Assembly (NCBI RefSeq): GCF_004331435.1 | Contig: NZ_SJKA01000016.1 | Span: 62,001 to 126,000, forward strand | DNA length: 64,000 nucleotides | Source: Kribbella sindirgiensis | GTDB taxonomy: Bacteria > Actinomycetota > Actinomycetes > Propionibacteriales > Kribbellaceae | Direction: 5' to 3' | Shown here: positions 1-64,000 of the stretch, in pieces | How positions within the stretch are numbered: position 1 is the stretch's first letter | Layout of the letters: each line of letters starts with the position of its first letter | The notes under the pieces: model-generated | Seen by the model: only the letters and a program-made list of their open reading frames with translations | What the model was told of the DNA's origin: nothing | Database searches by the model: none | Program-made: the position numbers and the translations under genes

Positions 1-1116
1 CGCCTTCACCAGGCCGGTGCCGGGCTCGACGATGCTGATCGCGGCGATCGCGGAGTCGGTGCGCTTGGTGTGCGCGTCGATCGACGCCTGCGCCGCGGCC
101 TGGATCTTCGGGTCGATCGAGGTCCGGATCAGCAGGCCGCCGGTCTTCAGGTAGTGGTCGCGGTCCTTGACGGTCGCACCGAGTGCCGGGTTGGCGAGCA
201 GCTTGGAGACCACGTAGTCGCAGTAGAACGGGTACCGCGAGTTGGCGCACCCGTTCGGCACCGGCTCGACCTTCGCCAGGTCGATCACCGGCGTCCGCAG
301 CGCCCGGTTCGCCTGTCCCACCGTGATCACGCCGAGTTCGAGCATCCGCTTGATCACCACGTCCCGGCGGGCCTTGGAACGGGTGAGGTCGTTGGTCGGG
401 TCGTAGCCCGACGGGTTCTTCACCAGTCCGGCCAGCAGCGCGGCCTGCGGGAGCGTGAGCTTGTCGGCGGTGGTCCGGAAGTAGTGCTGGGCCGCGGTCT
501 GGATGCCGTACGTGCCGTCGCCGAAGTTCGCCAGGTTCAGGTACCGCTCGAGGATCTCGTCCTTGGACAGCTCGCTCTCGACCGCGATCGCGTACCGCAG
601 CTCGGCGATTTTGCGTTCGTACGAGACCTCGGTGGCCTGCTGCCGCTCGGCCGCGGTCCGCGCCTTCTCGACCAGGCTCATCTTCACGTACTGCTGGGTG
701 ATGCTCGACCCGCCCTGCTGCACCTCACCCTCGGTCTGGTTGCGCACCATCGCGCGCAGCGTGCCCTTCAGGTCGAGCGCGCCGTGGTCGTAGAACCGGG
801 AGTCCTCGATCGCCACGATCGCCTTGCGCATGATCGGGCTGACCGTGGACAACGGCACCGGCACCCGGTTCTGCTCGTACAGGGTCGCGAGCAGGGTGCC
901 GTCCGCGGCCAGGATGCGGCTGCGAACGGCCACCGGATCGATCTCGAGTTCCCGCGGCAAGCTCTGAACGGAGTCCGCGACCTCAGCTGCGCCACGCCCG
1001 GCGAAGCCGGCGAACGGGACCGCGAGCCCCGCCGCCAGCGCACCAGAAAGCGCGCTCACGCCGATGAACGTGATCAACGACCGAGCCCAACTGCGACCGC
1101 CCCTGTCGGTACGCAC
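1..1116 (-). CDS. Class A penicillin-binding protein, C-terminus outside window
   Basis: This is the N-terminal 372 codons of a bifunctional peptidoglycan synthase. It should polymerise lipid II on the outer face of the membrane and cross-link the strands. After a short basic leader there is one membrane anchor (about residues 14-36), then a GT51 glycosyltransferase domain with the EDSRFYDHG motif (catalytic Glu104) and GGSSITQQYVK. The transpeptidase domain only begins before the window edge, so its SxxK, SxN and KTG motifs are not visible. The start is a GTG preceded by TACCCT with a 6-nt gap and no ribosome binding site, so the mRNA may be leaderless. It lies 21 bp downstream of the carboxylase on the same strand. 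It is a close paralogue of the protein at 52503-54908. Confidence 0.93.
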   Translation of the reverse strand, partial: MRTDRGGRSWARSLITFIGVSALSGALAAGLAVPFAGFAGRGAAEVADSVQSLPRELEIDPVAVRSRILAADGTLLATLYEQNRVPVPLSTVSPIMRKAIVAIEDSRFYDHGALDLKGTLRAMVRNQTEGEVQQGGSSITQQYVKMSLVEKARTAAERQQATEVSYERKIAELRYAIAVESELSKDEILERYLNLANFGDGTYGIQTAAQHYFRTTADKLTLPQAALLAGLVKNPSGYDPTNDLTRSKARRDVVIKRMLELGVITVGQANRALRTPVIDLAKVEPVPNGCANSRYPFYCDYVVSKLLANPALGATVKDRDHYLKTGGLLIRTSIDPKIQAAAQASIDAHTKRTDSAIAAISIVEPGTGLVKA

Positions 1117-1122
1117 CCGTCC

Positions 1123-1128
1123 AGGGTA
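1123..1128 (-). promoter_or_regulatory. Putative -10 box of a leaderless promoter
   Basis: TACCCT on the minus strand ends 6 nt before the GTG of the penicillin-binding protein. No Shine-Dalgarno sequence is visible. I see no good -35 box. Confidence 0.45.
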
Positions 1129-1137
1129 GGCGAGAGA

Positions 1138-6645
<5,508 letters not shown>

Positions 6646-6774
6646 CGACCGCCTCCGTGTCTCACCCTGAGCTGTGCGGACAGACCTCTCCCCTGGATCG
6701 CAGCGGACAGGTGTCGCTGGCACAGGCTTTCAGCCCAGGGCCGTTACCGTCGAGTCGGCCCCCCGATCAGGCGT

Positions 6775-6804
6775 GTTTCCACCCTGACCCCAGGGTGTGG
6801 AAAC
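6775..6804. promoter_or_regulatory. Imperfect inverted repeat in divergent promoter region
   Basis: Outer arms GTTTCCA and TGGAAAC (7 bp) and inner arms CCCTG and CAGGG (5 bp) flank a 4-nt loop, with a 2-nt bulge on the right side. It sits between the divergent carboxylase and FAD oxidoreductase genes, so it could be an operator or an RNA hairpin in the leader of the rightward gene. The rest of 6646-6830 shows no other clear signal. Confidence 0.4.
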
Positions 6805-6830
6805 CTCCAGGGCAGGGCTTCTGGGAGGGG

Positions 6831-8219
6831 ATGAAGGACGTGACCGACGCGTTGATCGACCGGCTGCGGGGCGAGGTCGCCGGACCGGTGCTGGCACCGG
6901 GTGACAAGGGGTACGACGAGGAACTGGCCGGGTTCAACCTGGCCGTGACGCACACGCCGGACGTGGTGGTCGGGCTGATGTCCGAGGACGACGCCGTCGC
7001 GGTGGTCCGCGCTGCGGCCGAGACCGGTACGCCGGTCCGCGTGCTCGCGACCGGCCACGGCATCCCGAACCCGATGCAGGGCGGGATCGTGGTGACCACG
7101 CGGCGGATGACCGGCGTGAGCGTGGACGCCGACGAACAGGTCGCGCACATCACCGCGGGCACCCAATGGGCCGAGGTGATCGCGGCCGCCGCACCGTACG
7201 GGCTGGCGCCGATCACCGGCGCGTCCGACGCGGTCGGCTGCATCGGGTACACCCTCGGCGGCGGCCTCGGCCCGCTCGCCCGGACGTACGGCTTCTCGTC
7301 CGACTGGGCGCGGGCGTTCCGCGTCGTGACGGCGGCCGGTGACGTGGTGACCGCGAGCGAGACCGAGCACCCGGACCTGTTCTGGGCGTTGCGCGGCGGC
7401 AAGGGCGGTTTCGGCATCGTCACCGCGATGGACTTCGGGCTGGTCGAACTGCGCACCCTGTACGGCGGTTCGGTGTTCTTCGACGCCGAACACATCGCGT
7501 CCGCGCTGACCAGCTGGGCCGAGTGGACGCGGTCGCTGCCGGAGAGCGCGAACTCGTCGGTCGTGATCCTGCGGTTGCCGCCGCTCGAGTTCATCCCCGA
7601 ACCGCTGCGCGGCAAGACCGTACTGAGCGTGCGGTTCGCGTACGTCGGTGACGCGGCCGACGGCAAGCGGCTCTTCCAGCCGATCCGCGACGCCGGCCCG
7701 ACGCTGATCGACGCCGTCGGCGAGATGCCGGCGAGCGACATCGCGCTGATCCACAACGACCCGAAGGACCCGACCCCGTCGTGGGACCGCGGGATGCTGC
7801 TGGACGAACTGGACGCGGAGTTCGTCGCGGCGTTCCTGGAGGTGGCCGGCCCGGAGCAGCAGATCCCGCTGGTCGCGGTCGAGCTCCGGTACCTCGGCGG
7901 CGCGACGGAACGCGACGTCCCCGAAGGCAGCGCGGTCGGCGGCCGCAGCGGGGCGTGCACGCTGACGCTGATCGGCGTACCGGATCCGAACCTGTTCGAC
8001 AAGGTGCTTCCGGCAACGGTCGACGGGATCCTCGGGCGGCTCGAGCCGTGGGTGTGCGAGGAGACCACGGTGAACTTCGCCGGCGGTTTCGCGCTCCCGG
8101 GGTCGTACGAGAAGTCGTGGCCGGCCGACACGTTCGCGCGGCTGGCCGAGGTACGGGCGGCCTACGACCCGGACTCGCTCTTCCCGTTCGGGCCCCGCCA
8201 GGAGAACTCCGGCTCGTAA
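6831..8219 (+). CDS. FAD-binding (PCMH/VAO-type) oxidoreductase
   Basis: A 462-residue flavoprotein of the vanillyl-alcohol-oxidase/berberine-bridge superfamily. It has an N-terminal FAD-binding domain with VRVLATGHGIP, in the position where relatives carry the flavin-linking histidine, and a glycine-rich GYTLGGGLGPLARTYG stretch. A substrate domain follows, and the C-terminus has the BBE-like AAYDPDSLFPFG element. The second flavin-linking cysteine of bicovalent members (CxxVGxxG) is not present, so FAD may be held by one bond or none. The start is the ATG preceded by GGGAGGGG; the longer frame back to 6657 is proline-rich and unconserved. Its 3' end overlaps the convergent epimerase by 58 bp. 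Substrate unknown. Confidence 0.88.
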   Translation: MKDVTDALIDRLRGEVAGPVLAPGDKGYDEELAGFNLAVTHTPDVVVGLMSEDDAVAVVRAAAETGTPVRVLATGHGIPNPMQGGIVVTTRRMTGVSVDADEQVAHITAGTQWAEVIAAAAPYGLAPITGASDAVGCIGYTLGGGLGPLARTYGFSSDWARAFRVVTAAGDVVTASETEHPDLFWALRGGKGGFGIVTAMDFGLVELRTLYGGSVFFDAEHIASALTSWAEWTRSLPESANSSVVILRLPPLEFIPEPLRGKTVLSVRFAYVGDAADGKRLFQPIRDAGPTLIDAVGEMPASDIALIHNDPKDPTPSWDRGMLLDELDAEFVAAFLEVAGPEQQIPLVAVELRYLGGATERDVPEGSAVGGRSGACTLTLIGVPDPNLFDKVLPATVDGILGRLEPWVCEETTVNFAGGFALPGSYEKSWPADTFARLAEVRAAYDPDSLFPFGPRQENSGS

Positions 8220-9037
8220 CCGAGCAGGCGGCGCGCCTTCTCGATCGACAGCAGCGTCTCGTTCGGGCCGAACGGGTGCTTCACGGGTACGCCGGGGAAC
8301 ACCTCGGCGAGGAGCTCCTCGTTCGGCCGGGACATCACCGTGTCGGCGTTCGCGACGATGAAGACGTCCGTCCCGGTCACGCCGTACTCGAGTGCCTTGC
8401 GGACGGCCTGCGCGCCGTCGCGCGCGTCGATGTAGCCCCAGAGGTTCCACTTGCGGGCGTGCGCGTCCGCGTCGAACGCCGGGAACCGCGCGTAGTCCTC
8501 GGGGTACATCACGTTGGAGAAGCGGAGCCCGATCAGCTTCAGGTCCGGATGCCACCGACAGAGCTGGCGGGCCAGCTCCTCCTCGAGCGTCTTGACCAGC
8601 GAGTACGTGCTGTTCGGCCGCGGCGGATAGTCCTCGTCGACCGGCACGTACGGCGGGAACTCGTCGAACGGCAGGCCGAGCACGGTCTCGCTCGACGCCC
8701 ACACGATGTTCCGGACACCGGCCCGCAGCGCGGCGGAGAACACGTTGTAGGTGACGGTCATGTTGTTGTGGAACGTCGCCGCGTTCGGCCGCAGGCCAGG
8801 CGCCGGGATCGCGGCCAGATGCACCACCGCGTCGACGCCGTCGTGCCGGTCGTCGATCCCGGCGATCGCCTCGTAGGTCTGGCCGAAATCGGTCAGATCC
8901 AGCCGCGTCGACGTGACGTCCGCCCGCGCCGGTGCGGCCTGGTCGAGCGCGACCACTTCCCACCCGTGGTCCGCCAGATGATCGACGACGGCCTTGCCCA
9001 GCTTTCCGCTGCTTCCGGTAACCGCTACCCGTGCCAC
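8162..9037 (-). CDS. NAD-dependent epimerase/dehydratase family protein
   Basis: A 291-residue extended short-chain dehydrogenase. The N-terminal Rossmann motif is AVTGSSGKLGKAVVDHL, with an acidic residue after beta-2 (VVALDQ) that favours NAD. VVHLAAIPAPG follows beta-4, and the catalytic region reads STYSLVKTLEE, where Tyr and Lys form the YxxxK pair. The probable substrate is a nucleotide sugar or small carbonyl compound, but this is not shown. The start is GTG with a GAGG ribosome binding site about 8 nt upstream. It diverges from the aminotransferase at 9070 with only 32 bp between starts, and its last 58 bp overlap the convergent FAD oxidoreductase. Confidence 0.88.
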   Translation of the reverse strand: MARVAVTGSSGKLGKAVVDHLADHGWEVVALDQAAPARADVTSTRLDLTDFGQTYEAIAGIDDRHDGVDAVVHLAAIPAPGLRPNAATFHNNMTVTYNVFSAALRAGVRNIVWASSETVLGLPFDEFPPYVPVDEDYPPRPNSTYSLVKTLEEELARQLCRWHPDLKLIGLRFSNVMYPEDYARFPAFDADAHARKWNLWGYIDARDGAQAVRKALEYGVTGTDVFIVANADTVMSRPNEELLAEVFPGVPVKHPFGPNETLLSIEKARRLLGYEPEFSWRGPNGKSESGS

Positions 9038-9056
9038 GTAGCAATCCTCGCAGAAC

Positions 9057-9062
9057 TAGGGT
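9057..9062 (+). promoter_or_regulatory. Putative -10 box for aminotransferase gene
   Basis: TAGGGT ends 7 nt before the chosen GTG start and there is no ribosome binding site, consistent with a leaderless transcript. Confidence 0.45.
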
Positions 9063-9069
9063 GGTTGCC

Positions 9070-10233
9070 GTGAAACTTGCTCAACGGATGGACCGCTTGG
9101 GGACCGAATCGGCGTTCGAGGTGCTCGCGAAGGCGAAGGCCCTGGAGGCCCAGGGCCGCGAGATCGTGCATCTCGAGATCGGCGAACCGGACTTCGACAC
9201 GCCGCCGCACGTGATCGCGGCCGCGCAGCAGGCCCTGGACAAGGGCTACACGCACTACGTGCCGGCGCCCGGTATCCCCGAGCTGCGGACCGCGGTCGCG
9301 GACTTCCTCGACCGCACCGGCCGGCTGCGCACGACACCCGACCGGGTGCTGATCACGCCGGGCGCGAAGCCGATCATGTTCTTCACGATCCTCGCGCTCT
9401 GCGAGGAGGGCGACGAGGTCCTCTACCCGGACCCCGGGTTCCCGATGTACGCGTCGATCGCGGCGTTCGCCGGCGCGCAGCCGGTGCCGGTGCCGCTGCG
9501 CGAGGAGAACGGGTTCGTCATCGACCCCGCCGAGCTGCGCTCGCTGGTCACCGAGCGAACCAAGCTGCTGATCCTCAACTCACCGCACAACCCGTGCGGC
9601 AGCGCCTCCACGCCCGAGCAGCTGGCCGAGATCGGCGAGATCGCGATCGAGCACGACCTGGTCGTGCTCAGCGACGAGGTCTACTGGGCGCTGCGGTACG
9701 ACGGGGAGCACCACAGCGTGCTCGACCTGGACGGGATGGCGTCGCGGACCGTCCTCCTCGACGGCTGGTCGAAGACGTTCGCGATGACGGGTTGGCGGCT
9801 GGGCTTCGGGGTGTTCCCGGAGCCGCTGGTGGAGCCGGTGACGCGGCTGATGATCAACTCGGTGTCGTGTACGTCGGCGTTCAGCCAGCACGCCGCGATC
9901 GCCGCCCTCGAAGGGCCGTGGGACGACGTCGACCGGATGCTCGAGGCGTTCCGCGAACGGCGCGAGGTGATCGTCTCCGGGCTGAACGCCGTACCGGGCG
10001 TCTCGTGTGTGGAACCGGGCGGCGCGTTCTACGCCTTCCCGAACATCAGCGAACTCGGCGTATCGGCGGCGACCCTGTCGGACCGGTTGCTGGACGAGGC
10101 CGGGGTCGCCTGCCTGCCCGGTACGTCGTTCGGCGCGTACGGCGAGGGCCACCTGCGCTTCTCGTACGCGAACTCGGTCGAGAACATCCGCCACGCCCTC
10201 GACGCCTTCACCGACCTGGTGCAGCGGTCATGA
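9070..10233 (+). CDS. Class I pyridoxal-phosphate aminotransferase
   Basis: A 387-residue fold-type I aminotransferase close to the aspartate/aromatic (AspAT I-gamma) group. Visible features are HLEIGEPDFDTPPHV at the N-terminus, YTHYVPAPGIPELR, the SPHNPCGS loop (the Asn that binds the PLP ring), SDEVYW (Asp to the pyridine nitrogen, Tyr to O3'), the Schiff-base lysine in DGWSKTFAMTGWR, and the carboxylate-binding Arg in LRFSYAN. The exact amino donor is unknown. The start is the GTG after TAGGGT. Its stop codon overlaps the start of the AlaX-type gene (ATGA), so the two are probably translated together. Confidence 0.9.
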   Translation: MKLAQRMDRLGTESAFEVLAKAKALEAQGREIVHLEIGEPDFDTPPHVIAAAQQALDKGYTHYVPAPGIPELRTAVADFLDRTGRLRTTPDRVLITPGAKPIMFFTILALCEEGDEVLYPDPGFPMYASIAAFAGAQPVPVPLREENGFVIDPAELRSLVTERTKLLILNSPHNPCGSASTPEQLAEIGEIAIEHDLVVLSDEVYWALRYDGEHHSVLDLDGMASRTVLLDGWSKTFAMTGWRLGFGVFPEPLVEPVTRLMINSVSCTSAFSQHAAIAALEGPWDDVDRMLEAFRERREVIVSGLNAVPGVSCVEPGGAFYAFPNISELGVSAATLSDRLLDEAGVACLPGTSFGAYGEGHLRFSYANSVENIRHALDAFTDLVQRS

Positions 10234-10961
10234 GCGAGCAGCACGGGCACACGCATCGGCTCGATCTCGACGACGCCTCGGTGCGGGAGTGGGACGCGAC
10301 GGTCGTCGGCGTGGATCCGGAGCGCGGGATCGTGCTCGACCGGTCCGCGTTCTACCCGGGCGGCGGCGGGCAGCCGCCGGACCAGGGCGTGCTGCTGTGG
10401 GGCGGCGTCCGGACCCGGATCGTTGGGACGACCAAGGGCGACGACCTGTACCTGACGCCGCACGAGGGCGACCCGGTGCCGCCGGCCGGGACCGCGGTCC
10501 GCGGTGCGCTCGACGACGAACGGCGTACGCAGCTGATGCGGACGCACTCCGGGCTGCATGTGCTGACCGGCGTGGTGTTCCGCGACTTCGGCGCGCTCGT
10601 CACCGGCGGGAACATGGAGCCGCTGTCGGCGCGGATGGACTTCGATCTGGCCGACGTACCGCCGGACTTCAAGGACCGGGTCGCCGAGGCGGTCAACGCG
10701 GAGATCCGCACCGACCGCCGGATCACCGTGAGCAACCTGCCGCGCGACGAGGCGTTCGCGATCCCGGACATCATCCGGACCGCGACCAATCTGCTCCCGC
10801 CGGACATCGAGGTCGTCCGGATCGTCGACATCGCCGGCCTCGACACCCAGGCCGACGGCGGCACGCACGTCGCGTCCACCGCGCTGATCGGGCGGATGGA
10901 GGTCGTGAAGATGGAGAGCAAGGGCAGAGGCTTCCGGCGCCTCCGCGTCCGGATCACCTGA
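10230..10961 (+). CDS. AlaX-type alanyl-tRNA editing hydrolase
   Basis: A 243-residue free-standing relative of the AlaRS editing domain, expected to deacylate mischarged Ser- or Gly-tRNA(Ala). It has the N-terminal YPGGGGQPPDQG loop, the first zinc pair HSGLH (His106 and His110) and the second zinc segment GGTHVAST with His213. The cysteine normally four residues before that histidine is Asp209 here. Some AlaX subfamilies tolerate this, but zinc binding could differ. The ATG overlaps the TGA of the aminotransferase gene. The neighbouring DUF5997 gene converges, with 3 bp between stop codons. Confidence 0.88.
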   Translation: MSEQHGHTHRLDLDDASVREWDATVVGVDPERGIVLDRSAFYPGGGGQPPDQGVLLWGGVRTRIVGTTKGDDLYLTPHEGDPVPPAGTAVRGALDDERRTQLMRTHSGLHVLTGVVFRDFGALVTGGNMEPLSARMDFDLADVPPDFKDRVAEAVNAEIRTDRRITVSNLPRDEAFAIPDIIRTATNLLPPDIEVVRIVDIAGLDTQADGGTHVASTALIGRMEVVKMESKGRGFRRLRVRIT

Positions 10962-10964
10962 CGA

Positions 10965-11351
10965 CTACCGGCGCGGCTTCTTCTTCTGCTCGGCCTCTTG
11001 CCGGCGGACCTCCGCCAGGGTGGCGCGTTCGTGCTCGAGCCAGTCCGGGTTCTCGTCGCGGATGGCCTCGATGTCCTCGGTGGTCAGCGCCTCGGTGATC
11101 CCGGCCCGGGCCAGGCCGCTGATCGACACACCGAGCCGGGCCGCCACGACCGAGCGCGGGTGCGGCCCGTTCCGGCGGAGTTCGCGGAGCCACTCCGGCG
11201 GGTCCGCCTGCAGCGCGTCGAGTTCCTCGCGCGAGACCACGCCGTCCTGGAACTCCGCGGGCGTCGCCTGGAGGTACACCTCAAGCTTCTTCGCCGCCGT
11301 CGCGGGCTTCATGGTCTGCGTAGTTTTCTGGGGAGACTTACGCGCTGTCAT
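10965..11351 (-). CDS. DUF5997 family protein
   Basis: A 128-residue, highly charged protein that I assign to DUF5997 from its overall pattern (KLEVYLQATPAEFQ, then SREELDALQADPPEWLRELRRNGPHP). The middle part, VVAARLGVSISGLARAGI, resembles a helix-turn-helix, so DNA or RNA binding is possible. No function is established as far as I know. Both ends are basic. It is transcribed divergently from the LysR-effector-domain gene, with 33 bp between starts and a -10-like box for each. The ATG at 11351 is 6 nt from TACGCT. A longer frame to 11627 overlaps the divergent gene and was rejected. Confidence 0.82.
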   Translation of the reverse strand: MTARKSPQKTTQTMKPATAAKKLEVYLQATPAEFQDGVVSREELDALQADPPEWLRELRRNGPHPRSVVAARLGVSISGLARAGITEALTTEDIEAIRDENPDWLEHERATLAEVRRQEAEQKKKPRR

Positions 11352-11384
11352 GGCAGCAGCGTAACGCCCGGTAACCTCAGAACC
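11352..11384. promoter_or_regulatory. Back-to-back leaderless promoters
   Basis: The 33-bp gap holds TACGCT on the minus strand (11358-11363), 6 nt from the leftward ATG, and TAACCT on the plus strand (11372-11377), 7 nt from the rightward GTG. Neither gene has a ribosome binding site. Any -35 element must lie inside the opposite coding region. Confidence 0.5.
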
Positions 11385-12047
11385 GTGACCGGATTCCGGC
11401 TGGGCTGCGTCCCCGGCGTAACCCCCGCCAAATGGGTTCGGATCTGGACGGAGCGACTCCCCCGCGTCCCGCTCGAACTCGTCCAGGTCTCCGCCGCCGA
11501 GGCCCCCGATCTGGTACGCCGTGCCGAGGTCGACGCCGTCCTCCTGCGCCTCCCGATCGACCGCACCGGATTGCACGCGATCCCGCTGTACGTCGAGCAG
11601 ACCGTGGTCGTCGTACCCAAGGACCACCTGATGACGGCGGCCGAGGAGGTCACCGTCGACGACCTCGCCGACGAGCTGATGCTGTACCCGCAGGACGACG
11701 TACTGGATTGGGACCGACCGCCGGGGCGGCTGATCGACGAACGCCCGGCGCAGACCGGCGACGCGATCGAGCTGGTTGCCATGGGCACCGGGCTGCTGGT
11801 GGTACCGCAGTCGCTGGCCCGGCTACACCACCGCAAGGACCTGACCTACCGCCCGCTGACCGGCGTACCGGAGTCGCAGGTCGCACTCAGCTGGCCCGAG
11901 GACGAGACCACCGAACTGGTCGAACACTTCATCGGCATCGTCCGCGGCCGCACCGCGAACAGCACCCGCGGACCGGCGACCCCGAAGAAGGTCGCCAAGA
12001 AGCCCCGCCCAACCACGCCGCAGAAGAAACCCCGCCGCCGCCGCTAA
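11385..12047 (+). CDS. LysR-type effector-binding domain protein without HTH
   Basis: A 220-residue protein that consists only of the periplasmic-binding-like effector domain of LysR regulators. It starts directly at the first strand (FRLGCVPGVTPAKW) and includes LVRRAEVDAVLLRLP, the hinge region VVVPKDHLM and VAMGTGLLVVPQSLARL. The usual N-terminal winged helix is absent. The C-terminus is a lysine/arginine/proline tail (KKVAKKPRP, KKPRRRR) that could bind nucleic acid. The divergent DUF5997 partner has an HTH-like segment, so the two may act together. That is inference. The start GTG follows TAACCT. Confidence 0.85.
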   Translation: MTGFRLGCVPGVTPAKWVRIWTERLPRVPLELVQVSAAEAPDLVRRAEVDAVLLRLPIDRTGLHAIPLYVEQTVVVVPKDHLMTAAEEVTVDDLADELMLYPQDDVLDWDRPPGRLIDERPAQTGDAIELVAMGTGLLVVPQSLARLHHRKDLTYRPLTGVPESQVALSWPEDETTELVEHFIGIVRGRTANSTRGPATPKKVAKKPRPTTPQKKPRRRR

Positions 12048-12372
12048 CACCCGCCTTCCGCCCCTCCGCCCCTCCGCCCCTCCGCCCGAGGAACGGATAA
12101 CCGGCTCTTCTGCCGTAGGTGTGGGGAGTTGCGGGGGCTTGAGACAGGTTGTGGTGGGCGGGGACCTGGTATTTCTTGTCCGCGCGTCCCAGATCCTGTC
12201 TCCCGTCCCCGGCGGTCTGTCGGTGTGGTCCCCAGGCTGGGGACTGCTGCGCACCTGCAAAGACCTGCCGGACTCCCCAACTCCAGGCCTGGCCGCGCGG
12301 GCTCGGCTCGCCGTCCGGCGTTGGTGGGCGCGGGCACTGGTGTTCAGTTGAGCTTTCAACTATTATGGGTGT
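12048..12372. other. Gene-free region with short repeats
   Basis: No convincing gene is present. About 12059-12087 holds roughly four tandem copies of an 8-mer (CCCCTCCG). 12228-12244 is a palindrome, GTCCCCAGGCTGGGGAC. GTTGA and TCAAC flank 4 nt just before the -10 box of the next gene. Open frames here have atypical composition and no recognisable motif. Confidence 0.5.
12361..12366 (+). promoter_or_regulatory. -10 box of VOC gene, leaderless
   Basis: TATTAT, a near-consensus and strikingly AT-rich box for this DNA, ends 6 nt before the ATG. No ribosome binding site is present. The small inverted repeat GTTGA/TCAAC lies directly upstream. Confidence 0.6.
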
Positions 12373-12888
12373 ATGGCGATCTTCCGGTTGAACCACGCGG
12401 TCCTGTACGTGCGCGACGTCGCGGCGAGCGTCGCGTTCTACCGAGACGTCCTCGGCTTCGGGTACACCGAGACCGGCGACGCCATCCCCGGCGCGGCGTT
12501 CCTGCGGGCGCCCGGGTCGAGCAACGACCACGACCTCGGCCTGTTCCAGATCGGGCCGCAGGCGGGCCCGTCGGGCGCCGGACGGACGACGGTCGGGCTC
12601 TACCACCTCGCGTGGGAGGTGGACACCCTCGGCGATCTCGAGGACCTGGCCGGCGCGCTGAGCGAGCACGACGCCCTGGTCGGCGCCTCCGACCACGGGA
12701 CCACGAAGTCGCTCTACGGCAAGGACCCCGACGGGCTCGAGTTCGAGATCGTCTGGATCATCCCGGCCGACCTTCTCACCGACGACGACCGCAACAAGAC
12801 CGGCATCTCCCGCCTCGACCTCCCCGCCGAAATCACCAAGTACGGCCGCGAGGCCCGCAGCGGCGTAGGCATCTCCCGCGTCGCCTGA
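12373..12888 (+). CDS. VOC (glyoxalase/dioxygenase) family protein
   Basis: A 171-residue vicinal-oxygen-chelate protein with two beta-alpha-beta-beta-beta modules. Probable metal ligands are His8 (LNHAVLYVRD), His78 (GLYHLAWEV) and a Glu near 125 (DGLEFEIVW), as in type I extradiol dioxygenase-like proteins. It also has the FYRDVLGF signature of module one. It could be an extradiol dioxygenase, a glyoxalase-like isomerase or a drug-binding protein; the three metal ligands favour an enzyme. The gene stands alone with its own strong -10 box, and ends before a very large hairpin. Confidence 0.85.
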   Translation: MAIFRLNHAVLYVRDVAASVAFYRDVLGFGYTETGDAIPGAAFLRAPGSSNDHDLGLFQIGPQAGPSGAGRTTVGLYHLAWEVDTLGDLEDLAGALSEHDALVGASDHGTTKSLYGKDPDGLEFEIVWIIPADLLTDDDRNKTGISRLDLPAEITKYGREARSGVGISRVA

Positions 12889-12949
12889 TCGAGCGCCGGC
12901 GCGAAGGGTGCTTTGGGGAGTTCTACCCTCCCGAAACGGGCAGTAGCAC

Positions 12950-13013
12950 TCCCCAGTCCCGTCCACCAACCTCCCCAAAGTGGTTTGGGGAGGTTGGTGG
13001 ACGGGACTGGGGA
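12950..13013. terminator. 30-bp perfect stem-loop between convergent genes
   Basis: Positions 12950-12979 are perfectly complementary to 12984-13013, with a 4-nt GTGG loop. It lies between the ends of the VOC gene (+) and the GMC oxidoreductase gene (-), so it probably acts as a bidirectional terminator, although neither side has a long U tract. The remaining 12889-12949 and 13014-13084 show no gene. Confidence 0.6.
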
Positions 13014-13084
13014 TCCGGGCAGGTTCGTGGCGGGCTCGGGCGGACGACGGCATGTACGTGGAGGTCTACGTCGTTACGGCACCT

Positions 13085-15031
13085 TCAGCCACGCACGAGG
13101 TGGTCTGCGATCCGGAGGGCTCCGGCGAGGACGGTGAGGACGGGGTTGACGCCGCCGTTGGTGACGTGGACGGAGGCGTCGGTGATCCAGACGTTGTCGT
13201 GACCCCAGACCTGGCCGTGGGGGTTGGTGACCGATCGGGCCGGGTCGTCGCCCATCCGGCACGTCCCGGCCTGGTGCTGGCCGGTGCTGGCGGAGCCGAC
13301 GGTGCCGATCTGGCCGACGGACGTGCGGATCGCGCCTGCTTCCTCGAGCCAGGCCTTGGCCTTGGCGCTCATGAAGTGGTGGGCCCGGAGGTCCTCAGGA
13401 TGGATCGACCCGCTCGTCACCACCACCGGATTGCCGAACCGGTCGACGACGGACGGATCGACGCGGACGCGTGAGTCCGCCGACGTGACCTCCTGGATCG
13501 GGCCGACCACCCGGAGCATCCGCCGCACCTCGCGCCGCATCGCCCGCACGCTCTCCGCACCGGCCGCCGGAATCAGCCCGGCCCCGGTCAGGTAGTCGTA
13601 CACCGACGCGGGCGTCGGCACGAACTCGTTCGCGAGCATGCCGCCGCCGACGATCCCGGCGTTCCCGTGCCGGAAGTCGCAGGTCGCGATCGAGACGCCG
13701 GGCCCGACGAGATCGACCACCTCGTCCTCGAACAGCCCGACCGCACCGGCGTAGACATGCGCCTGCAGATGCCGCCCGACCTGATCCCGGTTGTTGCCGA
13801 TCCCGTGCGGCTCGCCGTCGTGCGCACTGTTCAGCAGCAGCCGTGGCGTCTCCGAAGCACCTGCCGCGACCACGACCTCGTCACAGGAAACGGTCCGGCG
13901 CCAGATCCCGCCGTACCCGTCGCTCGCGACCAGCGCGACGCCGACGACCCGGCCGGTCGGATCGGTGACGAGTCGCTCGGCTGTCGTCTCGGTGACCAGC
14001 GTGCAGTTCCCGGTCGCGAGCGCGGCGGGCAGTGCGGTGTTGTGCGTACCGCCCTTCGCCTCCACCGGGCACGCGAACCCCACGCACAGGCCGCACCGCA
14101 CGCACCCGGAGCGCCCTTGGTAGTCGACCGAGTTGATCAGCAGCGGTACGTCGAGAGTTCCCCAACCGAGCCGCTCGGCGGCTCCCGCCAACAGGTCGGC
14201 CGGCCCTGTCCGCGGCAGCGGCGGCATCGGCAGCGGGATCGACCGTGGCCCGTGCCACGGGTCCAATCCACCGCCACTCACCCCGAATCGTTGCTCCGCC
14301 AGCGAGTAGTAGGGCTCCAGTTCGTCGTACGAGATCGGCCAGTCAGCGAGCGCGCTTCCCTCCGGTACGCCGTACGTCGTGGCCATCCGGAAGTCCTGCG
14401 GTACGAACCGCCACGCCTGCGCGCCGTACACCCGCGTGCCGCCGCCGACCGTGAACGCGTTGTTCCCCCAACCACCGTCCGGGGGCAGCACCTCGCTCCG
14501 CACACCGTCCACCACCGACACCCGCGGCCGCCCCGCCGGGTCCGGATCCGTCACCGCCGGCAGACCCGCCACCGATCGCGGGTTGCGCAGGTGATCGCGC
14601 GCCAACGACTCCGTCGACGGGTAGCTGCCCAGCTCGACGACCAGCACCGACCGCCCCGACTCCGCCAGCACCTGAGCCGCCGCACCCCCACCAGCACCCG
14701 AGCCGACGACCAATACGTCGTACTGCTCTCCCAGCTCGTCCCGAGGCGTCACCCGCAACTCGGTGTGCACCGGCGCAATCTCCGCACTCCGCCACCCGAC
14801 CGACTCCCAGCTCGCCGGCTCCGCGTAGTACCCCTGCGCGATCAACCGCACCAACCAGGCCCGGTCCGCATCTCCCGAGCCCGCCAGCGCACGCTCGATC
14901 CGTCTGGCCCAGTCCGGCCGATCCTCGGTCAGCACCCGCTCGACAAACGGCGTCGCCGCCCATCCCTCCCCCGGCAGCACGTACTCCGCCAACCGCTCCA
15001 GCTCACTCCGCTGCTCCTCAGACAAGCGCAC
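13085..15031 (-). CDS. GMC family flavin oxidoreductase
   Basis: A 648-residue protein. An N-terminal helical region of about 90 residues resembles gluconate-dehydrogenase subunit 3. The FAD-binding Rossmann motif VLVVGSGAGGGAAAQVL then starts the GMC core. A cysteine cluster, CVRCGLCVGFACPVEAKGG, sits mid-protein as in long GMC enzymes. The C-terminal catalytic region has HQAGTCRMG and NGGVNPVLTV, in which His and Asn act on the alcohol. It probably oxidises an alcohol or sugar using a membrane or cytosolic acceptor. The GTG at 15031 is preferred to the TTG at 15037 because AAAGGA lies 7 nt upstream of it. It diverges from the aldo/keto reductase with 66 bp between starts. Confidence 0.9.
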   Translation of the reverse strand: MRLSEEQRSELERLAEYVLPGEGWAATPFVERVLTEDRPDWARRIERALAGSGDADRAWLVRLIAQGYYAEPASWESVGWRSAEIAPVHTELRVTPRDELGEQYDVLVVGSGAGGGAAAQVLAESGRSVLVVELGSYPSTESLARDHLRNPRSVAGLPAVTDPDPAGRPRVSVVDGVRSEVLPPDGGWGNNAFTVGGGTRVYGAQAWRFVPQDFRMATTYGVPEGSALADWPISYDELEPYYSLAEQRFGVSGGGLDPWHGPRSIPLPMPPLPRTGPADLLAGAAERLGWGTLDVPLLINSVDYQGRSGCVRCGLCVGFACPVEAKGGTHNTALPAALATGNCTLVTETTAERLVTDPTGRVVGVALVASDGYGGIWRRTVSCDEVVVAAGASETPRLLLNSAHDGEPHGIGNNRDQVGRHLQAHVYAGAVGLFEDEVVDLVGPGVSIATCDFRHGNAGIVGGGMLANEFVPTPASVYDYLTGAGLIPAAGAESVRAMRREVRRMLRVVGPIQEVTSADSRVRVDPSVVDRFGNPVVVTSGSIHPEDLRAHHFMSAKAKAWLEEAGAIRTSVGQIGTVGSASTGQHQAGTCRMGDDPARSVTNPHGQVWGHDNVWITDASVHVTNGGVNPVLTVLAGALRIADHLVRG

Positions 15032-15097
15032 GCCCAAATCCTTTCACGCCCATACTTTGTACTTGCCGGTCCATTTTTCCCGAGCAACGCTGTCGGC

Positions 15098-16195
15098 ATG
15101 GCACTTGACGACTACTACCTGCTCGGGCGATCGGGGCTGCGCGTCAGCCGGCTCGCCCTGGGCACCATGAACTTCGGGCAGTCCGGTTTCCACGCGCCGT
15201 ACGGCAAGACCGAGGACGAGGCCCGGGCGATCTTCCGGACCTATGTCGAGGCCGGCGGCAACTTCATCGACACCGCCGACTTCTACACCGCGGGTGAGAG
15301 TGAACGGATCCTCGGCCGGCTGATCGCCGAGGCCGGTCTCCGGGAGCGGATGGTGCTCACCACGAAGGCGACCAACAGCGTCGACTCCGGCGACCCGAAC
15401 GCGGGCGGCAACAGCCGCAAGCACCTGATCCGCGCGCTGGACGAGTCCCTGCGCCGCCTCGGCACGGACTACGTCGACCTGTTCCTGCTCCACACCTGGG
15501 ACCGCATCACCCCCGTCGACGAGGTACTGCGAACCCTCGACGACCTCGCCCGCGCAGGCAAGATCAGGTACGCCGGACTGTCCGACGTCCCCGCCTGGTA
15601 CGCCGCTCGCGCGCAGACTCTCGCCGACGCGCACTCGCTGACCCCGATGGTCAGCCTGCAACTGCCGTACTCGCTGATCGAGCGGACGATCGAGACCGAG
15701 CACGTACCGGTCGCGCAGCAACTCGGCCTGGGCGTCACCGCCTGGAGCCCGCTCGGCGGCGGGTTCCTGACCGGGAAGTACCAGCGCGACGATGCCCGGG
15801 AGCTGGCCGGCGAAGGCCGTCTGACCGGTGACGGCGCCACCGGTCGGACTTGGACCGACCGGGACTGGGACCTGCTGACGACCGTTCGCGACGTGGCCGA
15901 AAAGCTCGGCGTGACGATGGCGCAGGTAGCGGTCAACTGGGCCGCCACGCAACCCGGCGTCGCGTCCGCGATCGTCGGCGCGAGCCGCCCGGAGCAGTTG
16001 GAGTCGAGCATCGCGGCGCTCGGTTTCGAGATCCCGGACGAGTTGCGGGCCACGCTCGACCAGGCAAGCGCCGTACCGCCGTCGTCGGTGTACCGGATGT
16101 TCACGCCGGAGTACCAGGGCTGGTTGGTCAACCCGGGGGCGAAGGTGGCGGACAAGCCGGTCGGGTACCAACCGTCGGTGCTCAACTGGCGCTGA
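15098..16195 (+). CDS. Aldo/keto reductase
   Basis: A 365-residue NADPH-dependent TIM-barrel oxidoreductase. It shows SRLALGTMNFG at strand one, the catalytic Asp and Tyr in FIDTADFYTAGESE, the catalytic Lys in VLTTKAT, and the His in LFLLHTWDR. NADPH-binding residues lie near AIVGASRPEQLESS. The length and AQVAVNWAATQPGV pattern place it with the AKR11/YajO-like group acting on small aldehydes or sugars. The ATG at 15098 begins the conserved sequence; upstream in-frame codons are antisense to the GMC gene. The 3' end overlaps the convergent TetR gene by 14 bp. Confidence 0.92.
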   Translation: MALDDYYLLGRSGLRVSRLALGTMNFGQSGFHAPYGKTEDEARAIFRTYVEAGGNFIDTADFYTAGESERILGRLIAEAGLRERMVLTTKATNSVDSGDPNAGGNSRKHLIRALDESLRRLGTDYVDLFLLHTWDRITPVDEVLRTLDDLARAGKIRYAGLSDVPAWYAARAQTLADAHSLTPMVSLQLPYSLIERTIETEHVPVAQQLGLGVTAWSPLGGGFLTGKYQRDDARELAGEGRLTGDGATGRTWTDRDWDLLTTVRDVAEKLGVTMAQVAVNWAATQPGVASAIVGASRPEQLESSIAALGFEIPDELRATLDQASAVPPSSVYRMFTPEYQGWLVNPGAKVADKPVGYQPSVLNWR

Positions 16196-16766
16196 GGTAG
16201 TCCAGACACAGGTCGAGCGCGTACTCCAGATGCGTCGACGTTCCCGACGACATCAGGATCGCGACGCCGCCCTGGATCGCGGCGATGAGGGCGGCCGAGG
16301 CGCGGGCGGGATCCACAGCGGCACGGATCTCGCCCGCGGCCTTCATCTCCTCGATGCCGAGCTCGAGCCGGTGCTGCCACTGCGCGAGCAGCTGTGCGGT
16401 CACAGCCTGCGCGGCGGGAGTGTGCCGGCCGATCTCGGTGATCAGTACGCCGAGCGGGCAGTGCACGCCCTGCCGCCGGTACTTCTCGACGACCGCGTCC
16501 CGCCAGTCGTGCCACGCCTCCCAGCTGGTCAGCTGCCCGAGGTGCGGCTCCTGATCCTCGAGCACCTGCTCGGCCTCGCGCTCGGCGACCGCGAGCAGCA
16601 ACTGCTCCTTGCCGTCGGGGAAGTAGTGGAAGAGCTGACTCTTGCCCGTCCGGCTGCGCCGGCCGATGTCGTCCAGCTTCACCGAACTGATTCCGCGCTC
16701 GCGGATCTCGGCCGCGGCCGCCGCCACGATCCGCTCCCGCGTCGCCGCACCCTTCGCTGTCAGCAC
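16182..16766 (-). CDS. TetR/AcrR family repressor
   Basis: A 194-residue regulator. The N-terminal HTH (about residues 8-55) includes RERIVAAAAAEIRERG, VKLDDIGRRSRTGKSQLFHYF and PDGKEQLL. The C-terminal ligand domain carries CPLGVLITEIG, typical of the TetR_C group found beside reductases and DoxX genes. The GTG start is 7 nt after TACATT (16774-16779), so it may have its own leaderless promoter. It also lies 22 bp downstream of DoxX on the same strand. The likely targets are DoxX and the convergent aldo/keto reductase. Confidence 0.9.
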   Translation of the reverse strand: MLTAKGAATRERIVAAAAAEIRERGISSVKLDDIGRRSRTGKSQLFHYFPDGKEQLLLAVAEREAEQVLEDQEPHLGQLTSWEAWHDWRDAVVEKYRRQGVHCPLGVLITEIGRHTPAAQAVTAQLLAQWQHRLELGIEEMKAAGEIRAAVDPARASAALIAAIQGGVAILMSSGTSTHLEYALDLCLDYLSAS

Positions 16767-16788
16767 GCCCTCAAATGTACCCGCAGGT

Positions 16789-17163
16789 TCACTTGACGGG
16801 TCTGCGGAACCAGGCCACTGCTCCGGCGACCGCCAGGTAGGTCAGCGGGATCGCTGGGGATGCGCCGAACAGGAAGATGTTGGTGGCACTGGCCCCGATC
16901 ATCAGGGCAACCAGGCCGAGGGCGGCGGGGCGGCAGAGGCGCGGGACCAGGAGGCCGACGGCGCCGGCGAGTTCCAGGACGCCGACGGCGTACCGCAACC
17001 ACTGGCCGACGCCGATCGCGGCGAACATGTCGACCATCACCGGGTCGCCGGTGAGCTTCGGCAGCGCGGCCATCACGAACAGCGCCGCCAGCAGCGCCTG
17101 CACCACCCAGAGCACCACCGTGCCCGCCCGGACCGTCCTGCGCGTCGAGACCGACGTACTCAT
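16789..17163 (-). CDS. DoxX family membrane protein
   Basis: A 124-residue protein with four predicted transmembrane helices (VVLWVVQALLAALFVMAAL, then WLRYAVGVLELAGAVGLL, PAALGLVALMIGASATNIF and the C-terminal helix). The first helix leads into the conserved LPKLTG segment. DoxX-like proteins are linked to thiol or redox stress responses, but the role is generally unclear. The start is supported by AAGGAGG six nucleotides upstream. It precedes the TetR gene by 22 bp and probably forms an operon with it. Confidence 0.88.
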   Translation of the reverse strand: MSTSVSTRRTVRAGTVVLWVVQALLAALFVMAALPKLTGDPVMVDMFAAIGVGQWLRYAVGVLELAGAVGLLVPRLCRPAALGLVALMIGASATNIFLFGASPAIPLTYLAVAGAVAWFRRPVK

Positions 17164-17245
17164 GACTTCCTCCTTCGTCGTTTGCTGGTACGACGAAGGT
17201 CCCGCGAACCGCCCGCAGCAGGCATCCGTGGCGGCTACTGATCCG

Positions 17246-17773
17246 CTACGGAGTCAGGTAGGTGGCGATCGTCCGGGCGCAGTCGACGGATTCCGCGCGC
17301 GAGCTGTCCACCTCGACGTCGTACGTGACGCCCTCGTGGACGACGTACGCCTGCTGCTCGGCCATGCCGCGGGCGCGATCGCCGCGCGCGAGTTCGCGAC
17401 CCGCTGCGACCTTCGGATCGCAGTGGACGCCGACGAAGAGAGTCTCGAGGTCCCCGGCCGCGTCCAGCCAGCGCTGCTGCGAACCGGCGCCGCCGAGGAA
17501 CACGTCGTCGACGATCACCCGCCCGCCGGCCCGGCACATCGCCACGATCCCGGCGGTCCAGGCCGCGTCCAGCTCCCGGAACGCGGGCCCGACCGACACC
17601 TCGCCGCCGGGCCCGATCTCGATCCCGCCGTCCATCACGGCGGGCAGCGCGTCCACGAAGTCGTCCACACTGAACCCGAGCCAGGGTTCCGGCAGCACCG
17701 CCTGCAGACACCGCACGATCCCGGTCTTCCCGGAACTGGACCCACCGTTGATGATGATCAGTCGAGCCTTCAC
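17246..17773 (-). CDS. Chloramphenicol phosphotransferase-like kinase
   Basis: A 175-residue P-loop protein. The Walker A motif is NGGSSSGKT (residues 9-17), and Asp37 in [11 protein letters not shown] corresponds to the catalytic aspartate of the Streptomyces venezuelae chloramphenicol 3-O-phosphotransferase. The [10 protein letters not shown] strand and a basic lid region ([17 protein letters not shown]) complete the family pattern. The substrate may be chloramphenicol or another hydroxylated compound. The GTG start overlaps the stop of the MFS transporter (GTGA), so the two are co-translated, which supports a role in resistance. Confidence 0.88.
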
Positions 17774-19017
17774 GCCCGCAAGGCTAGGGCCTCGCCTGCC
17801 GGGTCCTCGACAGATTTCCGCCGGGCCAGCCCGAGGAACGGCACGGCCAGCACCTGGATCCCCGCCGCCACCAAGTACGCCGGTCCGTACCCCCAGACGT
17901 CAGCGGATCGACCGAGCGCCGGCTGGATCACGACTCCACCGGCCGAGCCCAGCAGGCTGTCGCACGACAGTACCGTCGCCCGCTGCGCCGACGGGATGTG
18001 ACTGTTCAGGTACGCCTGCCGCACCGGCGACATCGCCGCGAACAGCGTGCCCCACACCATCAGCAGCACCAGCGCCACCCCGAACGACGTCACCACACCC
18101 ATCACCGCGATCACCGTCCCGGACGCGACGATCGCTCCGATCAGGATCCCGATCCGGTCGTGGACCAGCCGGGAGACGTACGACGCGGACGCGCCGCCGG
18201 CGATCTGCGCACCCGCGACGATCCCGGCCGACAAGCCGGCGATCGCGTACGAGCCGGTGTGGCCGTACAGCTGCAGCAGATACGGCTGCGCGGCGTAGAA
18301 ACCGTAGACGCTGACCCCGGCCGTGAACGGCCCGGCCAGCATCACCCAGCGGACCCGCCGGTTCAGCAGCCCGTGCCGGAGCGACGCCCGGACGATCCCG
18401 GCCATCTCGCCCCGCACCGACGTCCGCGGTGCAGGAGCGAATCCGATGTCGCGCATCGACCGCCACGCGACCAAGAAGGTGGCCGTCAGCAACAACGCGC
18501 GAGCGACGTACGGCGTGCCAAGGTTCGTCAGCTGGGCCAGCACTCCCCCGCCGATCGAGCCGGCCATCATCGCGATCCCGTTCACCACCTGCCCCTTCGC
18601 GAACGCCGCGTCCAGCGAACCGTCGTACCCGGTCGCGTGCAGTCCGTCGACGAGCCAGGCCTCGGTCGCGCCGCTGAAGAACGTGAACCCGAGACCGAGC
18701 AGCATCGACACCACCGCCCAGAGCACGAACGGCGCGTGTGTCCGCCACAGCACCAGGTAGAGCAGCGTGGTCCCGATCAGGGTGGCCGTGCCGAGGAGGT
18801 ACGACGTACGCCGCCCGACCGTGTCCGCGACGACACCGGTCGGCACCTCGAACAGCACCATGCCGGCGGTGAAGAACGCGTTCGCGGCGAAGGTCTTCCC
18901 GATGCTCAGTCCGGCGTCGAGCAGGAACAGCGTGTTGATGCCCCAGATCATCGACGACGCACCCGTCGACACCGCGACCAGGGTGAGATAGGTCCGCAGT
19001 ACTCGCTCGGCTGTCAT
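17770..19017 (-). CDS. MFS transporter
   Basis: A 415-residue major facilitator protein with twelve predicted transmembrane segments. The motif-A-like loop is [13 protein letters not shown] between TM2 and TM3, and the second half has [11 protein letters not shown] in the equivalent place. It is likely an exporter of a drug or small metabolite. It is the first gene of a two-gene leftward unit with the chloramphenicol-phosphotransferase-like kinase. The divergent start is 76 bp from kup. ATG chosen because the frame opens there with [14 protein letters not shown] and TM1 follows. Confidence 0.9.
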
Positions 19018-19093
19018 ACCCGGTACGTCGGAGCCGCCGTGGACGGCTCGACATGCACAGCGCTAGCTCCCTGGACGGGTATCGTGCCAGGAC

Positions 19094-21067
19094 GTGACGG
19101 AACAGAAGGCGGAGACGGTCGGGCCGCAAGGCGACCGGCCCACCGCCCACAGCACGGCCCACGACACGGCGCTCCACACCGCGAAGCTCGCAGTGGTGGT
19201 CGGCGCGCTCGGGGTCGTTTTCGGTGACATCGGCACCAGCCCGATCTACACCCTGCAGACGGTCTTCAACCCCGAGGACCCGCACCCGGTGCCGCTCAGC
19301 GACCACAACGTGTACGGCGTGGTGTCGCTGATCTTCTGGTCGGTGATGATCATCGTCACTGTCACGTACATCCTGCTCACGATGCGCGCGGACAACAACG
19401 GCGAGGGCGGCGTGGTCGCGCTGATCACGCTGCTCCGCAAGTGGCGCCGTACGCATCCGAGCCGGAAGGCCGCCGCGCTGCTGGCGACGGTCGGCCTGTT
19501 CGGCGCGTCGCTGTTCTTCGGCGACGGCATGATCACGCCGGCGATCTCGGTGCTGTCCGCGGTCGAGGGACTCAAAACCGTGGAGCCGTCCCTGGGCGAG
19601 TACGTGGTCCCGATCACCGCGGTGATCATCGTCGGGCTGTTCATGGTCCAGCGCCGCGGGACCGAGTCCATCGGCCGGGCGTTCGGGCCGGTGATGATCC
19701 TGTGGTTCGCCGTGATCGGCGCGGCCGGGATCGGCGGCATCCTCGAGCACACCGCGATCCTCAAGGCGCTCTCCCCGACGTACGCGATCAGCTTCCTGGC
19801 CGGGCATTTCCACATCGCGTTCTTCGCGCTGGCGGCGGTCGTGCTGTCGATCACCGGCGCCGAGGCGCTGTACGCCGACATGGGGCACTTCGGCCGGAAG
19901 GCGATCAGCCGCGGCTGGCTGTTCCTGGTGCTGCCGGCTCTCACGCTCAGTTACCTGGGCCAGGGCGCGCTGATCCTGAAGAACCACGAGAACATCAGCA
20001 GCCCGTTCTTCCTGCTGGTGCCGGGCTGGGGCCGGTTGCCGCTGGTACTGCTCGCGACCGCGGCGACCGTGATCGCGTCCCAGGCCGTGATCACCGGGGC
20101 CTATTCGGTGATGGCCCAGGCCGCCCGGCTGGGGTACCTGCCCAGGCTCCGGGTGACGCACACCTCGGCGACGACGATCGGCCAGATCTACGTGCCGTTC
20201 GTGAACTGGCTGCTGTTCGTGTCGGTCCTGACGCTGATCTTCGCGTTCCGCAGTTCGGCCGCGCTGGCGTACGCGTACGGCATGACCGTGACCGGGACGA
20301 TCACCATCACCACACTGCTGTTCTTCTACGTCGCGCACTACCGCTGGAACGTGCCGCGGTGGCTGATCCTGGCCGGCGCCGTACCGCTGCTGCTGATCGA
20401 CGGGCTGTTCATCGCGGCCAACCTGACGAAGCTGCTGCACGGCGCGTGGCTGCCGCTGCTGATTGCGCTCACCTCGTTCACGGTGATGACGACCTGGCAG
20501 CGCGGCCGGGAGGTCGTCACCCGGGAGCGGGAGCGCGCCGAGGGTTCGCTGCAGGAGTTCATCGACGAGCTGAGGTCCGGCAAGCTGCCGGTCCGTACGG
20601 TCCCCGGTACGGCGATCTTCCTCAACCGCGGCGGCTCCAGCGCACCGCTCGCGCTCCGGGCGAACGTCGAGCACAACCAGGTCCGGCACGAGCACGTCGT
20701 GATCGTCGCGATCGAGACCGAGCCGGTCCCGCGGGTGCCGGACGACCAGCGGGTCACCGTGAACGACCTCGGGTACGGCGACGACGGGATCACGCACGTC
20801 ACGATCAGGTTCGGGTACATGGAGTCGCCCAACGTCCCCACTGCCCTCGCACGGCTCGAACCGGACGAGTCGGAAGGCCCGCTCGACCTCGAAAAGGCGT
20901 CGTACTTCCTGTCGAAGATCGAGCTCCGGCGGGGCAAGGAGCCGACGATGGCGGGGTGGCGCAAGCAGTTGTTCCTCGCCACGTCGCACATCACCGCGGA
21001 CGCGGCCGAGCACTTCGGGCTGCCGCAGGACCGGACCGTGATCATCGGCTCGCACATCGAGCTCTGA
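19094..21067 (+). CDS. kup: Kup-type potassium uptake transporter
   Basis: A 657-residue K+/H+ symporter. TM1 carries the hallmark LGVVFGDIGTSPIYTLQT. About twelve transmembrane helices follow to residue 440, with FFGDGMITPAISVLSA in TM3-4, and then a soluble C-terminal domain of about 200 residues. The N-terminal 30 residues are hydrophilic and histidine-rich. The start is GTG; TATCGT (19080-19085) lies 8 nt upstream and a weak CCAGGA is also present, so either leaderless or short-leader initiation is possible. The stop overlaps the start of the AraC-type gene by one base. Confidence 0.95.
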   Translation: MTEQKAETVGPQGDRPTAHSTAHDTALHTAKLAVVVGALGVVFGDIGTSPIYTLQTVFNPEDPHPVPLSDHNVYGVVSLIFWSVMIIVTVTYILLTMRADNNGEGGVVALITLLRKWRRTHPSRKAAALLATVGLFGASLFFGDGMITPAISVLSAVEGLKTVEPSLGEYVVPITAVIIVGLFMVQRRGTESIGRAFGPVMILWFAVIGAAGIGGILEHTAILKALSPTYAISFLAGHFHIAFFALAAVVLSITGAEALYADMGHFGRKAISRGWLFLVLPALTLSYLGQGALILKNHENISSPFFLLVPGWGRLPLVLLATAATVIASQAVITGAYSVMAQAARLGYLPRLRVTHTSATTIGQIYVPFVNWLLFVSVLTLIFAFRSSAALAYAYGMTVTGTITITTLLFFYVAHYRWNVPRWLILAGAVPLLLIDGLFIAANLTKLLHGAWLPLLIALTSFTVMTTWQRGREVVTRERERAEGSLQEFIDELRSGKLPVRTVPGTAIFLNRGGSSAPLALRANVEHNQVRHEHVVIVAIETEPVPRVPDDQRVTVNDLGYGDDGITHVTIRFGYMESPNVPTALARLEPDESEGPLDLEKASYFLSKIELRRGKEPTMAGWRKQLFLATSHITADAAEHFGLPQDRTVIIGSHIEL

Positions 21068-21915
21068 TGGACCAGACGTACGACGAGAGCGCGCCGGTGC
21101 CCGCACTGGCCGGTCTCGTCCGTACGGTCTGGATCCAGCGCACCGGATCGCAGCCCTACCCGCAACGGGATCTGCCGACGGGCGGGGTCGAACTGCACTG
21201 CCCGATCGGCGGCGTACCGCGGCTGATCGGGCCGCTGACCCGGGCGCAGCTGCAGGTGATCCCGCCGCGGACGACGATCGTCGGCGTGCGGTTCATGCCC
21301 GGCGCGGGGACCCCGATGCTCGGCGTACCGGCGGACGAGCTGGTCGATTGCGCCGTGGAGCTCTGGGGTCCGGCGGCGGACGCGCTCGGGTCCGCGGTGG
21401 CTGAGGCGGCTGATCCGCAGGCGGCGTTGCTCGCGGTGCAGAGGTACCTGACCGCGCAGCCGCTACGGCCGGATCCGGTGGTGGCGGAGATGGTGCGGCG
21501 GTTGATGCCGTGGGAGCCGACTGGGATTGCGCCGCTGGCGGACTCGTTGGCATTGTCGGAGAGCCAGCTGCGGCGGCGGTGCCTGGCGGCGACCGGGGTG
21601 GGGCCGAAGACCTTGCAGCGGACACTGCGGTTCCAGGGGTATCTCGCGCTGGCACAGGCCGGATTCGGGAGCGGGTTGTCGGACCTCGCGGCCGAGACCG
21701 GGTACGCCGACCACGCGCACCTGACCCGGGAATGCGTACGGCTGACCGGCTTGACACCGCGCGAGTTGCTCGGCGACAAGGCGGACCGCTGCGACTGCGG
21801 TCACGACCATTCGGCGTCGTACCGGCCGTTCCTCGCCGAGTGGTACGCCCGTTTCGTTCAAGCGCGACCCGATCGCCGCGTCCTAACGTCGGCCCATGGA
21901 CCTGCTCGGGCCTGA
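21067..21915 (+). CDS. AraC family transcriptional regulator
   Basis: A 282-residue regulator with an N-terminal DUF6597-like sensing domain (LPTGGVELHCPIGG, VGVRFMPGAGTPMLGVPADEL) and a C-terminal AraC double HTH at about 165-250 (LADSLALSESQLRRR, then LSDLAAETGYADHAHLTRECVRLTGLTPREL). The tail contains DRCDCGHDHSASYRP, a Cys/His-rich element that could bind a metal. It is translationally linked to kup (TGATG) and its end overlaps the next gene by 20 bp. Target genes are unknown. Confidence 0.9.
   Translation: MDQTYDESAPVPALAGLVRTVWIQRTGSQPYPQRDLPTGGVELHCPIGGVPRLIGPLTRAQLQVIPPRTTIVGVRFMPGAGTPMLGVPADELVDCAVELWGPAADALGSAVAEAADPQAALLAVQRYLTAQPLRPDPVVAEMVRRLMPWEPTGIAPLADSLALSESQLRRRCLAATGVGPKTLQRTLRFQGYLALAQAGFGSGLSDLAAETGYADHAHLTRECVRLTGLTPRELLGDKADRCDCGHDHSASYRPFLAEWYARFVQARPDRRVLTSAHGPARA
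21884..21889 (+). promoter_or_regulatory. Internal -10 box before FAD oxidoreductase gene
   Basis: TAACGT lies within the end of the AraC gene, 6 nt before the ATG at 21896. No ribosome binding site is seen, so a leaderless internal transcript is plausible. Confidence 0.45.
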
Positions 21916-23116
21916 CCACCCGCTGTACGACGTACTCCGGAAGCCGGCGCTACCGCAGTACGACGACATCCGCCCCGCGGCGATCGCACAGTGCTCCTCC
22001 ACGGCCGACGTGATCGAGGCGCTCTCGTACGCCCGCTCCGCCGGTCTCCCGGTCACCCCACGCGGCGGCGGCCACTGCTTCGCCGGCCGCTCCTCCACCA
22101 CCGGCCTGATGCTCGACCTGTCCCCGCTGTCGTCCGTCTCAGTCACCGGGGCGTCGGCGACAATCGGGGCGGGAGCTCGGCTTGCCGCGGTGTACCGGGG
22201 GTTGCACGAGTACGGGCTGACGATTCCGGCCGGATGTGGGCCGACGGTCGGGATCGCGGGGTTGACCTTGGGCGGCGGGCTCGGGCTGCTCGGGCGCCGG
22301 TACGGGCTGACCTGCGATCGCCTCGTCGCCGCCACTGTCGTCCTCGCGGACGGCAACGTCCTCACGTGTGACGCGGACCGGAACCCCGACCTGTTCTGGG
22401 CCCTCCGCGGCTCCGGCGGCGGCCAGTTCGGCGTGGTCACCTCCCTGACCTTCGCCGCCGTACCGTCGCCCACCGCGACCCGCTTCAAACTCACCTGGCC
22501 ACGCAGTCACGCCGCGGAGGTGATCGCGGCCTGGCAGCTCTGGGTCCCCGACGCACCTGACGACCTCACCGCGAGCCTGACCGTCAACGCCGCCGAGGTG
22601 CAGATCTTCGGCGCCACCCTCGCCACCTTCGATCCGGGCCCTCTCGCCGCCCCCGAGATCGACCTGCGTACCGATCTCTCCTGGCCTGCGCTCAAGGCCA
22701 GCCTCTCCGAAGGCGATCCGGACACCCGCATCATCCACAGCAAGTCCGAGTTCTTCCGCACCCCGCTACCGCCGGACGCGATCACCGAGCTCCTCGGCAC
22801 CGGCTGCGACCTCAACTTCACCCCGATGGGCGGCGCCTACAACCGCGTCCCCGTCGACGCAACGGCCTTCGCGCACCGCACAGAGCGCTTTCTCCTCGAA
22901 CACGCGGGCCCCGACCGGAACGCCGTACGCCGCTCCTGGTCCATTGCCCACCCGTACGCCTCCGGGGCCGTCTACCCCAACTTCCCGGACCCCGACCTGA
23001 CCGACTGGCACACCGCCTACCACGGGCCGAACTATCCCCGCCTCCGCGACCTCAAGGCCGAGTACGACCCCGCCGGCGTGTTCCAGTTCCCCCAATCCTT
23101 AGGAGGTTCCAGATGA
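21896..23116 (+). CDS. FAD-dependent oxidoreductase, bicovalent BBE type
   Basis: A 406-residue flavoenzyme of the berberine-bridge family. PRGGGHCFAGRSS holds the histidine that links to the FAD 8-alpha carbon, and AGCGPTVGIAG holds the cysteine that links to C6, so the cofactor is probably bicovalently bound. The TLGGGLGLLGRRYG stretch binds the ADP part. The C-terminal BBE element reads YPRLRDLKAEYDPAGVFQFPQ. Such enzymes often oxidise sugars or tailor natural products. It has no signal peptide. It overlaps AraC by 20 bp and the DHFR-like gene by 4 bp. It differs from the homologue at 6831, which lacks the cysteine. Confidence 0.9.
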   Translation: MDLLGPDHPLYDVLRKPALPQYDDIRPAAIAQCSSTADVIEALSYARSAGLPVTPRGGGHCFAGRSSTTGLMLDLSPLSSVSVTGASATIGAGARLAAVYRGLHEYGLTIPAGCGPTVGIAGLTLGGGLGLLGRRYGLTCDRLVAATVVLADGNVLTCDADRNPDLFWALRGSGGGQFGVVTSLTFAAVPSPTATRFKLTWPRSHAAEVIAAWQLWVPDAPDDLTASLTVNAAEVQIFGATLATFDPGPLAAPEIDLRTDLSWPALKASLSEGDPDTRIIHSKSEFFRTPLPPDAITELLGTGCDLNFTPMGGAYNRVPVDATAFAHRTERFLLEHAGPDRNAVRRSWSIAHPYASGAVYPNFPDPDLTDWHTAYHGPNYPRLRDLKAEYDPAGVFQFPQSLGGSR

Positions 23117-23667
23117 TCCGCCTCTACATGTCCATGTCGCTCGACGGCTTCGTGGTCGGTCCCGACGACAGTCCTGAGAACCCGATGGGAGTCGGCGGGT
23201 TCCGCCTGTTCAACTGGCTCGACGACCGCAACTCCGACGGACCGAGCGGGCAGGTGGTCCGCGAGTCGCTGGCCACCGGTGCGCTGATCGCGGGTCGCCG
23301 TACGTACGAGCACGCCGGCCGCTGGAACGGCGACCACCACGACGGCGTCCCGATGTTCATTCTCACCCACCACGTCGACGACGAACCGCCGGGCAGCGCC
23401 GTCTACGTGACCGACGTCGCCGACTGCGCCGCCCGGGCGCTGGCCGCCGCCGGCGACCGCGACGTGATGGTCCACGGCGCCGGCGCCGGCCAGGCCCTCC
23501 TCCGCGCCGGTCTCCTCGACGAGCTCGAACTGCACGTCGTCAACGTGCTCCTCGGCCAGGGCCGTCGCCTCTTCGACAACCTCCCAGCCGAGTACATCGA
23601 GCTCGAACAAGTCCGCCAGCTCCCCGCCCGCGACGTCACCCACCTCCGCTACCGCGTCGTGAAATGA
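23113..23667 (+). CDS. Dihydrofolate reductase-like (RibD C-terminal) protein
   Basis: A 184-residue NADPH-binding reductase fold. It has YMSMSLDGFVVGPDD at the N-terminus, LIAGRRTYEHAGRW in the cofactor site, VMVHGAGAGQALLRAGLLDELELHVV and the closing LLGQGRRLFD. These are typical of the YyaP/YwjB group of DHFR-like proteins rather than of true folate enzymes. The start is strongly supported by AGGAGG at 23101-23106, seven nucleotides upstream. The ATG overlaps the stop of the FAD oxidoreductase, so the two are co-translated. Confidence 0.9.
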   Translation: MIRLYMSMSLDGFVVGPDDSPENPMGVGGFRLFNWLDDRNSDGPSGQVVRESLATGALIAGRRTYEHAGRWNGDHHDGVPMFILTHHVDDEPPGSAVYVTDVADCAARALAAAGDRDVMVHGAGAGQALLRAGLLDELELHVVNVLLGQGRRLFDNLPAEYIELEQVRQLPARDVTHLRYRVVK

Positions 23668-23773
23668 CCCCCGAGAAAGCCCAGCTGCTCGAGGTAGCCG
23701 CCCGTCTTGATGGTGGAGGCGGGAGTTGGTTCCGCCCAAGCACCTCCGCCGCACTGCCTGTCGTCGTGTGTCG

Positions 23774-23832
23774 TCTTTGTGCACGGCTCGACCACGAAAC
23801 CGGCCCGGGAATGGTTGGTGGGTGCACAAAGA
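23774..23832. repeat. 11-bp inverted repeat between convergent genes
   Basis: TCTTTGTGCAC (23774-23784) and GTGCACAAAGA (23822-23832) are exact inverted copies separated by 37 nt. They lie in the 182-bp gap between convergent genes, so this may be a terminator or a small decayed element. The rest of the gap holds no gene I can support. Confidence 0.4.
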
Positions 23833-23849
23833 TGCCTTCGGCAGACCGG

Positions 23850-24464
23850 TTAGAGCCAGGCCGGAAGAGGCTCTGCGGGCTCGCCGTCCGGTCCCGTGAC
23901 GTCAGCGTACGAACGGCCGGCCAGGTAGGCGGCGATCTCGGAGACCGGGCCGTGGACCTCTGGTACGTCGCCGCGCTGCGTGCGGATGTCTGCGCACAGC
24001 GCCTCGAGGAAGTCGGCCGGGAGATCGGCGAACGTGATCCCCGCGCCGAAGTCGACGGCGTGGATGAGAACCTCGCGAGACCGCATCCACCGGATCTCGG
24101 ACGCCGGGATCGGGGCGCCGCGCGAGGTCCGGACCTGCGTCCGCCACTGCTCGTCCGTCAACGTCGCCATCGCCGCCGCGAGCCCGGCCGCCGACTCGTC
24201 GAACCAGTCCCGCAGCTCGCCTGCCGGTCGCGCGGTGGCCTGCTCGATATCCGCGTTCCGCGCCTCGGCGGACGGATACATCGGCCGTTCCTCGCCGGTG
24301 CGGGCCCAGTGCACCAGGTTCCCCAGCGCCTCGGCGTTCAGCGACAGGTGGGCCGCAACATGCCGCCGCGACCAGCCCGGCAGCGACGACGGCGCCTCCA
24401 GGTCACCGAGTGCTCCGCGGCACAGCGCCGTACCTTCGTCGATCCACTCCAGAACGCGCTCCAT
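23850..24464 (-). CDS. Maleylpyruvate isomerase-type (DinB fold) mycothiol-linked protein
   Basis: A 204-residue protein of the MDMPI N-terminal/DinB superfamily. A metal-binding histidine is visible in RRHVAAHLSLNAEAL and a second in REVLIHAVDFGAG; the LPGWSRRHVAAHL signature is characteristic. In mycothiol-containing actinomycetes, members act as mycothiol-dependent isomerases or transferases, but most are of unknown substrate. The ATG at 24464 follows TACGTT (24471-24476) by 6 nt with no ribosome binding site, implying a leaderless message. A longer frame to 24791 runs antisense into the next gene and was rejected. Confidence 0.88.
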   Translation of the reverse strand: MERVLEWIDEGTALCRGALGDLEAPSSLPGWSRRHVAAHLSLNAEALGNLVHWARTGEERPMYPSAEARNADIEQATARPAGELRDWFDESAAGLAAAMATLTDEQWRTQVRTSRGAPIPASEIRWMRSREVLIHAVDFGAGITFADLPADFLEALCADIRTQRGDVPEVHGPVSEIAAYLAGRSYADVTGPDGEPAEPLPAWL

Positions 24465-24549
24465 GAGGCGAACGTAGCCGACCACGGCGCGGGTTCTTGC
24501 AGCGGTGCGGTGTTGTGGTGAGACTGACCCCCATGGAGGGGACCCGCGC

Positions 24550-25764
24550 GTGGTGACGACGATCGGAGTAGTAGGACCGTCGGACCTGGTCACCTCCACC
24601 AGCCGCATCATCAAGGGACTGCGCGGCGTCGAGGTGGTCCCGCTGCGGTACCGCCGGGAGACCGACACGCCCAAGGTGATGGCCGACGCGCCGGGCAGCG
24701 TCGACGCGTGGCTGTTCACCGGCGTCGTCCCGTACCAGATCGCCGCCGCGCAGGACCTCCTGGACCGCCCGGCCGCGCACGTCGAGTACACCGGCGCGAC
24801 GCTGATGCGCGCCCTGGTCCAACTGCTCCGCGAGGGTCACGACGTGACGTCGCTCAGCATCGACGTACTCGACGAGGCCGATGTCCGGGAGACGTTCGAC
24901 GAGGTCGGGCTCCCGATGCGCGGTGTCCGTGTCCTGCCGTACCGGCCGGGTCTCAGCCTCGACGAGATCGTCGAGTTCCACCACGAGGCCGGCGCGACCG
25001 TCGCGATCACCTGTCTGCGGTCGGCGTACGAGAAGCTCCGGACCGAGCAGACCACGCTGCGTCTCGCTCCGTCGGTGCACTCGGTACGGGCCGCGGTCAA
25101 CAGGTTGCTCCTGGTTCACGACGCTTTGCGCAGTGACGATGCGCAGATCGCGCTCGGCCTGGTCGAGATGTCGCCGGACGCAGAGAGCGCTCTCCAGCGC
25201 GAAGCGGGCTCACTCGGCGGCAGCGTCATCCGGTACGACGACAAGCGGTGGCTCGTGGTGGCCACCCGCGGACCGCTCGAACAAGCAACCGCGGCGTTCA
25301 CGGAACTCGGCATGCTGACCCGGTTGAAGGAGCAGTTCGGGCCGGTCCGGATCGGGTTCGGCATCGGCGGGTCCGGGACCGAGACCGAGGCGCTGGCCCG
25401 CCGGGCACTCGGCCGCGCGAAGACCGCCGGACGGACGGCGGCCGTCGTGTCGCTGCGCAACGACATCGATCTCGTGCTGGTCGGCGGCGCGCCGCCACGC
25501 GCCCAGCAGCGCTCGAAACTACAGCTGCTCGCGCAACGCGCCGGCCTCTCGAAGGCAACGCTCGAACGGCTCCAGGAGCTGGTCCGCGCCACTCCCGAGG
25601 ACGGTTTGACCACGCGCTCCGTGGCCGATTACCTCGGCATCCAGCCGCGGACCGCGCGCCGCGTCCTGAACCGCCTCGAGCGCGCCGGACTGGCCGATGC
25701 CACCGGCACCCAGCTCGGCACCGGCAGCGGCCGCCCGCTCGTCGTTTATCGCGTTCATCTCTGA
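24550..25764 (+). CDS. Putative transcriptional regulator, sensor domain plus C-terminal winged helix
   Basis: A 404-residue protein I do not recognise by name. Residues 1-190 resemble a periplasmic-binding/PrpR-like ligand domain (TTIGVVGPSDLVTSTSRII, LFTGVVPYQIAA, GATVAITCLRSAYEKL). About 200-325 look like a GGDEF- or GTP-cyclohydrolase-III-like fold (FGIGGSGTETEALARRALGRAKTAGR) without a GGDEF catalytic motif. The C-terminus, about 335-400, is a winged HTH (LTTRSVADYLGIQPRTARRVLNRLERAGLA). Start GTG has GGAGGG nine nucleotides upstream; the adjacent in-frame GTG at 24553 is also possible. It is immediately upstream of and co-oriented with the propeller operon and is the best candidate for its controller. 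One alternative annotation would be GTP-cyclohydrolase-like. Confidence 0.75.
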   Translation: MVTTIGVVGPSDLVTSTSRIIKGLRGVEVVPLRYRRETDTPKVMADAPGSVDAWLFTGVVPYQIAAAQDLLDRPAAHVEYTGATLMRALVQLLREGHDVTSLSIDVLDEADVRETFDEVGLPMRGVRVLPYRPGLSLDEIVEFHHEAGATVAITCLRSAYEKLRTEQTTLRLAPSVHSVRAAVNRLLLVHDALRSDDAQIALGLVEMSPDAESALQREAGSLGGSVIRYDDKRWLVVATRGPLEQATAAFTELGMLTRLKEQFGPVRIGFGIGGSGTETEALARRALGRAKTAGRTAAVVSLRNDIDLVLVGGAPPRAQQRSKLQLLAQRAGLSKATLERLQELVRATPEDGLTTRSVADYLGIQPRTARRVLNRLERAGLADATGTQLGTGSGRPLVVYRVHL

Positions 25765-25779
25765 TTGTTTCCCGAACGG

Positions 25780-25809
25780 TTGACGCACTGACGCACGTCC
25801 GGCTAATTT
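25780..25809 (+). promoter_or_regulatory. Strong promoter with tandem 8-bp repeat
   Basis: TTGACG (25780-25785), an 18-nt spacer and TAATTT (25804-25809) match the housekeeping sigma consensus well. TGACGCAC occurs twice in direct tandem at 25781-25788 and 25789-25796, covering the -35 and spacer. This is a likely binding site for a regulator, possibly the one encoded just upstream. The leader to the GTG at 25853 would be about 36 nt. Confidence 0.65.
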
Positions 25810-25852
25810 CAGCCATGACCGTAATTCGGTGCGTACTGTCCCGGGAGGCCTT

Positions 25853-27790
25853 GTGGACAAGCGATTCGCACGGGGATTGATCGTTGCTCTGGTCATCTGC
25901 GCAGGTTTGGTGAGCGTTTCTGCTCCGGCCGACGCCACTATTCCGGTCGGGACCGAAACTCCGACCGTCACCAGCCTCGGTCCGGCGTCCGCCGTGACCT
26001 CGACCAGCGTCGCCGAGCAGGTCGGTGACCGGATCTGGACCATCACCTCCGGCGTCGCACCCGTCCAGGTCGGCGCGTTCGACCCGGTCGGCAAGACCGT
26101 CGACCGCAAGTTCTCCCTGCCGACCGGCGCCGGGGCGTGGGCGATGACCCATATCGGCACCGACCTGTACATCGGCCTCTACACCCCCGGTGACGTCTAC
26201 AAGGTCGACACGACGACCGGCACCGCGGCCAAGGTCGCGCAGTTCGGCTCGTTCGTCTGGTCGATCGCCGCCACCCCGGACGGCAAGATCGTCGCCGGGA
26301 CCTATCCGGACGGCGCGGTGCACGAATACGACCCGGCCACCGGCGCCACGAGGTCGTACGGCGCCGCCATCGCCGGCGAGCAGTACGTCCGCAGCATCGC
26401 CGCCGACGCCACCACGATCTACGCCGGCGTCGGCACGAAGGCGCACCTGATCGCCATCGACCGCGCGACCGGCGACCGGCGCGACGTGCTGCCCGCCAAG
26501 TACGCGGACCGTACGTTCGTCGCCACGCTCGCGCTCGACGGGACGAAACTCGCCGCGGGCCTCTCCCCCACCGGCACGATGCTCGTCTTCGACACCACGG
26601 ACCTGAGCAACCCGGTCGAGGTACAGACACCCGGCGGCGACCAGTACGTCACCGCGATCACCTTGAGCGGCGCTGACGTCTACCTCGGCACACGCCCGTC
26701 CGGCACGCTCTACCGGTACCGCGACAACGCGCTGACGCGCCTCGGTTCGCCGTACGACGGTGCGTACTTCAACCGGATCTTCGTCGAGGGTTCGACCATA
26801 CGGGCCGAGCTGACCAGCCAGGTCGTCGACTTCGACGAGGCGAGCGGGACGTTCAGCGGCACCGACCTGGGTCAGGCCGGGCTGCCACCTGCGCCCGAGC
26901 AGCCGATGGCGATCGCCGCGACGCCCACGTCCGTGCTGGTCAGTGGCAAGGCGGGCATCCAGGTCCATGACCTCGCGACCGGCGCCAGCACCCGGACCTT
27001 CCTGCCCGGCGAGGCCAAGACCATGACGCCGGTCGGCCGGCAGGTGTACCTCGGTGTGTACACGCTGGCCCGTCTCTGGCAGATGGAACCGGACGGCACC
27101 GGCCTGCACGAATTCGGCCGGATCGGCAACGAGCAGACCCGCCCGACCGACGCCGCGTACGACGCCCGCTCACAAACGTGGCTGCTCTCCACCGAGCCCG
27201 ACTACGGCAAGTACGACGGCACGCTCGTCGAGCAACACCTCGACACCGGTCAGCTCGAGGTGCACCGCGGCGTCCTCCCGCACCAGTCGGTCCGTTCGGT
27301 GACGACCGCGGACGGAATCGCGTACCTCGGCGGCGCGACCCGGAACAGCCTCGGCACCGACCCGATTCTGCCCGAGGCGACCGTTGTCGCGTTCGACCAG
27401 CGCCGCAACCAGGTGTTGTGGGAGACCGCCGCGCTTGCCGGAGCACAGAGTTACAGCGCCGTCGCGCAGTACCGCGGCCGTCTGTACGTGACCACCGACG
27501 ACGGCCGCCTCGCAGTCCTCGACCCGCGCACCGGCACCCTCGTCGCCGGCGCCACGCTCGGCACCAGTCAGAGTCGACTGACAATCGCACGCTCCGGCCT
27601 GTACGGGACGGACAGCAAACGTGTCTTCAAGATCACGCCGACCACCACCGGAGCCCCGACCGTGAGCACCGTGGTCGACGGGCTCGCCTCGCAGATCTAC
27701 GGCTACCCGCTCATCACCACGTCGCACGACGGCGCGGCGCTCTACACGATCAAGGGCCGCGACCTCGTCCGCATCGGAGGGCTCCGATGA
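25853..27790 (+). CDS. Secreted beta-propeller protein (Sec signal)
   Basis: A 645-residue exported protein. The signal peptide is VDKRFARGLIVALVICAG followed by a likely cut after SAPADA. The mature part is almost entirely repeats of about 40-50 residues with pattern LYIGLYTPGDVYKVDTTTG, VAGTYPDGAVHEYDPATG, VYLGTRPSGTLYRY, which is typical of a WD40/YVTN/PQQ-like propeller, perhaps two propellers in tandem. No catalytic motif is evident; it probably binds a ligand or glycan. The GTG start follows GGGAGG by a short 4-nt spacer; an upstream in-frame GTG at 25829 lacks a ribosome binding site. The stop overlaps the next gene (ATGA). Its paralogue follows directly. Confidence 0.85.
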   Translation: MDKRFARGLIVALVICAGLVSVSAPADATIPVGTETPTVTSLGPASAVTSTSVAEQVGDRIWTITSGVAPVQVGAFDPVGKTVDRKFSLPTGAGAWAMTHIGTDLYIGLYTPGDVYKVDTTTGTAAKVAQFGSFVWSIAATPDGKIVAGTYPDGAVHEYDPATGATRSYGAAIAGEQYVRSIAADATTIYAGVGTKAHLIAIDRATGDRRDVLPAKYADRTFVATLALDGTKLAAGLSPTGTMLVFDTTDLSNPVEVQTPGGDQYVTAITLSGADVYLGTRPSGTLYRYRDNALTRLGSPYDGAYFNRIFVEGSTIRAELTSQVVDFDEASGTFSGTDLGQAGLPPAPEQPMAIAATPTSVLVSGKAGIQVHDLATGASTRTFLPGEAKTMTPVGRQVYLGVYTLARLWQMEPDGTGLHEFGRIGNEQTRPTDAAYDARSQTWLLSTEPDYGKYDGTLVEQHLDTGQLEVHRGVLPHQSVRSVTTADGIAYLGGATRNSLGTDPILPEATVVAFDQRRNQVLWETAALAGAQSYSAVAQYRGRLYVTTDDGRLAVLDPRTGTLVAGATLGTSQSRLTIARSGLYGTDSKRVFKITPTTTGAPTVSTVVDGLASQIYGYPLITTSHDGAALYTIKGRDLVRIGGLR

Positions 27791-29733
27791 TCATCTCCCG
27801 CCGTACCGCTCTCGCCGGCGCCCTGGCCACCGGCGCGCTGACTGCTCTCCCCACCACTGCTCACGCGGAGGACGGACCCATCGACGGTTCAACCCTGCCC
27901 ACTTCCGGCCCCGCGGTCGTGACGGCCGCCGTCGTTGCGATGGCGGTGCTCGACGGTCATGCGTACGTGATCAGCCGCGGCATCGTGCCGCCCCGGCTGA
28001 CCGAGGTCGATCTGACCACCCGCCGCGTGACCAGGACGGTCGAGCTGCCGACCGGCGAAGGCGGCTGGGGCATCACGGTTGCCGCCGGCAAGGTCTACTG
28101 CGGGCTCTATCCGACCGCCGACGTCTACTGCTTCGACCCGGCCGACGGATCCGTGGTCCACGTCGGAGCGCTCGCCGGTCCCGGCGGATTTGTCTGGGAC
28201 ATGACGACGGCACCCGACGGCCAGGTGTTCGCGGTCAGCTACCCGAACGGCGCGGTCTGGCAGATCGATCCCGCGACCAACGCGGCCACACGGCTCGGAG
28301 CCCCGGTCGCCGGAGCGCAGTACGGCCGCTATGTCGGGGCCGCAGGCAACTACGTGTACGCCGGGATCTACACGCCGGCGCAGGTGGTCGGGTACGACCG
28401 GAGTACCGGGGTCTTCCGCGACCTCACGCCCGAGACGTCCCGTGGACAGAACTTCGGCCCGTTCGCGGGCGCCGGCGACCGGATCTACGTCGGCAGCAGC
28501 CGCGCGTTGCTGAACATGGCGCTCGACGGCAGCGACGTACGGGCTGTGCCGCTACCCGAGGGCCAGTCCAGCGTCGACGCGATCACGGTCGCCGCGGACG
28601 GTACGGCGTACCTGACGACCCGGACGTCGGGGACGGTTTGGTCGTGCGGACCGGAGGACACCAGCCTCACCGCGGTGGCGACGCCCGCGCCGTCGGACGA
28701 GCATCGCCGTCTCGTGATGCTCGACGCGAGCACGCTGCTCGGCGCGACCGGGTCCGGCGTCCTGTGGTGGCTCGACGTCGCGACCGGTGAGTTCGAACTG
28801 CTCGATCTCGTCGACGCCGGGTTCACGCCCGCGCCGGACAAGCCGCAGTCGATCGTGATCGGCGACCCGCATCTGTACGTCGGCGGGCACTGGGTGGTCA
28901 CCGAGCACGCGATCGACACCGGCGTCACGCGCCGCCTCCGCGTCGCGGGTGAGGCCAAGACGCTGAACTGGGTACGGGGCGAGCTGTACTCCGCCCTGTA
29001 CCCGAGCACCGAGGTGGTCCGGATCAACCCGCGCACCAAAGAGGTGCACAGCTTCGGCAAGATCGGTCACGAGCAGATCCGGCCGTGGCAGGCCGCGTAC
29101 GACCCGAAGTCGAAGCTGCTCGCGATCGCGTCCGCACCAGGCACCGGGAAGCTGACCGGCGCACTGACCTTGCTCGACGTACGCACCGGTGAACTCGACG
29201 TGCGTTTCGGCGTGCTCCCCGATCAGGGCCTGCTGTCGGTCTCGATCGTCGACGGCATCGCGTACGTCGGCGGGGACGTGGTGGGCGGCGGTGGCGTCCC
29301 GCCGACCCGCACCTCGGCCTCGATCGCGGCATTCGACCTGTGCCGTCGCGAACTGCTCTGGACCGCGGAGCCGCTCGCCGGGGAGCGCTCCATCCAGAGC
29401 GTCGCCGTCCACGACGGCATCCTGTACGGCGTCCTGAAGCGCACCAGCGGCGGCTGGTTCACGTACGACCTGCGCACGGGCGCCGTCGTCCGCGGCGCGA
29501 ACAAGCTGTCCGGGTACGGCCAGATCCACACTGACCGCACCGGCGTCTACTGTGAAACGAACTTCGGCGGGAACCTGTACCAGCTGGGCCCGGGCCTCAG
29601 CAGTGCGAAGCTGCTCGTGAACAAGCTCGGCGACGGGTGGTACACCGTGCCGCAGCTGACCCCGGTGCCTGGCGTCCGGCACAGCGTCTGGGGCCTGGCC
29701 GACCGCGATCTCGTCCAACTGCCGTTGCCCTAA
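27787..29733 (+). CDS. Secreted beta-propeller protein (Tat signal)
   Basis: A 648-residue paralogue of the preceding protein. The N-terminus is a Tat signal, SRRTALAGALATGALTALPT with a likely AHA cleavage site. Propeller repeats match its neighbour in order: KVYCGLYPTADVYCFDPADG, VFAVSYPNGAVWQIDPATN, YVYAGIYTPAQVVGYDRSTG and, near the end, SFGKIGHEQIRPWQAAYD against FGRIGNEQTRPTDAAYD. Tat export implies folding in the cytoplasm, perhaps with a cofactor. No active-site motif is evident. Its start overlaps the previous stop codon. A gap of 14 bp separates it from the aminotransferase gene. Confidence 0.85.
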   Translation: MIISRRTALAGALATGALTALPTTAHAEDGPIDGSTLPTSGPAVVTAAVVAMAVLDGHAYVISRGIVPPRLTEVDLTTRRVTRTVELPTGEGGWGITVAAGKVYCGLYPTADVYCFDPADGSVVHVGALAGPGGFVWDMTTAPDGQVFAVSYPNGAVWQIDPATNAATRLGAPVAGAQYGRYVGAAGNYVYAGIYTPAQVVGYDRSTGVFRDLTPETSRGQNFGPFAGAGDRIYVGSSRALLNMALDGSDVRAVPLPEGQSSVDAITVAADGTAYLTTRTSGTVWSCGPEDTSLTAVATPAPSDEHRRLVMLDASTLLGATGSGVLWWLDVATGEFELLDLVDAGFTPAPDKPQSIVIGDPHLYVGGHWVVTEHAIDTGVTRRLRVAGEAKTLNWVRGELYSALYPSTEVVRINPRTKEVHSFGKIGHEQIRPWQAAYDPKSKLLAIASAPGTGKLTGALTLLDVRTGELDVRFGVLPDQGLLSVSIVDGIAYVGGDVVGGGGVPPTRTSASIAAFDLCRRELLWTAEPLAGERSIQSVAVHDGILYGVLKRTSGGWFTYDLRTGAVVRGANKLSGYGQIHTDRTGVYCETNFGGNLYQLGPGLSSAKLLVNKLGDGWYTVPQLTPVPGVRHSVWGLADRDLVQLPLP

Positions 29734-29747
29734 GCAAAGGATTCCTG

Positions 29748-30980
29748 ATGGAGAACAGTCAGCTCGCCCGTGACGGCGGGACGCCGGTCCGCACGGAGCC
29801 GCTGCCGTCGGTGATGAACGCCAGCGGCCGGCGCTTCGGCGACGACGAGGTCAAGGCGGTCGAGCGAGTGCTGCGCAGCGGCATGCTCTCGGCCACCTGG
29901 GGAACGGAGGTTCCCGCGCTCGAGCTGGAGTTCGCGTCGCTGCTCGGCGCCGGGCACGCGGTCGCCTGCAGTTCGGGAACGGCGGCGCTGCACCTGGCCG
30001 TCGCCGCCGTGAACCCGGATCCCGGCGACGAGATCATCACCACGCCGATCAGCGACATGGGTACCGTGTTCCCGATCCTCATGCAGAACGCCGTACCGGT
30101 GTTCGCGGACGTCGACCCGATCACCGGAAACCTGACGCCCGAGACCGTGGCCGCCGCGATCACCCCGCGCACGAAGGCCGTCATCGTCGTACACCTGTTC
30201 GGGAAGCCGGCCGCCGTCCGGGAGTTGCGCGCGCTCTGCGACCAGCACGGGATCCTGCTGATCGAGGACTGCGCGCAGGCATACCTCGCGCCGGTCGGCG
30301 ACACGTACGTCGGCCGGATCGGCCACATCGGGTGCTTCAGCCTGCAACAGACCAAGCACATCAGCGCCGGCGACGGCGGTCTCGCGGTCACCGACGACGC
30401 GCAACGCGCCCGCCGGATGCGGTTGTTCGCGGACAAGGGCTGGCCGCGGGACACCGACGAGCGGACCTACCTGTTCCTCGCGCTCAACTACCGCATGACC
30501 GAACTCGTCGCCTCGGTCACGCGCGCGCAGCTCAACCGGCTGCGCGGCGTCGTCCAGGATCGTCGTACGGCGGCGCTCCGGGCAACCGCAGGGATCGCGG
30601 ACCTGGCCGGGGTCACAGCCCCGCCGGACGGGCAGGACCACGTGTACTGGCAGTACCCGCTCATCATCTCCGAGGCGGCCGGCGACATGCGTGAATGGGC
30701 CGCGGCGCTGACCGCCGAGGGCATCCCGGCGAACGGCGGCTACCTGACCAGCCCGCTGTACGCCGCACCTGCGGTCCGCGAGCGGATCACCTACGGCCAG
30801 TCCGGGTTCCCGCTGCGGGACGTCTCGTACCCGGTCGGGTTGTGCCCGAACGCAGAGGAACTCATCGACCGGAAGCTGCTCGTCCTCGCCTGGAACGAGA
30901 ACTACACCGAGTCCGACGTCGACGACATCGTCGCCGCGATCCGCAAGGTCCACAACGCCCTGTCCCGGAAGGCATCATGA
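29748..30980 (+). CDS. DegT/DnrJ/EryC1/StrS family PLP aminotransferase
   Basis: A 410-residue sugar-aminotransferase-fold protein. Visible motifs are SGMLSATWGTEVPALE, ACSSGTAALHLAV (phosphate cup), EIITTPISDMGTV, the Asp of LLIEDCAQAY, and the Schiff-base lysine Lys203 in FSLQQTKHISAGDGG. Relatives transaminate nucleotide-linked keto sugars or act as dehydratases; the retained lysine and Asp favour a PLP transaminase. Substrates are unknown, and no sugar-nucleotide enzyme is beside it. The ATG has AAAGGA six nucleotides upstream. The stop overlaps the next start (ATGA). Confidence 0.9.
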   Translation: MENSQLARDGGTPVRTEPLPSVMNASGRRFGDDEVKAVERVLRSGMLSATWGTEVPALELEFASLLGAGHAVACSSGTAALHLAVAAVNPDPGDEIITTPISDMGTVFPILMQNAVPVFADVDPITGNLTPETVAAAITPRTKAVIVVHLFGKPAAVRELRALCDQHGILLIEDCAQAYLAPVGDTYVGRIGHIGCFSLQQTKHISAGDGGLAVTDDAQRARRMRLFADKGWPRDTDERTYLFLALNYRMTELVASVTRAQLNRLRGVVQDRRTAALRATAGIADLAGVTAPPDGQDHVYWQYPLIISEAAGDMREWAAALTAEGIPANGGYLTSPLYAAPAVRERITYGQSGFPLRDVSYPVGLCPNAEELIDRKLLVLAWNENYTESDVDDIVAAIRKVHNALSRKAS

Positions 30981-31705
30981 CCGATACTCCCCTGCTGCTC
31001 GACTGCGACATCCTGGTCGGGCACGACGTGACAACGGGGCGCTGGGGCCGGCCCGAGAACGTCGCGAAGGTGTTCGCGGAGAGCGGGATCTCGGGCGGCG
31101 TCGTGTCCGGGCTGCGGGCGGTGCACTTCGACGTACGGTCCGGGAACGACGAGGCGCGGCAGGTTGCCGATGGCAACGGCTGGACGACGTGCCCGGTGCT
31201 CGACCTGCGCGATCCGCTCGGCGCGGAGAAGGAACTGGAGCGGCAGCTGGCCGGCGACACGCCGCCGCGGGCCGTCCGGCTGGCGCCCACCGCGCAAAGC
31301 GTCGAACCGACGTACCCGGCTTTCGGTCATGTGGTGCAACTGCTCGTCGACGCCGGGCTGACGATCTTCACCGAGGGCGACGTCCGCAAGGTCGGCCCGG
31401 CGCTGCGCGGGCTCGGCGCGCGCGTGGTGTTCCTCGACACGCATTTCTACTACCTCGGGGACTTCGTGCTGCTGGCCCGGTCCGAGCCTGGGTTCCACAC
31501 CTCCACCCGGATGCTCACCGGACCGGACGCGCTGGAGATCGTGGCCGCGGAGGTCGGCGCCGAGCGGCTCGTGCTCGGGTGCCGGACGCCGTTCCACGAG
31601 ACCCGCTCGGTGATCCGCCGGCTGCTCTCGTCGAAGCTCAGCGCGGACGAGATCGCCCAGGCCGGAAGCCGCAGCCTCACGACCTTGCTGGAGCCCGCAT
31701 GCTGA
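30977..31705 (+). CDS. Amidohydrolase-like protein lacking the HxH motif
   Basis: A 242-residue TIM-barrel-like protein related in layout to the amidohydrolase-2 family and to the following gene. It begins LLLDCDILVGHDV, where the metal-binding HxH is expected, so two key ligands are missing. Later elements include PVLDLRDPLGAEKELE, ARVVFLDTHFYY and RLVLGCRTPFHETRSVIRRLL, the last resembling the FGTD-containing strand of active enzymes. It may be an inactive partner of the next protein or use another chemistry. The ATG overlaps the DegT stop, and its end overlaps the next start by 7 bp. Confidence 0.7.
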   Translation: MTDTPLLLDCDILVGHDVTTGRWGRPENVAKVFAESGISGGVVSGLRAVHFDVRSGNDEARQVADGNGWTTCPVLDLRDPLGAEKELERQLAGDTPPRAVRLAPTAQSVEPTYPAFGHVVQLLVDAGLTIFTEGDVRKVGPALRGLGARVVFLDTHFYYLGDFVLLARSEPGFHTSTRMLTGPDALEIVAAEVGAERLVLGCRTPFHETRSVIRRLLSSKLSADEIAQAGSRSLTTLLEPAC

Positions 31706-32430
31706 TCGACGTACACGCCCACTGGGGACCGTGGTTCTTCTCGATGGACGTCGCGAGCATCGACACCAACATCGACGGACTCGACCGGTTCGGCATCGAC
31801 CTCCAACTGGTCTCCGCGATCGAGGCCATCGTGTACGACGCCCCGCTCGGCAACCGCTCGCTCGCGGAGCAGCTTCCGGCCGATCCGCGGCTGCGCGGGA
31901 TGATCGTCGTCGACCCGCGCCGCCTCGACGAGGCCCGCACGGATCTCGACGAGTTCCTCGCCGGCGACGGGCGGACGCGGTGGGTCGGCGCGAAGATCCA
32001 CACCGAGTACAGCCGGACGCCGATGACGTCGCCCGCGATGCAGGCGGCGATCGAGCTCACCACGGAGTACGGGCTGCCCACCCTCGTACACACCTGGGGC
32101 GACACCGTCGTCGATCTCGCCGACGTCGCCGCCCGGGTCCCGGGGGCGCAGGTGCTCGCCGGTCACATGGGCGCGAACGGCTGGCCCCGGGTCCCCGAGG
32201 CGGCGGACCGCTGCGACCGGATCTGGTTCGAGCCGTGCTGGTCCGCGCCCGAGGCCAACCGGATCCGCTGGATCCTGGACCGGATCGGTCCCAGCCGGAT
32301 GATGTTCGGCACCGACGCCACGCTGATCGACCCGTCGATCGCCCTCGGCGCCCTCGAAGCCGCCGACCTAACCCCCGCCGAACACGAGGCCGTCACCCAC
32401 CGCAACGCCCTCGAACTGTTCGGCCTCTGA
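31699..32430 (+). CDS. Amidohydrolase (amidohydrolase-2 family)
   Basis: A 243-residue metal-dependent TIM-barrel hydrolase or decarboxylase. It opens with LIDVHAHWGPW (HxH ligands), then has the His in LPTLVHTWGDTVVDL, LAGHMGANGWPRV, and the conserved Asp in SRMMFGTDATLIDPS. This motif set suits uronate-isomerase-like, ACMSD-like or phosphotriesterase-like lactonases. Specific substrate unknown. It is the last gene of the five-gene operon that begins at 25853 and is short for the family. Translation is coupled to the preceding, probably inactive, relative. Confidence 0.85.
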   Translation: MLIDVHAHWGPWFFSMDVASIDTNIDGLDRFGIDLQLVSAIEAIVYDAPLGNRSLAEQLPADPRLRGMIVVDPRRLDEARTDLDEFLAGDGRTRWVGAKIHTEYSRTPMTSPAMQAAIELTTEYGLPTLVHTWGDTVVDLADVAARVPGAQVLAGHMGANGWPRVPEAADRCDRIWFEPCWSAPEANRIRWILDRIGPSRMMFGTDATLIDPSIALGALEAADLTPAEHEAVTHRNALELFGL

Positions 32431-32446
32431 ACCTCCGCATCCACCG

Positions 32447-32968
32447 TCAGGGGGTGACGAAGACCACGATGTCGGTTTCGGGGCCGCGGACCTCGGGCTC
32501 CTGCCAGCCGAGGTGCCGGTAGAACGCGAGCGCATCGTGGTTCTGGTTCCAGGCGAGGAGCCAGGCTCGCTGGTGCTCTTGGGCGGCCGTTTCGAGGAGG
32601 CGGCGGGCCAGACCGGTGCCGCGGGCCTGCGCGAGGACGCCGAGCTCGTCGACCTCGTACGCGCCGATCAGCAGCTCCTCGACCTGCTCCCTGCCGAGCC
32701 GGTCGAGAACGCTCCCGTACGCCCGGTCGGTCCGGAACGGCGCCGGCGTCGTCCACCCGGTCAGGAACCCGGCGATCCGCCCGTCCTCCGACCGCTCGAT
32801 CCACGCCTGGAACCCGTCGCGCTCGACGTCCGTCTCGAGCCGTTTCCGGAACGCGATCCGGGTCTCCTCACGATCGCGCTGCTCGAAGGGCGGCGCCGTG
32901 AACACCTCGACGTACGCCGTGGTCAGTTCGTCCGCGATCTCCAGAAGGTCCCGCCCATACGTGTGCAC
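32447..32968 (-). CDS. GNAT family N-acetyltransferase
   Basis: A 173-residue acetyl-CoA-dependent transferase. The acetyl-CoA loop is QARGTGLARRLLETA after the strand VDELGVLA, and motif B gives WNQNHDALAFYRHLGWQE. N-terminal helices are charged. The acceptor is unknown. The GTG start is 6 nt after TAGGTT (32975-32980) and lacks a ribosome binding site, so it is probably leaderless even though genes upstream are on the same strand. Confidence 0.88.
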   Translation of the reverse strand: MHTYGRDLLEIADELTTAYVEVFTAPPFEQRDREETRIAFRKRLETDVERDGFQAWIERSEDGRIAGFLTGWTTPAPFRTDRAYGSVLDRLGREQVEELLIGAYEVDELGVLAQARGTGLARRLLETAAQEHQRAWLLAWNQNHDALAFYRHLGWQEPEVRGPETDIVVFVTP

Positions 32969-33015
32969 CGCTCCAACCTACCGATGGAACGGTGCGTGCT
33001 GCTGGTGCCGCGGCC

Positions 33016-33369
33016 TCAGCTGGTCGAGGCGGCCGCCGACTGGAGATCCGGCGCAGCGCTCTCCGAGTCCTCCGGAGCCCCGGCAGAAGACCTGGTCGCG
33101 GCACCGGGCGCTCCCGGCGTCGCCGCGATCGTCTCCAGTTCGGCGCGGAACTGCGGAAGCATCCAGCGCAGCGGCTGGTCCAGAACACGTGCGATGGCCG
33201 CCTCGTCGACCTTCAGCAGGCCGCCGATCCGGGCGAGCGCGTCCGGCTCGTCGGTGGCGGCGTACAGCAGGTGGACGACCTCGTGCCGGTGCGCGAACAC
33301 GGCGAGTGCCGCGGCCGCGAGACCGGCGTCGATCTCCGGCGGATTCGTGATTTCCCCGTTGACTGTCAC
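33016..33369 (-). CDS. Small protein resembling a gyrase A/ParC coiled-coil end segment
   Basis: A 117-residue protein. Residues about 20-85 (FAHRHEVVHLLYAATDEPDALARIGGLL, then VDEAAIARVLDQPLRWM) resemble the part of DNA gyrase subunit A after the tower helices, where family members read roughly DEVIxLIRxSxxxxxA and GLxxxQAxAxLDMxLxRL. No catalytic tyrosine or DNA-gate domain is present. The C-terminal 30 residues are Ala/Ser/Gly-rich and disordered. It may be a gyrase-interacting or stand-alone dimerisation protein; this is inference from pattern only. The GTG start has GAGGA upstream. Confidence 0.6.
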   Translation of the reverse strand: MTVNGEITNPPEIDAGLAAAALAVFAHRHEVVHLLYAATDEPDALARIGGLLKVDEAAIARVLDQPLRWMLPQFRAELETIAATPGAPGAATRSSAGAPEDSESAAPDLQSAAASTS

Positions 33370-33439
33370 GTCATCCTCAACCCGTCCGGGGGCCGATCGG
33401 TTACGTGTCAGTCTTTACAGTTGCCCAAACTCTCGCCTG

Positions 33440-34228
33440 CTAGCTCGGCAGCCAGGACACCTTGCCGAGCAGGTACGTCGCCCCGATCAGCGCGGCCGTG
33501 TCGATCAGGGTGTGCGCGACGACGAGCGGCATGATCCGGCCCCACCGCCGGTACAGGTAGCCGAAGATCACGCCCATGATCACGTTTCCCGCGAACCCGC
33601 CGAGCCCCTGGTAGAGGTGGTACGAGCCGCGCAGCAACGAACTGGTCCCGATCGAGCGGCGGACCGACCAGCCGAGCTGGTCGAGCCGGTGGTTCAGGTA
33701 CCCGAGCACGATGACTTCCTCGAGTACGGCGTTCTGCACCGAGACCGCGATCAGGATCGGGATCCGCCACCAGTCGTCGGGCAGCTGGGACGGGTCGACG
33801 GTCAGGTTCACGCCGGTCGCGTGTGCACCGATGTAGAACAGCAGCCCCGCTCCCCCGACGGCGGCAGCGATCGCCGTACCGCGCCCGAGGTCGCGGAACC
33901 TGTCGCGCAGGTCGAACCCGATCGTCCGGAACGACTCCTTGCCCCGCGCGAGCAGATGACCGACCAGCGCGACCGGCACCAGGGCGGTGACCACCGCGAA
34001 GATCTGCCAGGCCAGATCCAGCCACGGCCGGCCCGGCGCGCGCGAACCGACGATCACCGCGGTCTGCCCGCTGATCGGCTTGGACGAGGTCAGCACTCCC
34101 GTGAACGAGATGATCGCCGCCACCCCGGACGCCCCGAGCGACAGCGCCAGCACGAGCCAGATCTCCTTGGTCAGCACACGCCGATCCACACCTACCTCGA
34201 GTTCGGGCAGGTCAGCAGGCTTCGTCAT
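33440..34228 (-). CDS. CPBP family intramembrane metalloprotease
   Basis: A 262-residue membrane protein with about seven transmembrane helices. The CPBP/Abi signature is present: EEVIVLGYLNHR (tandem Glu), then GSYHLYQGLGGFAGNVIMG (His) and VVAHTLIDTAALI (His), matching the EExxxR, FxxxH and HxxxN/D/B pattern of type II CAAX-protease-like enzymes. Roles include processing of membrane proteins or self-immunity to peptides. A GATAGT box lies 6 nt before the ATG, suggesting possible leaderless transcription. It is adjacent to the DUF1266 gene (22 bp gap), which may share transcription. Confidence 0.9.
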   Translation of the reverse strand: MTKPADLPELEVGVDRRVLTKEIWLVLALSLGASGVAAIISFTGVLTSSKPISGQTAVIVGSRAPGRPWLDLAWQIFAVVTALVPVALVGHLLARGKESFRTIGFDLRDRFRDLGRGTAIAAAVGGAGLLFYIGAHATGVNLTVDPSQLPDDWWRIPILIAVSVQNAVLEEVIVLGYLNHRLDQLGWSVRRSIGTSSLLRGSYHLYQGLGGFAGNVIMGVIFGYLYRRWGRIMPLVVAHTLIDTAALIGATYLLGKVSWLPS

Positions 34229-34250
34229 GGTTCAACTATCTCGCAAGGCC

Positions 34251-35567
34251 CTAGCGGAACGGCACGGTGCGCCAAGGGCTCTGCTCGACGCTGAGGAGCT
34301 GCTCGTGGATGCCGCGGGCCTCGGTGTACCAGTTGCGCGAGTCGTCATCGTCGAACTGGATGCAGCGGCCGAGGATGTAGCCGACGCCGAACTCCTCCCA
34401 GGAGGTGTAGCGCCGCTGGGCCTCCTGACTCAGCGCGCGGAGGGCGTCGAACATCTCGGCCTGGGTGCAGAAACGGGTGCTCCGGCCCCAGCGGGCCATG
34501 GCGGAGGCGCGGCCCAGGTCCCACGCGGCGGTCGAGCGTACGTAGCCGCCGTCCGGGAGCAGGCGGTCCTCTCGGAAGCGCTCCTCGTAGCGCAGGATCC
34601 GGGTAATCAGCTCACCGCGGGCCGCGACGACGGCGTCGAGCTCGGGGTTCGCGCCCGGCTGGGCGGGAGCGCCGGTCTGCGCGACGTACTGGCGGAACCC
34701 GGACTCGTCGTACTGCTGCCACTGGGCGGCGTCGACCGGTCCACCGAAGTGGTCGACCAGCCGGTTCCGCGTTCGCAGTACGTCGTCCCACGCCGATGAG
34801 CCGACGCCGCGGTCGAGCAGCCGCTGCTGGATCTCCAGCCAGTCCTCGCGGACCTTGACGTCCCACCATCTCTCGATCAGTGCGAGTTCCGCGCTGTAGC
34901 CGTTGCCATGGTGCTCCGTCGTGTTCCAGGCGTAGCCGTTCGTGACGCAGAGCTGTGCGCCACAGGCCAGACCGTGCAGGAGGGCGCCCGGCTCAGTGGC
35001 GTTGCTCTGACGGGTGATGATGCGGCCGGAGAAGTAGCCCGGCTCCCAGTACTCGTCGTGCAGCTCGAGCATCAGCTGGGTCATCTTGTCACCGAGTTGC
35101 AGGGCGTTCTGGCACGGCGTCTCCGGGTTGACGAGCAGGACGTCGACGTCGCCGAGCAGCTGGACCAGGCCGCGCAGCGTGGTGAACTCGTAGACGACTT
35201 TCGGGTGCGGGCGAGGCAGCACATCCGCGGTGTAGACCGACATCGCCCGGAGTTCGTCGCCGAGGTCGGCGATGATCGGCTGCCGCTTCGCCGGCTCGTG
35301 GTGGGCATGCGTGATCGCCACCGGGTGGTAGACACCGGCGGTCGCGAGAATCGACAGGTACGCGGAGACATCCGGGTCGTCCTTGTCCCGGTAGAGCAGT
35401 CGCTCGACCGAGGTCGGCGGTACCCACGCGCCGTCCGCCGGCTCTTCGATCCTCGGGAGCACCTCGTCGTGGTCGTCCGCCTCGCCGACGGCATACCCGG
35501 AATCGACCAGGTCGTTGACGATGTCGAAGTCGTCGAAGGGGCCCGGGCCGTCGTCACTCGTGGTCAT
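34251..35567 (-). CDS. SseB-like N-terminal and DUF1266 C-terminal protein
   Basis: A 438-residue cytosolic protein. The first 180 residues resemble SseB-type domains (PTSVERLLYRDKDDPDVSAY, LLVNPETPCQNALQL). The C-terminal 200 residues match DUF1266 (STAAWDLGRASAMARWGR, MFDALRALSQEAQRRYTSWEEFGVGYILGR). DUF1266 proteins occur beside secretion and polymorphic-toxin loci elsewhere, but no toxin is seen here. The ATG is 6 nt after TAGGTT (35574-35579), with no ribosome binding site. The residue mix (very acidic N-terminus) suggests a cytoplasmic location. Confidence 0.8.
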   Translation of the reverse strand: MTTSDDGPGPFDDFDIVNDLVDSGYAVGEADDHDEVLPRIEEPADGAWVPPTSVERLLYRDKDDPDVSAYLSILATAGVYHPVAITHAHHEPAKRQPIIADLGDELRAMSVYTADVLPRPHPKVVYEFTTLRGLVQLLGDVDVLLVNPETPCQNALQLGDKMTQLMLELHDEYWEPGYFSGRIITRQSNATEPGALLHGLACGAQLCVTNGYAWNTTEHHGNGYSAELALIERWWDVKVREDWLEIQQRLLDRGVGSSAWDDVLRTRNRLVDHFGGPVDAAQWQQYDESGFRQYVAQTGAPAQPGANPELDAVVAARGELITRILRYEERFREDRLLPDGGYVRSTAAWDLGRASAMARWGRSTRFCTQAEMFDALRALSQEAQRRYTSWEEFGVGYILGRCIQFDDDDSRNWYTEARGIHEQLLSVEQSPWRTVPFR

Positions 35568-35593
35568 ACCGCAAACCTAGGCGGTGGAGCAGG

Positions 35594-36172
35594 TCACGCC
35601 TCGACGCCGGCCAGAAGGTCGAGCAGGTGGCTGAAGAGGGCGGCGGTGTCGGCCTGCAGTTCGTACTGCGACTGGACCTGGAGGCCGTCGGAGAGGGCGA
35701 TCAGCAGGGTCGCGATCGTTTCCGGGTCGGCCGCCGGGGTCAGTGTCCCGGCTGCCTGGCGGACGCGGACCGCGTCGGCGAGCGCCTCCCGAATCGCGGC
35801 GTACCGCTCCACGAAGTACTCGTGCGAGCCGTGCTCCGGATCGCCGGCCTCGGCGGAGAACGTCGAGTACAACTGCACGAGACCCGGCACCGACCCGTTG
35901 TGGCGGATGATCGCGGTCAGGTTGTCGATCGGGTCACCGGCCTCGAACCGGGCCCTGTCCGCCTCGTCGCGGGCCCGCAGCACCGCCTCGAACAGCTGCT
36001 CCTTCGAGCCGAAGTAGTGCAGCATCCCGGCCTCGCTGAGCCCGGCCGCGGCGGCGAGCTCGCGCGTCGACGTCTTCCGGTACCCGTGCCGCGCGATCAC
36101 CTCGAGCGCGGCCCGCAGGATCTCGGCGCGCTTGGCGACACCCTTCGCATAAGGACCCCGGGAACTAGCCAT
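35594..36172 (-). CDS. TetR family repressor next to GH3 gene
   Basis: A 192-residue regulator. The HTH is at residues 12-60 (KRAEILRAALEVIARHGYRKTSTRELAAAAGLSEAGMLHYFGSKE, read in segments). The C-terminal ligand domain belongs to a TetR_C group often beside glycosidases. The ATG at 36172 is 6 nt after TAGGTT (36179-36184), so it is probably leaderless; the TTG two codons earlier would leave no room. It diverges from the GH3 gene with 46 bp between starts, so it probably represses both genes. Confidence 0.9.
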   Translation of the reverse strand: MASSRGPYAKGVAKRAEILRAALEVIARHGYRKTSTRELAAAAGLSEAGMLHYFGSKEQLFEAVLRARDEADRARFEAGDPIDNLTAIIRHNGSVPGLVQLYSTFSAEAGDPEHGSHEYFVERYAAIREALADAVRVRQAAGTLTPAADPETIATLLIALSDGLQVQSQYELQADTAALFSHLLDLLAGVEA

Positions 36173-36218
36173 ACCCAAAACCTAGCATCACTTGGTTTTC
36201 GGACGTACAGTTTTCGCC
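36173..36218. promoter_or_regulatory. Divergent promoters with candidate TetR operator
   Basis: AAAACC (36177-36182) and GGTTTT (36194-36199) form an inverted repeat with an 11-nt spacer. The left arm overlaps the leftward -10 box TAGGTT (36179-36184). The rightward box TACAGT (36206-36211) is 7 nt from the GH3 ATG. Binding by the adjacent TetR would block both. Confidence 0.5.
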
Positions 36219-38633
36219 ATGAACTTCGACGACCTGCTCGGCCGCCTCTCCCTGGAGGAGAAGGTCCGGATCCTGACCGGCCAGGATTTCTGGTCCACCC
36301 ACCCGCTGCCCGCGATCGGGCTGCGTTCGATGGTGCTGTCCGACGGCCCGAGCGGCGTCCGCGGCGCGGTCTGGGACGAGCGCGACCCGTCCCTGAACCT
36401 CCCGTCGGCAACCGCCCTGTCGTCGTCCTGGGACGTCGGCATCGCTCATCGGTACGGCGTGGTGTCGGCGCTCGAGGCGCGCCGCAAGAACGTCGACGTG
36501 GTGCTCGGCCCGACGATCAACCTGCACCGCTCCCCGCTCGGCGGCCGGCACTTCGAGGCGTTCAGCGAGGACCCGGTGCTGACCGCGGACCTGGCCGCGG
36601 CGTACGTCGCCGGCGTGCAGGAGCTCGGCGTCGGCGCGACCCCGAAGCACTACGTGGCGAACGACTTCGAGACCGACCGCTTCACCGCGAACGTCGAGGT
36701 CGACGAGCGCACGCTGCGCGAGGTGTACCTGCTGGCCTTCGAGAAGGCGGTCACCGAGTCGAAGGCGTGGCTGGTGATGAGCGCCTACAACTCGATCAAC
36801 GGCGCGACCGCGTCGGAGAACGACCTGCTCGAGACGCCGCTCAACACCGACTGGGGCTTCGACGGCGTGGTCGTCAGCGACTGGACCGCCGTCCGCAGCG
36901 TGGAGAGCGCCAAGCACGCGCAGGACCTGGCGATGCCCGGTCCGGTCGGCGCCTGGGGTGACGCGCTCGTCGAGGCCGTCCGGTCCGGTGAGGTCAAGGA
37001 AGACGCGATCGACCGCAAGGTACGCCGCATTCTGGCGCTCGCCGCGCGCGTCGGCGCGCTCGAAGGCACCGAGAAACCCATCGACCCACCGCAGATCGAC
37101 GGAGTGGCCTTCGCCCGTACGGCAGCAGCCGAAGGCACCGTCCTGCTCCGCAACGAGAACGCGCTGCCCTGGAGCAGCGACGTACAGAAGCTGGCAGTCA
37201 TCGGCCACAACGCGCGCGACGCGCGGACCCAGGGCGGCGGTAGCGCGACCGTCATCCCGGAGAAGGTCGTCTCGCCGCTCGACGGGCTGCGCGCGGCGCT
37301 CCCGGACGCGGAGATCACGTACTCGATCGGCGCGGTCGTCCAGGAAGGTGTCGCCGAGCTCCCGGCCGCCACGATGACGAACCCGCAGTCCGGTCAGCCG
37401 GGCGCCCGCGTCCGGTTCCTGAGCGCCGACGGTTCCGAACTGTTCGCCGAGGACCGGTTCTCCAGCGCGCTCGTGTACCTCGGCGGCAACGCGCCGATCG
37501 GCGAGTCAGCGGTCTTCGAGTTCCGCACCACCTGGACGCCGAGCGAGTCCGGCGCGATCCAGCTCGGTTTCGCGTCGGTCGGCCACGGCCGGATCTTTGC
37601 CGACGGCAAGCTCCTCCGCGAGGACACGGCGGTCCCGGTCGGCAACGACCTGGGCGCCGCGCTGCTCTCGCCGCCGTCGATCTCCGCGCCGCTCGAGGTC
37701 ACGGCCGGAACGCCGGTCGACGTCCGCGTCGAGCTCGACCTGCCCAAGGTCGAGGGCGGGCTGAGCAACGCGCTCAGCATCACGGTCGGTGTCGAGCCGG
37801 GCAACGACGACCCGCAGGCCCTGATCGACGAGGCCGTCGCCGCGGCCCGGGCCGCCGACGTGGCGCTGGTCGTCGTCGGCACCAACTCGAAGGTCGAGTC
37901 CGAGGGGTACGACCGGACCTCGCTCGCGCTCCCGGGCCGGCAGGACGACCTGGTCCGTGCGGTCGCGGCCGCGAACCCGCGAACGGTCGTGGTCGTCAAC
38001 GCCGGCTCCCCGGTGCTCCTCCCCTGGCGGGACGACGTCGCCGCGGTGCTCGCGACGTACTTCGGCGGTCAGGAGTACGGGGACGCGCTCTCCGACGTCC
38101 TCCTCGGCCGTACCGAGCCGGGCGGCCGTCTCCCGACCACGTGGCCGCGTACGCAGGAGGACGTCCCGGTCATCAACGTGACCCCGGAGAACGGCGTCGT
38201 ACGGTACGACGAAGGCATCCATATCGGGTATCGCGCCTGGCTCAAGGCGGGCACCGAGCCGGCGTACGAGTTCGGTCACGGTCTCGGGTACACCACCTGG
38301 GAGCTGTCCGACCTGCGCGCGAACGACCCCTCGTCCGTCGCGCTGACCGTGCGCAACACCGGCGACCGGGCCGGCAAGCACGTCGTCCAGGTGTACGTCG
38401 AGCGTCCCGGCAGCGCCGTCGACCGCCCGGTGCGCTGGCTGGCCGGTTTCGCCGTCGTACGCCTCGACGCCGGTCAGGCCCGCGAGATCACCGTCAACCT
38501 GCACGAGCACGCCTTCGAGCACTGGGACACTGCCGAATCAACGGGCTGGACCACCGAACCCGGCGCCTTCACGATCCGAGCCGGCTCGTCGGTTTCGGAC
38601 CTACCGCTCTCCACGGAGCTCCAGGTCCGTTAG
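36219..38633 (+). CDS. GH3 beta-glucosidase with PA14 domain
   Basis: An 804-residue glycoside hydrolase, probably acting on beta-glucosides or related oligosaccharides in the cytosol (no signal peptide). The TIM-barrel domain carries LSDGPSGVRG, GATPKHYVANDFETDR and the nucleophile Asp221 in GVVVSDWTAV. The alpha/beta sandwich and a PA14 insert (about 390-500; VFEFRTTWTPSESGAIQLGFASVGHGRIF, read in parts) follow. A fibronectin-III-like domain closes the protein (AGKHVVQVYVERPG). This PA14-containing layout is common in actinobacterial GH3 enzymes. The ATG lies 7 nt from TACAGT. An upstream frame to 36192 is not conserved. Confidence 0.93.
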   Translation: MNFDDLLGRLSLEEKVRILTGQDFWSTHPLPAIGLRSMVLSDGPSGVRGAVWDERDPSLNLPSATALSSSWDVGIAHRYGVVSALEARRKNVDVVLGPTINLHRSPLGGRHFEAFSEDPVLTADLAAAYVAGVQELGVGATPKHYVANDFETDRFTANVEVDERTLREVYLLAFEKAVTESKAWLVMSAYNSINGATASENDLLETPLNTDWGFDGVVVSDWTAVRSVESAKHAQDLAMPGPVGAWGDALVEAVRSGEVKEDAIDRKVRRILALAARVGALEGTEKPIDPPQIDGVAFARTAAAEGTVLLRNENALPWSSDVQKLAVIGHNARDARTQGGGSATVIPEKVVSPLDGLRAALPDAEITYSIGAVVQEGVAELPAATMTNPQSGQPGARVRFLSADGSELFAEDRFSSALVYLGGNAPIGESAVFEFRTTWTPSESGAIQLGFASVGHGRIFADGKLLREDTAVPVGNDLGAALLSPPSISAPLEVTAGTPVDVRVELDLPKVEGGLSNALSITVGVEPGNDDPQALIDEAVAAARAADVALVVVGTNSKVESEGYDRTSLALPGRQDDLVRAVAAANPRTVVVVNAGSPVLLPWRDDVAAVLATYFGGQEYGDALSDVLLGRTEPGGRLPTTWPRTQEDVPVINVTPENGVVRYDEGIHIGYRAWLKAGTEPAYEFGHGLGYTTWELSDLRANDPSSVALTVRNTGDRAGKHVVQVYVERPGSAVDRPVRWLAGFAVVRLDAGQAREITVNLHEHAFEHWDTAESTGWTTEPGAFTIRAGSSVSDLPLSTELQVR

Positions 38634-38651
38634 CTGCCCGGCTGCACGAGC

Positions 38652-39623
38652 TCAACGGGGCTCGGGGCGGTTCGACGCCGGTCGCCGTACGACACGGCGG
38701 CCGGTGTCGGACTGCCAGTACAGCACCGACCGGCCGGAACGGCGGCGTTCGAGCAGTCCGGCGTCGGTCAGGACGCGCAGGTGGTCCGAGACGGTGGCGA
38801 GCGACAGACCGGTGGTTGCCACGAGCAACGTCGTGCTCACCGGCTCGGCGGCCTCGGCCAGGATGCGGGCGCGGTTGCGGCCGAGCAACTGCACCAGCGG
38901 TTCGTCCGGCGTTGTGGTGGTCGCGAAGATTCCGGTCACGGGGTAGGTCAGTGCATAGCGGTCCGGCAGCCGCCAGCTCACGTTCACACGTTGCGTGTGC
39001 GCGGCGAGGAACATCAGATCGCGGCCGCGGACGTCGGTCGGCGGGTAGTCCCAGCGGTTCACCTGGATGCGTCCGTCGCCGAGCCACCGCACATCGGGTC
39101 CGAGCCCGCGCAGTACGCCGGACCATCCCTGCTCGCTGAGCCGCGACGTCCGCGACACGACATCGGCCTGCAGTACCCGCAACCGCCGGCGCCAGTCCGG
39201 CTCGACCGTCACCCGCCACACCCACCGCAGCAACTCCGCCGCCGCCGCGGACAGCCCGGACGTTTCGCGGACGATGGCCGGCAACGGCGTCCGTACGACG
39301 CTGAGATCCGCGCGGATGTGGTCGTCGTCCAAGGATGTCAGGTACGCGAGCTCGGCCTCGATCGTGAGATCGGGCGCGAGCGGCGGAACGGTCAGGAAGT
39401 CCGCGGCCCAACTGTCACTGAAGGCGCTGTCGAGCAGCGCTGTCCAGAGCGGATCGGCCGCCAACGCCGCTTCGAACGAAGCCACGTGCGTGTCCTTCCA
39501 CGGCCGGAACCATGGCTCGACCGGCCGGAGCAACAGCTTCAGCGCGGACACGGTCTCGGTGAGTTGCGACGTACCGAACCGTGCGTTCGCCAAGGTGTCG
39601 GCATCGACCATGAACTCGGACAA
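38652..39623 (-). CDS. ArsR-type regulator with DUF5937 N-terminus
   Basis: A 323-residue regulator. The long N-terminal part matches DUF5937 (WFRPWKDTHVASFEAALAADP, PLPAIVRETSGLSAAAAELLRWV). The C-terminal 80 residues hold an ArsR winged helix (AEAAEPVSTTLLVATTGLSLATVSDHLRVLTDAGLLERRRSGRSVLYW, in segments). It most likely controls the divergent MFS gene. The TTG start at 39623 is supported by GGAGG seven nucleotides upstream; the ATG at residue 5 is the alternative. Its 3' end is 18 bp from the convergent GH3 gene. Confidence 0.88.
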   Translation of the reverse strand: MSEFMVDADTLANARFGTSQLTETVSALKLLLRPVEPWFRPWKDTHVASFEAALAADPLWTALLDSAFSDSWAADFLTVPPLAPDLTIEAELAYLTSLDDDHIRADLSVVRTPLPAIVRETSGLSAAAAELLRWVWRVTVEPDWRRRLRVLQADVVSRTSRLSEQGWSGVLRGLGPDVRWLGDGRIQVNRWDYPPTDVRGRDLMFLAAHTQRVNVSWRLPDRYALTYPVTGIFATTTTPDEPLVQLLGRNRARILAEAAEPVSTTLLVATTGLSLATVSDHLRVLTDAGLLERRRSGRSVLYWQSDTGRRVVRRPASNRPEPR

Positions 39624-39682
39624 CGTTTCGCCTCCACCCGAAACTGTAGGCGACGCCGGGCCGGCGGTCGATGCTGCCGACC

Positions 39683-40909
39683 ATGAGCACGTACCGGGCG
39701 ATCTTCGCCAACCCCGAATTCCGGAACCTGTGGATCAGCAGCGCGCTGGGCAACGCGTCCTCGACGATGACCAGCCTGACGCTCGCGATCCTGGTCGACG
39801 CCGCGACCGGATCCGCGTTACTCGCGGCGACCATCATGTTCGGACCGTCGCTGGCCCAGGTTCTCGGCGTCTCCACCCTGATGTCCGCTGCGGACACGGC
39901 CCGCCCCCGCCGGGTGCTCACGCTGCTCGCGGCGCTGTCGGCGGTCGCGGTCGGCGTCCAGGCTGCAGCCGACCTCTCCCCGGGTCTCCGACTGGTCCTG
40001 TCGCTGGCGGTCGCGTACGGGCTCTCGATCGGGGGCGGCGTTCGCTGGGGACTGCTCGGCGAGGTCGTGCAGCCGGACCAGTTCGTGCTCGGCCGATCGG
40101 CGATGAACCTGTCGGTCGGCGCGATGCAGATCGCCGGCTTCGGTGTCGCGGGCGTGCTCCTGCAGGCAGTGAGTCCGTCGACCGTGCTCTGGATCGCGAC
40201 CGGATTCGCCGTACTCGCCATCCCGGTCATCCGCTTCGGCCTCCACGATCGCGCACCGCGCCGGGTCGCGCGCACCGGCCTCGCCGAGACGTGGCGCGGC
40301 AACCGCACGCTGCTCGCGCAACGCCGTACGCGCCCGCTGCTGCTCGCACTCACCCTCCCGAACGGCCTCATCGTGGGCTGCGAGGCGCTCTTCGTCCCGT
40401 ACGCCGGTTCGCGCGCCGGCTGGCTACTCGCGGCCGGTGCCGCCGGGATGATGACCGGCGACCTCGTCGTCGGCCGCTACCTCACCCAGCAGCGCCGCCG
40501 TACCGTGGCCCGCTGGCTGCGGTTCCTGCTCGCCGTACCGTTCCTGGGTTTCGCGTTCGATCTCCCCCTGGCGGTGCTCTGCGTACTGGTCGCGGTCGGC
40601 AGCAGCGGGTACGCCGCGTCGCTCGCGCAGCAGGAGATCCTCGTCGACCTCACCGCCCCCGAGCTGCGCGGCCAGGTCCTCGGGCTGGAGTCCGCGCTCC
40701 GAATGACGACCTTCGGCGTGACCGCGATCCTCGCCGGTGCGATGGCCGACCTGACAGCCGCCGCTCCCACGATGACTGCCTTCGCAGCGGCGTCACTGCT
40801 GGTGTCCGTCGCCCTGAGTCGACCGCTTGCCCGGATAGGCTCGCCGCATGGAAGTGGTCCGGCTGCGAAAGGTCTCCAAACGGTTCGGGCGGCGGGAGAT
40901 CCTGGCTGA
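39683..40909 (+). CDS. MFS efflux transporter
   Basis: A 408-residue transporter with about ten to twelve predicted helices, beginning FANPEFRNLWISSALGNAS, as in small-molecule exporters of the MFS_3/enterobactin-exporter type. Motifs at the half boundary include SAADTARPRRVLTLLAAL and LGRSAMNLSVGAMQIAGFGVAG. Pairing with a divergent DUF5937/ArsR regulator suggests drug export under repression. Either ATG (39671 or 39683) could start; neither has a clear ribosome binding site. The C-terminal tail overlaps the ABC ATPase start by 62 bp. Confidence 0.88.
   Translation: MSTYRAIFANPEFRNLWISSALGNASSTMTSLTLAILVDAATGSALLAATIMFGPSLAQVLGVSTLMSAADTARPRRVLTLLAALSAVAVGVQAAADLSPGLRLVLSLAVAYGLSIGGGVRWGLLGEVVQPDQFVLGRSAMNLSVGAMQIAGFGVAGVLLQAVSPSTVLWIATGFAVLAIPVIRFGLHDRAPRRVARTGLAETWRGNRTLLAQRRTRPLLLALTLPNGLIVGCEALFVPYAGSRAGWLLAAGAAGMMTGDLVVGRYLTQQRRRTVARWLRFLLAVPFLGFAFDLPLAVLCVLVAVGSSGYAASLAQQEILVDLTAPELRGQVLGLESALRMTTFGVTAILAGAMADLTAAAPTMTAFAAASLLVSVALSRPLARIGSPHGSGPAAKGLQTVRAAGDPG
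40836..40841 (+). promoter_or_regulatory. -10 box of ABC ATPase gene inside MFS gene
   Basis: TAGGCT ends 6 nt before the ATG at 40848 with no ribosome binding site, pointing to a leaderless transcript that starts inside the upstream coding region. Confidence 0.45.
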
Positions 40910-41663
40910 CGTCGACCTGCACCTGAACGCGGGTGAACTGCTGGCTCTCGTCGGCGCGAACGGTTCCGGCAAGTCGACCGTGCTGCGCTTGATGGTCGGC
41001 CTGTCGCGACCGTCAGCGGGAACGGTGCATCGCAACGCCGCCGTGGTGAGCTACGTGCCCGACGTGTTCACGTCCCACGACCGCCTGTCGGCGTCGGCGT
41101 ACCTGCGGCACATGGGGCGGATCCGCGGACTCAGCACGAGAACGGCGCGCGACCGCTCCCTCGAGTTGCTGGACCGCCTCGCGCTCTCGGGCGGCGCGGA
41201 CACCCCGATGCGCAAACTGTCGAAAGGCAACGCCCAGAAGGTCGCGCTCGCCCAGGCACTCCTCGATCCGCCGCAGCTGCTCGTCCTCGACGAGCCCTGG
41301 GCCGGCCTCGACGCGACCGCCCACTCGACCCTCCGCGAACTCCTCACCGAGACCGCGGAGCAAGGCGCCGCGGTCGCCTTCACCGAACACTCCGCCGAAG
41401 TCGTCCGCTCCACCGCAACCCGCGTCTGCGAACTCGACCGCGGCAAACTCACCTCACCGCGCCAGCAGACCGCTCTCACCGAGCTCCACCTGCTCCCCGG
41501 CGCCGACCTGGACTGGGACCACCACGCCGACGTCCTGGAGGTACGGCGTACCGAGGCCGGCGTGACCGTGCTGCTGCCGACCGGGACTCACGACGCCGCC
41601 CTGCTGACCGCCCTGAACCACGGCTGGTCGGTCGTCAGCGTGCGGCAGGTGAAACCCGAGTGA
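40848..41663 (+). CDS. ABC transporter ATP-binding protein
   Basis: A 271-residue nucleotide-binding subunit. Walker A is GANGSGKST, the Q-loop region gives VSYVPDVF, the signature is LSKGNAQKVALAQALL (LSKGN in place of the usual LSGGQ), and Walker B is LLVLDEPWAGLD with the switch His in TEHS. The last 50 residues after the ABC core form a small extra domain. It is translated with a membrane protein (GTGA overlap), so it is an exporter of drug or ion type with a single small membrane subunit. Substrate unknown. Confidence 0.92.
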   Translation: MEVVRLRKVSKRFGRREILADVDLHLNAGELLALVGANGSGKSTVLRLMVGLSRPSAGTVHRNAAVVSYVPDVFTSHDRLSASAYLRHMGRIRGLSTRTARDRSLELLDRLALSGGADTPMRKLSKGNAQKVALAQALLDPPQLLVLDEPWAGLDATAHSTLRELLTETAEQGAAVAFTEHSAEVVRSTATRVCELDRGKLTSPRQQTALTELHLLPGADLDWDHHADVLEVRRTEAGVTVLLPTGTHDAALLTALNHGWSVVSVRQVKPE

Positions 41664-42316
41664 GCGCGCTCTACCGCTACCTGCTGACCAGCGTCCTGCT
41701 CTCCCAGCGGTACCTTCCGCCGACGCTGATCTTCCTCGCCGCGATGGCCGTCGGTACGACGTCGGACAACGGCCCGCTGCAGTCGTCGTACTCGTTCTGT
41801 GTGCTGGCGATGCTCGTCTGCACGACCTGGCTCACCGTCAGCATCGTCAACCACGAGGATCCGACCCAGCGGAAGATCACGCTGGTGATGATCGGGAGCT
41901 CCCTGCGCGTCCTGACGATGACGGTCGCCGTGGTCATCACCTGGTGCGTCCCGCTGCTGCTGATCGGTCTGGTCTACCCGATCGTCACCGGCAAACACGT
42001 CGTCACCGCAGGCGACCTCGCCGTCGGTGCGGCCGCGCAACTCGGCGCGGCGATGACCGGGGTCGCGATCGGCCTGCTCTGCTCACGGCTGGTGATCCCG
42101 CGGATCGGCGTCGCGATGCTCACCGCGGCCGCCGCGATCCTCGCCGTCCTCCTGCTCCGCTGGATCTCTCCGATCCGCCCGATCATGACCGTCCTGTCCG
42201 ACGAGAAGACGGCCGGCGCGAACGCCGTACCGCTGACGCTCCTGGCCGTGCTCTCCGCGATCCTGCTGGCGGCCGCTGTCCTCGCGACAAAGCTCCTGGC
42301 CGACCGCAAGGAATGA
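41660..42316 (+). CDS. ABC transporter membrane subunit
   Basis: A 218-residue hydrophobic protein with about six transmembrane helices (TLIFLAAMAVGTT, FCVLAMLVCTTWLTVSIV, VAVVITWCVPLLLIGLV, the Ala-rich pair near 125-165, and the C-terminal helix). It has no family name I can assign and is recognised by its overlap with the ATPase. NHEDPTQRKITLVMIGSS resembles the cytoplasmic loop of ABC-2 type exporters. The GTG start overlaps the ATPase stop. Confidence 0.82.
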   Translation: MSALYRYLLTSVLLSQRYLPPTLIFLAAMAVGTTSDNGPLQSSYSFCVLAMLVCTTWLTVSIVNHEDPTQRKITLVMIGSSLRVLTMTVAVVITWCVPLLLIGLVYPIVTGKHVVTAGDLAVGAAAQLGAAMTGVAIGLLCSRLVIPRIGVAMLTAAAAILAVLLLRWISPIRPIMTVLSDEKTAGANAVPLTLLAVLSAILLAAAVLATKLLADRKE

Positions 42317-42337
42317 TCAGACTGCGCCCACTGATCA
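42314..42337. terminator. Short stem between convergent genes
   Basis: TGATCAG (42314-42320) and CTGATCA (42331-42337) pair across 10 nt. It spans the stop codons of the convergent ABC membrane protein and LacI genes. It is weak, but the only candidate terminator in the 18-bp gap. Confidence 0.35.
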
Positions 42338-43393
42338 GGACGCCGCGACCGACGACAACCCGTGCGGGGCGGCCGAGCCGCGGATGATCAGCGTGGTGGC
42401 CAGCTCGACGTGATGCGAGGCGACCGGCTCCCCCGCGGCGAGCTGCAGCGCGGTCCGTACGGCGACTGCGCCCATCTCACGCAGCGGCTGCCGAACCGTG
42501 GTGAGCGGCGGCGAGGCGAGCCGTGCGACCTCGGTGTCGTCGAAACCGACCACGCTGAGATCCTCCGGCACCCGCAGGCCGCGCGCCCGCGCCGCCTCCA
42601 GGATCCCGAGCGCGACCTCGTCGCTGCCCGCGAAGATCGCGGTCGGCCGCTCCCGCAGGTCGAGCAGCTTGGTCCCTCCGGCCAGCCCGTCCTCGTACAG
42701 GAAGTCGCTCATCCAGACGTACTCGGCCGGGACGTCGGCGCCGACCGACTCCATCGCGCTGCGGTAGCCGCTCAGCCGGGCCTGGTTGCAGCCGGACGTC
42801 GGCGGACCCCCGACGTAGCCGATCCGGCGGTGGCCGAGGGACAACAGGTGCTGCGCGGCGGCCATCCCGCCGGCGAAGTTGGTCGAGCCCACGCTGATCA
42901 CGTCGGGCTCCGGGGTGTGCGCGGGGTCGATGACCACCAGCGGCAACCTGGCGCGGGCCAGCGCGGCGAGGTCGGCGGCGGACAGCTCGCTGGTGACGCC
43001 GATCGCGGCCCGGCGCCCGGTGGCAGTCAGCTGCCGGATCCAGCCCGCCGCCCGGCCCGGGGTCGCGCCGCCGCCCGCCGTCGGCGGATGCTTCGGGTGC
43101 GAGGTCAGCACGACGTCGACGCCGGCCGCCTGACCAGCGTCGACCACGCCCTGGATCACCTCGACCGAGTAGGCGTTGACGACGCCCTGGTAGAACAGCT
43201 CGATCGTGTCCCGGTGCACCGTGTCCGGGCGGCGTCCGACGTACCCGTGCTTCTCGAGGACGTCCTGGACGCGGGCGCGGGTCGACGGCGAGACGTCGCT
43301 GCGCCCGTTCAGCACCTTGGAGACCGTGGCGACCGAGACGCCGGCCGATCCGGCCACGGTCGCCAGGGTCACGCGACCCTTCACCGGCGACAT
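42335..43393 (-). CDS. LacI family repressor of the sugar locus
   Basis: A 352-residue regulator. The HTH and hinge at 1-60 include VTLATVAGSAGVSVATVSKVLNG and STRARVQDVLEKHGY. The periplasmic-binding-like sugar domain follows (LVVIDPAHTPEPDVISVGSTNFAGG, HRRIGYVGGPP, AIFAGSDEVALGILEAARARGL, SVVGFDDTEVARLASPPLTTVRQP, in parts). It lies 7 bp after the GH3 stop on the same strand, so the pair is one operon. The ATG at 43393 has GGAGG 11 nt upstream. The likely operators are the two TTTCGAAA-like palindromes near 45800 and 45950. Confidence 0.92.
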   Translation of the reverse strand: MSPVKGRVTLATVAGSAGVSVATVSKVLNGRSDVSPSTRARVQDVLEKHGYVGRRPDTVHRDTIELFYQGVVNAYSVEVIQGVVDAGQAAGVDVVLTSHPKHPPTAGGGATPGRAAGWIRQLTATGRRAAIGVTSELSAADLAALARARLPLVVIDPAHTPEPDVISVGSTNFAGGMAAAQHLLSLGHRRIGYVGGPPTSGCNQARLSGYRSAMESVGADVPAEYVWMSDFLYEDGLAGGTKLLDLRERPTAIFAGSDEVALGILEAARARGLRVPEDLSVVGFDDTEVARLASPPLTTVRQPLREMGAVAVRTALQLAAGEPVASHHVELATTLIIRGSAAPHGLSSVAAS

Positions 43394-43400
43394 CTCATCA

Positions 43401-45758
43401 TCACCCTCCTCCGCCAACCTCGCCGACCGTCACCGGAGTCGTCAGGACCCGGTCGTGTCCGACCACCCTCACATCCCCGGTGATCCGCAGCATGGCACGA
43501 CACGGCAGGTCCAGTGACGACGTGCCCACCATCACCTCGACGTCGCCGGGCTCGACGATCCGGCGCAGGTCGGGCGCCGTGTACGCCGTGCGATCGGCGT
43601 GTACCCGGAACGTGACCTCGGCCGCCTGGCCGGGTTCGAGCGACACCCGGGCGAACCCGGTCAGCAGCGTCAACGGCCGCGCGACCTGGGCGACGACGTC
43701 GCGCAGGTACAGCTGCACGACCTCGTCGCCGCCCCGGTCGCCCGTGTTCGCCACCCGCACCGTGGCGGTGAACTCGCCGTCCGTGCCGATCTCCGGCACG
43801 CTCAACCGGAGATCGGCGATCGTGAAGTCCGTGTACGAGGCGCCGTACCCGAACGGATACAGCGGCCGGGTCTCGAGTCCGCTGATCCCCGCGCTCTCGA
43901 CACTCCCGAGCGCCGGCTGCAGGTACGTACCGGGCTGCCCACCCACATGCCGCAGGATCTGCACCGGCAGCTTCCCGCTGGGCACGATCCGCCCACTCAG
44001 TACGCCGGCGATCGCCGCCGCGCCTTCCTGTCCGGGGATGAACGCCTGCACCAGCCCTGAGAGGCGCCCCGCATACTCGCCGAGCGCGTACGGCCGCCCC
44101 GATACCACCACCAGAACAACCGGCTTCCCGGTCTCCAGCAGCGCGTCGACCAGCTCCCCCTGCACCCCGGGCAGCCGCAGATCCTCCGCGTCACACCCTT
44201 CACCAGAGGTCCCGTGCCCGAACAACCCGGACAGGTCACCGACGAAAGCCACACAGACATCGGACTCCGCGGCCAAGGCCACTGCCTCGGCGAACCCGGA
44301 GCGGTCGTCCCCGGTGACCGCACACCCCTTGGCGTACGAGACCTCCGCCAACTCGTTGCGCAAGGCATCCAACGGCGAGGCGATCTCAACGCCGAGTCCA
44401 CGCTCGGGATACCGCGGGAGCACGTGGTTCGGGAAGGCGTAACACCCCATCAGCGTGCGCGGGTCGTCGGCGCACGGACCGACCACGGCGACCTTGGCCT
44501 GCTTACTCAGTGGGAGAACGGAGCCGGCATCCAGGAGCACCACCGACTTCTCGGCCAGCTCGCGTGCGATCGCCCGGTTCTCCGCCGAATCCAGATCCAC
44601 ACCACCGGCCTGCACCGAGCCCTCGGGCGTCCAGTCCTCGTCGAGCAGGCCCAGCTCGACCTTCTGGAGCAGCACGCGGCGGGCCGCCCGGTCGATCAGG
44701 TCCTCGGAGAGCTCGCCCGCCTTCACCTTGTCCAGCAGGCCCGCGAACCCGATCGTGTCCGGCAGTTCCACGTCGGTCCCGGCCGTCAGCGCCAGCGCAC
44801 CGGCGTCCGCGTCGTCCGCCGCCACCCGGTGCATCGACGCCAGGAACGGCACCGCCCAGTAGTCCGAGACGACCGTCCCCTCGAATCCCCAGTCGTCGCG
44901 CAGCACGTCGGTGAACAGCCACGGATCCGCGCTCGCGGGCAGCCCGTCGAGGTCGGCGTACGAGCTCATCACCGACCCGGCGCCGGCCGTGGCGATCGCG
45001 GTCTCGAAGGTCGGCAGGATGATGTCCAGCAACTCGCGACGACCCATCGACACCGGTCCGTGGTTGCGTCCGGCGCGCGACGCGGAGTACCCGGCGAAGT
45101 GCTTCAGCGTGGCGACGACGCCCGCGCTCTGCAGGCCGCGCACGTACGCCGACCCCAGAATCCCTACCAGATAAGGGTCTTCGCCCATCGTCTCCTCGAC
45201 GCGGCCCCAGCGGTAGTCACGGACCACGTCGAGCACCGGCGACAGTCCTTGATGCACACCGACCGCCGCCATGTCCCGCCCGATCGCCGCCGCCATCCGC
45301 TCGACCAGCGCCGGATCGAACGTCGCACCCCACGCGATCGAGGCCGGATAGACCGTCGCGCCGTACGTCGTGAACCCGGTCAGGCACTCCTCGTGGACCA
45401 GCGCCGGCACACCGAGCCGCGACTCCTTCAGCACCACCTCGTGCTGCCGGATCACCTCGGCGACGCCCTGCTCGACCGTCTGCGGGTAACTGCCCCACAC
45501 CCGGGTGAGATGACCGAGCCCGTCGCGACTCGCGTCCTCCAGGGACAGCGAACCGCCGACCGAGAACACGTCCTCCATCGGCGCCACATTGATCGTCTCG
45601 TCCTCGGGTCGTGCGGTGTCGGCCATGTCGTTGCCGGCCCAGCGGCTCCCGAGCTGGGCGATCTTCTCCTCCAGGGTCATCGCCGCCAGCAGCAGCCCGG
45701 CGCGCTCCGCAGCGGGCAGCGCGGGGTCGCGCCAGGGCCGGTCAGTCGAGATGGACAA
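43401..45758 (-). CDS. GH3 beta-glycosidase (beta-glucosidase/xylosidase type)
   Basis: A 785-residue intracellular hydrolase of the oligosaccharide locus. N-terminal barrel motifs are LVHEECLTGF, LSPVLDVVRDYRWGRVEET, TLKHFAGYSASRAGRNH and the nucleophile Asp299 in TVVSDYWAVPF. A second alpha/beta domain (VAVVGPCADDPRTLMGCYAFPNH, in parts) and a fibronectin-III domain (GGDEVVQLYLRDVVAQVARP) follow. The EECLTG and DPYLVG pattern fits enzymes acting on xylosides or glucosides, and the divergent ABC importer implies the substrate arrives as an oligosaccharide. The TTG at 45758 has AGGGAG six nucleotides upstream and is preferred to the TTG at 45785. Confidence 0.92.
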   Translation of the reverse strand: MSISTDRPWRDPALPAAERAGLLLAAMTLEEKIAQLGSRWAGNDMADTARPEDETINVAPMEDVFSVGGSLSLEDASRDGLGHLTRVWGSYPQTVEQGVAEVIRQHEVVLKESRLGVPALVHEECLTGFTTYGATVYPASIAWGATFDPALVERMAAAIGRDMAAVGVHQGLSPVLDVVRDYRWGRVEETMGEDPYLVGILGSAYVRGLQSAGVVATLKHFAGYSASRAGRNHGPVSMGRRELLDIILPTFETAIATAGAGSVMSSYADLDGLPASADPWLFTDVLRDDWGFEGTVVSDYWAVPFLASMHRVAADDADAGALALTAGTDVELPDTIGFAGLLDKVKAGELSEDLIDRAARRVLLQKVELGLLDEDWTPEGSVQAGGVDLDSAENRAIARELAEKSVVLLDAGSVLPLSKQAKVAVVGPCADDPRTLMGCYAFPNHVLPRYPERGLGVEIASPLDALRNELAEVSYAKGCAVTGDDRSGFAEAVALAAESDVCVAFVGDLSGLFGHGTSGEGCDAEDLRLPGVQGELVDALLETGKPVVLVVVSGRPYALGEYAGRLSGLVQAFIPGQEGAAAIAGVLSGRIVPSGKLPVQILRHVGGQPGTYLQPALGSVESAGISGLETRPLYPFGYGASYTDFTIADLRLSVPEIGTDGEFTATVRVANTGDRGGDEVVQLYLRDVVAQVARPLTLLTGFARVSLEPGQAAEVTFRVHADRTAYTAPDLRRIVEPGDVEVMVGTSSLDLPCRAMLRITGDVRVVGHDRVLTTPVTVGEVGGGG

Positions 45759-45795
45759 GAAAATCTCCCTTGATGAACGTTCCAAACGGTGAGGA

Positions 45796-45815
45796 ATTAT
45801 CGAAAAGTTTTCGAT
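45796..45815 (-). promoter_or_regulatory. Leftward -10 box with LacI-type operator
   Basis: A perfect 17-nt palindrome, ATCGAAAAGTTTTCGAT (45799-45815), overlaps the minus-strand -10 GATAAT (45796-45801) for the GH3-LacI operon. A second small palindrome, GAACGTTC, lies at 45775-45782. Confidence 0.6.
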
Positions 45816-45919
45816 GCTCTCCGTCGACCCGACCGTTCGGCCAGCGGTTCGTCATTCCCCTGTAGCAGCAGGCGATTACGTGACCTCACTGTGACCCCAA
45901 AGTGGGGTTAGTTCAAGTC

Positions 45920-45956
45920 TTGACAGCACCATTCACGAAATCTATGTTTCGAAAAC
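45920..45956 (+). promoter_or_regulatory. Sugar ABC operon promoter with LacI-type operator
   Basis: TTGACA (45920-45925), a 17-nt spacer and TATGTT (45943-45948) give a near-consensus promoter. GTTTCGAAAAC (45946-45956) overlaps the -10 box and is the likely LacI operator. An upstream hairpin, ACCCCAAAGTGGGGT (45894-45908), may add control. The leader to the GTG at 46017 is about 60 nt. Confidence 0.68.
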
Positions 45957-46016
45957 AAGTCATATCGGCAGGTGCTTCCGCAACCTGTGGGGGCAGCACG
46001 GAGTACGGAGATCACT

Positions 46017-47387
46017 GTGGATCCCATGACGACATCCCGGCGTACCTTTCTAGGTTTCGTCGGTGGCGGTGCACTCGCGGCCGGCCTGGCCGCCTGCGGA
46101 AGTTCCGGCCCGTCGAGCACGCCCGGTTCGACCACCGGAGCCAGCGGCGCGGGCGGCGCCGGCAGCGGGGCGACGTACTGGTTCCTCACCGGACAGCCGC
46201 AGCAGGGCATCCGCGAGGCGCAGGTCAAGCGGTTCAACGACGCGAACCCGGACACCAAACTCAAGACCACCGAGTTCCAGAACGACGCGTTCAAGGCCAA
46301 GATCAAGACCGCCATCGGCGCCGGCCAGGGCCCGACCCTGATCTGGGGCTGGGGCGGCGGCGGCCTGAAGGCGTACGTCGAAGCCGGCCAGGTCGAGGAC
46401 CTCACCGACTGGCTGAACAAGGACCAGGCCGACCTGAAGAACTCGATCTTCCCGTCCGCCTTCACGGCGGCGACCGTCAACGGCAAGATCTACGCGGTGC
46501 CGGGCGAGACTGTGACGCCGATCGTGCTGTTCTACGACAAGCGCGCGTTCGAGAAGATCGGCGCCGAGCCGCCGAAGTCCTGGCAGGACATCATGTCCCT
46601 GGTGCCCAAGTTCAACGAGAAGGGCATCGCGCCGTTCTCGCTCGGCGGCCAGTCGCGCTGGACCAACATGATGTGGCTGGAGTTCCTGTTCGATCGGATC
46701 GGCGGCGCCGAGGTCTTCCAGAACATCTTCGACGGCAAGAAGGACGGCTGGTCCGACCCGTCCGCGCTCAAGGCCCTCGAAGAGATGCAGAACCTGATCA
46801 AGGCGAACGGGTTCATCAAGGGCTTCTCCTCGATCACCGCCGACTCCAACGCCGACCAGGCGTTGCTCTACACCGGCAAGGCCGCGATGATGCTGCACGG
46901 CGCGTGGACCTACGGGAACATGAAGGCGTCTGGTGGCGACTTCGTGACCGGTGGGCACATGGGCTACATGAACTTCCCGCCGTACGACGGCGGCAAGGGC
47001 GACCCGAGCGACACGGTCGGCAACCCGGGTCAGTACATGTCGATCTCGTCCAAGGCGACCGACGGCGAGAAGGAGACCGCGAAGAAGTTCATCGCGAACA
47101 ACACCCTCGACGACGCCACGGTCGAGGCGTGGGTGAAGTCCGGCAACATCCCGGTCGTGAAGAGCGCGAAGGACAAGCTCTCGTCGATCACCGACAAGAA
47201 CGACTCCGCGTGGCTCAACTTCGTCTACGACACCGCGGCGAACGCCAAGAACTTCGCCCAGTCCTGGGACCAGGCACTCAGCCCGACCCAGGCCGAGACG
47301 CTGCTCGACAACATCGCCAAGCTCTTCCAGCTGTCGATCTCGCCCCAGCAGTTCGCAACGAACATGAACGCGGTGATCGGCCAGTGA
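46017..47387 (+). CDS. Sugar ABC transporter substrate-binding lipoprotein
   Basis: A 456-residue cluster-B solute-binding protein for a di- or oligosaccharide. The Tat motif SRRTFLGFVGGG leads into the lipobox LAAC near residue 25, so it is exported folded and lipid-anchored. The Ser/Gly/Thr linker SSGPSSTPGSTTG follows, then family motifs such as FNDANPDTKLK, GPTLIWGWGGGGLKAYVEAGQVEDLTDW (in parts) and MMLHGAWTY. The GTG at 46017 has GGAG six nucleotides upstream; the ATG at 46026 would be too far. It forms an operon with both permeases. The natural sugar is unknown. Confidence 0.93.
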   Translation: MDPMTTSRRTFLGFVGGGALAAGLAACGSSGPSSTPGSTTGASGAGGAGSGATYWFLTGQPQQGIREAQVKRFNDANPDTKLKTTEFQNDAFKAKIKTAIGAGQGPTLIWGWGGGGLKAYVEAGQVEDLTDWLNKDQADLKNSIFPSAFTAATVNGKIYAVPGETVTPIVLFYDKRAFEKIGAEPPKSWQDIMSLVPKFNEKGIAPFSLGGQSRWTNMMWLEFLFDRIGGAEVFQNIFDGKKDGWSDPSALKALEEMQNLIKANGFIKGFSSITADSNADQALLYTGKAAMMLHGAWTYGNMKASGGDFVTGGHMGYMNFPPYDGGKGDPSDTVGNPGQYMSISSKATDGEKETAKKFIANNTLDDATVEAWVKSGNIPVVKSAKDKLSSITDKNDSAWLNFVYDTAANAKNFAQSWDQALSPTQAETLLDNIAKLFQLSISPQQFATNMNAVIGQ

Positions 47388-48310
47388 GTGTCGCTCCGCC
47401 CGTACCGCCGGGCAGTCTGCGTAACAAGCCCGCGTCCGGCGTCGGGCGGAGCGGTCCGGTCGCCTGGATGGTGCTGCCCGCGCTCGTCCTGTTCACCGTG
47501 TTCGGGGTCGTCCCGCTGATCGGCGTACTCGTGCTGAGCTTCACCCAGTGGGACGGCCTCGGCGCGATCCACGCCGCCGGTCTGTCGAACTGGAAGTCGG
47601 TGCTGTCCGACTCCCAGTTGCCGCACAGCATCCTGGTGACCTTCGAGATCATGATCCTGTCGTGGCTGGTGCAGACCCCGATGAGTCTGCTGCTCGGCAC
47701 GTTCCTCGCCGGGCGGCAGCGGTACCGCGCGTTCCTCGCCGTCCTGTACTTCATCCCGCTGCTGCTCAGCTCGGCCGCGATCGCGATCACCTACAAGGCC
47801 CTGCTCGACCCGAACTTCGGGCTCGGCCCGGGCCTGCAGCTGGGCTTCCTCACGCAGGACTGGCTCGGCAAGAGCAACCTGGCGCTCGGCGTGGTGATCT
47901 TCATCGTGTCGTGGCAGTTCATCCCGTTCCACTCGCTGATCTACCAAGGCGGCGTCCGCGCGATCCCGACCACGATGTACGAGGCCGCCGCGATCGACGG
48001 CGCCGGCCGGATCCGGCAGTTCTTCAGCATCACCGTGCCGCAGCTGAAGTACACGATCATCACGTCGTCGACGCTGATGGTGGTCGGATCGCTGACGTTC
48101 TTCGACCTGATCTTCGTCCTCACCGCGGGCGGTCCCGGCGACGCCACGCGCGTACTCGCTCTCGACATGTACAAGCGGGGCTTCATGTCCAACCAGATGG
48201 GTCCGGCCAGCGTGATCGCCGCCCTCATCGTGCTCCTCGGCCTGGCCCTCGCACTGCTGCTGCGCCGCCTGGGCGGCAGTACGACCGCAAGCCAGCAGGA
48301 AGGTGCGTGA
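47384..48310 (+). CDS. Sugar ABC transporter permease 1
   Basis: A 308-residue binding-protein-dependent permease of the MalF/UgpA type with six transmembrane helices. The EAA loop that contacts the ATPase reads YEAAAIDGAGRIRQFFSITVPQL. No ATPase gene is in the operon, so a shared MsiK-like ATPase elsewhere is likely, as is common in actinomycetes. The GTG start overlaps the stop of the binding-protein gene (GTGA). Confidence 0.93.
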   Translation: MSVAPPVPPGSLRNKPASGVGRSGPVAWMVLPALVLFTVFGVVPLIGVLVLSFTQWDGLGAIHAAGLSNWKSVLSDSQLPHSILVTFEIMILSWLVQTPMSLLLGTFLAGRQRYRAFLAVLYFIPLLLSSAAIAITYKALLDPNFGLGPGLQLGFLTQDWLGKSNLALGVVIFIVSWQFIPFHSLIYQGGVRAIPTTMYEAAAIDGAGRIRQFFSITVPQLKYTIITSSTLMVVGSLTFFDLIFVLTAGGPGDATRVLALDMYKRGFMSNQMGPASVIAALIVLLGLALALLLRRLGGSTTASQQEGA

Positions 48311-48311
48311 C

Positions 48312-49214
48312 ATGGCCTCCGATCTGACCACGGCCACCAGCAGCTCAGGTACGGCGACCCGCCCGGCGCGCAACTCCTCGTTCAACGGCCGCAAACTGCT
48401 GCAGCTGAACTGGTTCGGCGGACTGGCCGGCTGGATCTGGCTGGCGATCGTGCTCGTCCCGCTCTACTGGATCGTCGTCACCAGCTTCAAGGACCAGAGC
48501 GCGTACTTCGCCCAGAACCCGTTCGCGTTGCCGTCCGCGCCGACGACGAACAACTACAAGCTGGTCATCGAGTCCGACTTCCCGCGGTACTTCCTGAACA
48601 GCGTCATCGTCACCATCGGCACGATCCTTCCCGCGGTCGCGATCGCGTTCATGGCGTCGTACGCGATCATCCGCGGCGCCGGCAGCAAGTTCCTTGCCGG
48701 GGTCAACGGTCTGTTCCTGATGGGGCTGGCGATCCCGCTGCAGGCCACCATCATCCCGGTCTACCTGCTGATCATCCGGATGCATCTGTACGACAGCCTG
48801 CTGGCGCTGATCCTGCCGTCGGTCGCGTTCGCGATCCCGCTGTCGGTGCTGGTGCTGTCGAACTTCATCCGCGACGTCCCGAAGGAACTCTTCGAGTCGA
48901 TGCGGGTCGACGGCGCAACCGAGTGGGGCATGATGACCAAGCTCGCTCTGCCGCTCACTCGTCCCGCGCTCGTCACGGTCAGCATCTACAACGGCCTAGG
49001 CGTCTGGAACGGCTTCCTGCTCCCGCTGATCCTCACCCAGAGCCCCGACAAACGCACCCTCCCACTGGCCCTCTGGACCTTCCAAGGCCAGTACAGCGTC
49101 AACGTCCCCGCAGTCCTCGCCTCCGTAGTCCTGACCACCCTCCCCATCGTCATCCTCTACGCCGTAAGCCGCCGCCAACTCCTCAGCGGCCTAACCGCCG
49201 GCTTCAGCCGCTGA
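48312..49214 (+). CDS. Sugar ABC transporter permease 2
   Basis: A 300-residue permease of the MalG/UgpE type with six helices. An N-terminal Ser/Thr-rich cytosolic segment of about 30 residues precedes TM1. The EAA-like loop is ELFESMRVDGATEWGMMTKLALPLTRP. The ATG is chosen because AGGAAGG lies eight nucleotides upstream; the GTG at 48303 would sit in that ribosome binding site. It closes the operon and is followed by a stem-loop. Confidence 0.92.
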   Translation: MASDLTTATSSSGTATRPARNSSFNGRKLLQLNWFGGLAGWIWLAIVLVPLYWIVVTSFKDQSAYFAQNPFALPSAPTTNNYKLVIESDFPRYFLNSVIVTIGTILPAVAIAFMASYAIIRGAGSKFLAGVNGLFLMGLAIPLQATIIPVYLLIIRMHLYDSLLALILPSVAFAIPLSVLVLSNFIRDVPKELFESMRVDGATEWGMMTKLALPLTRPALVTVSIYNGLGVWNGFLLPLILTQSPDKRTLPLALWTFQGQYSVNVPAVLASVVLTTLPIVILYAVSRRQLLSGLTAGFSR

Positions 49215-49235
49215 CCACCCCACCCACGGTTCCTC

Positions 49236-49280
49236 GAGTCGTGGACTTGGGCGGTCAACCGCAGCCTCGATCCACGACTC
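49236..49280 (+). terminator. Nested stem-loop after the sugar operon
   Basis: GAGTCGTGGA (49236-49245) pairs perfectly with TCCACGACTC (49271-49280). An inner stem, GCGGT (49251-49255) with ACCGC (49258-49262), is nested inside. There is no U tract. The position 21 bp after the permease stop suggests operon termination. Confidence 0.5.
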
Positions 49281-49519
49281 AGCGTTCCCAGTCCCGTGCC
49301 GAACTGGTGGCCGTGGACAGGAACTGGTTGCTGGAGACACGCAATAACCTGTTCAATCCCCCGGGAACCCCGACCCCGCGCACCAATCACCGCCCACACA
49401 TCGAGCAGGAGAGCCGCGAAAACCTGTTCTCAGACCCGGCGGGTGTGCTCAGTCCCGTTCTGAATCTCTTGCGGTGAAATGCCCCGGAAAGGTACTGTGG
49501 GGTGTTTGTGCCGTAAACG
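49281..49519. other. Gene-free stretch before the HelD leader
   Basis: This is part of a 380-bp gap (49215-49594). I see no gene. AACCTGTTC occurs twice (about 49348 and 49417) and CAGTCCCGT twice, both too short to interpret. The AT content rises towards the end. Confidence 0.4.
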
Positions 49520-49579
49520 AAAAAGAAGCCCTCTTCGGGCTTCTAGGTTCAGATTATCAAACTCTTCGGGTTTGTGCAA
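49520..49579 (-). terminator. Minus-strand promoter followed by intrinsic terminator
   Basis: AGAAGCCC (49524-49531) and GGGCTTCT (49537-49544) form an 8-bp stem with a 5-nt loop. Only the minus-strand reading is followed by a T run (49524-49520), so it terminates leftward transcription. On the same strand TTGCAC (49579-49574), a 17-nt spacer and TAATCT (49556-49551) resemble a promoter. A second hairpin, CAAACTC with GGGTTTG-like pairing, is at 49558-49574. All lie just upstream of the HelD-like gene. Confidence 0.5.
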
Positions 49580-49594
49580 GGGATCGGGGGCAGG

Positions 49595-51844
49595 GTGCTG
49601 GAGCAGGAGATCGCTGTAGAGCAAGGCGAAGTGACGGCTATGTACGAGCGGCTCGACGTGCTGCGGGAAAAGGCGCGCGGTGAACTGGGACGGGTGCAGG
49701 GCGAGGAAACCACCGGGACGGATCAGGCCTGGTCGGAGCGGGAGTCGTTCACGGATCTGTTCTCCGGGCGGTTCTCGCAATTGTCGTCGGTGGAACGCGG
49801 ATTGTGTTTCGGGCGGATCGACGAGACCGCGGGCGAACGGTTCCACATCGGCCGGATCGGGTTGTTCGACGACGACTACAACCCACTGCTGATCGACTGG
49901 CGGACGCCGGTCGCGCAGGTGTTCTACCGGGCCACCGCCGCCCAGCCGCTCGGCGTCAAGCGCCGCCGGCACATCCGGCTGCACGGCCGCACGGTGATCG
50001 GGGTCGACGACGACCTTCTGGACGCCGCCGCGATCGACGACGGCGAACGCAGCACGCTGATCGGCGAGGCGGCGTTGCTCTCCTCGCTCAGTGCGAGCCG
50101 CACCGGCCGGATGAACGAGATCGTCGCGACGATCCAGTCCGAGCAGGACGAGATCATCCGGTCCGGCCTGCCCGGAGTGCTCGTGGTGCAGGGCGGCCCA
50201 GGTACCGGAAAGACCGTGGTCGCGCTGCACAGAGCGGCGTACCTGCTCTACACGCATCGCGAGCAACTCGGGCGGAGCGGCGTACTGGTCGTGGGCCCCA
50301 ACAGCACGTTCCTGCGCTACATCGACCAGGTACTCCCCTCGCTCGGTGAGACCGACGTCGTGCTCGCGACGATCAGCGAGATGTTCCCCGGCGTCGCCGC
50401 GACGGCGCCCGAGCCGGCCGAGGCTGCGCGGATCAAGGGCAATCTGGCGATGGCCGACGTGATCGCGCAGGCGATCGCCGGCTTCCGGGTCGTCCCGGCC
50501 GAGCCGATCCGGCTGAAGGTCAACCAGGACGAGCTTGTGCTCCGGCCGGGCGCGATCCGCAAAGCACAGCAAGGCGCGCTCGCGGCACAGCCCCTGCACA
50601 ACCGGGCTCGGCCGTTGTTCGTGCGGCGCATCCTCAAGACCCTCACCAAGCAGGTCGTCGACCGCATCGGCCGGCAGTACGTCGGGGACGCGGACATCGA
50701 GGACATCCAGCAGGAACTGTTCGACGACGACCGCGTCCTCGAACTCCTCGACCGGTTGTGGCCCGAGCTCACACCGCCGCTCCTCGTCTCGGTGCTGTTC
50801 TCCTCGGACGACCGGCTCGCCGCCGCCGCGCCGCATCTCAGCCCCTCCGAGCGTTCCGCCGTACTGCGTCCACTCACCGCGGACTGGGCTCCGTCGGACG
50901 TCGCGCTGCTCGACGAAGCGGCCGAACTGCTCGGTGAGACCGCGGACGTCGTCGTCGGCCGCAAGCGCCAGGCGGCCGCGGACGCTGCCGCCGAGGAGGC
51001 CGGACGGGAGTACGCGCACGGCATCGTCGACATCGAGCTGACCGCCGAGCGGATCACGATCGAGCCGTGGGAGATCGAGCAGTTCAAGGATCTGATCGCC
51101 CAGCGCACGCGCGTGTTCAACCGACCTGCTACTGGCGCCGAGAGCAAAGCCTACGACCGCGACTGGGTGTTCGGCCACGTCATCGTCGACGAGGCCCAGG
51201 AGCTGTCCGCGATGGACTGGCGGATGCTGATGCGCCGCTGCCCGCGCCGGTCGATGACGATCGTCGGCGACATCGCGCAGACGGGTTCGGCCGCCGGCGT
51301 CCGGTCCTGGGCCGAACTCCTCGACCGGTACGCCGCCCGCCGCTGGCGCACCGCCGAACTGACCGTCAACTACCGCACCCCGACCGAGATCATGACGGTC
51401 GCCGCCGACGTCCTCGCCGCCATCGACCCGGCCTTGAAACCGCCCACCTCGGTCCGCGAGACCGGCGTCGAACCGTTCATCGACCCGGTCCCGGCCGGCT
51501 GCCTGACCGACGCACTCCGGGAGGCGATCAAGTTCGAGCAGAACGCGATCGGCGACGGCCGCCTGGCCGTGATCGTCCCCGCCTCCCGGTACGACGAGTT
51601 CGCCGCCGTACTCCCAGAAGTTGCCCACAGCCACGACCCGTCCGTCCTCGACGGCACGGTAGCCCTCCTCGACGTACCCCAGTCCAAAGGCCTCGAATTC
51701 GACGCGGTGGTGATCGCCGACCCCGCCACGATCACCACCGAATCCGACCGAGGCCTCTCCGACCTCTACGTCGCCATCACCCGCGCCACCAAACGCCTCA
51801 CCATCCTCGGCAACCTCCCGGACGTGCTCAGCCGGCGAGGGTGA
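49595..51844 (+). CDS. helD: HelD-like superfamily I helicase (RNA polymerase recycling/rifamycin tolerance)
   Basis: A 749-residue UvrD-like ATPase of the HelD group, which binds RNA polymerase and frees stalled complexes; the actinobacterial member HelR also protects polymerase from rifamycins. Features are an N-terminal coiled coil (LEQEIAVEQGEVTAMYERL), FGRIDETAGERFHIGRIGLFDDDYNPLLIDWR (in parts), Walker A GGPGTGKT (Lys206), Walker B VIVDEAQELSAMDW (Asp532-Glu533), GDIAQTG, and motif VI LYVAITRATKRLTIL. Start GTG at 49595 begins the coiled coil; the GTG at 49574 is an alternative but lies inside the leader hairpin. I saw no rifamycin-associated element. Its last 17 bp overlap the convergent gene. 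Confidence 0.9.
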   Translation: MLEQEIAVEQGEVTAMYERLDVLREKARGELGRVQGEETTGTDQAWSERESFTDLFSGRFSQLSSVERGLCFGRIDETAGERFHIGRIGLFDDDYNPLLIDWRTPVAQVFYRATAAQPLGVKRRRHIRLHGRTVIGVDDDLLDAAAIDDGERSTLIGEAALLSSLSASRTGRMNEIVATIQSEQDEIIRSGLPGVLVVQGGPGTGKTVVALHRAAYLLYTHREQLGRSGVLVVGPNSTFLRYIDQVLPSLGETDVVLATISEMFPGVAATAPEPAEAARIKGNLAMADVIAQAIAGFRVVPAEPIRLKVNQDELVLRPGAIRKAQQGALAAQPLHNRARPLFVRRILKTLTKQVVDRIGRQYVGDADIEDIQQELFDDDRVLELLDRLWPELTPPLLVSVLFSSDDRLAAAAPHLSPSERSAVLRPLTADWAPSDVALLDEAAELLGETADVVVGRKRQAAADAAAEEAGREYAHGIVDIELTAERITIEPWEIEQFKDLIAQRTRVFNRPATGAESKAYDRDWVFGHVIVDEAQELSAMDWRMLMRRCPRRSMTIVGDIAQTGSAAGVRSWAELLDRYAARRWRTAELTVNYRTPTEIMTVAADVLAAIDPALKPPTSVRETGVEPFIDPVPAGCLTDALREAIKFEQNAIGDGRLAVIVPASRYDEFAAVLPEVAHSHDPSVLDGTVALLDVPQSKGLEFDAVVIADPATITTESDRGLSDLYVAITRATKRLTILGNLPDVLSRRG

Positions 51845-52508
51845 TGGAGGCGCTGGCCTTGTCGACGACCTTGGTGAGAAAGGTGCGGTCCTTGAGGCGG
51901 CCGCCTACTGTCATTTCGACGTTGGCGGATTTCAGGTTCCACATCGCGATGTAGCGGGTTGCGACCCAGCGGGTGGTGGAGCCGCTGCGGTAGGTGTAGA
52001 CGAGGGTTGTCACGGTGAGGGGGCCTTGGCCGGAGGTCGACTTCATCGTGGTCGTTTTCCGGCTGAGGATCTTGAGGCCGCGGGTGCCCTTCAGCGCGGC
52101 CTGTTTGCGTTTCGCGGCGACTGCGGTGCTGGGGCCGTTGACGATGTTCATTCGGATCCGGATCATCCGCGGTGCGGTGCGGTCCGCGAAGCGGTACTCG
52201 TTCGTGCCCAGGCGGATCGCCCGCCAGGTCTTCGGCAGTACCGCCGTCGCGAAGCAGCCCTCGTCGTAGTAACAGTTGAAGTACCGCTTCACGAACACCG
52301 GCTGAGCCGTGGCGGCCGCGACAGACGCGGCTGTCCTGTCGACCTTCGCTTCCGCCGGCCCCGTGTGAGGTGCTGGTTGGGGGTGGCATGATCGTCGGGT
52401 AGTGAGGCTCCGATTACCGACGGTGAGATCGTTGAGCAAATGTGTAAATTCCGTAACGAGGAGACTCCCGGAAAGCACTCTCCTCACGTAATCTGCCCAA
52501 CCATGCAC
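51828..52508 (-). CDS. Basic protein of unknown function, start doubtful
   Basis: An open frame of 226 codons converging on the HelD-like gene with a 17-bp overlap. The well-behaved part starts around TAASVAAATAQPVFVKRYFN and includes CYYDEGCF, a Cys pair, then a beta-rich and basic region (KTWRAIRLGTNEYRFADR, LKGTRGLKILSRKTTTMKS). The region before that resembles the end of a signal peptide and then reads into the promoter of the penicillin-binding protein, so the true start could be anywhere from about 52310 to 52508 and the signal peptide may be lost. No family recognised. If expressed it is probably secreted. Confidence 0.45.
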   Translation of the reverse strand: MHGWADYVRRVLSGSLLVTEFTHLLNDLTVGNRSLTTRRSCHPQPAPHTGPAEAKVDRTAASVAAATAQPVFVKRYFNCYYDEGCFATAVLPKTWRAIRLGTNEYRFADRTAPRMIRIRMNIVNGPSTAVAAKRKQAALKGTRGLKILSRKTTTMKSTSGQGPLTVTTLVYTYRSGSTTRWVATRYIAMWNLKSANVEMTVGGRLKDRTFLTKVVDKASASITLAG

Positions 52509-54908
52509 AGAGGCGAGCGGCGGGCCAAGCGGCCCAATGTCGTGTGGTCAGTGTTCGTGTTCCTCGTGGTCAGCGCGCTCGCCGGCGCACTGACCGCCGG
52601 TCTGGCCCTACCCTTTGCCGGGCTGGCCGGAGTGACCACGGCCAAGGCCCACGACACCGTGCAGTTCCTGCCCCAGGACCTGCAGACGGCGCCGCTGGCG
52701 CAGAAGTCGATCATCCAGGCCGCGGACGGCAAGACCATCGCGACGCTGTACCAGCAGAACCGGACCCCGGTCTCGCTGAAGGCGATCAGCCCGGTGATGC
52801 TGAAGGCGATCGTCGCGATCGAGGACGACAGGTTCTACGAGCACGGCGCGCTGGACTTCAAGGGCACGCTGCGCGCGCTGCTGCGCAACCAGTCGTCCGG
52901 CGGGGTCTCCCAGGGCGGCTCGAGCATCACCCAGCAGTACGTGAAGCTGAGCCTGATCAACAAGGCCCGCACGCCGGAAGAGGTCAAAAGCGCCACCGCC
53001 GAGACGTACGAGCGGAAGATCGCCGAGCTGCGCTACGCGATCGCGGTCGAGAAGGAGACCCCGAAGTCCGAGATCCTGAACCGCTACCTGAACCTGGCCT
53101 TCTTCGGTGACCGTTCGTACGGCGTCGAGGCCGCCGCGATGCACTACTTCGGCGTGCACGCTGCCAAGCTGAACCTGCCGCAGGCCGCGATGCTGGCCGG
53201 CCTGGTGAAGAACCCGACCGGGTACGACCCGATCGACAGCCCCGTGCGCGCCAAGGCCCGTCGCGACGTCGTCCTGCGCCGGATGAACGAACTGAACATC
53301 ATCACCGCCAAGCAGGCCCGGGACGCGATCAAGACCCCCGTGATCGACCTCAAGAAGGTCCGCGTCATCCCGAGCGGCTGCGCGAACTCGACGTACCCGT
53401 TCTTCTGCGAGTACGTCGTCTCCAAGCTCAAGGCGAACAACGCGTTCGGCAAAACACCGGAGGAGCGCGAGAACTACATCGAGACCGCCGGCCTGGTGAT
53501 AAAGACCTCGCTGGACCGGAAGATGCAGGCCGCCGCCGACATCGCCGTCGCCAAGCACTCGAAGGCGACCGACGACGTGGTGGCTGCGATCACGATGGTG
53601 GAGCCCGGCACCGGCCTGGTGAAGGCGATGGCGCAGAGCCGCCTGTACGGTTCGAAGAAGGGACAGACGGCGTACAACTACAACGTCGAGAAGTCCTACG
53701 CCGGCGGGTTCGGCGGGTTCCAGAACGGTTCGACGATGAAGGCGTTCACGATCGCCGCCGCGATCGGCAAGGGCGTGCCGACGACCTACCGGATCCGCTC
53801 GCCGCAGACGATCAGCCTGGGCGGCCAGAACTTCAGTACCTGCAACGGCCCGATCTCGGTGCCGTCGTACGACCCGAAGAACTCGACGCGCACCGTTCTC
53901 GATCCGTCGATGGTCCAGGCGGCCAAGGCCTCGACCAACACCTACTTCCTGCAGCTGTCGCAGCAGATCGGTCTGTGCCCGATCACGACCATCGCGTCCA
54001 AGCTCGGCATGTACAACGCGCAGACCCTGAAGCCGCTGGAACAGGTCGTCTCGTTCACGCTCGGTTCGGCCGGTCTGATCACGCCGCTGATGCTGTCCAA
54101 CGCGTACGCGACGTTCGCCGCCCGCGGCATGTACTGCAACCCGCAGATCGTCACGTCGATCGCCTCGCTCAAGACCGGCAAGTCGATCCCGACGCCCGGC
54201 CCGAACTGCCACCGGGTGTTGTCGCCGAGTGTCGCGGACGGCGTCAACTACGTGCTGCAGCAGGTGATGGCCAAGGACGGGACCGGCGGGAAGCTGAAGT
54301 TCGGCAAGAGCGACCTGGCCGGCAAGACCGGTACCACCAACGAGAACCAGGCGGTCTGGTTCGCCGGCTACTCGTCGAGGCTCGCAGCGGCTTCCGTGGT
54401 CGCCGACGCCGATCCGAAGCTCGAGAACATGATCGGCCAGGTCTTCAACGGCAAGAAGCTCAAGGACGCCTCGGGTTCCGGCACCGCCGGCCCGATCTGG
54501 GAGGCCGCGCTGCAGGGTGCCTTGCAGGGGTTCCCGACCACCAAGTTCGTGAAGCCGGACGACATCATCATCCGCGGCAAGGTGAAGGACCTGCCGTACC
54601 TGAAGGGCATGACGCCCGCCGACGCGGCCGCGAAGCTGCTGTCGATGGGCTTCAAGGTCCAGATGAGTCACGGTCCGCAGGTCGACTCGGACGCGCCGGC
54701 CGGGACGGTCGCCTGGACGAACCCGCGGCAGGAGGACGGCGCACCCGAAGGCGCGATGGTCCTGCTGTACATCTCCAACGGCAGCAAGGCCAAGCCACCA
54801 ACGCCACCGGTCACCCCGCCGACGCCGCCGGGGACCATCAAGCCGCCGCCGGGGATCCCGACCTGTATGCCGTGGGACCCGCGCTACCCCAAGTGCAGAC
54901 GCGGCTGA
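52503..54908 (+). CDS. Class A penicillin-binding protein with PASTA domain
   Basis: An 801-residue bifunctional peptidoglycan synthase. A membrane anchor at about 14-40 is followed by the GT51 domain with EDDRFYEHG (Glu107) and GGSSITQQYVK, then the transpeptidase with STMK (Ser410), STN (Ser477) and KTGTTN (Lys608). One PASTA repeat lies at about 690-760 and the C-terminus is Pro/Thr-rich. It closely matches the partial protein at the window start, including IVAIEDxRFYxHGALD and SGYDP/TGYDP. TAATCT (52489-52494) is 8 nt from the ATG, suggesting a leaderless or very short leader. It resembles PonA1/PonA2-type enzymes of actinobacteria. Confidence 0.95.
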   Translation: MHRGERRAKRPNVVWSVFVFLVVSALAGALTAGLALPFAGLAGVTTAKAHDTVQFLPQDLQTAPLAQKSIIQAADGKTIATLYQQNRTPVSLKAISPVMLKAIVAIEDDRFYEHGALDFKGTLRALLRNQSSGGVSQGGSSITQQYVKLSLINKARTPEEVKSATAETYERKIAELRYAIAVEKETPKSEILNRYLNLAFFGDRSYGVEAAAMHYFGVHAAKLNLPQAAMLAGLVKNPTGYDPIDSPVRAKARRDVVLRRMNELNIITAKQARDAIKTPVIDLKKVRVIPSGCANSTYPFFCEYVVSKLKANNAFGKTPEERENYIETAGLVIKTSLDRKMQAAADIAVAKHSKATDDVVAAITMVEPGTGLVKAMAQSRLYGSKKGQTAYNYNVEKSYAGGFGGFQNGSTMKAFTIAAAIGKGVPTTYRIRSPQTISLGGQNFSTCNGPISVPSYDPKNSTRTVLDPSMVQAAKASTNTYFLQLSQQIGLCPITTIASKLGMYNAQTLKPLEQVVSFTLGSAGLITPLMLSNAYATFAARGMYCNPQIVTSIASLKTGKSIPTPGPNCHRVLSPSVADGVNYVLQQVMAKDGTGGKLKFGKSDLAGKTGTTNENQAVWFAGYSSRLAAASVVADADPKLENMIGQVFNGKKLKDASGSGTAGPIWEAALQGALQGFPTTKFVKPDDIIIRGKVKDLPYLKGMTPADAAAKLLSMGFKVQMSHGPQVDSDAPAGTVAWTNPRQEDGAPEGAMVLLYISNGSKAKPPTPPVTPPTPPGTIKPPPGIPTCMPWDPRYPKCRRG

Positions 54909-54985
54909 CCCGCCCTGTTTCCGCGCTCCGTCGGGTCATCACTAGGCTGGGGGCCAACACCTAGTACTTGGGAAAGGACTCCCCC

Positions 54986-56251
54986 GTGAGTGTCGATGAG
55001 CTGACTGGTCAGGTTGAGCGTGCGCGTCTGGATTACGAGGCGCTGGTGGCCAAGGGGCTCAAGCTCGATCTGACGCGGGGGAAGCCGTCGCCCAAGCAGC
55101 TGGACGCGGCGAACGGTGTGCTGGAGCTGAGCGGCGACCCGGTGAGCGCGGACGGGACGGACCTGCGGAACTACGGCGGGCTCAACGGGCTGCCGGAGGT
55201 GCGGGCGATCTTCGCCGAGGACCTGCAGGTACCTGTGGAGCAGCTGCTCGCGGCCGGGAACTCCAGCCTCGAGCTGATGCACGACGCGATCGTGTACGCC
55301 CTGCTCGGCAAGGTGCCGGGCGCCGAGCGGCGGTGGGCCGACGTGGAAGGGCTGGCGTTCCTCTGCCCGGTCCCGGGGTACGACCGGCACTTCGGGATCT
55401 GCGAGCGGTACGGGATCAAGATGATCCCGGTGCCGATGACCGCCGAAGGCCCGGACATGGACGTCGTCGAGCGGCTGGTCGCCGAGGACGCCGCGATCAA
55501 GGGCATCTGGTGCGTGCCGAAGTACAGCAACCCGGACGGCACCGTGTACTCCGACGAGACGGTACGGCGGCTCGCCGCGATGCAGACGGCCGCGCCGGAC
55601 TTCCGGATCTTCTGGGACAACGCGTACGCCGTGCACCACCTGACCGACTCCCCCGCGCAACTCGCCGACGTCCTCGCGCTGTGCGCCGAGAACGGGAACC
55701 CGGACCGGGTGTTCGTGTTCGGGTCGAGCTCGAAGATCACGTTCGCCGGCGCCGGGGTCGCGTTCTTCGGGTCGTCGCCGGCGAACATCGAGTGGTGGCT
55801 GAGCCACACGGTCAAGCGGAGCATCGGGCCGGACAAGATCAACCAGCTGCGGCACGTGCAGTTCCTCCGCGACGCCGAGGGGCTGCGGGCGCACATGCGG
55901 ACGCTGGCCGCGCTGATCCGGCCGAAGTTCGACGCGGTCGACAAGATCCTCACCGCCGAGCTCGGCGGCACCGGCCTCGCGTCCTGGACGGCGCCGGCCG
56001 GCGGGTACTTCGTCAGCCTGCAGGTCCCCGAGGGCTGTGCCCGCGAGGTCGTCGCCAAGGCGAAGGCGGCCGGCATCGCGATCACACCGGCCGGCGCCAC
56101 GCACCCGTACGGCGACGACCCGACCGACCAGGTCATCCGGATCGCCCCGACGTACCCGGAGCTGCCCGAGGTCGAGGCGGCGATCACCGGCCTGGCCACC
56201 TGCGTCCGGCTGGTCGCTTCGGAGAAGCTCCTCGCCGATCAGGCCGGCTGA
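54986..56251 (+). CDS. Aspartate aminotransferase-like (class Ic) PLP enzyme
   Basis: A 421-residue aminotransferase of the group seen in corynebacteria and other actinomycetes as aspartate aminotransferase Ic. Motifs are LDLTRGKPSPKQLDAANGVL, LRNYGGLNGLPEVR, AAGNSSLELMHDA (phosphate binding), VPKYSNPDGTVYS (Asn), IFWDNAYAVHHL (Asp and Tyr) and the Schiff-base lysine in FGSSSKITFAGAG. It should transfer amino groups between aspartate or glutamate and oxoacids. The GTG has GGAAAGGA seven nucleotides upstream. TAGGCT (54943-54948) is a plausible -10 box. It converges with the thioesterase gene (6 bp). Confidence 0.92.
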   Translation: MSVDELTGQVERARLDYEALVAKGLKLDLTRGKPSPKQLDAANGVLELSGDPVSADGTDLRNYGGLNGLPEVRAIFAEDLQVPVEQLLAAGNSSLELMHDAIVYALLGKVPGAERRWADVEGLAFLCPVPGYDRHFGICERYGIKMIPVPMTAEGPDMDVVERLVAEDAAIKGIWCVPKYSNPDGTVYSDETVRRLAAMQTAAPDFRIFWDNAYAVHHLTDSPAQLADVLALCAENGNPDRVFVFGSSSKITFAGAGVAFFGSSPANIEWWLSHTVKRSIGPDKINQLRHVQFLRDAEGLRAHMRTLAALIRPKFDAVDKILTAELGGTGLASWTAPAGGYFVSLQVPEGCAREVVAKAKAAGIAITPAGATHPYGDDPTDQVIRIAPTYPELPEVEAAITGLATCVRLVASEKLLADQAG

Positions 56252-56257
56252 GCCGAT

Positions 56258-56770
56258 TCAGGCGTGCGGTAGTTCGAAGATCAGACAGGTCGACGTCGCG
56301 TGGGCGAGCAGTTTGCCGCGTTCGTCGTACAGGTGGGACTCCGCGACCGCCGTACGGCGACCGCGGCTGACGATCCCGCCCTCACACCGCAGCAGGCCCG
56401 AGTCGACGGTGACCGGCTTGATGAAGCGCGTCATCAGGTCGAGTGACGTGTAGCCGACGCCGGCCGGCAGCGTCGAGTGGACGGTGCAGCCGGCGGCGGT
56501 GTCGAGCAGGGTCGCGATGACGCCGCCGTGCACGGAGCCGAGCGGGTTGTAGTGGAACTCGGCCGCGGGCATCAGCACCGTGACCTTGCCCTCCTCGGCC
56601 TCGAACCCGGTCGCCCCGACCAGTTGCAGGATCGGCGGCGCCGGGATCAGCCCGTCCCGCATCGCCTGCAGCATCTCCAGCCCGGTCGAGCCCCCGACCT
56701 GCGCCGCGGTCTCGGCCGGGTCGGTCCAGGTGAAGGTCCGGCTCCGCGCCGCCTGCTGAGTCTCCGTCAT
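56258..56770 (-). CDS. PaaI-type hotdog thioesterase
   Basis: A 170-residue acyl-CoA thioesterase-like protein. The hotdog motif YNPLGSVHGGVIATLLDTAAG and LDLMTRFIKPVTVDSGLLRCEG are both clear. The substrate may be phenylacetyl-CoA or another acyl-CoA. The ATG at 56770 was chosen because homology begins soon after; an extension to 56806 is not conserved. It is convergent with the aminotransferase. Confidence 0.9.
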   Translation of the reverse strand: MTETQQAARSRTFTWTDPAETAAQVGGSTGLEMLQAMRDGLIPAPPILQLVGATGFEAEEGKVTVLMPAAEFHYNPLGSVHGGVIATLLDTAAGCTVHSTLPAGVGYTSLDLMTRFIKPVTVDSGLLRCEGGIVSRGRRTAVAESHLYDERGKLLAHATSTCLIFELPHA

Positions 56771-56913
56771 GGACCGAGCCTCACACCACCTACCTGGGTC
56801 TGTCAACGAGACTTAGCACTCAGTGACTGGCAAACGTATGAAATACAAGGGATTCAGCGGGTGGGGGTTTCTCTTCGCGGCGGGGTGGCTAGGGTGCTGC
56901 TGGGAGGATGGAA

Positions 56914-57552
56914 GTGAGGCAGTTCAATACGCCGCCGGAGTGGCCCGACCCGCCGACACCGGACTGGCGACCACCGCGACGGTGGCAGCCGCCGAAGTCG
57001 TGGCCGGCCGCACCGGCGGGATGGAGATTTTGGGTCGACAAGCACGGCCGAGCGGTGCGCGGACCGATCGGGAGGTACGGCGGACCACGTCCGCTGGCGG
57101 CCGCTGCGATCATCGCGGTGCCCGTGACTCTGATGGTGCTCGTGCTGCTGAGCCCGTTCGGTCGCGGCAGCGAATCCACGAGTACGGCGCCGGCGATCCG
57201 GCCGAGCGCGCCCGTGACGACACCGGTGCCATCGGCCCCGACCCGTAGCACCGAGCAGCCCGTACGGATCACCGCTCGAACGCCGACGCCGACACCATCG
57301 GAGTCCAGGACACCGTCGCCGTCCGAGGCGACCACACCGACTCCGACACCCACGCCTGTACCGACACCGGCACCGACGCCCACCGCCGTACCGACACCGA
57401 CGTCCGCGCCGACGACCACGACAGTCGTGTTCCGGAGCTGTGCGGAGGCTCGTGCGGCGGGCAAGGCGCCGCTGCACCGCGGCGATCCGGGCTACTCGGC
57501 GGCGCTCGACCGCAACGGCGACGGCGTAGCCTGCGACCGCGGCAACTCCTGA
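56914..57552 (+). CDS. Membrane-anchored excalibur-domain protein
   Basis: A 212-residue protein. The N-terminus is a Pro/Trp-rich cytosolic segment (PPEWPDPPTPDWRPP, APAGWRFWVDKHG) of the type seen in actinobacterial membrane proteins. One transmembrane helix lies at about 62-82 (LAAAAIIAVPVTLMVLVLL). A 90-residue Thr/Pro linker leads to the excalibur calcium-binding motif LDRNGDGVACDRG at the end, with the paired Cys in RSCAEA. Start GTG at 56914 has GGGAGG six nucleotides upstream; the ATG at 56908 would have no spacing. Confidence 0.85.
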   Translation: MRQFNTPPEWPDPPTPDWRPPRRWQPPKSWPAAPAGWRFWVDKHGRAVRGPIGRYGGPRPLAAAAIIAVPVTLMVLVLLSPFGRGSESTSTAPAIRPSAPVTTPVPSAPTRSTEQPVRITARTPTPTPSESRTPSPSEATTPTPTPTPVPTPAPTPTAVPTPTSAPTTTTVVFRSCAEARAAGKAPLHRGDPGYSAALDRNGDGVACDRGNS

Positions 57553-57573
57553 CGCCCCTGCGTTCAGGGGCGT
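57552..57573. terminator. Stem-loop between convergent genes
   Basis: ACGCCCCTG (57552-57560) pairs with CAGGGGCGT (57565-57573) across a 4-nt loop. It spans the gap between the excalibur gene and the convergent membrane protein gene and includes the end of the latter, so it may stop both. Confidence 0.6.
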
Positions 57574-58982
57574 ACGACGAGGGGGCGGAAGGCCGCCTGG
57601 ACCTGAGCGTTGCTCGGGGTCACGCTCTCTTCCTCCGTGGAGATGTTGTCGATGCGGTACGGGCAGGCCTCGCCCGACATCGTCACGACGGTGTTCAGCA
57701 CCAGGCGCCCGGTGCGCAGCTCGTACACCTTGGCCGGCACTGTGACTTTGCGGAACGTCACGTAGCTGATCTCTCCCCCGTACGGGTTAGATTCCGGTAC
57801 GTACGGGCAGGTCTGCACCGCGGCGCCCATTCCCGCCGCCTCGGTGCACACGACGATGGTCGCCCGGTACGGGTCGTCGATCGACCACGCGGCCGGCAGC
57901 TGGTCGGCGTACTGGGAGCCGTCGCCGAGGAAGATCGCCGGGTTGAAGCCGCGGCGGTACGGCTTCGCGCCGCTGTACTTCGCCGGACTCTCGCAGTACG
58001 ACCCGCCCTGCACCAGGCTCCGGACGTTCTCCAACTCGATCGCCAGCGTGGCCTTCGCGAGTCCGGCGCGCGCCCTCGCGGTCTGCTTGGCCTTGGGGTA
58101 CGTCGCGACAAGCCGCTGGTACGTCGCCCGCGCGGTCACCCAGTTCTCGCGGGACGCGTACCCGTCGGCGCAGGCCAGCAGGGCGTTCGGCTCGATCCGG
58201 GGTACGACGGCATTCGCGCGATCGAGCAGGTTCTTGGACAGCGTGCGGGTCCGCAACCAGGCGGTCATCGTGATCTGCCCGCACGGCTCCATCGCCTGCA
58301 GGTCCTTGACGAACCGATCCATCACGGCACCCGCGGTCGCCTGCTGCCGCGGGTCGGAGGCGATCGGCCCGAGGACGACGTACGCCTGCTGGAGGGACCT
58401 CACGTCGGTCAGTCCAGTGGCCGCGGTGAGGTTCCCCTTCGCCGTGTCGATCCGGCCGCAGGTCTCCACGTCGCTGTCGCCACGATCCATGTCCTGCCCG
58501 GCGACCAGACGGTCACCGAACCAGACCTTGTCCTGCGCCTGCACGACCTTGGTGCAGTCACCGGCCCGTCGCGCCGCGGTCACCTCGCCGGCGACGTCAT
58601 CGGCGCCACGCTTCAGCACGACGCCCGCCGCCACGACCGCGAGCGTCACGACAGCGGCGACGATCCGCTTCGGGATACTGGCTTTCCGCACCGGTGGCCG
58701 GGTCGCGAGGTACAGACCGTGCAGCACCTGCAGCAGTCCCCACCCCAGCAGCCCGAACTGGTACGCCAGGTCCTTGCGCTGGTACATGAGGACGAGGAGT
58801 GCCGCCGTACCGGCGAGGCCGAGGAGACCGAAGATCCAGCGGCGGATCAGGAAGTAGCCGAGGCCGAGCAACGAAGCGTTGCCCAGGGCAACCGCCAACG
58901 GGTCGTGCGGACGCAGCCGCTTCGGCGGCTTTCCTGGGTACGGCGTGCCCTGCGGCGGAGGTGGCGGTTGCTGGTAGGTCAT
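57564..58982 (-). CDS. Multi-helix membrane protein with extracytoplasmic domain
   Basis: A 472-residue protein that I do not recognise. It starts with a Pro/Gln/Gly-rich tail (QQPPPPPQGTPYPG), then about three transmembrane helices (residues 30-90), then another at about 108-122 (IVAAVVTLAVVAAGVVLK). The remaining 340 residues are probably outside the membrane and have six to eight Cys (for example GDCTKVV, VETCGRID, EPCGQIT, LLACADGY), suggesting disulfides, and TPR-like helix pairs near WVTARATYQRLVATYPKAKQ. No enzyme motif. The ATG starts the conserved Pro-rich pattern; no strong ribosome binding site. Confidence 0.8.
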   Translation of the reverse strand: MTYQQPPPPPQGTPYPGKPPKRLRPHDPLAVALGNASLLGLGYFLIRRWIFGLLGLAGTAALLVLMYQRKDLAYQFGLLGWGLLQVLHGLYLATRPPVRKASIPKRIVAAVVTLAVVAAGVVLKRGADDVAGEVTAARRAGDCTKVVQAQDKVWFGDRLVAGQDMDRGDSDVETCGRIDTAKGNLTAATGLTDVRSLQQAYVVLGPIASDPRQQATAGAVMDRFVKDLQAMEPCGQITMTAWLRTRTLSKNLLDRANAVVPRIEPNALLACADGYASRENWVTARATYQRLVATYPKAKQTARARAGLAKATLAIELENVRSLVQGGSYCESPAKYSGAKPYRRGFNPAIFLGDGSQYADQLPAAWSIDDPYRATIVVCTEAAGMGAAVQTCPYVPESNPYGGEISYVTFRKVTVPAKVYELRTGRLVLNTVVTMSGEACPYRIDNISTEEESVTPSNAQVQAAFRPLVVRP

Positions 58983-59063
58983 CTGTATCGCTCTCAGTCA
59001 CGAGTGGTCACCGCCCACTGTGACGTCGTCCACCTCCGCCCGCGGCCCGCTGGCCGGTTCCTG

Positions 59064-60425
59064 TCACCCGAGCCGGATGGACTTCTTGTTCATGAACTCC
59101 TCGATACCGGCCGGGCCGAGTTCACGGCCGAGGCCGGAGCGTTTGATGCCGCCGAACGGGAGGTCGGCCTGGGAGCCGCCGGCGCGGTTCAGGTAGACCA
59201 TGCCGGCGTCGATCCGGTCGGCGACGCGGCGGTTGCGGTCGGGGTCGGTGCCCCACACCGACGCGCCGAGGCCGAACGGCGTGTCGTTCGCGAGTTCGAC
59301 CGCGTGGTCCTCGTCCGTCGCCTTGAAGACGATCACGACCGGACCGAAGATCTCCTCGTAGTACGCGTCCATCGCCGGCGTGACATCGGTGAGGACGGTG
59401 GCTTCGAGGTAGGCGCCGGGCGTGATCCGGTGCCCGCCCGCGCGCAGCGTCGCACCCTGGTCGACCGCCTTCGCGACCTGGGCGGCGACCTCGTCGGCGG
59501 CAGCGGCCGAGGCGAGCGGCGGGAGCTTCGTCGCGGGATCGGCCGGGTCGCCGGGGACGTAGTACTCCGTGACGCGTTTCGTCAGCCGGTCGACGTACTC
59601 GTCGTACAGGCCGGCCAGGACGATCATCCGCTTCGGGGCGTTGCAGGACTGGCCGCAGTTGCGCATCCGCGCGGTCGCGGTGGCGTTGACGGTCTCGTCG
59701 AGGTCGTCGGTGTCGAGGACGATCAGCGGGTCGGAGCCGCCGAGTTCGAGCACGGTCTTCTTCAGGTTCTTCCCGGCCTCGGCCGCGACCGAGATCCCGG
59801 CCTGCTCGCTGCCGGTCAGCGAGACGCCGGCGATCCGCGGGTCGGCGAGGATCGCGGGGATCTGCCGGCTGGACGCGTACGTGTTCACGTAGACGTCGTC
59901 CGGTACGCCGGCCGCGTGCAGGATCTCCTCGATCGCGCGCGCCGACCGCGGGCAGATCGAGGCGTGCTTGAGCAGGATCGTGTTCCCGAGCACCAGGTTC
60001 GGCGCGACGAACCGGGCGACCTGGTAGCACGGGAAGTTCCACGGCATGATCCCGAGCAGGGCGCCGATCGGCCCCTTGGTGATGACGGCCTTCCCGTCCC
60101 TGAGGTCGATCGGTTCGTCGGCGAGCAACGCCGTACCGTGCTCGGCGTAGTACCGGAAGATGTCGACCACGATTCCGACCTCGCCGCGGCCCTCGTTGAC
60201 CCGCTTCCCCATCTCGAGCGTCATGATCGCGGCCAACTCGTCGGCCCGCTCCGCGAACAACTCCGCCGCCCGAGCGACCACCGCGGCCCGCTCCCCCACC
60301 GAGCGCCCGCGCCACCCCGGATAGGCCCCGGCCACCCGCCCGATCGCCGCCCGCACCTCCTCCTCCGTCGAGTTGGCCACTTCCTCCACCAACACCCCAC
60401 GCGCCGGATCGGTGACTGAGTACAT
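59064..60425 (-). CDS. Aldehyde dehydrogenase (succinate-semialdehyde type)
   Basis: A 453-residue NAD(P)-dependent dehydrogenase of the GabD-like group that ends a catabolic pathway by oxidising an aldehyde. MPWNFPCYQVARFVAPNLVLGNT is the cofactor region, LELGGSDPLIV holds the general base Glu227, and NCGQSCNAPKR holds the catalytic Cys261. The C-terminus matches PFGGIKRSGLGRELGPAGIEEF. The ATG has GGAGG upstream. A CTGTATACAG palindrome is placed just upstream of the -10 box, pointing to GntR control, but no GntR gene is in the window. Confidence 0.93.
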   Translation of the reverse strand: MYSVTDPARGVLVEEVANSTEEEVRAAIGRVAGAYPGWRGRSVGERAAVVARAAELFAERADELAAIMTLEMGKRVNEGRGEVGIVVDIFRYYAEHGTALLADEPIDLRDGKAVITKGPIGALLGIMPWNFPCYQVARFVAPNLVLGNTILLKHASICPRSARAIEEILHAAGVPDDVYVNTYASSRQIPAILADPRIAGVSLTGSEQAGISVAAEAGKNLKKTVLELGGSDPLIVLDTDDLDETVNATATARMRNCGQSCNAPKRMIVLAGLYDEYVDRLTKRVTEYYVPGDPADPATKLPPLASAAAADEVAAQVAKAVDQGATLRAGGHRITPGAYLEATVLTDVTPAMDAYYEEIFGPVVIVFKATDEDHAVELANDTPFGLGASVWGTDPDRNRRVADRIDAGMVYLNRAGGSQADLPFGGIKRSGLGRELGPAGIEEFMNKKSIRLG

Positions 60426-60456
60426 GGGCTACCTCCATCCAAATCCACGAAACGCC

Positions 60457-60472
60457 ACCATACTGTATACAG
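60457..60472 (-). promoter_or_regulatory. -10 box and GntR-like palindrome of the aldehyde dehydrogenase gene
   Basis: CTGTATACAG (60463-60472) is a perfect 10-nt palindrome of a type bound by GntR-family regulators. On the minus strand TATGGT (60462-60457) follows directly as a possible -10 box. The remainder of 60426-60594 shows no gene and no clear promoter for the rightward protease. Confidence 0.5.
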
Positions 60473-60594
60473 CATCCCCTCGATCTGTCGCCGTCCAACT
60501 TTGGCAGCGCGCCGTGTGCTGTTGTGACATTTGCGTCCTGGGGGCATGCTCATGGCTGGTCCCGTTGTCCCGCCTCTTGATCGGATGCCCGCCC

Positions 60595-62682
60595 GTGTCT
60601 GAGCAACGGAAGTTTCGTCGTGTTGTGCGGCTGGTCGCTGTGCTGGCCGTTGTTTCGGTGCCGTCGATGGCGCTCGCCGCGCCGAGTGCACCCCCGGACC
60701 CCGCGAACGCATGGCAGTACCCGCACTGGCCGCAGAAGCAGCCCTGGCAGGAGTCGGGGCCGGACGCCCGCGTCGCGAAGACCCTGTCGAGCGGGTTGCC
60801 GGGCCCGATCGACCCGCAGAACTGGGAGAACCCGGACCACATGACGTGGGACGACTACGTCAAACCGCCGGGCACGAACTGGGCCGACCCCAACGTCAAG
60901 GGGTCCGAGCGGACCTTCAAGGGCGCGCTCGTCCTGCTCGACTACCCGAACCAGGACTTCGTGGTCACCAAGCCCAAGGGCTCGACCGTGTTCGGCAACC
61001 CGAGCGCGGCCGCGAACGGCGTACCGCGTGAGCAGGTCGCGAGCTTCTACCACGACTTCCTCAACAAGCCCGAGCCACTGAACCACGGTCACACGCTGCA
61101 CGAGTACTGGATGGAGGACTCCGGCGGCCGCTACGGCGTCGACCTCACCGCGTTCGGCCCGTACCGGATGCCGGGCAAGTCGCACGAGTACGCGATGGAG
61201 TTCCAGGGCGGCACGGCCTGCCCGGCCGGCGACAGCTGCAACCGCGACATCCGTACCGACGGCCGCGCCGCGTGGGTCGCCGACCAGGGTCCCGACGTAC
61301 CGGCGGGGTACGACTTCGTGTTCTTCCTCAGCGCCGGGCAGGACGAGTCGTCCACCTGGCAGGAGTTCGGGATGATGAAGTTCCCGACCAAGGAGGACGT
61401 CACCGACGACTTCGGACCGCCGGACCCGGCGCTGCCGAACTGGTCGAACACCCGCTACGTCGACTGGACCTCGTGGGCGGCCGGCGCGTCGATCTGGCCG
61501 AACGCCGGCGGCGGCTCCTCCACCCAGGCGGAGAGCTCCGGGATGGCGGTGTTCGCGCACGAGTTCAGCCACATCCTCGGCATCGGCGACAACTACAACA
61601 ACCCGTACGGCGTCCCGCCCAGGCGCGCGTACACGGGCATCTGGGAGATGCTCAGCCGGGGCAGCTTCAACGGCCCGGGCGGCCCGCACAGCCGCTGGAT
61701 GATTCCCGCGACCGGCGGCGCGTCGATGGGCGCGCAACACATGCTCCGGAACAAGATCAAGCTCGAGATGGTCGACGAGCAGAACGTCCTGCGGCTGTCC
61801 CGCGAGGCGCTCGCGACGTCGGGTGTGGTGATCGCTCAGGTGACGGCGCGGAGCGTGAACCCGGGCGCTCGCGATCTCTCCGGCGTGAACATCGAGCTCG
61901 GCGGCGCCGGTGATCTCGACGCGCCGTGCGACGCGACGAAGGATCCGCTCTGCGACGGCCGCGGGTACCAGAACTACACGGTCGAGGTCGTGGACCGGAT
62001 GGGCACCGACTCGTTCACGCCCGATGCCGGCGTGCTGCTCGCGAAGACCAAGAACCAGGACCGCGCGCCGTTCGAGTGGGTGATCGACGCGAACCCGCAG
62101 GACATCAACCTGACCGACTACGTGCTGCCCGACGGCACGAAGGTCCCGATCACGATCGGCGACTACCGGCAGTTGTCCGACGCACTGTTCCACGCAGGCA
62201 CGAACTCCGGCAGCGAGTACGAGTACACCGACACCGCCAACCGCCTGCACTTCTATATCACCAACGTGCACCGCAACGCTCAACGCGAGCTGTCGTACAC
62301 GGTCGCGATCCGCTCGCTCGACGGCGCCGGCGCGCAGAAACGCGGCGTACGGCTGCTGCCCACGGTCGCGAAGCCGGACCGTGGCGGCGTCCAGACGTGC
62401 AACTTCACACTCACGAACACCGGCAAGGCCGGTACGACGTCCGGCCCGGAGGACATCACGCAGTACGTGAAGGGCGACGTCTACCGCCTGTCCGCGAAGT
62501 CCAACGGCTGGCCGATCTCCCTGCCCAACGCCCTCGCCACCGCGAACGCGGGCCAGCAGGTCACCGTCCCCGTCCACACCAAGGCCGGCACCGGCCCCCT
62601 CGCCAAGATCACCCTCACCGCCACCTCCGAAAGCGACCCGACCAAGTCAGCGTCCGCGACCTGCATCGCCGTCAAGGGCTGA
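60595..62682 (+). CDS. Secreted M6-family metalloprotease
   Basis: A 695-residue exported zinc protease. A Sec signal (FRRVVRLVAVLAVVSVPSMALA) is cut near ALA-APS. The zinc motif HEFSHILGIGDN (His322, Glu323, His326, Asp332) identifies the immune-inhibitor-A-like M6 peptidases. HEYWMEDSGGRYGVD and WEMLSRGSFNGPGGPHSRW are family elements. A C-terminal domain of about 250 residues, with several Cys pairs (for example APCDATKDPLCDG), probably binds substrate or cell wall. Start is GTG, with no strong ribosome binding site; the ATG at 60585 is out of frame. It overlaps the convergent gene by 36 bp. Confidence 0.9.
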   Translation: MSEQRKFRRVVRLVAVLAVVSVPSMALAAPSAPPDPANAWQYPHWPQKQPWQESGPDARVAKTLSSGLPGPIDPQNWENPDHMTWDDYVKPPGTNWADPNVKGSERTFKGALVLLDYPNQDFVVTKPKGSTVFGNPSAAANGVPREQVASFYHDFLNKPEPLNHGHTLHEYWMEDSGGRYGVDLTAFGPYRMPGKSHEYAMEFQGGTACPAGDSCNRDIRTDGRAAWVADQGPDVPAGYDFVFFLSAGQDESSTWQEFGMMKFPTKEDVTDDFGPPDPALPNWSNTRYVDWTSWAAGASIWPNAGGGSSTQAESSGMAVFAHEFSHILGIGDNYNNPYGVPPRRAYTGIWEMLSRGSFNGPGGPHSRWMIPATGGASMGAQHMLRNKIKLEMVDEQNVLRLSREALATSGVVIAQVTARSVNPGARDLSGVNIELGGAGDLDAPCDATKDPLCDGRGYQNYTVEVVDRMGTDSFTPDAGVLLAKTKNQDRAPFEWVIDANPQDINLTDYVLPDGTKVPITIGDYRQLSDALFHAGTNSGSEYEYTDTANRLHFYITNVHRNAQRELSYTVAIRSLDGAGAQKRGVRLLPTVAKPDRGGVQTCNFTLTNTGKAGTTSGPEDITQYVKGDVYRLSAKSNGWPISLPNALATANAGQQVTVPVHTKAGTGPLAKITLTATSESDPTKSASATCIAVKG

Positions 62683-63288
62683 CAGCAGCGCGCCGGGTGT
62701 CCATCCGAGTTGGACACCCGGCGCGGCGTGCAGGTAGTCGACCACCTGCGCCAGCCCCCATCCGTGCGCCTCGATCAGCCCGGTCGCGATCCAGTGCAGG
62801 TACGACGCGGTTGGCGCGACCGGAGCGAGGTCGGCGACTGTGCCGTGGGTGACGGTGAACATCGGCAGGCCGTCCAGTTCCCCCAGTCGTACGACGGTCT
62901 CGTACCGGCCCGCGCCGAGTGAGTGGAGCTCGGCGACCTCCGGAACGAGAGCAACGAGCTCCCTCGCGTAGGCACCGCCCGGCTCGCGCCACATCTCCTG
63001 GGCTGCCACATCGGCCAGCTGGTCCAAAGTGACGAGATAGGCGCGGCCGGCGAGCTGCTTGGGTGCGGCTGCGTTGTAGAACGCCGAGCCACCGCCCCAC
63101 ACCTTCGACGCACCCGCGAACACCAGCCCGCCCGGCACTGTGACTGCCGCGGTCCGCTGGGGTGAGGTCCGATCGCGGCAGCCCGGATAGACGCGAGCGC
63201 CGCCGCGCGGGCGGCCGCCGTACAGGTAGCAGCTGAACCGTTCGAGGGCGAGGTTGGACCCGTAGGCGACGTACCAGACACGTTCCAC
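62647..63288 (-). CDS. GGCT-fold (gamma-glutamylcyclotransferase-like) protein
   Basis: A 213-residue protein with the N-terminal YVAYGSNLALERFSCYL motif of the GGCT/AIG2 fold and REPGGAYARELVALVPEV later in the chain. Close relatives are sometimes mislabelled histone deacetylase in databases. The activity could be cyclotransferase or something else: the glutamate usually expected as the general acid/base in YGSN-type cyclotransferases is not clear to me. The GTG start has AGAGG upstream. Its C-terminal codons carry the neighbour's terminator hairpin and overlap the protease by 36 bp. Confidence 0.85.
   Translation of the reverse strand: MERVWYVAYGSNLALERFSCYLYGGRPRGGARVYPGCRDRTSPQRTAAVTVPGGLVFAGASKVWGGGSAFYNAAAPKQLAGRAYLVTLDQLADVAAQEMWREPGGAYARELVALVPEVAELHSLGAGRYETVVRLGELDGLPMFTVTHGTVADLAPVAPTASYLHWIATGLIEAHGWGLAQVVDYLHAAPGVQLGWTPGALLSALDGDAGRGR
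62689..62725 (+). terminator. 15-bp stem-loop inside the convergent gene
   Basis: CGCGCCGGGTGTCCA (62689-62703) and TGGACACCCGGCGCG (62711-62725) pair perfectly across 7 nt, starting 6 nt after the protease stop. The sequence is also the C-terminal coding region of the GGCT-like gene on the minus strand. It probably terminates the protease mRNA. Confidence 0.65.
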
Positions 63289-63440
63289 GGAACCTCTGTC
63301 AACTCCTCGGGCTTCTGATTGCTATGGGCAACAACAAGCTGAGCGCCGCCTTGTAACACTACATGCTCACCCTCACGCGTGGACACGGAATCGCACTCTG
63401 TGGATAACTCGGATTCCCTTGAAAACAAGGGCATCTGGCT

Positions 63441-63470
63441 TTGAAAACTGTCGGAGGGGGTGTCTACGCT
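63441..63470 (+). promoter_or_regulatory. Leaderless promoter of the DUF222 gene
   Basis: TTGAAA (63441-63446), an 18-nt spacer and TACGCT (63465-63470) precede the ATG by 6 nt. TTGAAAAC is repeated about 22 bp apart (63419 and 63441). The upstream region 63289-63418 contains no gene I can support. Confidence 0.6.
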
Positions 63471-63476
63471 GTGGGT

Positions 63477-64000
63477 ATGGAGATTCTCGGGGACCGACCG
63501 GTGTGGTCGATGAGCGGCGACGAGATGGTGTCTGCTCTCGACGCAACGTATGCCGAGATCGCCCGCCTGAAGACCTACGCCCTGCACCTGACCGGCGGCC
63601 TCGAGACGATCGGCTACGCCAAGGAAGTCGGCGCCGGCACCACCGCGCGGTTCCTGACCTTCCGGTACCGCATCGACGCCACCGAGGCGCGCCGCGACGT
63701 CCACCTGGCCAACGCGCTACCGAAGTATCCCGCTGTCGCGGCCGCGCTCCCCAACCCTGCCCCCGAGGCCGCCGTTGACGACGCCGCCGAGGGCGATACT
63801 GGCCGTGGGGTGCTGTTGCATCCAGCACAGGCCGAGGCGATCGTGTCCGCGTTGGACAAGGTGCCCACCACGGTGCCGGTCGAGGACCTGGCAGTCGCGG
63901 AGCGGGAAATGGTGGAGCTTGGCCGCACCCATGGTCCGCTCGACCTCCGCAAGGCCGGCGTACAGGTCCGCAACCGGCTCGACACCGACGGCCCCGAACC
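63477..64000 (+). CDS. DUF222/HNH (13E12-type) protein, 3' end outside window
   Basis: The first 174 codons of an open frame that runs off the window. It opens MEILGDRPVWSMSGDEMVSA and continues IGYAKEVGAGTTARFLTFRYRIDATEARR, then ALPKYPAVAAAL. This pattern fits the DUF222 N-terminal domain of 13E12-repeat proteins, many of which end in an HNH nuclease domain not visible here. The ATG is 6 nt after TACGCT and there is no ribosome binding site. Later codons (HPAQAEAIVSALDKVP, DLRKAGVQVRNRL) also match the family. Confidence 0.8.
   Translation, partial: MEILGDRPVWSMSGDEMVSALDATYAEIARLKTYALHLTGGLETIGYAKEVGAGTTARFLTFRYRIDATEARRDVHLANALPKYPAVAAALPNPAPEAAVDDAAEGDTGRGVLLHPAQAEAIVSALDKVPTTVPVEDLAVAEREMVELGRTHGPLDLRKAGVQVRNRLDTDGPE

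Follow-up and report, generated by a model that had tools for sequence, protein, structure and literature searches.

A candidate regulon joining exported double beta-propellers with a DegT-type aminotransferase and an intact/ligand-less amidohydrolase pair in Kribbella sindirgiensis and other actinomycetes

What is the function of an operon that places two exported beta-propellers beside a PLP-dependent aminotransferase and two amidohydrolase-like proteins, and do these genes belong to one system? This question is raised by a locus of Kribbella sindirgiensis (genome size 8.89 Mb), found within a stretch of 64,000 nucleotides that was analysed as a whole and is referred to here as the window. 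An ORF check of the window gave six co-linear ORFs on the plus strand, between positions 24550 and 32430. The initial annotation, made from the sequence alone, had described six closely packed genes. They do lie on one strand, with overlaps of 4 bp (propA/propB), 4 bp (DegT/p5) and 7 bp (p5/p6), but gaps of 88 bp (regulator/propA) and 14 bp (propB/DegT) separate the others.

The first gene, p1 (24550 to 25764, likely start GTG at 24550), encodes a regulator with an N-terminal sensor-like part, a weak GGDEF_2-like middle and a C-terminal winged HTH. In Pfam, the C-terminal HTH_23 match was above its cut-off and the GGDEF_2 match, at 18 bits, was below its cut-off of 24.5; GGDEF_2 plus a C-terminal HTH is the criterion for the PucR/CdaR type. 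A PDB sequence search with the regulator returned nothing useful. The next two genes, propA (25853 to 27790) and propB (27787 to 29733, likely start ATG at 27787), encode exported double beta-propellers matching Pfam PQQ_2/DUF6923, and propB is about 33% identical to propA. By reading, propA carries a Sec-type signal and propB a twin-arginine motif, SRRTALAG. As a fold search with the propellers matched only generic double propellers, no function was assigned to them. Downstream are p4, a DegT-type PLP aminotransferase (29748 to 30980, likely start ATG at 29748); p5, a pseudo-amidohydrolase with the amidohydrolase fold and no metal ligands (30977 to 31705, likely start ATG at 30977); and p6, an Amidohydro_2 enzyme with intact ligands (31699 to 32430, likely start ATG at 31699).

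The gene set is not a chance neighbourhood, as 30 of the 37 other genus genomes have p5, almost invariably next to DegT and p6, and other families have the set too. In the rest of the order, p5 is present in a few genomes only. In a class-wide draw of 395 genomes, 19 had p5 and 22 had the DegT subfamily, the latter set off by a clear gap in score, and a phylum-wide draw gave one weak match besides the genome studied here; the set therefore looks patchy and actinomycete-bound. The 80 loci collected are from Kribbella, Jiangella, Haloactinopolyspora, Nonomuraea, Streptosporangium, Micromonospora, Pseudonocardia, Actinomadura, Tessaracoccus and others. Genes in these relatives were called with a simple codon-composition caller, and neighbours were named after the Pfam/NCBIfam matches of single representatives. 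Among the 49 other-genus loci of at least 19 kb, 43 have ABC permeases, 42 propellers, 38 DegT and 37 the regulator. Most relatives retain a p1-family gene next to either DegT or the transporter cluster, and DegT loci lacking the amidohydrolases also tend to have the regulator family, propellers and the transporter. The initial annotation had proposed one unrecognised system combining exported propellers with cytosolic PLP and amidohydrolase chemistry. This claim has held up: the set recurs in distant actinomycete genera of several families, the genes are mostly together rather than apart, and they share a common operator. In the open-licence literature, we found neither a description of the cluster nor a described pathway to which each gene belongs.

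The operator is a 20-bp near-palindrome, ATTnCGGTCnnGACCGnAAT, located ahead of the propeller gene at window positions 25806 to 25825 and common to the regulator/DegT intergenic regions of Nonomuraea, Streptosporangium, Micromonospora and Hamadaea. It was found by reading intergenic sequences side by side; a search for exact palindromes between the regulator and its neighbour found little. Copy 1 in the window (ATTTCAGCCATGACCGTAAT, 25806 to 25825, plus strand) has two mismatches to ATTNCGGTCNNGACCGNAAT and is kept in nearly all relatives of the window operon. An operator-like copy 2 with one mismatch (25940 to 25959, plus strand) lies inside the start of propA and is partly conserved, giving two matches in the window versus 0.14 expected. 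Copy 1 overlaps the -10-like part of a promoter-like element, TTGACG-18-TAATTT (25780 to 25809, plus strand), which was recognised only by reading, the automatic promoter scan having found none. Because this overlap would fit a repressor site, we infer that the p1-type regulator may repress from an operator lying over the promoter and may be released by a pathway metabolite.

The same region bears on where propA begins. The initial annotation had suggested co-transcription from about 25816, and the ATG at 25815/25816 was considered as the start of propA. This ATG is out of frame with propA and falls within the conserved operator, and the GTG at 25853, with GGGAGG upstream of it, is the likelier start. 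A short ORF, MTVIRCVLSREALWTSDSHGD (25815 to 25880), begins within the operator and overlaps the propA start, and similar ORFs occur in close relatives. It is probably a by-product of operator conservation, and it may be a leader peptide.

With a threshold of at least 13 of 16 matches, 306 operator sites, 293 of them intergenic, were present in 2.33 Mb of cluster DNA compared to 5 after shuffling; as the motif was derived from part of the counted loci, this count is not independent. The sites precede genes for propellers, SBP, sugar-ABC transporters, p5, DegT/regulator, type-2 amidohydrolase partners (see below), an epimerase, and luciferase-like/enolase-superfamily proteins. Pattern searches were also done genome-wide. 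In a complete genome of 9.0 Mb (G012), the pattern with at most two mismatches occurred at five positions, all at regulon genes when compared with the known regulon loci, and a control pattern occurred at none. In two further genomes (G014 and G032), sites outside the clusters were again often ahead of propeller-family genes. Some operator-like matches in the K. sindirgiensis genome are probably due to chance, such as those preceding NB-ARC regulators in L235. Sequence comparison thus establishes the linkage, the co-conservation and the common operator, and the genes very probably form one regulon.

Whether the propellers belong to this regulon or are bystanders upstream of a DegT-p5-p6 enzyme operon can be judged from the same data. 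In some Kribbella operons, the propellers are missing or partial and the regulator, DegT, p5 and p6 are retained, as would be expected for bystanders; such losses indicate that the propellers are not essential to the intracellular steps. Against this, propeller genes are preceded by the operator in different genera and in genome-wide searches, stand-alone propellers among them, and propellers occur in 42/49 of the other-genus loci, making a bystander role very improbable. In L110, a Kribbella operon without both propellers, the operator still heads the operon, ahead of DegT. A stand-alone third double propeller, propC (L224:7940-10355), is encoded on contig C22 of K. sindirgiensis with an operator about 90 bp upstream; a third propeller is present in 28/38 genus genomes, most of them with the operator.

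The linkage within the operon is real, but the operon is only part of a regulon whose transporter and aldolase-type genes lie elsewhere. On contig C31 of K. sindirgiensis (L223, 3804-13664), a second cluster encodes a propeller, an SBP, two permeases, a luciferase-like oxidoreductase, an enolase-superfamily protein, a DHDPS-type protein and a second regulator, the luciferase-like, enolase-superfamily and DHDPS members being matched at superfamily level only. It carries four operators, ahead of the propeller, the SBP, the luciferase/enolase pair and the regulator, and it has no DegT-p5-p6. Little of the contig follows the second regulator, but the genome has one p5 only. Eight sampled genomes with a window-type operon likewise have a C31-type cluster without DegT-p5-p6; in six other genomes, DegT-p5-p6 lies inside or beside such a cluster, and one of these (G026) has both versions. 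The presence of the enolase-superfamily gene agrees with that of p5 in 37/38 genus genomes (Fisher 6e-7, ignoring shared descent). In the exception, G032, transporter and aldolase-type genes adjoin the operon (L073).

Another operator-headed gene is found on contig C22. The exported GH123-like protein of L225 (6728-9199) matches GH123_cat at 65.2 bits (cut-off 23.1) and 8k2j at E=6e-18. It is nearest to beta-N-acetylgalactosaminidases and keeps the DE pair (YGFDEANG), and on the presence of the GH123 catalytic domain and this pair, it qualifies as a putative member of that group (8k2j; PMC11087588). The gene lies outside the window operon and is present in 7/38 genus genomes. At L225:6688-9202, an operator-like site is seen 40 bp ahead of it, and 6 of 7 orthologues have the operator.

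The enzymatic core of the operon begins with p4, which matches DegT_DnrJ_EryC1 (PF01041) over residues 33-399 with E=1.8e-84 and 284 bits (cut-off 19.8). K204 (numbering of window:29745-30977), which we take to be the PLP lysine, is invariant in 14 relatives in the context SLQQxKH. In family and in this lysine, p4 resembles the DegT/DnrJ/EryC1/StrS sugar aminotransferases PseC, LegC, ArnB and NtdA. It is nonetheless below every curated equivalog cut-off (PseC, 186 of 423.5; LegC family, 168 of 420; ArnB, 158 of 631), and its neighbours are importer and aldolase-type genes, not those for nucleotide sugars. Breakdown of nonulosonic (pseudaminic or legionaminic) acids, considered because PseC and LegC are the best matches, is no more than speculation, as nothing specific to it was seen in the K. 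sindirgiensis genome. In two relatives, DegT and p5 do not overlap but are separated by about 100-120 bp (L107:8344-8463 and L109:9123-9224).

DegT enzymes usually aminate, in biosynthesis, and the regulon could be biosynthetic: DegT would aminate a keto-sugar or cyclitol, p5-p6 and the aldolase-like enzymes would tailor an amino-sugar decoration or small molecule, and the propellers would be wall-associated binders. The best curated DegT matches are in keeping with this, being PseC, LegC and ArnB transaminases, though far under their cut-offs. However, the regulon contains an SBP-dependent sugar importer, the exported GH123-like protein and DHDPS-type enzymes, and neither the operon nor the C31 cluster was seen to encode a glycosyltransferase or nucleotide-sugar enzyme. 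We consider a biosynthetic role unlikely. As the importer, the exported proteins and the aldolase-type enzymes favour breakdown, the regulon is probably catabolic.

We propose that the operon supplies the deamination and hydrolysis steps of a regulon for using a glycan or glycoside that contains an amino sugar, a proposal for which we see about as much chance of being right as wrong. In this pathway: a metabolite of the pathway would release the p1-type repressor; outside the cell, the polymer would be bound or cleaved by the exported double propellers, together with the GH123-like protein where present; the sugar ABC importer of the second cluster would take up the product; oxidation, rearrangement and splitting of the carbon skeleton would fall to the luciferase-like oxidoreductase, the enolase-superfamily enzyme and the DHDPS-type aldolase; DegT would remove the amino group by transamination; and p6 would hydrolyse a lactone or amide, or decarboxylate. 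The initial annotation had suggested an amino- or uronate-type substrate. The GH123-like member and DegT favour an amino sugar, the case for which we regard as evenly poised; no pointer to a uronate was seen in the K. sindirgiensis genome. The occurrence of the GH123-like gene in just 7/38 genomes, the loss of propellers and the biosynthetic habit of DegT enzymes all speak against a catabolic amino-sugar reading.

Actinobacterial sugar regulons, for example those for chitobiose or cellobiose uptake, place an SBP-type ABC importer and hydrolases under one repressor. The present regulon is similar in having an importer, an exported carbohydrate-active protein, intracellular enzymes and a palindromic operator across operons. 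However, its main exported proteins are double propellers, its core is DegT with a live/dead amidohydrolase pair, it has no characterised substrate, and its regulator fits no curated family. Among the genes tested in the operon and the second cluster, there is no SusC/SusD pair of the Bacteroidetes PUL type, an ABC importer being present instead. These results provide a testable regulon and operator for families that have only generic names, namely DUF6923/PQQ_2-like double propellers, a DegT subfamily, a Pfam-less amidohydrolase and an uncharacterised regulator. If the proposal is true, the exported propellers would be glycan-active or glycan-binding proteins in soil actinobacteria. A further-reaching version, which we hold to be doubtful, is a new amino-sugar catabolic route of several actinomycete families, with DegT working in the breakdown direction, an obligate live/dead amidohydrolase heteromer, a new exported class of glycan-active double propellers and a new repressor family.

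The live/dead pair refines the earlier reference to two hydrolases, which is right for the intact enzyme p6, but not for p5, a ligand-less pseudo-amidohydrolase. Whereas p6 matches Pfam Amidohydro_2 (E=2e-25), p5 has no Pfam match. The five ligand positions (HxH, two His and Asp) read HHHHD in 99/99 distinct p6-type sequences and are intact in 0/99 distinct p5-type sequences, where they read DLEDR, DLGDR or similar. The two profiles nevertheless align over 227 columns at 98.4% (hhalign), and an AF2 model of p5 (pLDDT 85) has the amidohydrolase barrel, with Z scores of 20-23 to 3cjp, 4do7, 2dvt and ACMSD. Within the amidohydrolase superfamily (Amidohydro_2/ACMSD, COG3618 lactonase-like), p6 is thus alike in sequence and ligands and p5 in fold, but p5 lacks all ligands and is almost always paired with an intact copy. 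Of the 123 p5 genes, 115 adjoin an intact partner and 4 are separated from one by a single gene; another 3 lie at edges, and the last is alone. The counts refer to gene copies rather than to independent genomes, and some loci were counted twice. Intact and degenerate genes are also paired in two further cluster classes (types 2 and 3), in which the degenerate letters differ (HLDNG and others) and 61/61 degenerate genes are adjacent to a partner.

In the tree, a branch with support 99/98 splits all degenerate from all active copies, and the sub-groups on the two sides match. The simplest reading is one ancient duplication, after which the two copies descended together, although shared ligand loss could help to group the degenerate copies. 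Sequence comparison firmly supports an intact p6 lineage and a ligand-less p5 lineage, and p5 appears to be a dead twin of p6. We infer that the two may form a physical complex, in which p5 would give structure, active-site residues or regulation rather than catalysis. Catalytically dead activator paralogues are known from the trypanosome AdoMetDC prozyme (PMC5201418) and deoxyhypusine synthase (PMC3663545). Like these, p5/p6 would derive from an old duplication with one copy dead and both retained; unlike these, the pair is bacterial and has an unrelated fold, and its activation or complex formation is a prediction. If true, this would be a bacterial enzyme/dead-paralogue pair held through deep divergence and sometimes fused.

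Another explanation is that p5 uses the same barrel for a different chemistry, in a reaction sequence with p6. Some relatives, such as 2-pyrone-4,6-dicarboxylate (PDC) lactonase, are reported to need no metal, and PDC lactonases are among the structural matches of p5, which also has invariant polar residues of its own (D9, D11, R78, D79, R101, Q107, D154, Y158, D162 and R178). However, few of these residues recur in the other degenerate lineages, which are nonetheless paired with an active copy in the same way. In another cluster type, the pair is fused into one protein with a low-complexity linker (L091, L096), and such a fusion would suit a complex and a two-step enzyme equally. We consider a separate chemistry for p5 rather unlikely and prefer the dead-twin reading.

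Several minor observations were made in relatives. Fusions of about 545-605 aa (L091:9417-11234, L096:7239-8999, L097:9459-11096 and L127:13770-15587) join a ligand-less and, where read, an intact amidohydrolase, and among the proteins encoded next to them are a deacetylase-like protein (c36), a nitrilase-family enzyme and an FAH-family enzyme. Searching the PDB by sequence with c36 and with another neighbour protein, c33, gave nothing useful. A third cluster class with a live/dead amidohydrolase pair (L092, L093, L094, L095 and L076) has as neighbours a heparinase II/III-family protein, a Gfo/Idh/MocA oxidoreductase, a class III aminotransferase and a sugar importer. Three Kribbella genomes (L275, L276 and L277) carry another DegT lineage, 65% identical, with a c36-like protein and a regulator of the same family; Gfo/Idh genes are present in two of the three, and the operator described here is absent at the threshold used. 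Finally, upstream of the window operon, a minus-strand gene at 23850-24480 looks, by reading, like a maleylpyruvate-isomerase-family member; several close relatives have a gene at the same place, and it is probably unrelated to the operon.
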